Of a stretch of 64,000 nt of DNA, positions 1-64,000 are shown piece after piece (position 1 is the first letter of the stretch; every line of letters begins with the position of its first letter). Both the position numbers and the translations under genes were made by a program. The DNA comes from Haemonchus contortus (Eukaryota; Nematoda; Chromadorea; Rhabditida; Trichostrongylidae): contig LS997563.1 of the NCBI GenBank assembly GCA_000469685.2, positions 3,111,281 to 3,175,280 on the forward strand. The letters are read 5' to 3'. Under the pieces are notes generated by a model. That model saw nothing but the letters and a program-made list of their open reading frames with translations, was not told the origin of the DNA and ran no database searches.

Positions 1-3000
1 ATTCGGCCATCTTCCCATAGTCTTTGTGAGCTTCTAGTGCTTCGACGACTTTCAATACTATCTGAACCCGAGGATACTAAAAACTCTCCGAACTGAGTAA
101 AGGGGATACATAGATGATTCGGTGTCAGGCCGACTTACGACTTACCTCTTCATCTGAATTTGCTAGGAATCGTAATGCTAAATCAGCGCTTTTCATTAGC
201 GCAGTGTTGATTACTGTCTCGTCGTCCGTAGCTGAATAATCGACCTAAATTGATAATATATGAATATATTCGATGGCATGGGATGATTAAATAATAGTAA
301 ATATGTACATATAATGGTGAAAGTACAACGAATTCAACTTTGCTTTGCCTTGAAGAAAGGCAAGTCCTTAGGGACACTGGGAGGGTTCAAAGGCATAGTT
401 CACGACAAAAAGGGATTCTGAGATTTCTCCTTAGAATGAATCTTCGATCTAAGGATACCACAAGGGACGCTGTCGGAAAAACGAAAAACTGTGAGATAGG
501 GCGTAATAAGGACCCGAAAACCGGCTCAGCCGACGAACACACCCAAAGGCGGACGAGTTTTCACAGCGTCGTTGAGGCTGTAAAAGTAGCGCCATTTTCA
601 ACGGGATTCATACATTGCACTCTAGCTCTTTACTGTAGCCACCTATACGCAATGGCGTATGCACTTGGACATATTGTCACAGTTCTCTCTACGCGTAATG
701 TCAGTGGGAGTCATCCGTGCCCTTCAGGAGTATAAGGAGTTTGAGCTGTACTTCCCCCTTCCCCTTCCAAATGTTTTCTCTAGCTGTTTTTCCAGTTCAT
801 GGTGATGTAAGAGCTATCATAATCATGGACAAAAAAAGGGTAACGGAACTTCTCCCCTATCGCGGCATTCTCCTTTGCGGCATGCGGCCAATGTCGCTGC
901 AATTACGGTACTCACCTCGCCTCCCGCCAATCGATAAGACGCGAAATTTTTCCTTGACTGGCTTGCTTTTTCATTGGAATTTATCGTTTTTTCTTCTGTT
1001 TCTTTTTAGTTTTCATGTTTATTAGACTTGATTAATTCAAATGACTCCTCCTATATAAACGACGATCAATACCTCATTGAAATTGAAGGGAGCGGCCAGC
1101 CAATTCAAATAATTAAAGGACTCCCTACCTCACAAATTGCGCGCTCCAATCTTCCACCGCAGTCCTGAGATAGGCGGCGGGTGCGGCGTGTGCGACGCCG
1201 TGTTGGGGGAGAAGTTCCCGGACCCCAAAAAAAATGCTGTTTCAGTTTGACATGGGGTTAGAAGTTTAAGGAAAGCTCACCGCTCTTTCCAAAGCTCCCG
1301 GTTCCTGTTGAAGTAAAATTCTCCTCCTGGGGTGGAGGAATGGGGGGAGGGAAGGGAACGGGGGGGGGAGGTGGGTAATGGAGAAGGGGGAAAATTCGTT
1401 CTTCCTCTCTCCGTCGTAGATTCTGTGTCCCAAACACTAGAACCAAGTCACGTGGGCCACAGCGACAATGGAACTGTGTAGGTGACTCGCCTTTAGGTAA
1501 GCCTGAACAGCTTTCACCCAATCCCGATGTTCTTCAAATGCTCGACCTTGTGCAAGTAACGAACTGACGCCGCGACCACCTCCCAGCAGCTCGACTTGTT
1601 CAAACTCTTCCTGGAAGGATTCTATATCAACTTTTGTACCAGAATTCAATTCATTTCATAACGTTACAAAAAGCTACCGTACAGCACTCAAGTAAATTAC
1701 CTGCAACTGTAAGAGCTGATGCGGTAGATACTCTTTGGCAATACGCAAGGCATCAGGCCACATTCCGCTTTCTTGGTAGTACCTGAAGGTACAGTTTTGG
1801 ATCAGGTTTTTCATGATCACCACTGACCCTTTGTAAGTTCGTACTTGAGTATAATGTCGGGCCGATTTGCTCTCAGAAGGCAGCTTTCTGCTCGTGCGGT
1901 ATCTTCTTCTTCGAGTGCTTTGCGAGCCTCGGCTATGAAGACGTCCGGCAACGATTCCGGGGAGTGGTCTCTGAAATACGTGCTCTCTCAACTCGTACTG
2001 TAATGTATGTTTATGAAACATTCTTACATGGCTATTTGCTCGGCGTTCCTCCAATCTCCATCATGCACATACATAGCGACTGCTTCAGCTGGTTTCCCGG
2101 CTGCGATGAAGTGCTGCGCGGCTTGATCGAGACGCCCTTCTTCCTCCATTTGAACAGCCATACGCATATGAACCTAATGACATACTTATTTTCATGGGAG
2201 CGCTGCATGATAATGCCCTACAACCTTTAATCTGCCCCATCAGTTTTCTGTGATGCTCCGTAGAGCTTCACATCCCTGTCGCCCCTCCCTATCTACATCA
2301 AGACGTTGCATCAAGACTGGGTGACTAGGGGCAAGGATTTTCCTCTGAAAAGGATGACTGGGAGTCTCTTCTGAATTCTACTTTGGAAATTCAGCTTCAA
2401 TGTTGATGGGACAATTTGGTGAGACCTTCCTGCGATCTCTGAGAAACACGGCAACGTCCCGCTTCGGCTACGCCACGCACATGCACAAGCACCAGCCCTT
2501 AGCATGGATCTGGGCTATATCTCGGACTACTACGCTCATCTATGTTGGTTACTTCACCCAAAAGATCTTATTGGAATGCATACCCCTGGTAGTCGTTCCT
2601 TGGCACCGAGGCGAGCCAGTTCGAATGCGAAATCAAAGGTCCTGAAAAGGAGACATACGATTGTGTTTGGACCTAGACCTATCGATGAACTTCATTTCGT
2701 GCAGAAGATCCCGTCCACTTACCCAATCTCACTGAAATGGTCTATCGCTTCGTTGAGCATGCCGAATTTGTTTAGCAACTTCACTCCAGCTTCACCTCCC
2801 AGGCTTTTGGCCCAAAGTAGTGCTACCTGTAAACACTCGTGCATGTCAATGGAATCTCTCATCTGAAATTCTGGAAGGTACATTAAAAAGCCTTTGCACG
2901 GTCTGACCAACACCTGTGATTGGTGGACGCCCACTGCGGCCAATCACAGGCATCCCTGCACGGGCTGTGCCGAAGCCAAGGTTAAAACTACTTGGGTGTT

Positions 3001-6000
3001 ACTGTGCAGTACCTGTTTCTGTTCTTGTTCCCCTCCTTCACTCCTCGCCAGACGATATGCATCAGTCCACATCTCCTTTTCTCTGTACATATTGATCGCT
3101 GCCTGAATGGTAGATTTGGTGGGAGGGCCAACCAAAAGGCTTCAGAGCTAACCTTTATATCGTCGGCCTTCAAATACTCCTCTTCAGCCGAACGCAAATC
3201 TCCTCGTTCTTCATGCTCCATTCCGAGTCTTTTGTGAGTTTCCTTGAAAGTTAACCCAAGTTCTTCCGAAAGTCTCATCAGAAGTAAAACCAACAAGTAA
3301 CCTGTAGATGCTCTCCATGGTACTTTTCCACGAGACGAATGACATCGTCGTTCCGATCGGCGTTCTTGTACATAAGAACGGCTCTGTTCGACATTCCAAT
3401 AGAGACGTATAGCTAGGAGGGTTAAAGCGTTAATTGAGAAATATTCAAGTATCACCGCAAGGTGCACTGGAAGCAACGAATTTGGTCCTGGAAACGTACC
3501 TGTTCAGCATCAGCATATCTACCCTGCTCTTCGAGCTCCTCTGCTTTGGCCTCATACAGCGCAATAGTTTCTTCCTTGCCGAGAAATTCTTCTGATAACT
3601 GAAAACGCTTTGAGAAATCGAACAGACTTGTTTTGGAAAGACCGATTTGATTTCGTTTCGATCCAATCCAGGCACATTCCCTAAAGCGACGATCGGGAGT
3701 TGCGCGGGCGAGACATCTAGCTAGGTATCGTTGGATTCTAAGGGACATACTTGACCCCCAACCCGACCTTGACGAATGGCTTCTATCTGCTATAATTTTC
3801 TTTGTAAAAGCTGAAAGATTTTTTATTGCTAAAAGCTTTCCAAGCACAGGACATATGTAGTAATTGCAAGAGGGTGGGGCGAAAGGAGTTGAGAGGAGCT
3901 ATAACCCTTCCCCACACTTTTTCGTCTTTTTTTTCCTAGAATCTCACATTTTTTCGAACCAGTTTGACCACTACAGAACAAAACACAAGGGAGTTGTGAC
4001 AGCTTGGCGTACGGCGCCAAAGTCTTACCCTGTAGGCGTCTGCCCATCTGTTGTTTTTGATATACATTGCTATTGCTTCCTTCTGCAGATTTGCCTCCAG
4101 ATATAGCCGTTCGGCTCGCTGAATGAGTATATTCGAAATAGGCTGCAGGACTAATTCTTAGCAATATAAAGCCAAAAAAGTTCAGCCGCACGTCCAGTTC
4201 ATCTGTTGTCGCATAATGAGCAGCAATTCTTCCATAGAAGTCGCTGGATATTTGCGAATCACGGATCACATCCACGATCTGCAGGGCCTTCCCCCATTCC
4301 TTTGCTTCGATGGCTGCTTCAGCTGCTTTGATGAGGCTGTTCGCTTCTGAAACGTTGTACCATCAATATAGGGTATTAGTCATTGCTTGAAGTAAGAACT
4401 CACCCAGAAAATGACTAATGGATGCGTCGTGCTGCCCTTCCGATACCAGATGGTCACCCCACTGCTCTTCCAACTGAACCACTTTTTCTGGTGCAGCGAA
4501 ACGAGCCAGCTGAAAGTTACTCGGGTATGTATAAAGGGTAAAGGATAAAGTCCTGAGACCTTAATCAATTTCGGCTGAGGGATGCGCCCACGCTTTCGAC
4601 TTCCATTCAGAATCGTAGTGGCGTATTGAATGCGTATGTGGCCTTTACAATGACTTGCGGTGGCTAGGCGGTGTGCAAGTCAGTGCTTTTATCATGCCAG
4701 ACTAATCTGGTGCCAGTTAACCGACCCCGGAGGGATCGATGGCTATGTTGGCCTAGGTGGATATTGATCCGGGATCCGAATCGGTGACCATGGGTGTGTA
4801 AAGTTCCCCACTTGTCACTACACCACCTCCGCCCGCTCGCGTATAAGCATAAATGGGGAAGATTATTCAGATAGCCATGTCAAGGGTGAAGCATTTGGTG
4901 GTCGGATTGCTCATAATGTTTATTGAATTGTCCCACGAGTTGCCACGCTCCCCCATGCCTACCCACCTTGCAAAAATGCTGACTATTAGGAAAGATTGGG
5001 GAAGAACGTATGGAAAAGGTAGAGTGTCATGACCGAAGTGAGAATGCACCCAGAAAACCAGCAAATTATCGCTATCTACATTACATCCTGATAACCCTTT
5101 TTGATATCACCTCATTTCCAGCGACCAAACACTTCTGCCTCTCTCCCCCATCCCTCTCCGGAATTCTGTGACACGCTCTTGACTTTGGTTATGGTAATCT
5201 GGTGGTTTCCTTACCTGAATAGCTTTGTTGAACGTTTGACCTTTTGTATAGCACTCGAGCGCTTTCTCGAAGTCCTTCATATGTTCGAAGAGTTCTCCAG
5301 CCTGAAGCAGTAAGTCATTCAAAGCTCAACGAACTCTAAAAAGGATCTTGGCACGACATGTGAGACGCCGTGCATCCTTACCTTGTCGTATATCTGGGAC
5401 TGCATGAGTTGTGAAGCAATCGAAGTCATAAGCTGGTGATTGTTGGCGAGCGATGGTTCCGTCAACGCTGTCTCCAAAGCTTGTACAGGTTTCTTCGCCT
5501 TCACGTAAAGGCTAACAGCACCGGCTATGTCGCCATCGGCTATTTTCAACTGAAAAAAGGCTAGGGCTACCATCTTTTCAATGTTTACACTGCCAAAAAC
5601 TCAAAGTCAGTCAGGATAACTTAAAACTCACCTCTGCTGCTTTTGCATCTCGCCCTGTATCAAACAACGTTCTGTAGTAATTCGCTTTGAGTTGATCGAA
5701 GCCAGGGTAGTTCTGAATAAGAATTCTCAGTCATTTGTCTATTCACACCCATATTCACCGTCTAGTACGTGCGCGAAAAGTGGAATGGTGATCGTCATCG
5801 ACCGCTCGTGCCACTGCCGCGCGCGTACCAGCCTTCCACATCGTTCTGGAAAGTTCTTACCACAGCCTTAGCAATGCTCAACGCCTCGTCCCACTTTTGC
5901 AGCAACTGGTACATCTCGATTGCTTCCTCGATGGCGTTCTAAACATCATCTCATTCGAGCCTATTCCCAAAATGAAGTCTGTAGAATGGTCTGTGGAAGG

Positions 6001-9000
6001 TAGAGCCCACATTTTTCAAATAAATATTCTCGGCTTCCTTGAAATTTCGCATCAGTTGCGCAGCATTGGCTCGAATTTTCCAATGTTGAGTGCCATCGCC
6101 ACCAATCTCTTTAGCTGTGACTTCTGCCATTTCTGCATTTCTCTGAAGTAGAGATATTCAATACGGGGAATGAACCTCAAAGCCTGAGCAGCACTTACAA
6201 AAGCGGCTCGGGCTCGTGGATATTCATTGAGAGCTGCAAAACATCGCTGAGCGACGAAGAAGTTTTTCTGTTCCGAGGCCATCTGCGCCACCTTGTTCCA
6301 CATCGAGTAGCTAAACATGTATGAGGTGGGAGTAAGGGATGATAGGACCTCAGCCAGCTAGTATTCCAAATTTGGAAGAGATTGAAAAATGTCAGGAGCT
6401 GTTAAAGTGAAGCAATCTACTGTGGCTGACGTTGTCCACTTACTTGTCTACCAGAATAAGAATAAGTTGATTGGGGGACCCCTGAAGGGATTTGCTTTCC
6501 AAACAGCTCGAAAGGATGGGATTATTTCAAGATTATCCGGACGAAGATCTCTACTCTCACAGGATCTCTAGAACTAACATATTCATTATCCTATTGCATA
6601 AAACTGGAAGTACCATACCTTCCTCAGTTACGGAATTTGGTCAGGTAAAGTAAAAATTGAAGCTCGACTGGTTCACTTTGAAGTTTCCAATCAAAGGTTA
6701 GGCTGTTGAGAGGCTGTTGAGAGGTTTGGTTGTCAGAAAGAATTTTCAGGAAGTCAAGAGAACCAAAGGAATACTCAAACTCACGCGTCATCGACCTTGT
6801 AGTGGTCCAGGAACGCAGATGCTCTGTTCAGATCTCCTGACTCGAGCGCTGAACCGAAATCAATTTGGACGTTATCAAGTTCATAAGCAACCTTGGCGTT
6901 GTCTTCCTAAACAACATTCCCATAGCTATGGCCGATCCACTGCACATCGTTGGTGGCTTACCTGCACAATGACTTCCGTACGTTCCGCATCTCGGAGAAC
7001 ACTTTCTATTTCACCTTTGATGGTAATCGTGGTTACTTGATCGGGTAAAGCTGGGTTGTACCTACATGATACCACATATTTTTCACGTATTGGAGTAATT
7101 GACGATATTTCAGAATGCGCTCACCATACGTGAAGTGTGTTACCGGACTGTGCCACGATAGTATCGCTCCCAGGCACCCATTGGACATAAGTACAGAAAT
7201 TGAGCAGTGATGACTGACGAGAGCCATCGAGTAGGAATAGTCGAGAGCGTTTGTCACGGAATAACAGTTTTGTAGCTGTTTCGCTCAACTAAATGGATCA
7301 AAATAAACATTATCAATAGTGGACCGAAGTAGCCGATAACTGCCAAACGTGTACATTTTAAGAGTTATTTGGTCGTTTAAAGGTTGTTCCGACCAAGAAG
7401 GGAGCGTAGCGATAGTTCAATCTGTGTAGCACATGCAGTGGCCCTTGGCTAGTTGTCTCGCTATGCATGTCCCTGTTCGAGGTAGCGCTGGTTTTAGGTG
7501 TGTTAAGAAGGATGGTCATGTATAGGCCTTCGGTGTGCACCTGTAACCCTAAGCCCACGCAACTGTTGGAGTGGCAGCAGATAAAGAGGGTCAAAATCCA
7601 GAGGTTCCCTTATTAACTGGAGCCTTTATCGAAAAGATTCGAGTTGGGAAAGAGGCAAAAGACACATGTAGGCGTACAGGTCAAGCCGTACAGCGAGAAA
7701 CTCCTACTTTGTTATTCCCGTCGTATTTTGAAGGGGACTCAATTTGATTCGTAGGTGGTTTCCTGGCATCTATTGATTGGAGCAGTAATGTTAACGTAGA
7801 CCTCGAAAAACTTCCTCATTTAAAAAGACAGTTTTAAGATCACCTCTAGCCAGTCTATTGTAGTCGTATGTGTTATGCTCACTTCTATGTTGTCGTTCAT
7901 CAAGTTCTCTGAAATAAGTAACGGTTACCAGATTATCCTGTGTTTTGGTACTGTTTTATACTTCTGCTGGGATTACTACTACTACTCTATATGAATGCAA
8001 CAGACGCAGCGCGACTGCACGCTTCAATGCCCTACACACAGTTATAAGATGTCCGGCTGCGTGGTCCACCGATTCCATAAATACATGAATTGGCTTACTC
8101 AAATCATTTGGCCCAAATACAAGTGTACTTTGTAACGCAATCCACCCTCCGATCCCGATTCTAATTCATTTCCATAATAAAAATAAGGCTTACTGATCGT
8201 TAGTGATGTCGGATCAGTGAGGTAGGCAATTTTCTTCATAGGGGTCGAGCCCGGACCTCCTTTCGTAACACTTACGCTAAATACGTAGAGAATATAATCA
8301 GAGCAACCTTACTCAATTTCAATTTAGATCACCTTATTAAATGACGGCTAGTCAGTTCAGTTCTCACCCAACCAAGCGGTCCGTCAACACCGTATTCGAC
8401 GACTGTTATTTCACCGACGTTTACAATCACACAAACATGAGCAAATTCAAAATAAAACCTAAAAAATATTATGATTGACTGGTTAAAGCAATAAGCAGGC
8501 CTTCTAAGGATGGCTTACTTTTCATTGCCTCCTGATTGCCAGTCGATTTCCGATGATAGCCCTGTCTCACTGTCGGCCAGAATCAGTGAAGACGCCGTGT
8601 ACGCCACCATGAAGCGGTCTTTTCCAATCATCTTAAGTTCGACACTCTTTTGGAAAATTGCTTGAATGAATAATGACTTGATTTGATGTTGAACCGAAGA
8701 TTGGAAAGATGTTTATACATTTTACGGAATCGTGGTAGCCTCTAGAGTTACCACAGCCAAGGAGAGACTGGGACAAGTAGGCAGCCAATGGTTCCCGCTC
8801 AAGCTGTTCAGTTGTAGGACCTTGTGGGGATCATTCTGCTCTTCACGCCAGTGCCTTTTTCTCATCACAAGCTAAGGCACAACTCAATGAATCATGCACT
8901 ACGGAGGGGTTTTTCCTTGGTCAGTATCGGTTCGAGATCCAATCTCTGAGTTCTACGTGTGGTAGAGACGCCTCTTGACCCTAACCGATCTCTATTTAGG

Positions 9001-12000
9001 AGACGATCTCTATTTAGGAGAGCTGTGCACGAAGAAAGTGTACTACGATCCCATTCAACATGTTTCCTCCTCCCTTCAGAGAGCCAAGGAAATGCAAGAA
9101 TGACTTGCATTCGTTGAGTAGGAAACCTCATTTCAAAAGACATGAGGAACGAAACATTATAAGGGGGTAATTGCGACATCAGAAAACCCACTTTGAGATT
9201 TTCGATGGCATATCCTTTCTGAGACACTAAGTTCGTTTTAGTGCCACTGTTCACATCACGCACGATGACGTGTGATGGTGCAACGTAGGTTGTTTCGAAT
9301 CGACTGTTCAGCATTCCTCTTCGAAGGCAGCAGTCAATGGAAATCACTCCACCACATAGAGTGCCCTGGAACCAAGAATTTACGATTTGAAACTTTGAAA
9401 AGACATTTGGTGATTGTAAAACCCAATTTTTTAGTGAGTTTTCTCCTTACCACCCAAAAACTGGTATAATGTGAAAAATTTTTGTTGCATTGCGATCTTC
9501 TGAATAAGGTAACGTTCGGGAACGGAAGGAAGTTCGCAACACCAGTAGTGTTTCAACTCAAGTAAGTAAGATCCGGCCTTATGGGGTTGATCCTGTTCTC
9601 AGAAACGGTAAAAAAGCTATATTGCTCCCTGACCTAAAACTACGCCATTGCCACTGCATCTCAGTCAATCTACTCCGCGTGGGCGGAAGGAACGTACGTT
9701 AGTTATAAGCAAGATGAGACTCGACGTCGTCCATCTTCGATTTCGACCCCTTGTCCAGAAAGATTATGTAGGAAATCACTAACAATAAGGTGACTCACAC
9801 AGTACAACACAGATCCATCTGCTTTCCATGCAATCGCAGTACACGCATACAAATTCGGAATGTCGAGAAAATTTCCTTCCTCCCAAGCACCTCTTCGAGA
9901 TGACCATGAGAACAGACGTATTCTGAAAAGTGTTATGCCACATTGCCTTTATCATTTATGCCACATTGCCTTTATCATGACCTCAGAATTCTGAGGAAAT
10001 TGAAGGAAATCGATACCTATTGAAACTTCCCAGGACCACGTTGTTTCCAGTAAAATCCATTGCAACAGCTGAGAACTCTTTCTCGTTTTGAGAATTGAAG
10101 TCGAATTGTTGCTGTACTATTCCATTTTCTAAATAGATTTTTTGTACGCTACCTCTTAAGAGTGGAATGATCTCATATCGTTGACTATTTATCAGCTAAT
10201 CTGACTTTGTTCGTATATTGTTAGAAACCTAGATTAGGTATCGTATGGAGCCATTCCCAACAGTTGAGAGTGGGGATTGGGTCAGGGAATCAACTTACCG
10301 CGGCGCAATTAAGTTCCCTGTTCCCTCTTTGGTCAATTGAAATAGTTGTATTGCGAAAGTGGTACAACTAGGACCAGATTCTTTCAGGATGAAGCAAACA
10401 GTGTTTCAAACTTTGTCCAACCACGTATGCCATGGTGTAGGCTAGGTAAGCATGCGAGCGATTCTGTTGTTCTCCAACTGTCACAGACGAGACTATAGAA
10501 GAGAGTATATCGAATGAAGAACTAGTAAGCATTTTACCTCCCTTGTTTTTGTTAGTGCGTTCCTTAATGTTTATTGAGGATAATGGTTTCCACTCTGAGG
10601 GTTTTTTGACCGGCGACACGACATCACGAAGGTGATCTCCATTGATCAGAGATCGCGCGGGAAAATTGCGCGCGCATGCCAACGTCCCGTGCCCAAGTTG
10701 ATAGATTCGGCGACCGCGCCTTCGAGCATCACCGGATGGAGCATCACCTTTCTTACCTTTGGTTCATTTTATCTTAACCTTGTTATTGGTCTACTTAATC
10801 TTGTCATTGATTCACCCAACCTTACTGAAGAAGTCATTTGTTATGTTCTTGCGCATTATTATTCTGATATTTGTTCACACTTGTTTACTCTCGTCTCTTC
10901 CATGAAGTTCTCGCATTCCCTTTATCGCGCTGTTGTTCGCGCTTCGTACGGTTTAGCTATATTGGTGCTCCTCTGATATGCTCACTGATATTTTTCGTGC
11001 TCGTTAAGCCACTTGATCGTTAAGTGAAATTGAATAAATGTTTAATTGCCCCAGTTTGATAGATTTTCGAACTCATGTATCAAGGCACGTTCAGATAGAG
11101 GAAGATTAGAAGCTAATGAATTGGCTTATGTTTTTGTACAGAGATAAGCTGTCACGTAAAATCCCAAAAGAGAATGTACGACCTGAGATCAAACAAGGCT
11201 TACCGCCTAAAGCCTGGCTCTCAGTGTTATCTGCTAAGGCTGAGAATACAAAGTTCAATGACAAAACTAGAGATATTCATGCTGCAGACAACATTTCACG
11301 CGAAGCAATGACAGAGACAGACCGGAACACCAACGCCATAGCTGCTGACATTGCAGCCCCTGTGTTGAGAATGCCTGTGCCAATTCTTAATGGGCTTTCG
11401 AAGTCTAAAGCACGTCAGTCAGTGCACGGAGGAAAACATGTCGCACCATCACAAGACGTATCAAGTTGGAGCGTTAATATGCCACATGAAATTACGTACC
11501 GATTCTCTGAATTCATTATTAATATGTGCTCTGGACAGGTTAAGCTTTCAATCAAGGAAAGCTGGCACAATAACATCTTTGGTCTTACCCGACGTGGATA
11601 TTCCAAAAGTGAAAGACTTCTGGATGGTTGTGTGATGGGATGGACAGGGTGTAGTGACATTATATTACATGCCACAATTGTTTCGTATGTTCTCTATCGA
11701 GCCGAAGAACGAGGTATATTCACTGTGAACGAGAGCGGCATATCGTTTGAATTGATAGATGATCCGTGCTTTACCTCAACCTAATAGAACCTGCAAGTGA
11801 AGCAACCGAAAGATATTCCGTTTTCTCGACGTCATGATTGAAACACATGAGGAACTTAGCTTTGGAATTGACAGAACCAAGACAACAGTAATTCAAATCA
11901 AAATGGCATTCCTCAACAGAGTGATTACCAAAGGAGTTGGACTACTGATCCCAGCCAAGGTTGCTGAAAAGCTGATCGAGGCGAGCATGCATAGAAACGG

Positions 12001-15000
12001 TCTCAAAGTTTCAAGAAGAGGAAAATATTTAACACAGACTACTACGTTGCCTTACGAAAATCGTTATTAATACTGTTAGGACTAATCGTCTTGATGACGA
12101 CTTTGCAGACATTCGAGGTAGAAGACCCATTTTTACGTCAATTGGGAAGTAGCGCTCTGCAGAATCATCTGGAAAGAATATGTCACGAAGTGGATCATGA
12201 CGCTAAAAGAATTCGAAGTGCAGCAGAAGTTACGAACACACAGTCAAGGCCTACGAAGTATACACTCTTCTTATTTTGTCTGATGGAGCAATAATGTTTT
12301 CTCGAAAGAACTTTTTTGGAGAAGATGAGCAGGGTGTTCTGTTGAAGCCAAACTATACTGCCGGCCTCAATTGGAAAGAGCTGGAATTCCTAGAACAATT
12401 CAGACGTCAAGTACAGAATGAAATCGAAGAAGCAAAGCCCCAGAAAGAAAATGAAAATCACACTTCTACCTTCGATCAAATAAAAGAAGTGATAAAGGAC
12501 TTGAAGAGAGAGATCCAAGTTAAGCATATGGAACTACAAACGGAAATGGGTAAACAAAGGGAGAGCATGAAAAAGCTGCGTGAAAAAAATTGAAAAAATA
12601 AAAAACATCGCAACAAGAACCAACTCCGATCAAGAGGATCAAGAGCATACAGAGCAACTAGAGCATACGGAGCGTTTAGAGCTCTCAGAGCAGAAATCGA
12701 AACCAAATAATGTAAACACCGAGGAACTTGAAGAAGACATCTGGACTACGATTATGAAGGGCCCAAGAGTCACGATGATTCCATCAGTACTCGTTCCTAT
12801 TTATCTGACGGTGACAACACAGATCAACAAAGGCACCCCGTACACCAGAATAACTGAAATTGGAAATGCGCCTCACGGAAATCAAAAAGAGCACTTGATG
12901 AAAAACCGAAGTGTACCAGAGCGGAGGATAAGCGAGGTTAACCCAGACCTCTTAAGCGATATTTGGTTTGTTCCTTCTGCCTAGCGAAAGGAAGACATTA
13001 TTCAGGTAGCTGTCCTACATATGCCAGCGTAAAATGCCGAATGAAGCGAGTGCAATGCAAACTATGTTTGGATATCCAGCACAACCCAGAGCATTGTAGA
13101 AATGAAATAAGACAGTGCATCTGCTGCAGATCAGAGAAGCATAATAAAACACTGTACATTGTACTAGGTCTGTACATTGCCGGAAGAAATCAGAATGCTA
13201 CGGAGAAGTTGAAGAAATCAAACACGAACTGGAGAATTTCAAGGAGTATTAGGGACTCCGAAGGTCACCTGACTAACCAACACCAAAGTCAGGGGGAGTG
13301 TCACAGAATAGAAGGAAGCAAATTGAATGAAGAGCATCATTTTACTAGTAAGTATTTTACACACCTTGTTTGTATTATTGTGTTCCTTATCGTTCATGTA
13401 TTTAGATTAATGAGTTCCGCTCTGAGGTTTTTTTTGTCCGGCATCACGGCATCACAAGACATCACGGAGGTGATTCCCATTGATCAGAGATCGCGCGGGA
13501 AAACTGCGCGTGCATGCCAACGTCCCGTGCTCAAGTCAATTGATAGACTCGGCGACCGCGGCCTGGAGCATCACCGAATAGAGCATCTCCCTTATTATCT
13601 TTAGTTCATTTTACTCGCATACCCCCTTTGTTCATCTCACTTTAACCTTGAGCATTGCACGTAGTTTTGTATTTATGCATTCTTAATCTTGTTATCGGTC
13701 TACTTCATCTTTCATTGATTCACCCCAACCTTACTGAAGAAGGCATTTGTTATGTTCTTGCGCATTATTATTCTAATATTTTTTCACACTTGTTTACTCT
13801 CATCTCTTCCATGAAGTTCTCGCATTCCCTTTTCCGGTATTTGTTCGCCACTTCGTGCGGTTTAGCTATACTGGTGCTCTTTTGCCCTCTCTCCACGATC
13901 TCTATCTTACTGATATTCCTCGTGTTCGTTAAGCCACTCAACCGATAAGTGAAATTGAATAAATGTTTCATTTACCCAATTTGAAGGTTCGTGTTCGAGT
14001 GTACGATACAACAGTAGCATCAATAGTGTGGTCTGTTAATAACTCAACTATTTCTGGTATTTTTTGGAGATCGATCAACAACGATGTGATAGGATAAAGC
14101 TCTAATTGAATTCGATCAATCCTGTTTTGGAATGTACACTGCTTTTGACTGACATTCGCAATGTAGCTGTGGATGAATATGTATTAGGCCCCTGCGAAGG
14201 ATCGTGAATACCTGGCACTGTTCAAGCCAGTGCCCTTTATCTTTCCAGGTAGGACTCAACCAATCAAACGACCTCAGAGAAAAACGTGGGTCCAATGTTA
14301 CTAACGCAATACGAAGATATAAACCCAGACCTGTATAGCAGAAAACCCGACGGTCGCTTACAGCAATGATCCCGTGGGCCGTGTAGGCGAGGCAGAATGG
14401 AGGTCCCGGCACAGAACAAATTTTTACCTGAAGTTGCATTCTTTAAAAATAACTAAGTGGATTATGAAAGAAAAAGAAATATTACATCAGTTGTGAGAAA
14501 GGAAATGAATAAAAAAGCTAAAAGGGATTGTGAAGAGAGATTAGAGATTACCTGCGTTTTACTACTGAACGTGAAATGAATGATGGAACCATCTTGATGA
14601 CCAGATACGAAAGCTGTCCTTCTTGGACTGAATACTTGTATACGTTCAGAAAAATGACGTGGATGTGAGAAGATTTGCAAAATATACCTATTTTATGAAA
14701 AATGGGTTTTGGAAGACCCGAGGAACACCAACTTAAAAGCCTCAACAATGAAAAACTAGCTATTTTACGGTAGCCAATGAAGTCATAGGGGCGTTATATC
14801 AGAAGAGTTCTTTGCAATTATTACGGATAAGTCGCTACTGATCTTCTTTCATTTCATAAGAGTTTTGTGTGTCACAAATCCACTATGAGTAACGCTTCGC
14901 ATTTAAAGGCACAGTTCACGATAGAAATGGTTTCTGAGGGTTCCTCATAGGATGAATTCAAGGTCCCATCGTATGCGATATCTGGCGCTATGAGGTCGGA

Positions 15001-17279
15001 AAACGGCCCGGTTAGGGAGTCATAAAAGTTCGTAGATTGCACCGTGCGTATCCTCCTACGGGTTTCACCGAAATTGTAGGGGCTGTACCGATCATAAGGG
15101 AACCCATTCAGGAAGTCCAACAATCTGTCATGTTCCATAGCGACAGTAAAAGACAGTTCTGTACAGTTTTGGCTTGATGTAGTCAGCTCCTTGCGCAATT
15201 GCGACAACTGAAATCTCGTCCGAATACCTCTTCCATATTATTTCTTTCATGGTAATCTCATCCAACCTCTATTTTCCTTTTTACGAAAGAGCCATATTTT
15301 TCTTGAAATCAGCGAATTCTCTCGCTTTCGTCACTGGATGAACTATTCCCACCTATACTTCCGCTTTTCGGATAAAAACGGGTACCTCAAAATTATCGTG
15401 AACTGTGCCTTTAACTTACATTCAGAATGGATCGCCTTCTGAAGTTTTTGGAATATAGCAATTAATCTATTAATATAGCAATTAATTAGCAGCTCTCGGA
15501 CTAGAAAACGTTTTTCACTCCCAATTAAGAATGGCCATTTTAGTGTACATTTGCGCTTATTCAGTTGGGATCTTGCAGTCATGACCTATCCTGAAATCCT
15601 TTCTAGAACGTGATCAATTCTTCACTCACTTCGTGCTCAGACTGACAACCGGCTCGTCCGTCTTGTACAACGAGGTGCATTTATTACTGCTAAGTATTCC
15701 AACTCGTAATTTCCCATCTCGAAGTCCAATCAGCAACTTATCATCGAATGGCCATTGAACGACGGTGGTGGCAGCACTTTGCGGTAATTTGTTCACGATC
15801 ACCTTCTTTTCAGTCCTGAAATGGTTAAATCCAACTGATGCTTGATTCCCGGGATCGTACACTTTACCAAATGCTACGGCAGAATTTTCGAGACAGGTTG
15901 GGAAGGGCGATACTCGTCGCCGTTGTTCAGGCGCAGAACCTAGTTAGGAATAACTGAAGCGAGACCAGTATTCCCCCCAGCAAGAGCCTACTTGGCACTA
16001 TGTAAGTAAAGGAATAGTGGAGTCCTAAAGCTCATTATTTGGTTCGCTCTTGCTCTCTTGTGTCGCCACGATTTCAGAGGAGCCTTCGTAGTTCGAGAAA
16101 CTCTCTTTCTGCAGTGGAGTTGCCGGAAACATTAAGTCGGTGGTTTGAAAACCAATCCTTAACTAGATGGATGAATCAATAAATATAATTCTTACCAGGA
16201 CTCGCCAACTTTGTAAACATAAACAACATTGTCGGTCTGGGCGACAGCAAGTCGTGACGAATCCGGTGAGAAGCACACTGATTTGATTACGTAGGATTTC
16301 TTGCCATACTTAAAGAAAACAAGTGGTGTAATGCTGCGAACAGAAATGGATGAGAAGACAGGATTTCCAAATGTTCAAAAAAATTTGCAAAAATAGACTA
16401 AAGTCAAATCGAAGTAAAATAGTAATTCAACGACCTCACCTTACTGTCTATCGATTTTGAACTGAATCGATCCCTTACATCGCCTTTTTCATCGATCAAC
16501 GTGATCAGACGGTCATTCCCGACCACGGCTAGCTTGACACCATTTGGAGTGCATGCCAGTGAGCAAATCTTATTGGAACCCTCCTAAAGCATATATCAAG
16601 AACATTGGTAGGGAAAAGACGGAGCAGTGAAAATTGTGAAGTGAGATAATGCTGGAAAAACATGAACTGAGCTTCAAAAGCCTAGGATAGTCCACTGATC
16701 CACGGCATTCGACAGCTAAGTGAATCTCGTCACTGACCTACTCTTGCTCTCAAGAAATGACGAGCCCTATTTTCTTTGTGATAGGCAATTCCGGATAAAA
16801 AAGATTGGCAAGGATTGCATGGCTCGGAAGTTTTTTTCAGTGTAGTTGGCCTGCTCATAATAAAGATTAAGGAATGGCTATCTTTAGAAGTCTTTTGAGC
16901 TACTCGACCTCATAGTAAAAATGGAATTTATTGGCCTGAGTAAGTAGAAAGTCAAATTTTGATAATAATTTTCAGAAATAGTTCACTTTTGTGTGTTTTT
17001 TCCTCTTCCGGGAAGTGGTTATGATATTATAGACTAATCCCATTAAACTTGAACGTTCGACTTGAAAATAGTTACCCCTCATTCTGACCATGCTTTCACT
17101 CGGGAAAATTCAGTAAGATCCCCTCAGCGGACTCCTTTCAAAAAGGACAAACGCTGGAAAAGAAGAAGAATTGAATGAAAAGAACGTCAGTATAGTGGTT
17201 TATCAAACACTTTGTTATTGTGTACTAATATATTTATTACCTGTTGTGGTAGAAGGGTTGCGAGATATTGGAGCTTCAT
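1..17279 (-). CDS. osm-1: Intraflagellar transport protein IFT172 (OSM-1 orthologue), 3' end outside window
   Basis: IFT172 is the large peripheral subunit of the IFT-B train; it carries cargo along ciliary microtubules and works at the tip turnaround. In nematodes it is needed for sensory cilia. The start is an ATG at 17279 ([13 protein letters not shown]), matching the conserved IFT172 N-terminus. I traced 37 exons, about 1349 codons, with agreeing phase at every junction and no internal stop. The N-terminal half is WD40/beta-propeller (for example [20 protein letters not shown] at exon 3); the C-terminal half is TPR-like alpha-solenoid (for example [19 protein letters not shown] at exon 30). 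IFT172 is normally about 1740-1750 residues, so roughly 390 residues lie beyond position 1. Introns carry a SINE, two MITEs and a 3.5-kb LTR element, but the coding sequence looks intact. Intron 35 is probably GC-AG. Identification is from family knowledge and is very secure. Confidence 0.95.
478..700 (+). repeat. Dispersed repeat E, copy 1
   Basis: About 220 bp that matches 34500-34710 with many substitutions; shared words include GGGCGTA, ACACACCCAAA, GGACGAGTTYTCAC, CTGTAGCCA and GGCACGCAC-like text. I see no terminal inverted repeats or coding capacity. Just before it, 383-465 resembles the terminus of MITE family A, so this intron holds several old insertions. Confidence 0.5.
838..1226 (+). 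mobile_element. MITE family B, copy 1 (TIR GGAACTTCTCCCC)
   Basis: A block of about 390 bp beginning GGGTAACGGAACTTCTCCCC and ending with its imperfect inverse GGGGAGAAGTTCCCGGACCCC. It repeats almost base for base at 57584-57970 and, more diverged and inverted, at 18370-18778. No coding capacity. It lies between A7 (831-837) and A8, as though inserted into a poly-A run with duplication of it. Non-autonomous DNA transposon by structure; superfamily unknown, though an A7-8 duplication would suit hAT. It lies in intron 35 of IFT172. Confidence 0.75.
1327..1378 (+). other. G-rich tract with G-quadruplex potential
   Basis: The plus strand has several closely spaced runs of three or more G, including one run of ten or so, inside intron 35 of IFT172. 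Similar tracts occur at 22779-22799 and 26768-26808. On the transcribed pre-mRNA these are C-rich. Confidence 0.5.
4537..4835 (-). mobile_element. tRNA-derived SINE, full-length copy (IFT172 intron 22)
   Basis: On the minus strand it begins GGGCGGAGGTGGTGTAGTGAC, a tRNA-like head with an A-box-like TGGTGTAGTG, then a B-box-like segment here mutated. A body of about 200 bp follows, ending in GATTAAG and a (TTTATCC)n-like tail. See the SINE family finding for the consensus and other copies. Confidence 0.8.
11116..11784 (+). CDS. Unrecognised 222-codon ORF inside the LTR element
   Basis: An uninterrupted ORF upstream of the gag-like frames and inside the LTRs. I see no family motif, signal peptide or membrane segment; composition is mixed and hydrophilic. 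It could be the N-terminal part of a divergent Gag, or a captured fragment. Its position makes element-encoded protein more likely than host protein. A further short ORF (11834-12070) follows. Confidence 0.3.
   Translation: MNWLMFLYRDKLSRKIPKENVRPEIKQGLPPKAWLSVLSAKAENTKFNDKTRDIHAADNISREAMTETDRNTNAIAADIAAPVLRMPVPILNGLSKSKARQSVHGGKHVAPSQDVSSWSVNMPHEITYRFSEFIINMCSGQVKLSIKESWHNNIFGLTRRGYSKSERLLDGCVMGWTGCSDIILHATIVSYVLYRAEERGIFTVNESGISFELIDDPCFTST
12276..13180 (+). pseudogene. Gag-like remnant with zinc knuckles (LTR element)
   Basis: Overlapping frames (12276-12593, 12580-12984, 12963-13604) read as one broken protein. A charged region with coiled-coil character (about 12380-12700, rich in E, K, Q) is followed by cysteine motifs at about 12966-13150. 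Those are CSFC..H..C (CX2CX5HX4C), [14 protein letters not shown] (CX2CX4HX4C) and a third, CICCRSEKH, that has lost its last cysteine. This layout is that of a retroelement Gag nucleocapsid region. At least two frame changes break it. Confidence 0.55.
14907..15410 (-). mobile_element. MITE family A, best copy (TTAA target duplication)
   Basis: A 504-bp element with matching ends: AGGCACAGTTCACGATA at the left and its inverse TATCGTGAACTGTGCCT region at the right (the extreme right end reads AATTATCGTGAACTGTGCCT). TTAA flanks it on both sides (14903-14906 and 15411-15414). It contains no complete transposase. The TTAA duplication is piggyBac-like, though the ends do not match any piggyBac terminus I know. 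It lies in intron 4 of IFT172. Strand is assigned relative to the copy at 33.87 kb. Confidence 0.8.
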
Positions 17280-17345
17280 TCAGTTGGTATCGTCGACGAT
17301 TACCTACCTTTCAATTCTTTGCAGTGTTCGTTTGACTACATCGTC

Positions 17346-17359
17346 GTTTCCATGGACAC
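17346..17359 (-). promoter_or_regulatory. Candidate X-box (RFX/DAF-19 site) upstream of IFT172
   Basis: The 14-mer reads GTGTCCATGGAAAC on the coding strand, 67 bp upstream of the ATG. The nematode X-box consensus is GTHNYYATRRNAAC, and this site differs only at the third base. X-boxes in ciliary genes lie within about 150 bp of the start codon and bind the RFX factor DAF-19, so position, orientation and gene class all agree. One mismatch leaves some doubt. Confidence 0.65.
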
Positions 17360-18369
17360 CACGGGCGCGGTAGGCATGCCATCACCAGAGGTCATACCTT
17401 GCTTCGCGTTGTATGTTGCAACTTTCAGAATTCTGAACAGGCATATCAGCCTTACGAATCCTCTTTTTTCATATTTGATATATTTTTTCTTTCATGACTA
17501 TAGAAAAAACTGCGCAGACTCCTGAAACAGCGATACTCAACCACACGATATCTCTTTTCGTCCTATTCTTTTTCCAGTAGTCCCCCATTCTTAAAAGATG
17601 CCCTTTCGAAATCTGAATTTGAAGAGAGAATTCCAGAAAGGTAGGGGGTTTACTAACGAGCATATCCTACTAGATAGCACTTCAGCTCTGAAGGAAGTGA
17701 GTTCTTGCTTTATCTGACCGAGGCAGATACGACATTCTGGGGACCATGAACGAAAGTGGTTGAACTTTTTTATAAGAAAAATCAACGACATAAGCAAGAA
17801 TAGAAGTGTCACCTACCGGAAACGATGCAGTTCAGCCGAAGCGCAGCGTAGTATCGAAATTCGCCGAAATTTGAAGCGATGTGACTAATGGGTTCTTGTA
17901 AACCCGAGACCTAACGCTCTTCTATTCTCTCAATCTGCGCTGTTCGCTGTTCTCTACAGGACGTCTGTTATCGCGCTCTGGATATTTCTCAACATCACTG
18001 GGCAAACGAAAAAAAAAAGAATAAGTAAAAAAAACTTACAAAAGGCAAGTTGGATATACTGAAGAAATTTAAAATCAGTGTAACCTTGAAAGGTTTAAGT
18101 ACGGCGGAAAAAAATTTTCATCGTAACCTGCCAGCTAACAGAAAGGAAGGAACGTCAGACTCGAACAGCAAGAGCGTGACCTACAGCTAAGGATTGCCGC
18201 CTGTAATAAGCGGATTTAGTACAAAGCTCTAGCATAGCATATATTTATGTAAATATATCGTAACAGTTCGGACAAATATCCACCTTTTGCTTGCCGTGAG
18301 CCATGATAACCCTTTTCTCCCCAGAAAACAAATAAATTTTCTACCTTGCTAATTTTGTGACATATGTGA

Positions 18370-18778
18370 CACGATCGAGTGCGGTATCTTCTCCCCGGAC
18401 ACTTCGCCGCGTTTGCCGCAACCGTCACGTATCTTAGAAAAGCGATGGAAGATTGGAGCGCACAATCTGAGCGTTAGGGAAGTCCTAAACCATTCACATT
18501 TGCTGGCCACTGTCTTCAGCTCCAATGAGAGTCTTGACCTTTGATAATAGAGAAGAAGTCGGACCAATCAAGTTTAATGAACATAAAAACAAAAAAGAAA
18601 TAAAACGAAGCAATCAAAACCAATAAAAAAGACTATCAACGAAAAATATGGTGCTTTATCGATTGACGGGAGGCAGGTTGAGTACGGTGTTTCCAGTTTT
18701 TGGTGCGAGACAATTAAAAAAGAATTGCCGCATGCCGCAAAGCGAACGTAGGAAATAGGGGAGAAGTTTCGCCACCCG
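18370..18778 (-). mobile_element. MITE family B, diverged inverted copy
   Basis: The reverse strand begins GGGTGGCGAAACTTCTCCCC at 18778, includes CCCGTCAATCGATAAAGC and the AATTAAACTTGATTGG-type segment, and ends near GGGGAGAAGATACCGCACTC. It is the same order as 838-1226 but with many changes, so it is the oldest of the three copies here. Confidence 0.6.
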
Positions 18779-18984
18779 GCGCGATTGGCGAATCACTGTG
18801 ATCATCATCATTTCAGATTTGGCGCTCTATAGCTCCCAAAGCTTCCAAATAGGATCAATGACAGCGGACTTCACGTCGCATGCGACACCGGTCCATGGAG
18901 TACGACGGTTTTAGAAACGGCGGCCTATAGCAGAAGTACCCTTTTTCTTCATTGAATCAATGATTGTGGCCGTGTTTCAGCATC

Positions 18985-19512
18985 AAGTAAATAAGGAAGC
19001 ACGGTTTGGTTGGGAGACGCTTTAAAATTTCTTTCGAGATTGGCGAGTAATGGGCAAACGTCGGTCCGGACGAGACTCGCGTACCTGCACTTGTGCTTTC
19101 CGGCACTATTAGGTCGGAAAACGACCTAGTTAGGGCGCTGCAAAGGTTCAAAGAGTGCACCGTGAGTGTCCTTGGACGAGTTTCACCGACATTGTAGAGG
19201 CTGGGCACCGACCACAAGGGAACCCTTGTAGGAGTCTCAAGCAACTTATCATGACCATAGTGACAGTGAATAGCATTTCTGTACCGTTCGAGTCAGCTCA
19301 TTGCACATTTGCAACAACCGAAATCCGTCCGAAAACCCATCCCATTTTATTTCCGCCATGGTAATTTCGTCCAACCTCTATTTTTCCTACTTTTCAGTAG
19401 CCATATTTTTCTCAAATTCAAATTCTCTCGCTTTTTTCTACCGATGAACTATTCCAACCTATACTTCCTCTCTTCGAATAAAAGCGAGTACCTCAAAATT
19501 ATCGTTAACCAG
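18985..19512 (-). mobile_element. MITE family A, diverged copy
   Basis: Shares with 14907-15410 the blocks TAGGTCGGAAAACGACCTAG, GAGTTTCACCGACATTGTAG, CCGACCACAAGGGAACCC and the right-hand CCTCAAAATTATCGTTAAC. The outer left end is rearranged and the right TIR is mutated. Spurious ORFs at 18957-19244 and 19155-19364 come from it. Confidence 0.65.
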
Positions 19513-20069
19513 TTTTCATGTTGAGTTTTTACCTACTCATAGCCTTTTCTGTATATTTTGAAATTGGACCTAGCAATATATAGTGTTGGTTATGTTTGAC
19601 AAAAAATCCTTACTTCAAAAGTTTTCCAAGGTACCATTCGCACAAGGCAAGGCATGTTGATGAAAATACATACACCTCAGTAACTAGTTGCGAGTATTTG
19701 TTCGTCTGCAGATGATTGACTGTTTACAGTTGCAGGTATAGGGTGAACATTTTGGGACAACATGTATACATTGCACATTTTTTGAATTGTTCCATCAATG
19801 TTGAGTTCCTTCCAGACATTTCTTCTATGGATAAGTCTGTTGAGTGTGTACAATGTTGAAAATATTTAAAATGGAGACACACAATCCAAGTACAGAGTCT
19901 CTAAAACAAGTGCTACAAGCGTAAATGTTAGTAAAATCAAGATGCCTGTTGGGATGATTGCCAGGAAATGTTGTTATGTGCCTTCACTGAAATAAAAGAT
20001 TTCTGTGCATCATCGTACAGCTCAAGGCCACGGTTCTCCAATATTTAACAGTTCAATAAATGTCCAAAG

Positions 20070-20356
20070 TATAAACTCTTGAGTCGCTCGTCGATCCGGT
20101 CAGAGGGATGCGCCGACTCATTCGACTCCCATTCGATTGTAGTGAAGCACTGAATGCGTTTGTGGCTTATACAATGACTCGCGGTGGCCCCCCGATGTAA
20201 AAGCCAAGGCTTTTATTGTCCCAGACGAGTCTGGTACCAACTAGCCGATTCCGGAGGACTGGGGCTTGGTTGGCCAAGGCGGATAACGATCCGAGATTCG
20301 AACCTGCAATCGTGCGAGTGAGATAGTGCGGAGCTTGCCACTACATCACTTCCACC
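20070..20356 (-). mobile_element. tRNA-derived SINE copy
   Basis: Head on the minus strand (GGTGGAAGTGATGTAGTGGC), B-box-like GGTTCGAATCTCGG, then the standard body; the end is diverged. Confidence 0.75.
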
Positions 20357-20803
20357 GTATCAGCTCAACGTAGGGTGAATATGAAGACGAACAGTGAGAT
20401 CAGGACTTTTATTCATGAACGTGAGCATTGCTACATATTGAGTACCAGCTGCACCCTCGGGTATGTGGTAGGATCAAATGCTTGTGTTCAGCTGAAGTTG
20501 CACAAAGAGCTACCTTGTTTCCTCATGAGGAACATGTGTCCACCACGAAAAGAGGAAAAAGTCACCAGGAATCTAATTCAGCGAAGTTACCCTCGTTCAT
20601 TCCTCTATGTTCACGTGGGAAATAGTCACGTAGCTATACAGATAGTTGCCAGTTCTTTGAAGCCCGAGCCAATACACCTACGTGGCAATCGTTCGATGTG
20701 TAAACATCTTTTGACTCGGCTTGAGACAGACATTCCTATCGCACGCTTTTTATTGAAGTTGAGAAGGATTGCTAATGATGATATGGAGCAATTTTTGCAT
20801 GTT

Positions 20804-21060
20804 GGACGGAAGTGGTGTAGTGGCAAATGGCGCACCAACACGCACGCTTAGTCACGGGTTTGAATCCCGGATAGAAGCCAAGCCTTACATCCCTCCATGG
20901 TCAGTTAAATGGTGTCTCGTCTGGGAGGATGAAAGCACTGACTAGAACATCATTTGGCCACCGAAATTCTTGTATTGGCCACATACGCATTCCATAGCCA
21001 TTAGGATTCTGGATGGAAGTGGAACGCGGCGCATTCCTCAGACGGGATCGATAAACGCCA
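20804..21060 (+). mobile_element. tRNA-derived SINE copy
   Basis: Head GGACGGAAGTGGTGTAGTGG, B-box-like GGGTTTGAATCCCGG, body with GTCTGGGAGGATGAAAGCAC and end GGGATCGATAAACGCC. It supplies the last codons of the spurious ORF at 20375-20851. Confidence 0.8.
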
Positions 21061-21093
21061 GAAAACTTTCTTTCAAAGAAAGTTAGAAGGCTT

Positions 21094-21180
21094 GTTCGAT
21101 CTAGACGATATCGATCCGGGATTTGAACTGCTGACCATGGGTGTCTAATAGTGCGATACTTGCTGTACCAGCTGTCAGGA
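21094..21180 (-). mobile_element. tRNA-derived SINE, head fragment
   Basis: Inverted partial copy retaining the B-box region (GATCCGGGATTTGAACTGC) and a mutated head, 30 bp after the preceding plus-strand copy. Confidence 0.55.
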
Positions 21181-22094
21181 CATGGTCTAGCAGAGCAAGT
21201 ATAGGATAAAAATAACTAGAAAGTATAATAGAGCGAATGTGAATTTGGATAAGTTTCGCTCAGGTTGAGCTCAACAGACCTTTTCGGGCTTAGAAATTTC
21301 ATCTGATTTTAGAACACATCACCATTTTGAATACGCTTCGGAAAAGTGCTAAAATCACAATCTTTTCGGGATGGGATAGAGTTTTTCTCAATCTACAGAA
21401 CCTTTCTCGAGTCACTAACATTTGAGATTGAGGCCTATCTTTTGCTCAATCAATCACGAGGAAAAATTGGCTCAATTCACGATTTTTCCCTTTTTTCCAC
21501 ATTGGTGCAGCATTTCATGAGCCAGGTTCTTGAAGAATACTTGATTATCATAGATAATGAGTGAAGGACCCTTCTATTCAAGGCTTAGCTCATCACCTAT
21601 TCAGTTGAATGGAATGTGATGCTGACTTTCTCACAAGTCAAAGAGCTACAGCGCTGCACTATTGCAAGAGTGAGCCCACCATTGTTTCAGCTTTTATAAA
21701 GAGAAACATTGAACTGAAAGTCACCCTTGTTACTCGTTTGACGTCTCCAGCGCTCCAGCGGGTAACCCGCTCCTGTCCAAGGTCGTTGGAAGTGGTTTCA
21801 CAAAGGTGAGGAGTGTCACAAGACCAGATTTTCAATCCTTTAGCATGAGCAGTAGTAGTGTTCGTTCAATGACGAACTGAAAACACACAAACTCTTCCTA
21901 CATTTCGAGCACCATAACGATCCGTGCTTCGCATTCCCATCGTGTGCTACATGAATCTGACAGTGTAAACAGTGTGCCTGCACCGTAAGTCTCCTCTGCA
22001 AGCAATGGAAGGAGGAATGTAAAACTGTCATGATACAAAATAGATCGATGGCTGTTACCTTCTCTATTCACTTCCCTGATGTTTTTGATGGTAA

Positions 22095-22338
22095 TCCGGT
22101 TCGATGCCCGCCCAGGCCGACCAAGTCTCCATCCCTCCGGGGTAGCTCAATTGGTACCAGATTCGTCTGGGAGGATAAAAACACTGACTTGTACGTCGGC
22201 TGGCCACCGCTAGTCATTGTATAGGCCGCACACGCACTCATTACGCCACTACGATTCTGAATGGAAGTCGAGTGCGGGGTCATCCCTCAGAACGGGATTG
22301 ATTAAGGCCAAAAACTTTGTCCTTTATCCTTTATCCAA
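22095..22338 (+). mobile_element. tRNA-derived SINE, 5'-truncated copy
   Basis: Body only (from GTTCGATGCCCGCCCAGGCC), ending GGGATTGATTAAGGCC and a TCCTTTATCCTTTATCC tail, the clearest example of the family's tail. Confidence 0.75.
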
Positions 22339-23781
22339 CCTGAAAGGGAAAACCCAGCCTATGGACGGAGTAGAACCATGTGCTAATTTTCATTGAGTAC
22401 CGTATTTATTCATTATACTATGCATCCATGTACATGCAAAGCAGCTCTCATCATGACCCTATTCCTTTATTTTTGAATACACATCCCACCTTACTGCTCA
22501 TATAGACGAATCTTGTGGGTTTCAAGGAGAAAAAGCTTCGAAAGAAATGAGTGATAACGCCTAATCTTGCTAGCTTTTTCACCTCTGGCTTTCTTCCAAC
22601 GAAATAATTACAGCCACGAAAGTTGTATTGTTTGTATACGCCCGTACAGAAGGTACTGGGGAACAGGTCAGTGTAATAGGAATCATCGAGCCAAGCATTG
22701 TTCTTCAGGCCCTCGATCGCTTTTTCTGGGTTGCGCCATAGATTTGCATTTAAGACGCTTTTCCTGTACGGTGGAAGGGGGGAGGGGGGCTGGGCGGTGG
22801 TTAGGGAAGGAGAGCTCACATTTTGAATCTCAATTATATATGTTCCCAGTGGTCGCTATCCTATCAAAGTTTATAAGAGGCTTAGAGGCTTTGGTTGATG
22901 TTAAGGTACGGAAGCATTAAGTATGCCCATTGTTTATTCTCTTCCACTTTTCAGCGGGAACAACAGGGCAGTTTCTCAAATATATCTGTACCCAAATCGT
23001 TTGTATCACTTTATCGGGGTAATAGTCCCATTGCAAAGATGGATAGCGAATGATTTTTGATAGATAACGCAACCTGGCCGCACACACAGTTCCTACATAT
23101 GTGAAGGCGGTATTGATTAAATGACAACAAATGGGTGGCCGCATTCGTATGCCATTCGGTCACTGTTTACCGCACAGTATCGGCATCGTGGCAAGTTTCT
23201 TATTTGCATTACTAGTAACTCGTTTGGGTTACCATTCATGAAATTTTTACAAGTGCCTTGCCTTCACTCGAATCTGATTGACTACATATGTGTACTTTTT
23301 CGCAATCGTTAGTGTCGTCTTGTTATAAGTCTAGATCTTTGATCACTTCTTCCATCCGTTTTCCGAGAAATGTCAGGGAATTGAGTTTAATCGCCCAGAA
23401 CTCCACGTGAATGAATGTTAGCCGGATCCTTTCTTTAATTTTTTGAATCCGGATAGATCTAAATATGCGTCATCCATGTAATTGTACTGGTAATCCTCAA
23501 TGTAGAGGTTCGGTTGGAGCCAACCTCAGAGTCTTCACCTCATCGTGTTGGATGATTCTTCCTTTCCTTTCCGTCATGCTCTGGGTGACCACTACTAATC
23601 AGTTTGATACCATGAGCTCTTCAATTTTGAATGTTTAGGACAGCATGGTTTGGAACCTTCAAACTCTTCCTCTCAAGCTTGAAACACCCGTCCCTTCCGA
23701 TATAGCGATTTCGCGCAGTCAAACGCCAAAGAATATTGAACAGGTACGTCATTGATCCTATAAATAATCATTATAATTAAG

Positions 23782-24081
23782 TATCAAGGACAAAGTCAAA
23801 GTCTCGGGGCGTAACCAATTCGTCTGAGGGATGCGCCCACACATTCGACTTCCATTCAGAATCGTTGTGGCGTATTGAATGCGTATGTAGCCTATACAAT
23901 GAATTACTGTGGCCAGCCGATGTACAAGTCAGTGCTTTTATCCTCCCAAACGAGTCTGTACCAATTAAAGGCCCCGGAGAAATGGAAGCCTCGGTTGGCC
24001 TGGGCGGATGTCGAACCAGGATTCGAACCCGGGACCATGCGCCTGTGAAGTGTGCCACTTGCCACTACACCACTTACGCCC
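23782..24081 (-). mobile_element. tRNA-derived SINE, full-length copy
   Basis: Minus-strand head GGGCGTAAGTGGTGTAGTGG, B-box GGGTTCGAATCC, complete body, tail AAAGTC...ACTTTGACTTTGTCC-like. Confidence 0.8.
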
Positions 24082-25574
24082 AATCATTATCTATCATAAC
24101 TATGTAAAAGTAAATGTGTACGGCTCAGTGCACCTGTTCTGAATTCCTTTTTAGTTCTCCCTGTATTAGGATGTCCCAGAGTATCATCTCATGAAGACTT
24201 CGAAGACGGGTAGAAAAGGTTCATCGCTATCGTTTACCGGCCGGTAAGGTGGTAATGCAGAGCGTTCGTATAGTAATTATTTATTTCCATGTAGGGGTTG
24301 CCAGGCAAAGGTTGACATGATGGTCATACTCCAAATTGGGGTTTGTGTTTGTTCGCAAGTACGGTTCGAGGGTAGACTTTGACTTTTGTGTAACATCGAT
24401 GTGCTCCCATTCATCACGCTGGCGGTTGATTAAAGAACGTTTCTTATAAAGTTTTATGGGTTCTGCAGTGGAGAACAAATAATAGGCGCTGTATTTCCAG
24501 CGAACATTCCAGAATTGAAGTGCCGAAATGCCGCTTGGAAACATTCACAAAAACAAAAAGGTTCCATTCTTGATCCAGAATGATCAAAGCCGAAGCTCCA
24601 AGAAGAAAAACAAGAGAAAATCAGTAATAGTGGAAGATGCAACGACCGAACATGATTCATTTCGCCTTCCCACTCAGTCGAATCACCAAGTTCCGAGAGA
24701 CCAGAGAGTGAGAAGCTCTTAAAGCTAATCCACATACCGTAAAGGCACACGGTTACCATGTTTCGCTGGGCATGATATTCGGAATATACTTCCGATTTTT
24801 TGAACAACATTGCTATCTTTTCCGGAATAGTGTTGGCGAATAGAAATGATAAGAAACTGCATTTGGGAAGATCGTTCTTTGGTTGACAAACGTCGTAGGC
24901 CTCCTTGTCCACGAACGGTCAAAGAACGATCAGTTCGCCTATCCAAAGAACTTTATCGAGATGAAATTCTTCGCCATTTTTCGTAGCTTCCGGGAAGGGA
25001 CACCCGGTCCATCTGAAGAATAATGCGCAAGTTTCACTATCGTTCCAAAATTGGATGTTTATATGGTTTCCAAAAACGAAATCAGTGTTCCTTCAGCATG
25101 AATGAGCCATTGAAGTAGGACACTTGCCATTACAACTCAACAGAATTCAATGGAATGGTTATCCCTGGTTCCTTATGACTCGGTTATGAGGAAAAATCTC
25201 TTCCAATAACAATATGCACATTTTTTATTGGAAGTAGCTCGCAAAACTTTTCGAAAAGGAAAAAGGTAAAAAGGTCTGAAGGCGACGTCTGTTGGTCTAA
25301 TTTGTGGAAGACCTTGGGCTTTGAATGGTCGATTCACCTCAAGGAGTTTAGGATGCCATGCATGCTTTTCATACCTTGTAACTATGATATTCGCTGTTTT
25401 CATATAACAAGGCCTTTAAAAGTATTTACCAAAAATCAAAAGCTTACAAAAGTTTATTTTTTCTAGAAGTTTCCGCAGAACTGGTATAATAGGATACCCT
25501 CACTCGCCGACGCATAACATATACCCTGAAGCTGAACTTTGGTGGGATCAATAGGAGGCTGTATCACTACTCAA

Positions 25575-25706
25575 CCCTGTGTATATCGGCTGACCACCGT
25601 AGGTCATTGCATAGGCCACTTAATCATCCAAGCCGCATCTAGGATTCTAAATAGAATTTTCATGCTAGGCGCTCTCCCGGATGAGGATTGATTAATACCA
25701 AAAACA
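25575..25706 (+). mobile_element. tRNA-derived SINE, 3' fragment
   Basis: Retains TCGGCTGACCACCGTAGGTC through GGATTGATTAATACCAAAAA; the head is gone. It ends about 70 bp before the first confident exon of the formate-THF ligase gene. Confidence 0.55.
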
Positions 25707-25777
25707 TGATCACCACATTCATCTTCGCAATAATCCAAGGCAAATACATGTTACGGTTTTTGTGTCTACAATCTTAT

Positions 25778-28700
25778 ATGACCATTTTGAGTCTGTTACA
25801 GCTCGCTGAGGAGATCGGTATTTTACCCGAGGAACTTGATCCATACGGCAAGAAAAAAGCCAAAGTTTCTTTGGGTGTCCTCCAAAGGTTGGAGAATGTG
25901 AAAAATGGGAAGTACGTCGTAGTTACTGGTAAGTGTCTACACTACTACTGTTACCATCAGTTTTTTGAGTATTTGAAAATTTGTGAAGGATGGAAATAAT
26001 TTTCCCAGGATGTTTGGGTGAATTTTCTAAAATATCTTTTCTTTCCATTCAAGCTATCACTCCAACACCGTTGGGCGAAGGAAAGTCTACTACTACAATG
26101 GGTCTTGTTCAAGCCCTAACGGCCCATCTTCATAAGAATTCGTTTGCCTGTGTTCGACAGCCATCACAAGGTCCAACCTTTGGCATCAAAGGAGGAGCAG
26201 CTGGAGGTGGATATGCTCAGGTACTCAGACCAAGAATTGTGTCCGAGATACGGTAACGGCGATTGTTTTTATAGGTTATACCGATGGAGGAGTTCAATTT
26301 ACATCTAACTGGCGATATTCATGCTATCACAGCGGCTAACAATCTCCTAGCAGCTGCCATTGATGCCCGAATGTTTCATGAAAGTACTCAGAAAGATGAC
26401 GCTCTTTTCAATCGACTATGTCCAGCAAATAAGCAAGGTTTGCTTCCATTTCAGAATTGTATCAACTTCAGTAGAACAAGTATCCTCTAGGTAATATCCC
26501 CTAATGGGCGGAGTTAGCGGCAAGTGGCTCACTACCACTCACTTTACCCGTGCTCCGATCTCGTATCGGTGCTCGCCCAAGCCAACCAAGCCTTCCGTCT
26601 TTTCTGGGTCAATTAATTGGTACTACATCGTCAGGTAGGAAAAAAGCAGTGAACTCCTTATTGCACGGCCACCGCAAATCACTCAACAGACTACAAACGC
26701 CTTCATTCCGCCACTACGACTTCGACTGGAAGTCGAATGCGAAGCCCTCCCATGTGGAGGTGCTGAATGGAGGTCGGAAGAGGGGGAGAGGGGGGGAGGG
26801 GGGGAGGGCGAGTTATGGTGATGATGAAATCAACAGAGATACTATGCAATTCGCCCTATTTACAAAAAATAAATTGTGGCTGAACATCAGAACATTGGTC
26901 CTTCACCTTCTTGAGTAACAGATTCTCCAAAGTAAGAAGTTACTGACTTAGCCTCCCCAATACAGTTCCGTTACCAGTTGTTCGCTTTCTGTGGCTATTC
27001 TTCCAAAAAGTGGCATTTTAGGTCAACGCCCATTGTCAGCCGTGCAGAAGCGACGATTGAAGCGCTTGGGTATACCTGAAGTGGATGATGCAAATAAATT
27101 AAGTCCAGAACAACGTGTCGAGTTTTCACGCCTTAATATTGCTCCCGATACGATTACATGGAATCGTGTGATCGATACGAATGATCGTTTCCTTCGAGGG
27201 AAGTAATGTTTTTTTCTTTTCTTCTAATGTTCTTAACTTGATGATCGATACTTAGGGTCGGAATAGAATTTGTTGAATGCTAGGTTTCGCATTAGTTTCC
27301 GATTACGCGAAAAATTCGACCTCTAACACTTTTCAAGGTCTATACGTAATGTTCTTTGCTCTTCTAATCGGTAATTATGCTGACTTTCTCCCGAACGTTT
27401 GGTTGAGTTTCTTTCTGATAGGGGATGAAAGGGGATGAATCGGTGCCCCTTGACAAGGCTACTGTATTAATTGCTGTAATGAAGGATCAAAATCTTTTCT
27501 GGGATTGTGCCACATGATGAGGTTTGGGAGGATAACTTGGCATTTTGAATGGCGATGACTGGTTCTTCCTGTGAGAGGAACAGAACAAACTTGAATTGAG
27601 CAATACGGACGGCATTGAGAAGGGGCGACCGCTCAGATGACTCGCAGAGAGAAAGAGAACCTTGGCTGATTCTGATTTGTGTAGCTTCAATTTTCACACC
27701 TGAGAACCCCAACATGAACTAGAAGGGAGCATCGGTTCGTGGTGGAACTCCATCAATATTTCCCCCTTAATTTTCAACTTGGTCATGGTCAATAGGGACC
27801 AGTTTACCCGAGTGGAACAAAATGTTTTTCGGGACATGCCAAAGGTATAGACTCTAAGATACACCATTATGTTAAAGCCATTCTGAACTTTCTTTGAGGT
27901 TGAAATTAAGTTTTTTTTTGAATGAATTAGATAAATTTCTTTTTTAATGATTGTGTACTTTTTCAGGAATTGAAATAGGTCTGGGGCCGGGTGAAAAAGG
28001 TCACGCAAGAAGAACACAATTTGATATCACCGTTGCTAGTGAGGTAGGGTGAATCTTTCGTCCTATCGGGCTATTCTACCCCTTAGCTTCCTGTTTATTT
28101 CAGATTATGGCGATTTTGGCACTCACGACATCTCTCGAAGATATGCGTGAACGGATTAGCAGAATTGTGGTCGCTTCTGACACAAATGGTAAACCAGTTA
28201 CTGCTGACGACATTGGTGTTACGGATGCTCTGACGGTAAAGTCACCTCACATGCTGTCTGACCTTCAACAGACTGGAGAATGATTTTGTAGGTACTCATG
28301 CGAGACACTGTTCGTCCAAATCTAATGCAAACCCTCGAGGGAACGCCTGTATTCGTTCACGCTGGACCATTTGCCAATATCGCCCACGGACAAAGCAGTA
28401 TTCTGGCGGATAAGGTGAGCCTAGGACCCTTCTACTGTAAGTCAGGCGAAAACTTTGAATTATACTCATGGTATCACATGACAGCAAGGACGACTACGCT
28501 CTATTCTTCATACTGGCAAGGTCCAGGAACAATCATGGGCTCATCCATCATTAACATTGCCATAAATCTTTCCATTTAGGGGTGTGGGAGGCGCAGTTTT
28601 CCACATAAATGATGACGACTAGCCATGACAAGTGACTCCAGTGTAACGAAAGGAGCAAAAAATCTCGAAACTGGAATCTTTTAACTTATGGTTGCCGAAT

Positions 28701-31700
28701 AGGTACAAATCAAAACAGAATACAAGTGGGATAGGGGTGTGAGGCACAGTTCACCATGAAAATGACCACTGAGGTATCCTTTCAGAATGAATCCGTGGTC
28801 CCCTCGTATACCATATAAGGCGGTGTCAGATTAAAGATGGTCAAGATGGGCGGCTAGGCTGCCACACAGCGGGTTACAAACTAGATATTTAGTCAGTTTG
28901 AAGTTTAGGTCATCCCCTAGGTCTCTTTTACTCTTTTTTCTCAATCCTGCTCTTTCCAAAAGTACTGATAAGTATTTTGGCCCCATATGGTACATTAGGT
29001 CTGCTTTTTCTTGAAATATCCTGTCGTCGTCGACGACCTCGTACTTTTACGTAAGCACCTGACCCCCTGCTATCAAGTGGGGCGGGGCGCGGTAGGATTA
29101 GGCTTGTGCTGGGTCGACTGTTACTTGTAGCACTCACACATCACTTGCTTTGTCAAGCGTTGGGATCGGTCAGCCCGCCCACGCTCTCTTCTCGCACTTA
29201 TCTCTCTCAATAAATATACTGAACCACCGTTGTCTGTATTGTTTTGAAAGGGTAAACCACCCAGTCTTCCGCACCCATCCTGGTTATCTGGTGCATCGGC
29301 CTAACAGCCAAATTTCCCGCGTCAAAGAGTAACATCTTTGGGGCCTGGTACGAAGACAGCTCTCATCACGAGCACATCTATACGGTCCTTTCCAAGACCG
29401 CGAATCTTAACTGATTCATCCCATATCAGGGAAACTTTTCTCCCGTACTACATACGTACCTGGAGACCTCTTCTGTTGTACCAAACACAGAATTTGCTTT
29501 ACCTACTCCGGAAGTCTCGTACAGAATGTCGTTGCACTTCCACAAAATTCCGATTATGAACAGCGCAAAGACGCTTAAAAATCTGGTCTCCAGATACGCA
29601 GAGTACACAAGAAAAATAGAATATCCTACAGTAGATGAGGATAGCTATGAAATGTGTAACGAAACCATATCACTACTACAAAGTGGTATTAAGCAAATCA
29701 AAGAGGGGAGAGCGAACCTCATAAAACTCTATGAGGAAATAAGAGAAGAGTATAGACATTGCAAAAACAAGTCAGACAAGAAGGACTTATCGCTGGAAAT
29801 TGAGCAAATTGAAAACGAGTCTCAATTACACAAAGAATTGGCTAGTGCAGATGAGCTTATCTTCATGCTAACTGCACGACACGATGAATCTAAGTACATG
29901 GGGAATAGAATGAGCGTAAAACTCGGCTTCATTTCCCAGAAATCCTTACTACTTCAGGGCGTCACAAATGATAGTCCAGCACAGGGAATTGATCCCGAAC
30001 AGGATCACACCCTAACTGAAGAAACCCAAAGTAGCGAGAACAATCAGTCTCAAGCTACGCCATGTTCGGCAATAGTTGATAGAGCGGAGACTACTGTAGG
30101 ATCATTCCGATCCATAAAGCCTCCCCAAGCTTCACTGCCCAAATTTCATGGCGATAGCGAGGACTTCCCAGAATACTGGGCGATCTTCGAAACCCTCGTA
30201 CATAACAATCATGAACTAGACGTTATGGAAAAGATTTTGTTACTCAAGGAAAGTCTTAAAGGCAGAGCCGAAACCTCAATAAAAGGAATACAACTCGTAC
30301 CACAAAACTACGAGTGAATTATCCAAACTCTAAAGGAGAAGTACTGCAACCAGCCTGCAAATAGGACACAAGTGGTGCGAAAACTGGCCAACTTAAAGCC
30401 AGCAAGCAATTCCGCTGAAAGTTGCTCAGCCGTGTTCGACCAAATCCAGGTATTAATTAACCAGATGGTGTCCGCCGGCTATGACGTGCGCAAAACCTGT
30501 GACCCCATGTGGTATGACACAATACTGACAAAGTTTCCACGCAACTTAGTGAAGCATGTCCTACTTTCGAATGATACGCAAGATGGACAAACAATCGAAG
30601 ACCTCATGGGTCAACTGAAGAAAGAGATTACCGCTAAAGGTCTCGTGGAGAGCAAATTAGGCCCCAAGCCTGACATCAAGGGCACCGCTCCGAAAGATAA
30701 GTACGTCAACTCACGTCCTTACTCAAGCGATCAATGCCTGTTCTGTCATAGGGGTAATCACGCCTCGTTAACATGCAGAACTGTAACCGATCAAGGGAAC
30801 CGCAGAAAAATACTAACAGACGGTCGCAGATGCTGGAAGTGTTGCTCTTCCAGTCACAGCAGTTTCGACTGCCAAAAACCAGATTGTTTAAAATGCGGAC
30901 AAAAGCACCATGTGAGCCTATGCTTTAAGAGAGGAGGCGTAGGAAATAGAAGTCGAAACAACAGCTCTGGAAGTGCTGCCGGTCAAAACAATTCGAGATC
31001 AGGTTACTTCCATCATGACCAAGCAAACTTCACAGATCGAGATGAACTGGGAAGAACGAACACAAATGGCATTCAAATGTGCGCTAAAACTACTTTAGCA
31101 GACTCAAAAAAGGATCCAACCCCCTCGCAACTCGTATACTGGAGGGATATCACAAAATTTACCGACAAAAAATTATGGAATGCTTCATGAAGGATAAAGG
31201 ATTAAGTCTCTCGGCGTGAATCAAACCCATCTGATGGATGCGCCCCCGCACTCGACTTCCATTCAGAATCGTAGTGGAGTATGGAATGGCCTATACAATG
31301 ACTTGCGGTGGCCAGCTGACGTACAAGTCAGTATTTTTATCCTTCCAGATGAGTCTGGTGAATATACATCAACCCCGGAGGGATGGAAGACTTGGTTGGC
31401 CTAGGCGGATACCGATCCGGGATTCGAACCTCTGACCGTGCGTGTGAGTTAGCGCGCCAATTGCCACTACACGACATCCGCCTCAATGACTTCATATTTA
31501 TCTAAGAAATTAGTGGCTAACGCTAAGTGAAATAGGTGAAAGTAGCAGGAGGCAATTTCGATTCAAGACGCAAATAAGAGCAGATACTAATGCTTCCATT
31601 TCAGGTTGCCCTTAAGCTTGTTGGTGAGGACGGATATGTTATCACTGAGGCCGGTTTCGGTGCTGACATTGGCATGGAAAAGTTCTTTGATATCAAGTGC

Positions 31701-34700
31701 AGGTGCAGTTTCGGAGCCATGTTCTTCGAGATATCCGCCTCAATAAGCTTGTGGTAACCACAATGTACTTGAATATTTGGTACCTTTCAGATATTCTGGA
31801 TTAGTACCATCTGCTGTGGTTTTGGTGGCCACTATTCGGGCCCTAAAAATGCACGGTGGAGGTCCACCCGTTGTAGCTGGCAGCCCGCTGAAGCACGAAT
31901 ATCTCGACGAAAACATCGGCTTGGTGGAAAAAGGGTGTGATTCTAATTTGAGGAAACAGGCAAGACCCGACTTACCTGAGATCTCTGGGTTGCCTTTGGA
32001 AAGCTAACTTTCTTTAAGATTGAGAATGCAAACAAATTCGGTGTCCCAGTTATAGTTTGCGTCAATAAGTTCGCTACCGACACGGAACGCGAGATGAAAG
32101 TGGTTTTGAAAAAGGTGTCATTTGGTTCAAACACAAATTTAGCTTCATTTTCTATATTTTTTTCTATCTAGGCACTTTCATATGGAGCTAAAAGGGCGGT
32201 ATCGTCGAGCCATTGGTCGATGGGTGGAGCAGGTGCTGTTCAACTTGCTCAAGCTGTTGTCGATGTTACAACTGAATGCCCTTCCGATTTCAAGTAAGCG
32301 ACGATCTTTTGAAGTAGTCCCTTGGATGGCTCAGTTCTGCTCGCTTCATCATTTCTTAAGAGCAACGCTCAGTAGGTTATACGAACATTTTGGCTAGCAT
32401 AATGTCAGTGGATATTTTGGAAACGATGGCTACCGAGGCGTGGTGCCGATAAGTTGGCTTGGTGGAACCCGGGAACAAGTATGCGTAAAATTAAGGAGGA
32501 ATCGTATTTGGGGTAGTGGCATAAGAAGCAATGTCACGCGCATGGTTCGGGGATCGAATCCTTGACCAATAAATACCTGTCCAACCCAACAATTCTTCTA
32601 TCCCTCCCATAAACGCTACGGAACTCGCCTGAGAGCATCAAAGCAAAGACTGCTTCATCGGCCTTGACGAAAGTCACCGCCCAGGCCACTGAGCATTTGA
32701 AAACCCCTGAATCCCTAAAGAAAGGTTAAGTATGAGGGCGCATCTCAAAAATCAGCTTCACTAACGTTATTGGACTTTGTACTTGTTACTGAAACCCATG
32801 TGTCTTGAATCCACTTTGATTTTTCTCATACAAAAACATTTATTCAAATTTCAATTTGAAATATACTCTTACACCTTGCCCATCCTCAACTATTGGTGAT
32901 GACATAGAAAGTCACATTCCGGCCGGAAGCTAGTCAAACACCCATCCCACTGTCTTAGGTAAACCAGGGTTATGAGGCTGTAAAAAAGGCGAGAGGGCAG
33001 GGAGGTGGCCGATCTTGGCCAATCTACTTGTCCAGTCGTTAGTCTTACATTTATATTAGTCGGATTCAAGAATGATTCTGGGGAGTCCCGGACCAACCAA
33101 TACTCTGGTGAGAAGTACTCCTTCCTTCCGCACAACACTGGCTGCTTTCATAGTCCACCATTTAGCCCGCGAGCGAGCGGCGCTTGCCCGCAGTATCGAC
33201 CAAGATTCAGTTGTAAACATGGGGCAAGTGCCGCCCCAATCGGTCGATCGCTCGTTCGCAGGCCAAATCGTGGACCATGAAAGCAACCACTGCGACCAAT
33301 GATTTGATATATGTAGGTACACATAAGTGAGGGTTTGACTGAAAAGATAAGGGGGGGGGTTGAGTTCTTCTGATGAAAACATGGGTTTGGAAAAACCAAG
33401 AATGGTATGTGCGAAAACCTTATTTCGAGCAGGACATCATATTATGATTGAAGTTTTTTTTCCAGATTCTTGTACCCATTGAAAATGTCGCTTGAACTAA
33501 AAATAGTCCGTATTGCCTGTGAAATATATGGTGCAGATGGAATTGAGCTTTCCAGTGAAGCCATGGAGGTAATGATTTTATCGTTTTTGAATTGAAACAG
33601 AATATGTGTGTTGACAAAATAAAACTAATGAATGAATGAAATTTTCAAATGTCTTTATGACGCAATTCTTTGAATTATCCAAATTTTACTGTTATCGTCG
33701 GTCATTTCAGAAGGTGAAACGCTACGAGGAACAAGGATTCGGCGAATTGCCTATATGTATGGCCAAGACCCATTTGTCATTGTCACATGATCCCACCAAA
33801 AAAGGAGCACCAAAAAGTATGTTATTTTGATCATTCCGTCACTAGCTCCCCTGAATCACGGGCAGTTTCAAAGACACAGTTCACGATAATTTCGGGGTAC
33901 CCGTTTTTATTCGAAAAGCGGGAGTATAAACTGGGAGTAGTTGATCAGTAGTGAAGAAAACGCGAGAATTCGCCGATTTCGGGCAAAATATGGCTTCCCG
34001 AAAGAAGAGAAAATAAAGGTTGGACGAGATTGCCGTGACGGAAATAACATGAAAGGGGTATTCGGAAGAGGTTTCATTTATTGGAGTCTGCACAAAGAGC
34101 TGACTACAACAAGCCAGAACTGCACAGAACTGTCTTTTACTGTCGGTATGGGTCATGACAGGTTGTTTGAACTTCCTACATGGGTTCCCTTGTGATCGGT
34201 GCAGCCTCTACAATGCGGTGAAACTCGTCCGAGGATACACACGGGCCAATCCTTGAGCCTTTATAACTCCACAACTAGGCCGTTTTCCGACCTCATAGTG
34301 CCAGATATGGTATACGCGGGGGCCTCAAATTCATCCTGTGGGGAAATCTCAGAAACCATTTTTATCGTGAACTGTGCTTCCAGGTAAATTGCTCAAACCT
34401 TCGAAGTCTTTAGAAGTAAGGCAAAGTTCATAATATTAATACCTTTGAGATTTCTGCCTGGATGAACTGCAACCCTTGCTGGTGGCACAGGGGACGCTTT
34501 CGGGTTAAAAAACCGCCGAGATGGGGCGTATTAAGGCCTCAAGACAGGCTAAGCCGCTGCACACACCCAAAACTGGACGAGTTCTCACTGCGCTGTACTA
34601 GTAGGGCTTGCACCATTCGCAGTGGGATGCACAATTTGCAGGTAGGCAGCCTACTGTAGCCAAGTGTACGCGATGGCACGCACATTTGGGCAGCCCTTCC

Positions 34701-35205
34701 GTACAACTTTTGTCGTCACGTTCTCGTCTAATCCCTTATTTTCCTGTTTTTTTGGAACCTCATATTTCTCTAAATGAGCCGACTTTCGCCGTTTTTTCTC
34801 CGTTTTCGCCCTGTACGGGACTAACACTCCTGTTATTCGTCCAAAACTAGATATCCCGACATTATCGTGGACTCTTCCTTCACGATGTGGGCTACATATG
34901 CATCGTTGAAGCGGTTGGGAGCTCATGCTATGGTGAGGCAATTGCCCTGTACTTGTATCAGAGCAGATCAATGCAAATGGACCTATATAATTTGGACCCT
35001 TTCAAAAATTTGTAACAGGGAACTATCCCGCCTGAATATTTCAGACTTTACGCTACCTATTCGAGACATTCGCCCGTCAGTCGGTGCAGGCTTTGTGACA
35101 CCCCTGGTCGGTGAAATGATGATGATGCCAGGGCTCAGTACCCGCCCATGCTTCTTCGACATCACTATAGATCCCGTCACAGAGTTGATTGATGGACTAT
35201 TCTAA
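25778..35205 (+). CDS. Formate-tetrahydrofolate ligase (10-formyl-THF synthetase)
   Basis: Makes 10-formyl-THF from formate, THF and ATP for purine and mitochondrial one-carbon metabolism. Exons: 25778?-25928, 26054-26220, 26275-26437, 27022-27202, 27967-28043, 28104-28235, 28292-28414, 31605-31702, 31791-31959, 32019-32114, 32172-32293, 33466-33568, 33711-33816, 35045-35205. Signatures: [13 protein letters not shown] (ATP-binding loop), [72 protein letters not shown], and the C-terminal DGLF. Length is near 635 residues with no dehydrogenase/cyclohydrolase domain, unlike vertebrate MTHFD1 but like the C. elegans enzyme. The first ATG is uncertain: the frame is open upstream and an acceptor-like TTACAG precedes 25802. 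Exon 4 to 5 is out of phase by one base (see findings). Intron 9 is GC-AG. No canonical AATAAA follows the stop closely. Confidence 0.93.
26504..26762 (+). mobile_element. tRNA-derived SINE copy (ligase intron 3)
   Basis: Mutated head GGGCGGAGTTAGCGGCAAG, damaged B-box, recognisable body to TGGAAGTCGAATGCGAAGCC; followed by a G-rich tract at 26768-26808. Confidence 0.6.
28742..28830 (+). mobile_element. MITE family A, terminal fragment
   Basis: GAGGCACAGTTCACCATGAA plus CAGAATGAATCCGTGGTCCC and CCTCGTATACCATAT match the end of the family A elements; the rest is missing. Confidence 0.5.
28900..31186 (+). mobile_element. BEL/Pao-type retrotransposon remnant in ligase intron 7
   Basis: The segment starts with LTR/leader-like sequence: CAATAAATATACTGAACC at about 29209-29226 is a plausible LTR polyadenylation region, and TTTGGGGCCTGGTACGAAG near 29337 resembles the primer-binding region after a BEL 5' LTR. 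The Gag reading frame follows. There is no protease, reverse transcriptase, integrase or 3' LTR: a SINE begins directly at 31187. The 5' boundary is not defined. It is a truncated, immobile copy. Confidence 0.65.
29526..31190 (+). pseudogene. Retrotransposon Gag (DUF1759 plus zinc knuckles), one in-frame stop
   Basis: Two ORFs (29526-30317, 30372-31190) lie in the same frame, separated by TGA at 30315-30317 with open sequence on to 30372, so they read as one ancestral protein of about 550 residues. The first has a charged N-terminal coil and a DUF1759 core ([20 protein letters not shown]). The second carries [17 protein letters not shown] sequence and three cysteine motifs: [28 protein letters not shown] and [13 protein letters not shown]. 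This order is typical of BEL/Pao Gag. The rest of the frame is strikingly clean for a dead element, which suggests recent loss. It is a retrotransposon, not a virus. Confidence 0.8.
31187..31483 (-). mobile_element. tRNA-derived SINE, full-length copy (ligase intron 7)
   Basis: Minus-strand head GGCGGATGTCGTGTAGTGG, B-box GGTTCGAATCCCGG, complete body and AATCCTTTATCCTT tail. It abuts the Gag remnant exactly, so it or an associated deletion removed the rest of that element. Confidence 0.8.
32512..32600 (+). mobile_element. tRNA-like SINE head, diverged subfamily
   Basis: GGGGTAGTGGCATAAGAAGC followed by GGTTCGGGGATCGAATCC resembles the SINE head, but the downstream body differs. A similar diverged head lies at 41868-41945. 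Confidence 0.4.
33868..34386 (+). mobile_element. MITE family A, full-length copy (ligase intron 13)
   Basis: Begins AAGACACAGTTCACGATAAT and ends ATCGTGAACTGTGCTTCC, so the ends are inverted repeats. The internal sequence matches 14907-15410 throughout in the opposite orientation. The flanks do not show a clean TTAA, unlike the IFT172 copy. Confidence 0.75.
34500..34710 (+). repeat. Dispersed repeat E, copy 2
   Basis: Second copy of the block at 478-700, here directly downstream of a MITE family A copy, as a family A fragment also precedes copy 1. The two may have moved or duplicated together. Confidence 0.5.
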
Positions 35206-35536
35206 TTTGTAGTGGAAGGAATTCACTTTCCATTGCCCCATTCTCGTTAAATTAAGTATTTTGATGCAAAGTTTCAGAATAGGAATGCATTCTACACCGT
35301 ACACCTTTGTATTATAGTTGAACTACAATTGATATTTCTGTGATGCATTTAGATGTGATTTTCCATAATAGTAGAATTTATTGACTTCCATTTTTCGAAT
35401 TTCCTGGAATTTTTTTTATAATACTCAGTAAAAATGTTTATTAAGATTGAACTTTCACATGATTATTGGACGAAGAACTTACAATCTTACGGTGCTGCCA
35501 GTACCACGGAGAGCAAACAAAACGTAGCTTGACTTA

Positions 35537-36026
35537 CCAGGGAGGGGTAGTCTACTTATCTTGGAACTTTGAATTCAGACCCAGATAAATCGATGGAGTT
35601 TTGAATGCTGTTTGCGAAAATGGAAATTAAAACTGCAAAACGATTCTCCTTAAAAAGTTATAGGGGCCCGGATTTTGCTCGACAGTAGTATCAATTGTCT
35701 AAAGAAATATCAGAAAGTGTTTAAAGAGCCTTTGATGAAATGAAAAAACACTTTGCAAAAGTGCGGACAATGGCGGGGAGGGCCCCTCATTTTACGCCCA
35801 CGAAGCGAGACCACTACCACTAGGTCTCGTGGGCGTTTGATATGGAAGCGACGAGTTCGCATTTCCAATTGATACTACTGTCGAGCAAAATTCCGGCCCC
35901 CATAACTTTTTAAGGAGAACCATTTTGCAGTTTTAATTTCCATTTTCGTAAACAGCATTCAAAACTCTATCGATTTATCTGGGTCTGAATTCAAAGTTCC
36001 AAGATAAGTAGACTACCCCTCCCTGG
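35537..36026. mobile_element. Foldback MITE (family C) with TTA target duplication
   Basis: About 165 bp at the left (CCAGGGAGGGGTAGTCTACT onward) recurs almost perfectly inverted at the right end. TTA sits directly outside both ends (35534-35536 and 36027-36029). About 160 bp of unique centre separates the arms, including a second small palindrome around the CCCACGA/TCGTGGG words at 35800-35835. TTA duplication with CC/GG termini suggests PIF/Harbinger. Non-coding; arm identity is high, so the insertion is fairly young. Confidence 0.85.
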
Positions 36027-36414
36027 TTAGAACACGAAAAATGGACGAGTTGCCAATTTTTGTGGGGGATACGGTAGGATAGTCGATAAAATTCAGGGCT
36101 AATGCTGAGACAATCCCGTAAAAGTGAACCACTTTACCAATGGGCGGTTATGACGCGAAGTTGAGGACGGTAATGTATCAGAACTCCGAAGAACGAGCTT
36201 TTCGTCTCTTTTCCCTCTCAGGAATGGTGGGAAAGGGTGCACACATCCATTTGATTTAATTATTTGAATAAAGTTTGAATCATTAACTACAGGGCTCCAA
36301 AAATGACGGAATGGGCGGCTCTAATATGAAGAATCTTCCCGAAGAATCTGCCGAAATAATAGAAGATAAAACAGCACAGCGTCATTGGCTACTTTATTAT
36401 TCTTCTTCTACAGC

Positions 36415-36700
36415 GTAAAGATCAAGTTTTTGGCGTTAATCAATCCAGCATTTAGGATGAGCCTACGCATTCAACTACCACTCAGAATCGTGGTGACGTT
36501 CTAATATGTGTTGGCCTATACAACGACGGTGGTCAGCCGATGTACAAGTCAGAGCATTTGTCCGCTGAGGCGAGTTTGATGCCACCTAACTGAATTCGGA
36601 GAGGTAGAATGCTTAGCTGGCCTGCACGTGTGCAGATGTGGGAATTGAACTGAGGCAAATGGTATGGATCACTGCGTCACTTGCCATTATGCTTACTCGA
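36415..36700 (-). mobile_element. tRNA-derived SINE, diverged copy
   Basis: Body words TGGCCTATACAACGACGGTG and CAGCCGATGTACAAGTCAGA remain; the B-box is mutated (GGAATTGAAC on the plus strand) and the head is poorly kept. Confidence 0.6.
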
Positions 36701-38910
36701 TAATTCTTCTTATATTGTATATACACTAGCATCGAGAATAGTTCGCGAGATTTTTAGTAGACTCTTGCTTTTGTATACACCTCTTCCTGGCCACCCATGG
36801 GAGCTACTGAAGGCCTCGTGGGCGGCTTGTCGCCTTCATTATTTCATCTACCAAAACCTGAAATTAGCATCGAGAATGGTTCGCAGGATTTCTTTTGGAC
36901 TATTGATTTTGTATACACCTCTTCGTCCGTATTCAGGCCATCCATTATTTCCTTGAAGGCGACCTGAACAACAAAAAGAAACAGCTTTTGAGAATTACTT
37001 CATGTATTTTCATGTATTAGGTGTTTCAAAAAGTTCTGTCGTTCTTCAACGCTTAACTTTCAGTGCACATATCTCGGCTCGAACAAAACTTTATCAATCG
37101 AAATAAAAAACATTATTGTCTACACACTTTTGCCAACGAGTAACAGGTTTGCCTATCCCGGTTGCGTAGAACTCTGGAGATTTAGAAGCGATGAATTTGA
37201 AGAAGGTCGATTTGACATCGTGTCGATTGTTGAAGCGTTTCTCCTGAAGGAAGTTGTTCAGATACATAAAGAAGTGCCACTCGGTTGGAGCGAGGTCAGA
37301 TGAGTACGATGGGTGTAGCAGGGTTCTATAGCCAAGCTCGTTCAATTTCTTCAGAGTGGTCTGTGCGACATGGGGGCGCCCGTTGTCGTGGAGAAGGTCG
37401 GTCTCTTCCTGTTCACCAGTCCAGAGCTCATGAGCTGCAGCTTCCGGTGCATTTCACCGAAATCATGGCAGCATCTTTCAGATGTGATAGTTTCGCCCGG
37501 ATCCAAAAAGCTGTGATGGATGAAACAGCCGTTGACCACTGAACTATCACCATCACTTTCTTTGACTGCTGTTTCAACTTCGGAGAATGTTGCGAAGCTT
37601 GATCCTTGTCCAACCACTGTCCAAAACACCGCCGATCGTCGTATAAAGGAGAGCAGAAGAGATCTCGAAACGACGGTTGTTTTGCTCGTCACTCAATCCG
37701 TGCGGCACCCACTTACATATTGAGCTTCTTCGACTTCCCAATCTCTCGCATGTGGCTGAAAACCGTTCCAATCAATACAATCAGTTCAGAGTAGATATTC
37801 CTCAGGATTATACGGTGATTCGCCTCGACCATTGCTTTCAATTCGATGGCCTACCTCCACGATTAACATCTTCGAGACTCTCGTCGCCGTTACGGATTTT
37901 CTCGAACCGTTGCTGTGTAGTACGTACAATTGCTGTTCCTGGACCGCTATGTTGATATATCGGGCCGTGTCCGCTGCATTCCTGTCTGGTTTGAATTGGA
38001 AAAGGAAGATGGTGCAAATTTGTCGTTTGTCCATGTTGTTTCCAAGCTTCTGCAATAGCTAGGAAGCCACTATAAAGCGAAGCTGATACAATATTCGGAA
38101 AGAGCAGGAAATACTCTCGAACGGTATACTACACAACAGCAGAGAAACCAAAAATACTTCAGAAGAGAGCGTCCAAAAGTAAACCATCCAAAAACGAAAG
38201 AACTTTCGGAAAGGCCTAACTTTTTTCCTTTTTTGTTGATACCCTTTTTTCGTGTCCAAGTGTACATGCTCAAGGCCTTGTAGGCGGCTTTTTATCTGTA
38301 GCATTTTCTCAAGTAGAACCTAAAAGAACAGTAAGGAACAGTTTCCGAGAATGTTTTTATTTGCTTTTGCTCTAATATGTGCCGCTTTATTTGTAACCAG
38401 GAGTAGTTGTTGTTGGCCACGCATTAACCTAAAACAACGATAAAAACAGCTTCAGGGATCTTTTGTCTCATGAGCCCTTGCTTCTTTAATACCCTTGTCC
38501 AACGCGTATTTACTGTAGGATACGTAGGTATAATTTCATCTATAACGCTTCCCTGAGTAGAACCTAAAACAACAATAAAAAATGTCACAGAATCTTTCTT
38601 TTGTGAGCTACAGTTTTGTAAATACCTTTCCGCATGTATCCAGGAGTAGTTCCGCTGGGATACGTAGGCCGAATTTCACCATCATTTCCTTAAAGAAAAA
38701 TTGAAAACGAAAAATCCCTGAAATTAGAAACGTTCCCATATCAGAAATTGTCCTTTTGTATGCTATTCCCATTGTTTATACCCTTCTTCATGTATCCAGG
38801 AGTGGTCCCGCTGGGATGCATAGACGATCTTTTGGCAACAACATCTTGTTCGATAGAACGTTTAGAAAGTACAATAGTTATTCTTTCAACACGTTGACGA
38901 CGAGAGCGTT
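36700..38910 (-). repeat. Tandem array of ~130-bp mini-exon units, split by a mariner
   Basis: Units carry an intron 3' part, a TTTTAG/TTCAG acceptor, a 45-77-nt exon and a GTATWYAC donor. Besides the three repeated exons used in the gene above, exon-like copies lie at about 36919-36963 (in frame, GNNGWPEYGRR) and 36781-36857 (one TGA). Others are at about 38230-38320 (two stops) and 39541-39607 (frame broken). Intronic words such as GCATCGAGAAT and TTTTGTATACACCTCTTC repeat too. The mariner remnant at 37017-38034 interrupts the array. Confidence 0.65.
37017..38034 (-). pseudogene. Mariner-family transposase remnant
   Basis: Minus-strand pieces follow mariner order: MDKRQICTIFLFQFKPDRNA (start at 38034), then KWVPHGLSDEQNNRRFEISS, then a FGEMHRKL..LVNRKRP stretch, then GYRTLLHPSYSSDLAPTEWH near the C-terminus. 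They lie in several frames, so frameshifts and stops have killed it. The 3' inverted terminus TTAGGTGTTTCAAAAAGTTC is present at 37017, preceded by TA. I find no matching 5' terminus above 38034, so that end is deleted. Confidence 0.85.
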
Positions 38911-39819
38911 TTTCGTTCGCGCGCCCATGGGACGAGACCGTTTGAAAGCGCTGACTAATCGTCGGTCACCATTGACAGACATCGTCCCACGGAACAGACA
39001 CAATATTTTGTTTACTGTATTCATAAGTAATAAGCTATATTTGTGTGGAACAAGTAAAGACTCCTGGAAACAAGAGAAAAACTTGTATTCTGTCAAGATT
39101 TGGGTGAATATCCTAAAGTCGTGGGACTTTGTAGGCCATTTCGATGTATTGAAGCTTTGAATAGTGAACATTCATAGATGGTACTATTTAATCGTTTGGA
39201 GGGAACAAGATTAGAGGTAAGGCGACAATTGTTGGAAGGAATCAAATTTTAATTGTTATCTGATATGATGTATGACTCCTCACTCGATACTTAATATTTC
39301 CATAAAAACCTCAGATTTAGAAGGATCACGGGTCTACGCTAAAGTTAGTAAGTAAATAAAGAAATGTAAAATATGAAACAAAAAAACCTGAGAATTTCTT
39401 CATTTAGCTGACTTACAGTGCTGTCGGTCACCATGGACCGACATCGTCCCTCGAGACAGACTGGCTGTCGATCAACATTGACCGACATTGTCGCCAACGT
39501 GTTCAAGCCGGAGAATCATGATTCTTCTGCTATTGTATATACCCTCGTCTTCTTATCCAATGATTGTTCCTCAGACCACATAGGTAATTTTTTTTTCATT
39601 TTTTTTGACTAGAACCAAAAAAAAGCAGTAAAAATCAGCATCAGGGAGCCTTTGTTTTATGCTTCTGTTTCGGTATTGCTTTTCCTAGAGCTTCCTCCTC
39701 CTTTGGAGACTTCGTGCTGAAGCGAACAGGCTCACAACGGTGATTCGGTACTTACCTTTTTTAGTTTCCGCGGTTGACAACGATACGAAGAGAAGGAGAG
39801 CGAAAAGTAGGGCCTTCAT
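38387..39819 (-). CDS. Predicted secreted ~100-residue protein built from duplicated mini-exons
   Basis: I do not recognise the family. Five exons join in frame to 303 nt ending in TAA: 39756-39819, 38782-38844, 38626-38688, 38493-38563, 38387-38428. Exon 1 encodes a textbook signal peptide (MKALLFALLLFVSLSTAETK). Exons 2 and 3 are both 63 nt, both phase 1-1, and both end in PSGTTPGYM then K/R-K-G. Exon 4 has the related PTYPTVNT; the last exon gives PTTTTPGYK and stop, with AATAAA overlapping the stop (38386-38391). The mature product is Thr/Pro/Gly-rich, has no cysteine and contains KR, KK and RK pairs, so a peptide precursor is possible but unproven. The exon 2 acceptor (AACAAG) is weak. 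Exon 1 is followed by a good GTAAGT donor. Expression cannot be judged. Confidence 0.6.
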
Positions 39820-40432
39820 GGTTAACAGTGCCGCGTGAACGAATAAGATGACGGGTGAAGCTTTTTACACAGATTGTGCACAGCTTTTAGAAAAAAACTT
39901 CAGACCTATTGAAATCCTTTAGTTCGGGCAATGTGGAATGCAATACCGTCATTTTGATGGCATTTTATATGCAGATTTGTGAAAAGAAAAAGGGTCTTCA
40001 GACTCTCGCTCTTCTGAATGCTATTTCGTCACAAATGGAAAGGGATGGAATATGTATTTATGGCTATTCCCCATAAATATCTATGATTGAATTGGAAGTC
40101 CTGTCCTCGTGGGGCGTCTTAAAATATTTTTGAATGGAGCTGACAATGAGTTATCTCTCGATTCTGCTCCTAGTTGCCCTTGTACTAAACCCTGCATCAC
40201 GAAAATTTCGATTTTGTGTCTTCTCTTCCAAGACAGATGACCTCTGCGAGGCAAAGTGCGTATTGCTTCCAAACAAACAAACAAACAAACATTTGCGACA
40301 CTTTCTCTCCTATACGGAACCCTCCAAGTGCAAATTCTAATGCACTAGATTTCAAAACCTTCGTGCTGTCTAGGGTGATCCCATACTTATGAAACGTACT
40401 GCATAATAGGATATACTTAACAGTTGGGCGGA

Positions 40433-40700
40433 AGTGGTGTGGAGGCAAGTGGCGCACAACCCCACACTCATGATCACGGGTTCAAACCCCGGATCGATGT
40501 CTGTCCAGGCCAGAAAAGCCTTCCATTCCTCCGGAGTCGTTTAATTGGTACCAGACTAGTTTGGGAGGATGAAAGCACTACTTGTAGATCGGCTGACCAC
40601 TGCAAGTCATTGCATAGACCACGTACGCATTCACTACGCCACTACGATTCTGAATGGAAGTCGTATGCGGGGGCTTCCTTCAGACGGGATTGATTAACTT
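40433..40700 (+). mobile_element. tRNA-derived SINE, full-length copy
   Basis: Head GGGCGGAAGTGGTGTGGAGG, B-box GGGTTCAAACCCCGG, complete body, end GGGATTGATTAACTTA. An (AAAC)n tract lies just upstream at 40267-40291. Confidence 0.8.
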
Positions 40701-41011
40701 AGTGGATCGATTTGTTTGTCAGTCCACTTTTATTCAATCATTTTGCAAGTTCTGCGATCTTCTCACTTCCTTCATCACCCATGTACTATTCCTTCTCAAC
40801 ACTTTCGTTCCTTAACTTGAGAACTGTACCTAAAATCATCGCGAACTGAGCCTTCAGGCCCTCGGGAGTGATTGTAACGGCCTGGACCTGAAGTGGACAT
40901 CGGAAAGGTCAGATCTTTCAACAGCACCCGAGAAACTTCGAGTGCTCTGCTGAGTGTTCGTATCCCTACTTACGTGACACTAAATGAAACCATCTATAAG
41001 TCGGAGCTAGC

Positions 41012-41017
41012 TTTATT
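41012..41017 (-). terminator. Candidate polyadenylation signal of the PTR gene
   Basis: AATAAA on the minus strand about 170 bp after the stop codon of the patched-related gene; the first canonical signal downstream of it. Confidence 0.45.
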
Positions 41018-41184
41018 CAATTTTTTGTTATTTGCACTTATAGAACGATGTCAACAAAACACTTCCGTAATATAAATTATGTACAAGAAATGCAACAGAT
41101 ACAACGCCCAACCAGCGATCAGTTCCAGCTTTCAATAAAGTTTCATTGAAGGCTAGAACCTTTCTCTGGTAAGTGGAGTGGTTG

Positions 41185-44100
41185 TCAGGATACATTAACC
41201 GGGACTGTTATAGCATAGACACTGCCTTTGGAGGGAGTTGCCTTAGTTTTCTTTTCGTCAGACCGCCGCTGTAGGCGAGAGTTGAGCCGTTCCACGTACG
41301 GTGTAGTGACGGCAAGTACAATCGGTAGGAGCACAAGAGCATGGAAGACACCTGGAACAGTTTAACCATGAGAGTAACTATTCGGTGGTTGAAGCCAAGA
41401 TATGATAACTGACCGATAGTAAGCACCAGGAAGATTGTTTTGAAAAAGACAAGTACCATGTACGAGTTGATGAACGCAAGTACCGTGACGCCAAGAATTG
41501 TCGACATGCTGCCATGTACGACTGTAATTTGTCAATAAATCTCAACAGAGAAAATTCTGGCATGAAAACTCACAAGAATAGCGGGTCGTGGGCAAAAATT
41601 CGGAGTCGGACGGGATTAAATCCCCAGTTAGTTGAGTCATTCGGGTTTATCACTAACTTTACTGAGACCTCGCTTGCCATTGAGACAGCTCCCATTAAGC
41701 TTCCTTTTATCTCTCTAGACTTTCATTACATTTTCAAAAAGGGCTCGCACTTCTCCAGAAGATCATAAACAAGCATAAGGATACACTAGGGCAAGCGGGT
41801 GAACTGGCAATGGTCGTGTTCGCTACGCTCTCTTACGTGCATATGGACGTCAACTTGAGAGAGGTGCGGTGAATCCAAGTGGTGCGCTACCGCGGACATG
41901 GTCCGAGAATCGAATCCCAATCGTCGCGGTCCCAAAAGTTACTGTCGCGAGTCCCATTCTATCAATAAACATAAAGGGGATTGGATAACTCTTACAGACA
42001 ATTATAAACGATAGTCTTTTGGAAACAGTCAGGCCATTCTTGGAGTGCGCCATCGCATTCGACTTGCACTCAAAATCGTAGTAGCGGGTTGTATAACTTA
42101 TACATTGACTTGCGGTGGGCAGCCGATACACAAGTCTGTTTTTTTATCCTCCCAGACGGCTCTGGCACCCGGGCCCAGAAAGGATGGAAAGCTTGGTTGG
42201 TCATGTTGAGTATCGAACGACCAAGCCCAGGCTTTATCATAAACAATGACAAATAGCTGTAACAGTAAGTAACAAACAAATAGCTGCAATAACGATCTTT
42301 TCCAATGTCCGCTTCGAAAGGTTATTGTTGGCAACTTACAACATTGACGAACTGACCTGGCCACGCTAGTTTTTCCATTGCAATGATACATCTTTCTTTT
42401 GGCGACAGATTTTCCTCATTGCTGACGAAGCCGTGTGTGACATGGGCTGTAAACACCTTTATCAACGGGGAATACTTCGAAAGAATGAGGGGAAGCACAC
42501 TTTTCGAGACCCATCTAGGAACAGAAGTACAAAAACTCTGCTATGATTTCACTTTCTAAATGGGATGCTCGAAGTTACATGCATGAAATCATCCCGGTAG
42601 CAGCGGTACAGTAATGGATTCAAGTTTGGATACAATTCTGTTTCTCACCTGAAAATTCGATGGAGAACCCAATACTCAAGATTATTGTAATCATGAATAT
42701 CGGATCAAGTTTCACGCTCCACAATGAAAGCAAGCCGATCACGCCTGAAAACGGTTATATTGGTTGATAACACTTCGTCTACAGCAGTCTTCCGTGATGG
42801 ACAGCAGCGAAGGGAAGTAAGTCGGAAAGTGAGCAGGGACGTACCGACATCGATGGTGATGATGGCGATAGTGATCCAAACAGCACAAAGAGGATTGGGT
42901 ATGAAAAGAAGACTGATAATTATCATACAGACCACAGCCAAGGAGTCGTTTTGGATAGTTGACTGCAGAATTACATTCAACTGAAAGTGGCCTAGGCAAT
43001 GTTGGAATAACTCCTTGAGCGCTTAGCATCGGTAGCTACCTGATCAGCAATCGCACGGCTATATTGGTAAGTGAAAATCTCAAGATCAGGGTGTTGAGCG
43101 GCCAGATCCCGCACTTCCTCAGTCACCATGACAAGATCCGTTGGAGTAGAAAGGTCATGGAGTCCAATTCTGAAGCGGAACGACACCAACGACAGATGAT
43201 CGTAATCTGAGGTGTTCGCCCACACGAAGTCTTGGGACCTGAAATGGAAAGTGGTGGGAAATGATTAGTTCGGGAATGTATATTTTACCAAAGTTTGTAG
43301 AAGGCAAACAGTTGAGACCACTCGTACACGCCGATTACCCAGGATTCACGATCATCATTCAGAAAAGAACCCGTCAGATTAGCGTATTTGAGGTATTCTC
43401 TGAGCCATAAGGAAGTGCTCTTGGGACCATTACCTGTGATTGTAGTTTATATGAAACATTTCATGCATAATACACCTTAGAAAGCTGTAGGAGGTCTTAC
43501 TGTAAGAGATCTGTTCAAATTTCTGAGCGATTTGTTCAATTCGCTCTCGGTTTTCTGCTATCGACATGTCTGGAGCTTTTTTGATGGCAACCTCGATCTA
43601 GATAGGACTCTGTTGATTTCGTCCACTTCTGTCGGATTCTCATAAAAGGGCTTACCTGGTCACCGCTGGGGAAAAGCTCGATTTCTCTAGCAAATGCCTC
43701 TACTAGAGGGTCAGTTTGTAGTAGTAACTTGTCATAATCCAAGCCCTGTTCCATTACTGATATGCCGTAGACTGAGATCTGGAAATATTTTATTTCTAAG
43801 AGATACCTTTCGTCATACTGTCCTAACCCTGAACTAGAAGCATCCACCCCTCAATCGACGTGCATACTTCCAGTCAACACAAGCTTTTATGACCATAAAA
43901 CTGGCTTCGATTATTAGGGTTTGCCTAATACCTTTTGGTCCAAAAAAGCGGTGTGATCACGAATGCCTATCAATATTTACTTAAACATAGTTTTAAATGT
44001 AATATGAATCCGACCTACCACTAGATAAGCTATAAATATGATGGCTACTCCGATCTTAGTTCTGAGATCAAGAAGGAAGGGAACATAATAGCTTCTGAAA

Positions 44101-45062
44101 TATAATCATTTAGAATTCCTCGCCATAAAAATAAAGTACATACATAGTGGTATTGCATAGGGTAATGCTCACAATAACGGTCGACCCTAGGTACATTTTT
44201 CGGAAAAAAACTCTCAGATTAATTTGGACCTGGACTAGACTTGTCTTGCCCGAGATATATGTTCGAAACGTGAACTGTTGAAATGCTGCAGCCTTTGGGA
44301 CGTCGCTAGGAAATGACTTCAGGGTGGTTAATAAAATGACACTATTCTTTTCCCGTTCTAGAGCAAACCATCAATGAAATTGCTTTGGAACAGAGCATAG
44401 GAAAGTTCCAATGCACCGTCATAGCGTCCCTATTGTATTTTATTTTCGTGACATTACTGGGAAACGTCATCAGCTCATGTGAAGTTAGCCAGAATATAGT
44501 TAGGCTTACTTACCCACTAGTTTTGATGAGTTTCAGCAATATAGGCCATAAGTCTTGCTTTAAGTTCACCCCAGAAAGGATTGAGACAACAGTTCTGAAG
44601 AAAGTGAATGGGACCAATGGAGTTCCTGGCCTTGTCGCCTCCAAATAGGGGGACCCACGAAACGAAGCTCTAGGAGGGAATAGGATGGTTTGCATGACCC
44701 TAGGATCCCAGTAAATTTTATGAATTTATAAGGAAATTAGTCCCAGTAATGGCTCTACTGAACAGGATTCAGCGAACCTCATCATTGCAAAAAGCGCCTT
44801 CAAGGACGTACCTGAAAAATCGCCCCATTCGACCGCGATTCAGCGCTTTCATTTCCTCTTCAGGCGGTACGGGAAGCACTTCGTCGCGCGAATCCTACAA
44901 AAAGGAAAACGTGGATTTTTTCTGAGAACATATACTCCACTTTGAACTTCAAACTAGACCACAAAAAAAGAACTACCTCGCTTGGAGCGCTGTTTTCGCT
45001 CACGGTGCTTTTGTAGCGTGGAGACATTCTGCTTGCCGAAAAACTGTTCAGATTGTTTTTCG
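41185..45062 (-). other. PTR exon map, C-terminal half
   Basis: Exons in transcription order: 44977-45062, 44812-44894, 44019-44094, 43656-43778, 43501-43597, 43289-43433, 43040-43238, 42845-42980, 42649-42744, 42357-42446, 41414-41521, 41185-41351. The 44977-45062 and 44812-44894 exons encode a cytosolic linker rich in charged residues and serine between the two transmembrane modules. The intron 44095-44811 contains an unrelated open frame (44385-44648). A SINE lies in the intron 41522-42356. Confidence 0.85.
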
Positions 45063-48000
45063 CTGAAATTGAAAATATCGCTAGCCGTTGTAATGGTAAC
45101 AAGTTGTCCCAAGATCCCGTACCAACACCAAAAAGACACTTATCTAAACTCATGATGGCCAGTAATCTTACCACAGGCCTCACCAGTTACTGATTACGGT
45201 TTTTACCTGCTCACTATACTGTAAATGAAGGGATTTCAGAAGTGTGACGGAGTTTAATGGCCAAGAATTTCATAAATAGAATAGCCGAGGCTATTTGATT
45301 CATGTATTTAGTGCAAAAATAAACAGTCAAACTCTCTGTACCTCTCCGTCGACTTTCATTCTCAAATTCCTTTTCTTGAGCCCGTTTCTCGGCTTCTACT
45401 TCTTTCGCATAAATGTCAGTTGCCTGCAATTAGAAAATTTATCTCAAAAGCATCAGTCATATGTGAAGGCTGGGGTCTATTGCAAAGCGTTCGGCTACTA
45501 TTTAATTGTTTTCTGAACTTGGGATCTATCGTGACTCTTTAGGAACAAACCAAAGATTGATCTGAGACAAGAGTGTATGCAAGAGAAACTTCAGAAAATG
45601 AAGCACCGTACACTGCGTTGTTTCTCAGGGTATTCGCTAGCTTTTGAACAAACCCTCATTCACTCGGAGTTATGGACATTACTAAACGGTGCTTCGGAAT
45701 TTTGTGGAAGTGGACTTACCTTGATACAAGGTAGACATGAATTTCTTCCTGCGAGTTCTACCTTAGCCGAAATAACCATTAGTCCAGCGAAGAAGGTAAC
45801 CTTAACAGATCCAGTCAGCGTTTTTGGGATTAGCTGAGGGCTGTATTAGTCGCCTACCTGGTACAGCCAAGTGAAGAACATACAGGCCGATGTCATAGCG
45901 CAAAATCCTTCGACAGCAATAATATCAGTGAAGGTGCCAACACCAAACGATAACACCTGAAGGTTCAAGCTCAAAACCGCATTTTCGAAGTGAAGGCAGC
46001 TACTATTGAGCTCCTCTTCCCCCTGTTTCCTCAGGCAAGACATTCTTGTAATTTTTAATGCAGGTAATCTGGATGAAAAGACGTTTTCCCAATGGCAACC
46101 CTTCTTGAAAAAGTCAGCAACAGAAAAATAGATTTTCATTCTCCCCCTGAATATCATTTTTTGCCACCTGTACATTCCTAATTCGAAAATTATAAGAAAT
46201 TTGAAGTAATTTGAATTGTTTTTACAACTCTTACATCTGTAATAGACGTGATGAAGATGGCAACTGAGGACTCGCTGATGGCTTCTACCATACGTTTTTT
46301 CAGAACAGAGTGTGAATTGCCTGAATATGTTTCAAACCTCGCTCCACTATTTTTGATTTTTGAATAAAATTAACAACTCGAATGGTCTATCTCTGTTGGT
46401 TCGGTCAGTATAACCATGTGCTTTTGAAAATGAGGAGACGAATCTGTTAAATCGCATGGTACTATACGTCGACCTACGTTTTGGGTAAGCAGTGAAGTGG
46501 ATTCGATTTCCAATCATAATGCATTTCTAGGCAACACCTCGCTGGGTCTGAGCATTCCTGAGTCGCCCCTCTCTCTGAAGAGCTATTCATCCACTTAACA
46601 GAAGCGTTACTCCATGAACACCCTTGCCTTACATTAAGTAGATTTTCGTCACTGGATCGCTTCTTCGATGTTCCTGTGGGAGTGGGTGGTCGGAGACACG
46701 AGTCTCGGTCACTTACTATGAGGGGACCGATTGACTTGCCTCCAAGGGTCCATGAAGTTGGCATTGATTCCAACAAGTATATTACATAAATATCTTCACT
46801 CATTCTTCACGGCCAATGCCTTCAGGAAGGTCTTTGAGACCTCAAATCGACAAAGAAAGGATCCTTTATCATCTTCTTTGCTCACCTGGATATTTTAACT
46901 CAGTATTGTGCCACGCAGCAACAGCAATGAACATATCATCGACTCCAATAGCTGGAAATATCAAAATTACTATAAAAGTTAGAAAATGTGCCAAAAAGTA
47001 TTGAAATCTCGAGTACATAGTAAGTAATCGACTCACAAAGCACAAGGAAAGGAGCTACAAGGGTGATTTCCGCAAAGAACATCCCACACCACAGGTGTAA
47101 ACCGATGCCACTGTAATTATTTATGGAAACAAAGAAATAAGAAGTCTGTCAGTAAAAAGAAGAAGAAGCTTTAAAAACTGCAAAGTATAATGGAAAATCA
47201 AAACTCAAGTTACCTGAAGATTGCAAGTCCTGAAGAAAGAACACCACCAAGTGCCAGAATAGGCTTAGATCTAAGCCAGTCGACAGCAACTGAAACGTCC
47301 ACTAATATATTGACGCTATCCGCTAATGTTTTAGTACTTGACTTTCTTCCTCCTTTCACTTCCCCAAGGTTAACTGGTCCAGAAGAGTTCACGAATCTCT
47401 TTCCTTCCCATCTGGGTCTTCGTCTTCATGCCTTGGGACTTCCGACCCTATCCCATTTGTATAATCCTCTCTATGTTAACCTATATTCTTATAGTTACTC
47501 GATTCATTATACATATATATTCTCGTCTAAAAGCTCTATTTTCTCTTGATCTCTCATCTCTTCTACGAAAATGGCAAACGAGGGCATAGCTGATTCAGCC
47601 AAACGCGTAGAACATACCGCTGAAGCCGTCGTCGGTTTTGATGTTCCATTTCATTGAATATAGGGAAGTGAAAGCGATTAGGACAACCACTGTGACAGCA
47701 AAGTAGGGTTTGAGACGATTTGCGTTGTTTGTGAGCCCTTGATCCACTATTCGCGAGTGCTTGATGTGACACTGAAACGGTTGAACTAATGGGTAACGGA
47801 TATGACTTTCCTGAGGACGACGGAAAACGTTGGGGTGGTTAGGTATACGAGGAGATCCCTACACAGTAGACCAACCTTTATCAGCGGATTGTCTCCGTAT
47901 TTCTCTCGAACATACTTAGCTCCTGCTTCTTCCCATTCCTTGGCCATAGCATCGAGCGTCGGTGTGTCAAACCGTAAGAAGTACCATATCCTCATTGCAT

Positions 48001-51000
48001 GGACGCTCTAAAACCATTATACAACAAATGGCCTAGTAGTCGACAAACTGATTTCTCGACAACATGGTTCCATGGTTCTACACGGTTTCTCTCCTTGCTA
48101 GTGTTTTTAAAAATTCATCATCAAGGAAGAGGAGGATGTTAGAGGCTCAAGTTTCACAGTAGCCAGTTCCATCCTTCGCGAGGCCGATGGCGTAACTAAT
48201 ACAGAGATGGCGAATGCAGGAGTAGGCAAGAACGCTTGTAGGAATAGGCAAGAACATTTGTTGCTTAGTTCTGAGCTGACCCCAGCCCAAATATCGAAAA
48301 ACAAGTTTCGTAATATGAACCATAACGGCACATTTTTGCACAAGTGGGAGAGTGTTCACTACCACTGCCAACCAGGATTTTCAGTCCTGTACACTCATTT
48401 TCACTCCTACTGCGTCACAAACCACCCTTTTACTTTATACTCGAGTATAAGGGGCAGCTATTCTTTCATACACACCACGAGTAAACTCGTCGGTGCCCAT
48501 TACTACTTCGAAGACATAAATGGACGAAAGAACGAAGATAGAGGACTCACCTTGATGGTGTCATTTGGGAACGTCTCAACACCACCGATATTGAACGCCA
48601 GATAAATCGGTGTTCCCCCAGTATTGGCTTGAGGATATGTAACAGTGATTCCTCTGTAAACTGATGCTAAAGATGAGCTAAGCAATGGTCAAAGTCAGCT
48701 TCGACCCACCTTTCTTCCAGGTCATGGCGTCGTTTTAACAGTGTGATCATATTTGTATGTCGATAGCATTCGCCGTACCAATTCATGCAGATATCCTGAA
48801 ATGGTATTGTTAGGGAGCAAGTAGTACAGACGCACAGTGAAGGCCTACTCACTTGGAATGTCACCGTATCGTTCATAACCATCGTGTCATTGTTTCGCCA
48901 TTGTGGTTTCATTGTAAATGTGATATTAGCAGCCAAATCGGCTTCCATCCGTTCTATTTCGTCCAAATATGACCCTGAAAGTTCCAGAGCGTTTCCTGTC
49001 ATTACTCACCCAAAACAAAGCTACATAGAGCGGCGTTCAAAAGTAGTAGGTGTTTTTCAAAAGTAAAGTACAAAACGTGATTTGCATTATAACTTATTCA
49101 ACTGCGGAACACATGGGATTCTCGCACGTTGCTTTAGAGGTTACCCGGAGGGACCACATTATTTCGGTTTGGGCGGGGATGAATGCGTGTTTATATGCAT
49201 AATTTTTATTGCAACGGTCGCATTACCAGGAATTCTAAAATTTCCTAACAAGCAGTGGCACTGAATCTTCAATACTACAGTGCATTTCAGTGGTATACGT
49301 CCACCCATCATTTTAACAAAAACTTTTCTAAAAGAACTGGCCCAATTCAGCAGCACATATTATCAGATTCGTTACTCAAGAAAACTATGAACAACTTCTT
49401 TTCAGGCAGGCAAGCCAACAAGAAAATTTTTTAGAATCATTTTTCTGAATTTCGACCGTTTCATAATATACGTCCACCCCTGTTATATTAATCAAGAAAA
49501 ATTTTCCTGTTTCAACCGGCGTACATGTCTGTACCAAAATCAAAGGCGACATGTCCTCGTGCTATGCCACGTGGTCCCCGTCTCTCTGCAGAAGAAAAGG
49601 CTCAGATTCGAGCTCTCCACGAGGCCGGACTCAGCAATCGGCGCATTGCCAATCAAATCGGCAGGACTCATTGCGTGGTCTTCTCCTATCTCAGAGATAC
49701 TGAAGCCTACGACAAAGGAGGTGCCCAAGGACGTCAACGCAAGTTGTCCAGCAGAGATGAACGAGAAATATGGAGGAGAGCTTCGAACAGTACCATCAGC
49801 GTCAATCAGATCCGTGCAGACTTGAAACTCTCTGCGTCGAAAACAACCGTGTGGAGAGCTATCAAACGCAGTGGCAACATTGTAAGAGAAGTTATGAGAA
49901 AGGCGCCACGTCTAACCAACTCGCACAGGATGGCTCGCCTCGGCTCAAAAGAATGCGACCACGGATTGGAAACAGGTGCAGTCGTGAAGCTAGGTATAGC
50001 TCGTGCACTGTAATTCAATTTAAAGTCTTTAGGTGATCTTCTCCGACGAGAAGAAGTTCAACCTCGACGGGCCCGATGGAGCGAGATGTTATTGGCGTGA
50101 TCTGAGGAGGGACCCAGACCAGTTCAGCAGGCGCAACTTCGGTGGCGGTTCGCTGATGGTTTGGGGAGCTTACTGCTGGGATAGCAAGCTGGAGCTCGGA
50201 TCTGCATCCTGTCGAATGGATTCGCAAGAGTACCAGCAGGTTTGGAATCCAAGTTATTGCCGTTTCTGAGCCGCAGGCGACGGCAAAGGCTGGTCTTCCA
50301 GCAGGACAATGCAAGTGTCCATGCTAGCAGGTCAACATCTGCATGGTTTCAGCAACAGAAAGTGGATGTTATGGAGTGGCCTGCGTGCAGTCCTGATCTT
50401 AACCCAATGGAGAACCTTTGGGGAATAATTGCGCGACGGGTGTGCGCCAACAGCAGGCAGTTTTCCACCATCGACGAGCTGCGGATTGCGGTCACGGAGG
50501 CGTGGAGAGACATCGACCCTTCAGTCCTCAGGAACTTAACAATGAGCATGCCGCATAGACTCATGGAGCTCTCATTCAAACAGGGTGCACCAATTGATCA
50601 CTGATATCCATGAAGTACACCGTTCTGTTTGTATAAATAAACTTTTATTTAGAGTGGACGTATTCTATGAAACGGTCGAAATTCGAAAAAATACTTATAA
50701 AATATTCCTTTGTAAACTTGAAGAGCTGAAAACCTATTTTCCATTGTATTCTAATGCAGCGATTTCCTTAATGCATGCTACTAATTTGGATCACCCCTTT
50801 GAGAGAATTTTTTGTTGAGATGAGGGGTGGACGTATACTACTGAAACGCACTGTATCAGGGCAAGCCATCCGTTTGTACTACAGAACTCAAACGAATGTC
50901 TTGGGGCGTTGACCAATCCTGCCTGTGGGATGCGCCAACGCATTCCCTCCATTAAGAATCATAGAGGGGTGTTGAATGCGTATGTGGTCTACACAGACTT

Positions 51001-51746
51001 GGGGTGGGCCAGCGATGTACAAGTATGTGCTTTTATCCTCCCAGATGAGTCTAGTACCAATTAACCGATCCCTAAGGGATGGAGGTAGTGCTGGCTTAGG
51101 TGGATATCGACCCGGGATTCGAACCCATGACCACTCGTGTGTGATAGTGGGTCACTACACCACGCCGCCCCCTATGTACTGCACAGTACACACGGTAAAA
51201 AAAACCCCAAATTACCGTTGCCTCGTTTTACATATTTATGTTCCCAAGAACACAGGAGAGCAAATCGTAATCCCATCTGACCGTCTAAAATGTTTGGGTA
51301 AGAGCCGTCTTCTTTAAGACGTCCATGCACCACCAGATACAGATATCGTCGCCATTCGAAGGTCCGCTCAGGCAGAAATTCTTGTGGTTTCACCGGCCAT
51401 AACTGCAAAATCTACTTTGAACAGTTCCTTGAGGTTCAGTTTCAAGACGGAAGACTCACTTCGTTCATCACTTGCTCTTCCTGCCATGAAAGTGCACTGA
51501 CGGGTGTGTATAACCTGCAATTATGGGTGTTTTGTTCAATAATCGGACAATGCCCCCTATACTCTTCGAATGTTGTAGAACTTTGTTTATTGATCAGTTC
51601 AGACAGTCAAAATCAATAATGAACACCAAAAAGGAGAGCGAAGCAATGCCGGCTTACTTTCTTGCATCCAATACTGTCAATTCTTCTATCCAAATAAAAC
51701 CACATCCAAGGATCGCTGTCAGTATCAAAGGTATAATAACGAATAC
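41185..51746 (-). CDS. Patched-related (PTR) sterol-sensing-domain membrane protein
   Basis: A nematode patched-related RND-type transmembrane protein; the family is linked to membrane and lipid trafficking, growth and moulting, and this member's substrate is unknown. I traced 27 exons summing to 2856 nt, exactly 952 codons with stop at 41185-41187, with agreeing phase throughout. Features in order: first membrane helix ([19 protein letters not shown]); [18 protein letters not shown]; extracellular loop with [16 protein letters not shown] and [16 protein letters not shown]; second helix near [16 protein letters not shown]; and the sterol-sensing region with [17 protein letters not shown]. Then [20 protein letters not shown], second extracellular loop with [16 protein letters not shown], and C-terminal helices around [20 protein letters not shown]. 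The exon carrying the start codon, upstream of 51746, was not found. Which PTR paralogue this is cannot be told. Confidence 0.93.
42022..42226 (-). mobile_element. tRNA-derived SINE, head-truncated copy (PTR intron)
   Basis: Retains TTCGACTTGCACTCAAAATC through the GGTTGGTCATGTTGAGTATC region; the tRNA-like head is mostly lost. Confidence 0.65.
49276..50855 (+). mobile_element. Tc1-like DNA transposon with nested IR/DR ends
   Basis: A 1.58-kb element bounded by TACAGTGCATTTCAGTGGTA at the left and its inverse ending ACGCACTGTA at the right, including TA at each end. A second, inner inverted pair lies at about 49446-49490 and 50645-50692 (ATTTCGACCGTTTCATARAATACGTCCAC type), and outer and inner copies share TATACGTCCACCC. 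That direct-repeat-within-inverted-repeat layout is the IR/DR type known from Sleeping Beauty, Minos and Tc3. It sits in a PTR intron. The transposase is broken. Confidence 0.9.
49525..50604 (+). pseudogene. Tc1-family transposase, two frameshifts
   Basis: N-terminal paired-type helix-turn-helix region ([20 protein letters not shown]...NQIGRT) and second HTH ([18 protein letters not shown]) in one frame. Then comes a short intron, from GGAAACAG|GTGCAG near 49976 to TTTAG|GTGATC near 50032, so that TDWKQ joins [16 protein letters not shown]. The catalytic triad is present: D in FSDEK, D in QQDNASVH, and E in PMENLWG, with 34 residues between the last two (DD34E). Frame is lost near 49940, after HRMARL, and near 50240, after SQEYQQV, the latter explained by one missing T. 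It is therefore inactive, but only lightly damaged. Confidence 0.9.
50893..51171 (-). mobile_element. tRNA-derived SINE, full-length copy (PTR intron)
   Basis: B-box GGGTTCGAATCCCGG on the minus strand, head GGGCGGCGTGGTGTAGTGAC, body complete with TGGGATGCGCCAACGCATTC at the 3' side. It lies 40 bp from the end of the Tc1-like element. Confidence 0.8.
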
Positions 51747-52007
51747 CTGAATTGATCCTCTTCTACAACTATATCGAAAGTATTTTATTGGTATTGCTTA
51801 GTTAGTAAGTAAAAATAGTGAGAATGTTTACTGTGGACCAATCGATGAATCAGCGAGGAGGTTCGGGTAGTTTCTCAGTCCACAATCATTCCCGCGGCAT
51901 ATCAACCGGACAAACTAACTCTATTAATAACATCTTCCCGTCCTTCTGTCTTTCTTTCCTTTCACGTTTACAGCTAACTGAATCATTAGGGGTCAGAAAG
52001 CCTAGTT

Positions 52008-52165
52008 TGGCGGAGCTGAACAAGACCAACTAAGCCTTCTATGCTGGGTCGTCTGTACAGCTACAGACCCGTGTTGGAGATTACAACATGTTATAACGAC
52101 TTGTTTGTTGGCTGATCCACGTAAGTCACGATATGTATAAGGTAGGCTTCCCGTCCATTTGGACA
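52008..52165 (+). mobile_element. tRNA-derived SINE, degenerate body fragment
   Basis: GACCAACTAAGCCTTCTATG and ACTTGTTTGTTGGCTGATCC then GTAAGTCACGATATGTATAA follow the order of the SINE body but with many changes. Confidence 0.4.
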
Positions 52166-53699
52166 TCAGTATGATTTTGAAGGGTGGATGGAGGGCGTGG
52201 GGCATTCCAACTGGAATGATCAGTGCCGTAAGACTTCCGCCTTTTTATGGTTTTGGTTACGAGTTTCACTTATAGTTTGTGCCGCGATAGGCATCCACCA
52301 TATCAGTTTTGAATATGGATTTTACACGATTTCTGCTCTCACTTGACCCCTGTACTTACCCTCTTCTTTCCTTTTTTGATCCCTGTCAATCTGCGCATTT
52401 ATCTTCATCCCTAATGCTGTTCGCTTTCTTCCTCTCATTAACTCGACAGTAGGTGAAATTAGCATAGCCACTCCAAGCATTTCAGTTCGCTTTACATTTT
52501 TCACCTCCCTGTTATTCATCCCAACACCGTCCTTTGTTTATTCTTGAGTACGTGTTCATTCAAGTATCATACTTTCAGTTATCCATCAAGTTAGAATATT
52601 TTTCTGGATATATAAGCAAAGAATCTGCTTCGGTTCTACATGAATGCTTCTCGAAAGCTTTTGGTGACAGTATTACGCAGTTGTAAGCAAGCCATACGAC
52701 AATCCAGTCCTAAGCTCTCTCCATTTCGGTAAGGTGCCGACAACATTGCCCAACAGCTCTCAGTTCTCATTAGAACTACATTTCGCATCAATCACATTCT
52801 TCATTGCGAACAAAACAAAAAGCAAAGATCCAAATAGCACGGAAAAACCAGGCCCCACGTTGGGGTGGAAGGGAAAATGAGTGTAAGTTTCACTAGGACA
52901 CTCCTAAAGTTGTCCTCAATTGATTGTGGTTATTGATTTGTGGTCGACTCTTCTTTTTGATGATAATTCGAGTGACTTTTATTCAAATGAAAACGGACTT
53001 AAAAATACGAGTGAGCTCCTTCTCAAGGTGAACTTACATAATAGTAATCAACGAGCAGATGCTGAGTGTACCATCGGAAAGCCTTTTCGAGAGGTTTGTC
53101 GAGAGTCGGGAACAGACATTTCATTCCTCGAGATCGCTTTCCAACTCCGCAATATTACCTTTTCGCTTTCAATACTGACAGCGATTCTATACAATCGTGA
53201 TACGTGACGTCTGAGAAGGAGATCCAGCGATACGAATCAGGGTGAAATTCGCTTTGAACCTATAGAAAAGCTACGTACACAGTAGAAAATTACACCGATT
53301 ATGAACAAATGCTGATGCCTGCTGAAAAAAATTTGAGAAATTCAAGGAACGATAGGAAGATATGAGTGAGAAACTGCCTTGGTCATCGATCTAAGAAATG
53401 ATAAAACTTCACAATAACTAAGAAATTGCAGTTATTATTGGATGAAATTCGCAACTTCAAACAAAAAATCGCTGAGCTTAACATGGATAACTTCATAGCT
53501 ATACCTGAGCTGAGCTCGCAATTTTTCGAAGCAGCACTACTAGGAATCATTAAGCTTTTCAGACTTGTCGTTCCAATTCACTTCGACAAGTAGAGCATGT
53601 TCAGAAGCCTCTAGATTAATGATGGCCAAGACTGTATCGACTGTAAGCCACACCCAAAGGCAGACATGCTGTTTCAGTGGCGTCGTATACGGGGCCACC

Positions 53700-53968
53700 T
53701 ATATTGGGAGTTCAAACAACTAGTATGACCCACGGAGACAGTGGAAAACAGTTTTGGACAGTTCTGACTTCATGTAATCACCTTTTCAAGCCATTGCTAC
53801 AGCTGAAATCTCGTCCAAATACCCTTTTCATGCCATTTCTGTCGTGGTAATCTCCTGCGATCTCTGTTGTCATACTTTTTGGGGGCTTTATTTTTCGCAA
53901 AGTCAGAGGATTTGCTCGCTTTCTCCGCCACCGATGCACTAGTCTTCGCCAAAACTTTCGATTTTCCA
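53700..53968 (-). mobile_element. MITE family A, half copy
   Basis: Matches the half of 14907-15410 running from the TTCAAACAACY block through TCTCGTCCAAATACCC to the ACTTTCGATTTTCC region; both termini are missing or mutated. Confidence 0.55.
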
Positions 53969-56339
53969 CTTAAAAGGTTTACTCCAAACCATCAATCAAC
54001 TTTGTTTTCATGAACCATTTCAACTCTAGTAACTCTGAGGTAAGTGAAAGTATCAAGTTCCCAAATAAAAAGTGATTACGACGAGGAAGTTAAACCATGA
54101 TAAATACATTCTGTAAAGAAGCATCGGAATATACAAAATACATGATCACACATAGAATTGTAAAAGAAAGGGGGATCAGGTTATTCGAAGTTCTTCGTGT
54201 ACTCTGTAACTATCAAAAGTCAAAGTCGTAATCAAAAACTTTTAAGTGGTCACTTTTTTTCCATTTTTTTATTCTGGATCAATGAACTCTTTGTCGTACA
54301 ACACTCAATACAAATGTTTGAGTCCATACAGCTTAGATTACCATAAGCGATAAAAAAAAGGAGAAAAATGGCTGATCTAAAGCCAGATAAGCTCAGCAGA
54401 GACAAGCAAACAAGTTACGAGTATAGCCAAGAATTGGAGGATACTTCCGAAAGGTCTTTTGCGGTTAGCAAGAGTTGTTGAAACGGTTGGTTGAAAGGGT
54501 GGGGTGCGGCCGATTAAACGAAAGTTGCCGACAAACTTAGCCGATTCCACAGCCGTTTATCCCCTTCCAAGGACTCTCTAGCAACAATCAAGAGCCTCAT
54601 TTGCTGGAGTAGAGCACCCTCATACAGCAAGGTTGCTACAAAGAGAAAAGAATATGAAGAGGATCAAACAAAAAGTCAAAAACTTCGTAATGCTTTTTCG
54701 ATGGAATGTGACTGTGGAGCGTTGAATGACTGAAACGTTCAGTTTGATGATGATGACCGGATGGTGACGGAGAGCGAGAGAAATTGCAACGGGGAACTGG
54801 TCAGATGGCATTGATTATCTCGATTTACCCAAGCAATTATTAGCCGCTAAAGACTAGAAATCGAGAAGTTTTTGGTCCAACAAGGGTTGGTTTTTGGCAG
54901 TCTGCCAAATCTGATGAGTTATGGGGCAGCTGGTAATAACGCATTTGGTTCCCTTCCGGAGTATCCATTTACTACCAGATAGTAGAAGACGAAATTCTGG
55001 TCTTTCTTCGAGCAGGTCGTTTTGACGTCTATGGCAAGCACCGGGACAGTTCAGGGCTGTTTGGGAGGGAATGCTAATTTTTTCCCATTTCCATAATTAT
55101 ACCGCGATCAAAAACAATGAAGAAGAAGGGAAATATCTGCGAATAAGGAAAAAAGTAAGAGATTAACCCTTTAAGAGAGGTATCCACGAGAAAAAGAATG
55201 GTCCAAGCCGACCACTGACCACCTGGTGTGATCGGAGACGGAAGCAGCAAGAGGATTGCGGGGATCGCGAACTTGCTGCTGACACCACCATCGGCCACAA
55301 CACAAAGCAGCGAGATCCGTCGAAAAACCCAGTAGAGGGATTCCTGCGGTCCAAAACTAATACCCCACCCCCGTCTTTTTGGTGCGTCTACAAAAGAGCG
55401 CGACAAATGATGGCAGAACGCCAGGGTTGAGGTCGAGTCGATCGATCTGAAGCTTGATAACTGGAATTGTTGGGGTGGTGAACAGGTATGATGGTGTGCC
55501 TCACCTCACTGTCAACCTGCTCTTCCCCATTTCTGCCTCACCCCCCATGCCACCACCACTTTCACCTCTTCCCTCTAAGTGACGCGTTCAGTCATAATGC
55601 CCATTAATTCCCATCAAGGAGCACTTGCGTGATGGTCTCCTGCTGAGTGAGGGGAGCCTGTTTTACTCGTCTCTTACACCTCTCTGTGTCGTCCCCAAAC
55701 AACATCCCAAAGGGATTCCTAGCCCTGATCGAATGGTATAGAGGCTTATGTCGCCCTCAAAATGACCGTTGAGAAGTAGAAGGGTCCTAAGGGAGCAGTG
55801 CACTTCACTGTGAACTGAGAAACCGTCTTACACGACTTCCATTTCATTCAAGGACACAATACTTAACCAACACAATACTCACACAACAATTATGAGCTCT
55901 CTACACTACGTCGCAACGTCAATCATGAAATGACGAAAAACAGCAGAAAAATTGTCGCAATTCTGGTTTTCTGAGGTCAACACCAAGGTAGTTCCTCAAC
56001 GTTTTTATTTATTTATTTATTACTATTTTGAACAGTAGTTTTCCATTTCAATAGATGACCAATCACGTTCGAACCATGCAAGCGTCACATGGCAAAGCTG
56101 AAAGTAGAATTATTTAGGAAGGGAACGTTTATGGGAGAGAAAGAGTCACTTACCACTCTGTGGGATGATTGAGCAACCGGTTGGCACTTTTTAAGTGAAG
56201 AAATTGGAATTCGCTGAAAAAAAGGGAAAGTACACTGAGGCATATGTACATTTTGATGGCGTCGAATCGTTGAAAAACCAGAGAGGCAGTTTGGGTAGAG
56301 GAATTGAACTTTGATCTGATCTGAAACCTTGGGGTATGT

Positions 56340-56578
56340 TGTATTAAACTTCCATACAGGATCGTAGTGGGGATCCGGTCCTCGTGGATTCTGGGGAATG
56401 ATTTGCTGCGTCCTGCCGATGCGCGAGTCAAAGCTTCTACCCTCCCAAACAAACCTTGTATCAAAGAACCCAGGAGGGATTGTTGGCTTAGCTGGCCGGG
56501 CCGGTATCAGTCAATATTCGAACCGTGGACCATGCGTGTGTGATAGTGCGCCACTTGCCACTACACCATCTCCACCCA
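56340..56578 (-). mobile_element. tRNA-derived SINE copy
   Basis: Minus-strand head GGTGGAGATGGTGTAGTGGC with CACTATCACACACGCATGGT intact, B-box GGTTCGAATATTG mutated, body shortened. Confidence 0.75.
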
Positions 56579-57583
56579 CCTGATGTGTTATCATCACAAA
56601 AATAAAAGATGGGCTCGACTGATTACAGAGTATTCTACGAGGTGCTTCTATGAATCAAGGGAGGATGCACTGTCAAGAGGGAATACAGCTTCGTCTACGA
56701 TGGACTGAAAGATTAGGTTTTGTCAAACCGGCCGATTACACATACAGCCCCTCGTGGACTACGAATTCCCCGAACATCCCAATACGTCCCCAGGGAGGAT
56801 ATCCTCAAGTTATCAATTACTAGCAAATTGGATGGATATAAATGGAAAACTAACGTATTTATCACATTGGCTTTTCTGAAGAATTAACTGGAAGGCATAC
56901 GTGGAATACTGCTTTCCGGCGGTTAACACAGTAACTTTTGATGCCTGAAAAGAGCTTTGTAAGTTGGAGGCGGTCAAATGTCGTTCAAGTTTGTCAAATT
57001 CTGATACTGCACTTCTTGACGGTGGCTTTCTATTGCATTCTATATGTTCAAGCAGAATCGGACAAAATTGAAAGAAAAAAAAACTTATGTCCAAAAACAG
57101 AAATTGAACATAGGACTGACTAGGGGCCCAGAATTATTTCCTCCTTTCAACAATAAAGATGGCTACGCTCTCGCAATCAGATTTTCCCAAGGGTCCATGT
57201 GATCCGTTCAGTGTCTCAGTGAACCTTTGACTCAGGGCACGTGCATATCAGTCCCTTACTTTTGTCTTTAACTTTATTTCAAATGGGCGAGAAAGAAGAG
57301 TTCCAAGGGAGACAATGAAATGCTTTCGAACCGAGCACATGGTTCTGGGCCTACTCAACAACATATGTAACTACTGAAAGATGAGCTAGTTCCAAGCCTT
57401 TGTGCGTTCGTTGTGTTTCACCTTATGAGCTGCTTTTTTGGCTACAGTAATACCTGGATGGAATGAATCCAGGTACTGCTGTAGCCAAAGAGTACCTGCA
57501 GTATCACGTCGTTGATCAGCTTCATTCTCAGTTGCCTCTCACTTTCAAGCTTCTCCGTTTCTCTCTCTCCCCCCCCCCCCCCC

Positions 57584-57970
57584 GGGTGACGGAACTTCTC
57601 CCCTATCGCGGCATTCTCCCTTGCGGCATGCGGCAAATGCCACTGCAGTTACCGTACTCACCCCGCCTCCCGCCAATCGATAGGACGCAATATTTTTCCT
57701 TGACTAGCTTGCTTTTTCATTGGATTTGATCGTTTTTTTCTTCTGTTTCTTTTTAGTTTTCATGTTTATTAGACTTGATTAATTAAAATGACTCCCTATA
57801 TAAAAGACAATCAAGCCGCATTGGAATTGAAAAGAGCGGCCAGCCAATTCAAATAATTAAAGGACTCCCTACCTCACAAATTGCGCGCTTCAATCTTCCA
57901 TCGCAATCCTGCGATAGGCGGCGGGTGCGACGTGTGCGGCGCCGTGTTAGGGGAGAAGATCCCGGACCCC
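57584..57970 (+). mobile_element. MITE family B, copy 2 (in a poly-C run)
   Basis: Begins GGGTGACGGAACTTCTCCCC and ends GGGGAGAAGATCCCGGACCCC, nearly identical to 838-1226 over its whole length. About 15 Cs precede it and about 6 further Cs follow its terminal CCCC. Copy 1 likewise lies between A runs. Confidence 0.75.
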
Positions 57971-58672
57971 CCCCCCTTCTCCTTTCCCCTCCCCACCTTT
58001 TTTCGATCTCCCGGCTCAAATTCTCTAAACGAATGACTCTGAACAAGCCATTCTTCAAAATAGATCTGCCCTTTCTTTTTACCCAAATCTAAAAGTTTGT
58101 AAACTACACACAAGCTCGTACGACAGCAAACTGCTGGGTTAATGGCTTCAAATAGAAAAACTTTTATGATGATGGTAATCGGAGAAACGAACCTGATAAT
58201 TGCCGACAAATGGCAGCCACCATACTTTATCATGGATTTGTTCATTCGATCGTGGGACGGCGCTCCGGTAAATCAGATCCTGGAAAGAACGTCGCCCGAA
58301 TTGCATCACGACACACCTGATTATTAGTTATCAGCCATGAAAGTACTGCTACCATTGTAGGAACCCGATCTCATCGATCGCAATGGTGAATACTTTAGGA
58401 CTCTATGTCATATCCACACCGGAACCTATTGAACTATTGGCAAAATATAGTGGTTGACGTAACCTCAACATATTTGAGACAACAACGACGACAACGTCGA
58501 CGTGTACTATAAATCTAGGCGATTTTTCGGAGAAAAGGTAGTCACACGTTAATGCGCCGTACTCTTTCCAGATTGGCATCAGTGTCCGCTAAAGTAGTAG
58601 CTTGAAACTACTTCGAAGGAGCAGTCTGACAAAATCTACTGAACGATCTTAGGTTATAAGGAGGGCCAACTC

Positions 58673-59279
58673 TTAACCCATTGACGACCGCGTGGCCCTT
58701 ATACGGGCCACAGTATATTTTCCATGTATAACATTCATTTTCGATTTTTTTGATCCTTTCGAGTATCGAGCAAGTTCATGACCTACTATGGAATCTTGAC
58801 GCGCAGTGGCCCGTGGAACGTTTACTTGTGACTTTAGTAATGAGAGAAAACAAAGGTACTTTTAAGGGCACTGGGAAAGGAGCAAAACCAAAGGTTACCA
58901 AACTTATGTGAAAAGGATGTAGAGGGACTTTGCTGAGGTATCCGATGATTCGAAACATGCCATTCTCATCTTGTCTGCTTCCTCATGTCTACACAGAGTC
59001 GCATTTGGAAATGATTTGGTAAAAACTCTCATCACCTCCCTTTGAACAGTCAGAAACAACATTAGATGCCATAACGTAGCTCTGAATTGTGTGTATGACT
59101 TATAACCTTTACATGCCACACTTTAAAAACTTTTTCTGTCGGCTGGAAATGCATACGAAAAAATTAACCTGCTCCTGGGACCGTGTGGCCCGACAGTGGG
59201 CCACAGCAGCAGCCCGCGAAAAACGCGCTCGGTCCCACACGCCAGACACGCTAAAAAGGCGCGGTCGCCATTGGGTTAA
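58673..59279. mobile_element. TTAA-flanked element with hairpin ends (family D, piggyBac-like)
   Basis: TTAACCCATTGACGACCGCG at the left is matched by CGCGGTCGCCATTGGGTTAA at the right, so TTAA target duplication and imperfect 16-bp inverted ends are both visible. Just inside each end lies a palindrome GTGGCCC-N6-GGGCCAC (58694-58713 and 59184-59203), and a further GTGGCCCGTGG occurs at about 58807. CCC directly after TTAA is typical of piggyBac. At 607 bp and with no transposase it is non-autonomous. Only one copy is in the window. Confidence 0.8.
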
Positions 59280-60177
59280 ACAGTTTGTCTTGGACGCCCC
59301 AGTGAATGCGATTCGCTGATTTCTGTTGCTTACCAGTTAGTAACCGTCGAAAGTTCACAACATACAAAACAGTCAAAATGAAATGATAACGGAGAAAACT
59401 CTTTGATGATCATTCTCGATTTCATGACGGTTAATGAACTGCCCCCCCCCCCTAATGCCTTACAGAGTCAAGGTGATTTTTGAAGATATTACTTAGGAAC
59501 TATAGTACATTAATACACTACTATGTGTTCATGGTCGAAATAAGCGTTCTTGCAATAGGAGCAGTCAAACCGGGTGTGGTGCATTAGGAACGAAATGTTC
59601 GCGTTGCGGTGAGAGGGGCGTCGCGCGCGAAGGGATGTAGCAGGATGCAGCAGTAGGTAAGAAATACAAAAGTAAAAGTACTAATAATAAAATTATGCAT
59701 AAATTAATGATCGCATATCAATTGAGCTGTATGAAGGACGCTAGAGCTGTAATAACGGCGAATGGTCCGCGACAGCCGCGTGCGGCGAATCGATTGCCCA
59801 AAATCGTTCCTAACGCCCGTCTCCCAGGCAAACCCAATCCAGTATGACATCCTATTTTCAGGTCATGGGTTTTCGATGTTATGGGGATCCCTTCCACATC
59901 CAGTTAACTATCACCTGACCTCCAAAAACAGTAGAACTGGCAGTTTTGGGTGTTTTGATAGTTTCTTTGTTCGGCGAGTTTTTTATGCTGAAATAAAGTT
60001 GACAGAATTGTTCAATGAACAATTGAGCGCATTATGGAATATCATGCTACACCTCTGCACGCACAGTAATCTTCATATAACAGCTAATCCCCCAATTCGG
60101 AAACCCTCATGGATGAATGGCACAGTTCAGACTGAGAAGATATAGGAGGAATCCATGACAATGGCACTAATAAATCC

Positions 60178-60260
60178 CATTTTTGAATGCGCCCCACATT
60201 CGACTTCCGGTCACGATCGTACTAGCTTTGAATGCGTTCTTGGCCTATGAAGTGCAGGGG
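60178..60260 (-). mobile_element. tRNA-derived SINE, 3' fragment
   Basis: TGAATGCGCCCCACATTCGA through TTGGCCTATGAAGTGCAGGG matches the 3' part of the SINE body only. Confidence 0.5.
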
Positions 60261-60892
60261 CCATCCAATCTACAGAATAAGGCTATTCGGGTACCAATGA
60301 AGCGACTCCGAAAAAGTATAAGACATATAGTTCAAGCGAATATAGATTTGGACTCAATCTCTGGACTGACCGTATAGTAGCGAAACTGTTTGGTACTGCC
60401 ACACCCCTACTGCCTCATTGAGTACACGCTGAAAACATTGTCATTCTGCAAAAAGGGCCCGTTATAGCTTGGTTCATTATGAAGTCTCAATACATCAATT
60501 TGCTGTCATAACTCTCATCTACAGCTTCACTGCCTTGAAAAGGGGTTTCCAGTAAGTGTAATTCTTGGGTATTCTTAAAGTGATTATTACAATGAATTGC
60601 CTAGCCTGTTACTGTTCGATGCAATTTCGATTTTATTTTAGAAAAATTCCGGCGAAAAATTGGATGGAAAGTTCAAGCGCTAAGGAAATGCTCCCATTGA
60701 AATTTCAAAAAGGAAACTCGTAGATTGTTCCAGAAAAAGGCAATCCTAGGAAAAGTGGAACGCCTATTTCCTGGCGTTCAGTAGACAACGCAGCTATTAC
60801 TAACACACAGAGCAAGACGACGAGAAAAAATCAAGCTAAGAATCGTAAAATCGCATTTAGAGAGAGATCTTGTCTTTATTATTTCACCAAAG

Positions 60893-61140
60893 GTGATATG
60901 GCGGCAAAAGCGCACCATCACACAAGCATGGTTCGGGGAGTAAATCCCGAATCAATTCCCACCCATTTCTATCGAGCTTTGGATCCCCATGGATCGCTTA
61001 ATTGGTACCACACTAGTCCGTAAGAACAAAGCATTGGCTTGTCTATTGGACCTTCTCATTCATTACACCCCTACATTTCGAATGGAAGTCGAGTGTCTGG
61101 CGCAAACCAAAAACGGGATTGATCAGCGACAAACACAAGA
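60893..61140 (+). mobile_element. tRNA-derived SINE copy
   Basis: Weak head (GGTGATATGGCGGCAAAAGC), mutated B-box (GGGGAGTAAATCCCG), good body with TCGCTTAATTGGTACCACAC and end CGGGATTGATCAGCGAC. Confidence 0.65.
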
Positions 61141-61351
61141 TCATAATATCTCTCTAAAGTATAAACCATAAGATTTTATTCCCGAATTTTCCTCGGTCAG
61201 GCTTAGGTCAACAGAAGAGGGAAAGGAATTGCTACGATGGCGCTCTATGGGGCATCTCTATCGGTAATTTATAATTTATGGCTACTTTATGAAAACGACG
61301 CCAAGATTTCAAATCTCCGAGAAAAATTATTGGGAAATTATCACAACTTAC

Positions 61352-61447
61352 TTGAAGAGTTGGATCGGAATCCGGTACTCTAACTTTTTTGCCGGTTGTT
61401 GCACAATCAACAATGAATACAAGTGTCAAATAGAAAAGTCCCTTCAT
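61352..61447 (-). CDS. First exon of a predicted secreted protein (rest unresolved)
   Basis: A 32-codon exon opens with ATG at 61447, encodes a signal-peptide-like start (MKGLFYLTLVFIVDCATT) followed by GKKVRVPDSDPTLQ, and ends at a strong GTAAGT donor in phase 0. Upstream, TTTTGTTACAG (about 61479-61489 on the minus strand) is a good splice acceptor, so the leader may be a 5' UTR exon or an SL trans-splice site. Downstream exons on the minus strand could not be fixed. One candidate begins after TTTATTTCAG near 59990, with phase agreement only. Like the 39.8-kb gene it starts MK-hydrophobic, but no further similarity is seen. Confidence 0.45.
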
Positions 61448-62011
61448 CACATATGTAGGTATGTTTTCTGTAACAAAACGATTACACATCAGTCAAATCA
61501 TCAAAATGTATCGTAACCAAACGCAACCACGCTACTATCTGGCTGCTATCGTTGGAGCGAGTCAAATCGATCTACGCAATCCGCCAAAAACAGGAAATTT
61601 TCGTTGTACCGACACGAACAAAAAAGAACGACGGCACCTCTTTGGACGCATCAACGCGCATGTCATGTAATGGAAGGGAGTGTTTCGTGTAGGGAATGCT
61701 ATTAAACTCCCAGACTTCCCTCATGACCAAATCAAACCTAATACCAGTTGATTTAATGGTGGAACGAAACAGGTGTTCGAGAACAAACACCATTTTGAAT
61801 GTCGCCAACTTCTAATCAAATACACGACCCATGCCAGGACAGATCTAATCAAACCTCAAATTTTCGTACACAAATATTTATGGACGCATCATAATCTATT
61901 TATATTTGAACATAGTATGAGATCGATGTCAACATTTGAAATCTATTTATATGTACATCTTTTAAAAACCACAGAATGGGTGTTGAAGTGAGTCAGTCGA
62001 AAGAATGAAAA

Positions 62012-62311
62012 AGGATAAAGTAAAGTCTTGAAGTTAGGATCAATTCCGTGTGAGGGATGCGCTCCCGTATTCGACTTCCAATCGGAATCGTAGTGGCGTA
62101 TTGAATGCGTATGTGGCCTATACAATGAATTTAGATGGGCAACCAATGTACAAGTCATTACTTTTAGCCTCCGAGACGAGTTTCTTACCAATTAACCGAC
62201 CCCGGAGGATGGAGGGCTTGGTTGGCCTAGGCCGGCACCGATCCGGGACTCGAACCCGTGACCAAGCGCGTGTGAAGCGCACCCACGTGCCACTACTTCA
62301 CCTCTGCCCTA
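62012..62311 (-). mobile_element. tRNA-derived SINE, full-length copy
   Basis: Minus-strand head GGGCAGAGGTGAAGTAGTGG, B-box GGGTTCGAGTCCCGG, complete body and ACTTTACTTTATCC tail. Confidence 0.8.
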
Positions 62312-64000
62312 AGTTGAAGATGTATAAAGTTCCCTATACAATGTCCAAACGCAGTGCCCATTATCGAGGAAGTAGCTCTTAAAGCTCTGCCGTATGAAAT
62401 TGTGTTCATGTGAAGACTCGGAACATGTTGGAATTACTAGACGAGCTCCGAATTCGTGACCTGTGATTTGCACTTGCGAGTGAACTAATCTCTTCGGCGA
62501 GAGAGCTTTCTTTTTGATTGGTCACCGCCAAATAATAGCGATACTACTGTGCCTGTATCATCTGGCTTTCCACTGACAATCGCTCTACTCGAGCAAGATC
62601 CACTATCGTCTCCGTTCGCACCTGTCGTGAGTCATTGCAGTCCAATGGACCTTCTTCGACGAAACGAATTACTCTTTTTGTTCAGAGTTTTGCATCAAAC
62701 TTTGACCATCAAATTGACGGCATTTGGGGAACTCATTCGACGTCTCGGAGGATCCATTTAGTCAACCACCTCGGGCCTATTCCATCACAATTGCATGACG
62801 TGGTTTTCTATTCACAGGCATGTCGACAGCGTGTCTAATCTTTGTTCATTTGCGGAGTTCGGAGCCTCAGATTCACCTCGTATTTGCTTGTATCGGGGAA
62901 TTCCAAGCACAGCCCTTTATGTCAGTCTAGCGCTGAATGCATGCTTACCCTGTCTGCTCAAAGTCAACGAAGAAGGACAACTCTTCGGCGTGAAGCCGTT
63001 CCCTCGCTCATTACTAATCCCTCGATCTTCCTGAACAATATCTACACGGCTCGTTTAGTTCTGCTGCTCTGGAACTAACTAAATCATTCATGATCCATGC
63101 TGACTTCACAGGCCATGCACTGGTGACACAAAGTTCAGCTTGTAGCACATTCTCCTTAACGACCTTCATAAATGGCCTTGTTAACAAGTTTCCTTTATGG
63201 AATGCGATATAATAGTTAACAAATATTACTGGAAATTCACGCATTTCCGAGGCACAGGATGCAGAGGAATCATTCCTCAAGGTTGCGCTCATTGAAGATA
63301 GAAAATAGAAAACTTTTGTTTTGATCATTTCAGGAAGGAAAATAACATCTCCTCAGAAATCACTGCAACTCAATCCTTTCATGTATATGTACATCGTATA
63401 ACGGAGCACGTTGCAATGAGTAAACATCAAAATACACTAAAGGATTTGTATGGGAACGAGCCAGGCGACATAAAAATCATACAAGAAGGAAATGTGAAAA
63501 GCGGAAAAAACGAATTTTCGAGAAACAAGAGGAAAAAGAGCATCAAGGTAGAGATCGCAGGACCGTACGTATGCGAACACTGTCCTTTCCATACCATATG
63601 ATTGGAAACGTTATCTTTCAAAAGTGTTTTCAAACACCTCAAGAAGATAAGAAGAATGGAAAAGTCTGAGAGTTCGACTTATTGATAAGCAGTTATGCAT
63701 AGAATTACCAAAAGAGAAAGTTAGGCTTGAAGGTATTTGCATTGAAGGTTTGATGGCAAAGTATCGCATTCATTCAGGGCCCTGTATCTGAGCTAAACGA
63801 TGAAGCAGGGCTTTTCACCCTAATTTTGCGAGCTAGGATTCTAGGAAAGAATAGGAATTTTTAATAAATTGATGCTGGACAAGTAATGATTTTTTATAAA
63901 TAGGATGTAAAAAGTATAGTTGAGGTGCCCCTCTTAACCGCGCTTAGGTGTTTTTCGTGGGTACCCTTCTAAGGAACTATAAATTGAAACCGAATAGGAG
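62312..64000. other. Terminal stretch without a supported gene
   Basis: Several short overlapping open frames occur at 62549-63078 (plus) and 63014-63328 (minus), but none has a recognisable motif, a signal peptide or joinable splice sites. 63400-64000 is AT-rich and looks non-coding. Confidence 0.3.

Follow-up and report, generated by a model that had tools for sequence, protein, structure and literature searches.

A probable short, derived member of a low-complexity secreted-protein family in Haemonchus with small symmetric exons in arrays

Rows of small interchangeable exons are a gene layout best known from blood flukes. As described in two papers on the micro-exon genes (MEGs), the signal peptide of a MEG lies in the 5' exon, the exons are small and symmetric, and the products are often Thr/Ser/Pro-rich and disordered (PMC4671649, PMC4350168). 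The first defines MEGs as having most of their coding sequence in exons <36 bp (PMC4671649), and the second, from 2015, holds that they appear restricted to platyhelminths (PMC4350168). MEGs further have a long flanking exon at each end, 5' and 3', and alternative splicing that yields variant proteins. We analysed a stretch of 64,000 nt (the window, C2:3111281-3175280) of the 283.4-Mb, seven-contig Haemonchus contortus assembly that also served as the searched genome. Haemonchus nematodes are blood-feeding, and H. contortus is a parasite of sheep. A gene on the minus strand of the window is probably (at about 0.7, in our estimate) a shortened and derived representative of a small family, to date seen in Haemonchus alone, whose secreted, low-complexity products are encoded by small symmetric exons set in arrays.

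How close does this family come to a MEG? As in MEGs, the signal peptide is placed in the 5' exon, exon 1 of the window gene encoding MKALLFALLLFVSLSTA, and small symmetric exons form most of the coding region of the family: all 17 internal exons of two paralogues, genes B and D, are symmetric, as are 11/13 in a third, gene C, when no length rule is imposed, and one of the two in the window gene (63 nt is divisible by three, 71 nt is not). The products are likewise predicted to be Thr/Ser/Pro-rich and disordered. Unlike in MEGs, every coding exon in the window gene, B and D is at least 42 nt long and not <36 bp (64, 63, 71 and 42 nt in the window gene; internal exons of 45-93 nt in B and 45-90 nt in D), and the genes belong to a nematode. 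In their coding parts, the first and last exons measure 64 and 42 nt in the window gene, which thereby has no long coding exon on its 3' side, and 64 and 110 nt in B. Word-based searches, the last of which scored the best 7997 candidates, found no sequence match that would indicate kinship with platyhelminth MEGs. Judged from its sequence, the window family works like the MEGs in layout, but we do not file it among them.

The related loci, located by tblastn with exons and by whole-genome searches, are all on the same chromosome, within 3.07-3.60 Mb:

First exon at 3598429: gene B, V3C99_013453.
First exon at 3591505: gene C, V3C99_013454.
First exon at 3579439: gene D, V3C99_013455 (P0009).
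3574965-3575313: family fragments.
3076416, opposite strand: gene E, a more diverged member.

The whole-genome family search gave at least 24 matches, all on C2; another search gave two weak hits elsewhere in the genome (E 0.09 and 2.0), which were discarded as chance. With 12 exons, the model of B reproduces P0007 at 308/308 residues, and its 10 internal exons measure 78, 63, 84, 78, 78, 69, 45, 93, 78 and 87 nt. For D, a model of nine exons reproduces P0009 at 249/249 residues; its seven internal exons are 87, 90, 90, 90, 78, 45 and 78 nt long, and GC donors occur at three of the seven. Every one of these exons (10/10 in B, 7/7 in D) is a multiple of three in phase 1-1. For C, the model (with its last exon missing and one donor-less exon left out) counts 14 internal exons, which range over 66-135 nt, and its identity to P0004 is 88% across the 383 positions that align; its 14/14 is not an independent count, because the exon search accepted phase-1 multiples of three only, and the 11/13 given above comes from a re-check of first acceptor-donor pairs with splice matrices taken from B alone. 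Together, the models of B, C and D have 31 internal exons, and a length of 78 nt recurs in 14 of these. In B and D, and in C as modelled, a signal-peptide exon is followed by internal exons, many of which carry one P-x-x-T-T/N-P-G-Y-like or GWPGYGGRG-like core. The numbering of V3C99_013453-013455 relative to 013491 fits the same locus order in a second assembly.

Named relatives come from H. contortus and H. placei only (two H. placei proteins), among the best 7997 candidates of the last protein search, which like the others was word-based and needs shared short words; the only hit outside the records named as Haemonchus, P0010 (E 0.009, DnaJ domain), was rejected as a chance match. Public listings call the family members hypothetical, secreted or uncharacterized, leave them unnamed or give them a transferred name, and a literature search by title and abstract found no description of this Haemonchus family in the portion of matches listed. 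A Pfam and NCBIfam scan of P0001, P0004, P0006, P0007 and P0008 returned nothing above the curated cut-offs (P0001 reached 11.5 bits against FSAP_sig_propep, cut-off 27), nor did a Pfam scan of P0009 (DUF6852, 17.4 bits, cut-off 27). The solved-structure search with P0004 yielded no relative at E 1, and the window contains no RNA family at gathering score and no tRNA. The claim that no family with this repeat is known thus stands for Pfam and NCBIfam at their cut-offs, but a Haemonchus family that carries the repeat does exist.

The paralogues preserve the way in which these arrays grow. In D, a 151-bp unit of exon plus intron is repeated 4.1 times in tandem, and C has tandem arrays of 147 and 148 bp. 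One pair of D units is identical at 148/151 bases, introns included; a third unit, whose end has slipped out of register, matches at 114/151 in an ungapped comparison. Symmetric exons are thus duplicated together with their introns as units of ~147-151 bp, so that repeat number can change without loss of frame, as had been proposed for the window gene; the process is at its clearest in the paralogues. Among 22 indels of at least 10 aa in six comparisons of family proteins, both ends fell within 2 aa of an exon boundary in 9, a count that has no control and in which one case is merely the missing last exon of the C model; 3 more had equal offsets at both ends, and the remaining 10 do not fit, 4 of them lying within the glycine-rich tail, which aligns poorly between P0004 and B. 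Descent of the window gene from an array of duplicated symmetric exons, another element of the original prediction, is supported by its collinearity with B, C and D and by the symmetry of the B and D exons.

The window gene joins four exons (39819-39756, 38688-38626, 38563-38493 and 38428-38387) into 240 nt:

39756..39819, minus strand: exon 1, with the start codon, the signal peptide MKALLFALLLFVSLSTA and then ETKK; phase 1 donor GTAAGT; identical to the start of P0001.
38626..38688, minus strand: second exon of the annotated protein (third in the original prediction), 63 nt, phase 1-1, GNDGEIRPTYPSGTTPGYMRK; in P0001.
38493..38563, minus strand: third exon (fourth in the original prediction), 71 nt, phase 1 in and phase 0 out; in P0001.
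38387..38428, minus strand: last exon (fifth in the original prediction), 42 nt, VNAWPTTTTPGYK and stop; in P0001.

The translation is identical at 79/79 residues to A0A7I4Y180 (P0001, "Secreted protein", 79 aa). The gene is therefore already annotated, under a name no fuller than 'Secreted protein', and cannot be called unrecognised; the locus is real and already listed, and it appears to encode a short, secreted protein. The predicted signal-peptide exon with its GTAAGT donor and the stop-bearing PTTTTPGYK exon are both in place. The last two exons are not in phase 1-1, the 71-nt exon entering the last one in phase 0. An acceptor matrix was built from 24 family acceptors (lowest score 4.6), all from our own exon calls and partly selected for good acceptors, 10 of which, those of gene B, are confirmed by P0007. 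On this matrix the acceptor of 38626..38688 scores 12.3, a value equalled or exceeded by 5/3857 minus-strand AGs, itself included, and those of 38493..38563 and 38387..38428 score 16.2 and 14.7. The acceptor of 38626..38688 has shifted 15 nt inwards; the counterparts of this exon in C measure 78 nt.

Two further public records, P0002 (V3C99_013491) and P0003 (W6NXN2), have the window locus as their best match in this genome and the same exon content as P0001; all three are gene annotations and not transcripts. P0002 and P0003 are 79% and 85% identical to the window product over aligned positions, with in-frame indels only, and the fast change attributed to this gene is accordingly likely. P0001-P0003 all terminate in TPGYK, so the truncation is shared by them.

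That the gene encodes a secreted protein is supported by exon 1, which supplies the whole of the predicted signal peptide, as judged by the (-3,-1) rule for signal peptides and by the lone helix (residues 4-19) in an AlphaFold2 model of P0004. That model has pLDDT <50 in 415/433 residues, but with 4 sequences as input it proves disorder only weakly. After residue 17, P0001 is 25.8% Ser+Thr and 11.3% Pro, and the proteins of the family are Thr/Ser/Pro-rich and disordered-looking in prediction. The window product has no cysteine, as originally described; P0004-P0008, which have 2 to 14, do not share this feature. The mature window product would be secreted, disordered and mucin-like, being Thr/Ser/Pro-rich and probably O-glycosylated, and its site of action would be the host interface or a gland secretion. 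Variation would come from the number of exons, perhaps also from alternative splicing, as has been proposed for schistosome MEGs.

The window locus is collinear with B over 40084-36725 (blastn), a span whose collinearity holds with B, C and D; the match to B is interrupted twice, by about 600 bp near 39500-38890 and at 37007-38218. Around and between the exons lie the following:

39820..40084, minus strand: 5' flank common to B, C and D; blastn 77% to B and D.
39543..39615, minus strand: relic of the second exon of the paralogues, 73 nt, acceptor AG lost, a stop in each of the three frames (alignment and blastn).
38356..38361, minus strand: AATAAA, a possible new poly(A) signal shortly 3' of the stop; B and C have none at this position.
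38219..38386, minus strand: decayed counterpart of the next introns and exons of the paralogues; blastn aligns it collinearly with B as far as 3597379.
37007..38218, minus strand: broken mariner-like transposon inserted in the old gene body; B is contiguous across it, with 3597379 at both edges.
36725..37006, minus strand: decayed glycine-rich tail exons of a longer ancestral gene; blastn 73% to B 3597379-3597082 and 78% to D over 36996-36806.

The exon-like units in decay that had been noted downstream are therefore real, 36725-37006 matching the tail of B, C and D. In the aligned 5' flank, B, C and D have TATAAAAA and the window gene has TGTAAAAA; its TATA-like box is altered relative to theirs. 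Against C, the third exon (38493..38563) shows a 7-nt gap and the last exon (38387..38428) a 38-nt gap; the two compensate, and the frame is kept. After the last exon, the donor GGTACATAC of B reads GGCACATAT, with the stop just upstream. A second AATAAA overlaps the stop codon of the window gene. The term 'mariner-like' was assigned by eye, the DDE_3 match on the ORF at 37094-37453 being weak (13.6 bits, cut-off 28.6). The window gene is a collinear copy of an array gene of this kind, with exon acceptors lost, a stop that comes early and a transposon in the former tail, and in its present form it reads as four exons and 79 aa.

More tentatively, Haemonchus may have independently evolved a MEG-like system in which copy number, and perhaps splicing, remixes the repeats of secreted, disordered, O-glycosylated proteins, the window gene being a minimal offshoot kept for a use of its own; we hold this to be possible rather than probable. 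Should the family be expressed at the host interface, it would be a nematode counterpart, in design, of the schistosome micro-exon genes, and would offer within one genome a series from arrays of near-identical units to a truncated four-exon copy in which the growth, decay and stabilisation of arrays could be tested.

Might the family instead be structural, a Gly/Tyr/Pro-rich protein of the cuticle, the eggshell or a feeding secretion that is not directed at the host? Full members end in GWPGYGGRG-like exons, glycine makes up 13-19% of P0004-P0008 after residue 17, and the public name of P0008 is 'Loricrin-like'. The window gene, however, has no glycine-rich tail and still has an open frame, and the five family proteins scanned have no Pfam domain above cut-off, and we regard a structural role as possible but doubtful.

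It is unlikely, in our judgement, that the window copy is a dying pseudogene whose annotated 79-aa model is open by chance. Such a reading would account for the lost acceptors, the early stop, the transposon in the old tail and the altered TATA-like box, and dN/dS against paralogues is near 1. For exon 1 it is 0.89-1.18, for 38626..38688 against the C copies 0.55-1.26, and for 38493..38563 1.19 against B and 6.1 against C, the last over half a synonymous change and all of them over very few sites; B against C in the mature region gives 0.78 (bootstrap 0.49-1.32). Purifying selection was thus not shown by dN/dS among window exons and paralogues or between B and C. Against a pseudogene, three records carry the same short form, and two of them depart from the window product by 15% and 21% with in-frame indels only, although this point is not strong because annotated records are biased towards open frames. 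The length changes in the last two exons compensate, and exon 1 is about 10 points closer to the paralogues than is intron 1: its identity to B, C and D is 79.4-82.5%, where intron 1 reaches 69.8-70.9% and the 5' flank 71.2-76.3%.

The reading of the locus as a small derived family member also differs from the original prediction of a five-exon gene of 101 codons that uses both of two similar 63-nt exons. The additional exon belongs to a copy that the annotated proteins pass over:

38782..38859, minus strand: unused exon copy, 78 nt, frame open, donor present, absent from P0001-P0003; the predicted exon is its last 63 nt (38844-38782).

The two near-copies, 38844-38782 and 38688-38626, are indeed open, 63 nt long, in phase 1-1 and 68% identical. 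They form the sole pair of their kind in the window, and no such pair appeared on the plus strand or in 20 minus-strand block shuffles, in a search for equal-length open phase 1-1 AG-to-GTA segments of 48-99 nt, within 300 nt of each other and at least 62% identical, a threshold chosen after the pair had been seen; the repeat is therefore not chance. A repeat finder agrees, with a 52-nt pair at 83%, and Tandem Repeats Finder gave four arrays in the window, none at this locus. The equal length of the copies is partly an accident, given the 78-nt counterparts of 38626..38688 in C and its acceptor moved by 15 nt. When 38859-38782 is aligned with the third exons of B and C and the matching exon of D (63, 66 and 87 nt, respectively), the family acceptor position reads AAC where B, C and D have AAG, the acceptor TTTTTAAG of B and C corresponding to TTTCTAAAC in the window copy. 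The 63-nt version begins instead at an internal AAG at +15, matching the moved acceptor of the following copy and without a pyrimidine tract; this substitute scores -5.5, at least equalled by 1620/3857 minus-strand AGs. A frame open through all five exons, with a total of 303 nt, and a GTATAA donor resembling the GTAT donors of relatives speak for the five-exon gene. Against it, the substitute acceptor falls beneath every one of the 24 family acceptors, AC occupies the family acceptor position, and 3/3 public records of the locus are without the exon. On the acceptor evidence and these records we rejected the five-exon model, which we consider very improbable: the 101 codons are correct as arithmetic, but not as a transcript model, since P0001-P0003 skip 38844-38782. 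An exon copy that is clean to the eye may be dead, as with this first repeat and its missing acceptor.

Neuropeptide-like and other precursors processed at dibasic sites have a signal peptide and repeated units, and amidation needs a glycine before the basic pair. The Haemonchus family shares the signal peptide and the repeated units with them, but not conserved basic pairs between repeats or an amidation glycine. A precursor of small peptides cut at dibasic sites, also raised originally, is the least credible reading and barely plausible: the repeat core of the window gene does have K/R pairs after it, and 7/7 records P0001-P0007 retain two basic residues at positions 20-21, but a dibasic pair stands behind just 7/28 TP-cores in P0001-P0008 (by a pattern that misses the P0002 core and, in the short proteins, the C-terminal one), and in those seven it is preceded by Met, not Gly. 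The other cores are followed by MED, TED, MEK, DES, IEK and the like. Conservation is lacking at the dibasic sites, which leaves the proposal of a peptide precursor weak; from the 7/28 cores and the Thr/Ser/Pro-rich, disordered model we therefore infer that a mucin-like disordered secretion is likelier than a peptide precursor.

The public records of one other assembly for two paralogues of the window gene on the same chromosome (C2), P0007 for gene B (308 aa) and P0009 (V3C99_013455) for gene D (249 aa), are identical to genes B and D of this genome, whereas P0002 (V3C99_013491), the other assembly's record for the window gene, shares only 79% identity with the window product over the aligned positions. 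In its rate of change or in the history of its haplotypes, the window gene thus contrasts strikingly with these two paralogues.

C2:3579439-3577200, gene D, in the same genome as the window

With the exon ends that give P0009 exactly, three of the seven internal exons of gene D are followed by GC rather than GT donors. A transposase-like stretch was seen by eye within its first intron. The long first intron of the window gene contains a 29-nt repeat, present three times (window 38958-39492), and the intron sequence around it found no match in the paralogues by blastn.

The family includes a more diverged member, E, approximately 75 kb from the window gene.

C2:3076416-3080510, plus strand, member E

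Here, a signal-peptide exon is followed by GSTQGTNEN- and GSNQKPDEK-type exons in alternation, some with broken frames.

Sequences resembling mobile elements are found elsewhere in the window.

29415-31190, plus strand, retroelement-like open frames, with a DUF1759 match in 29415-30317 and, in the same domain scan, no domain match in 30318-31190
49492-50604, plus strand, Tc3/Tc1-like transposase pieces, with HTH_Tnp_Tc3_2_like and DDE_3 matches
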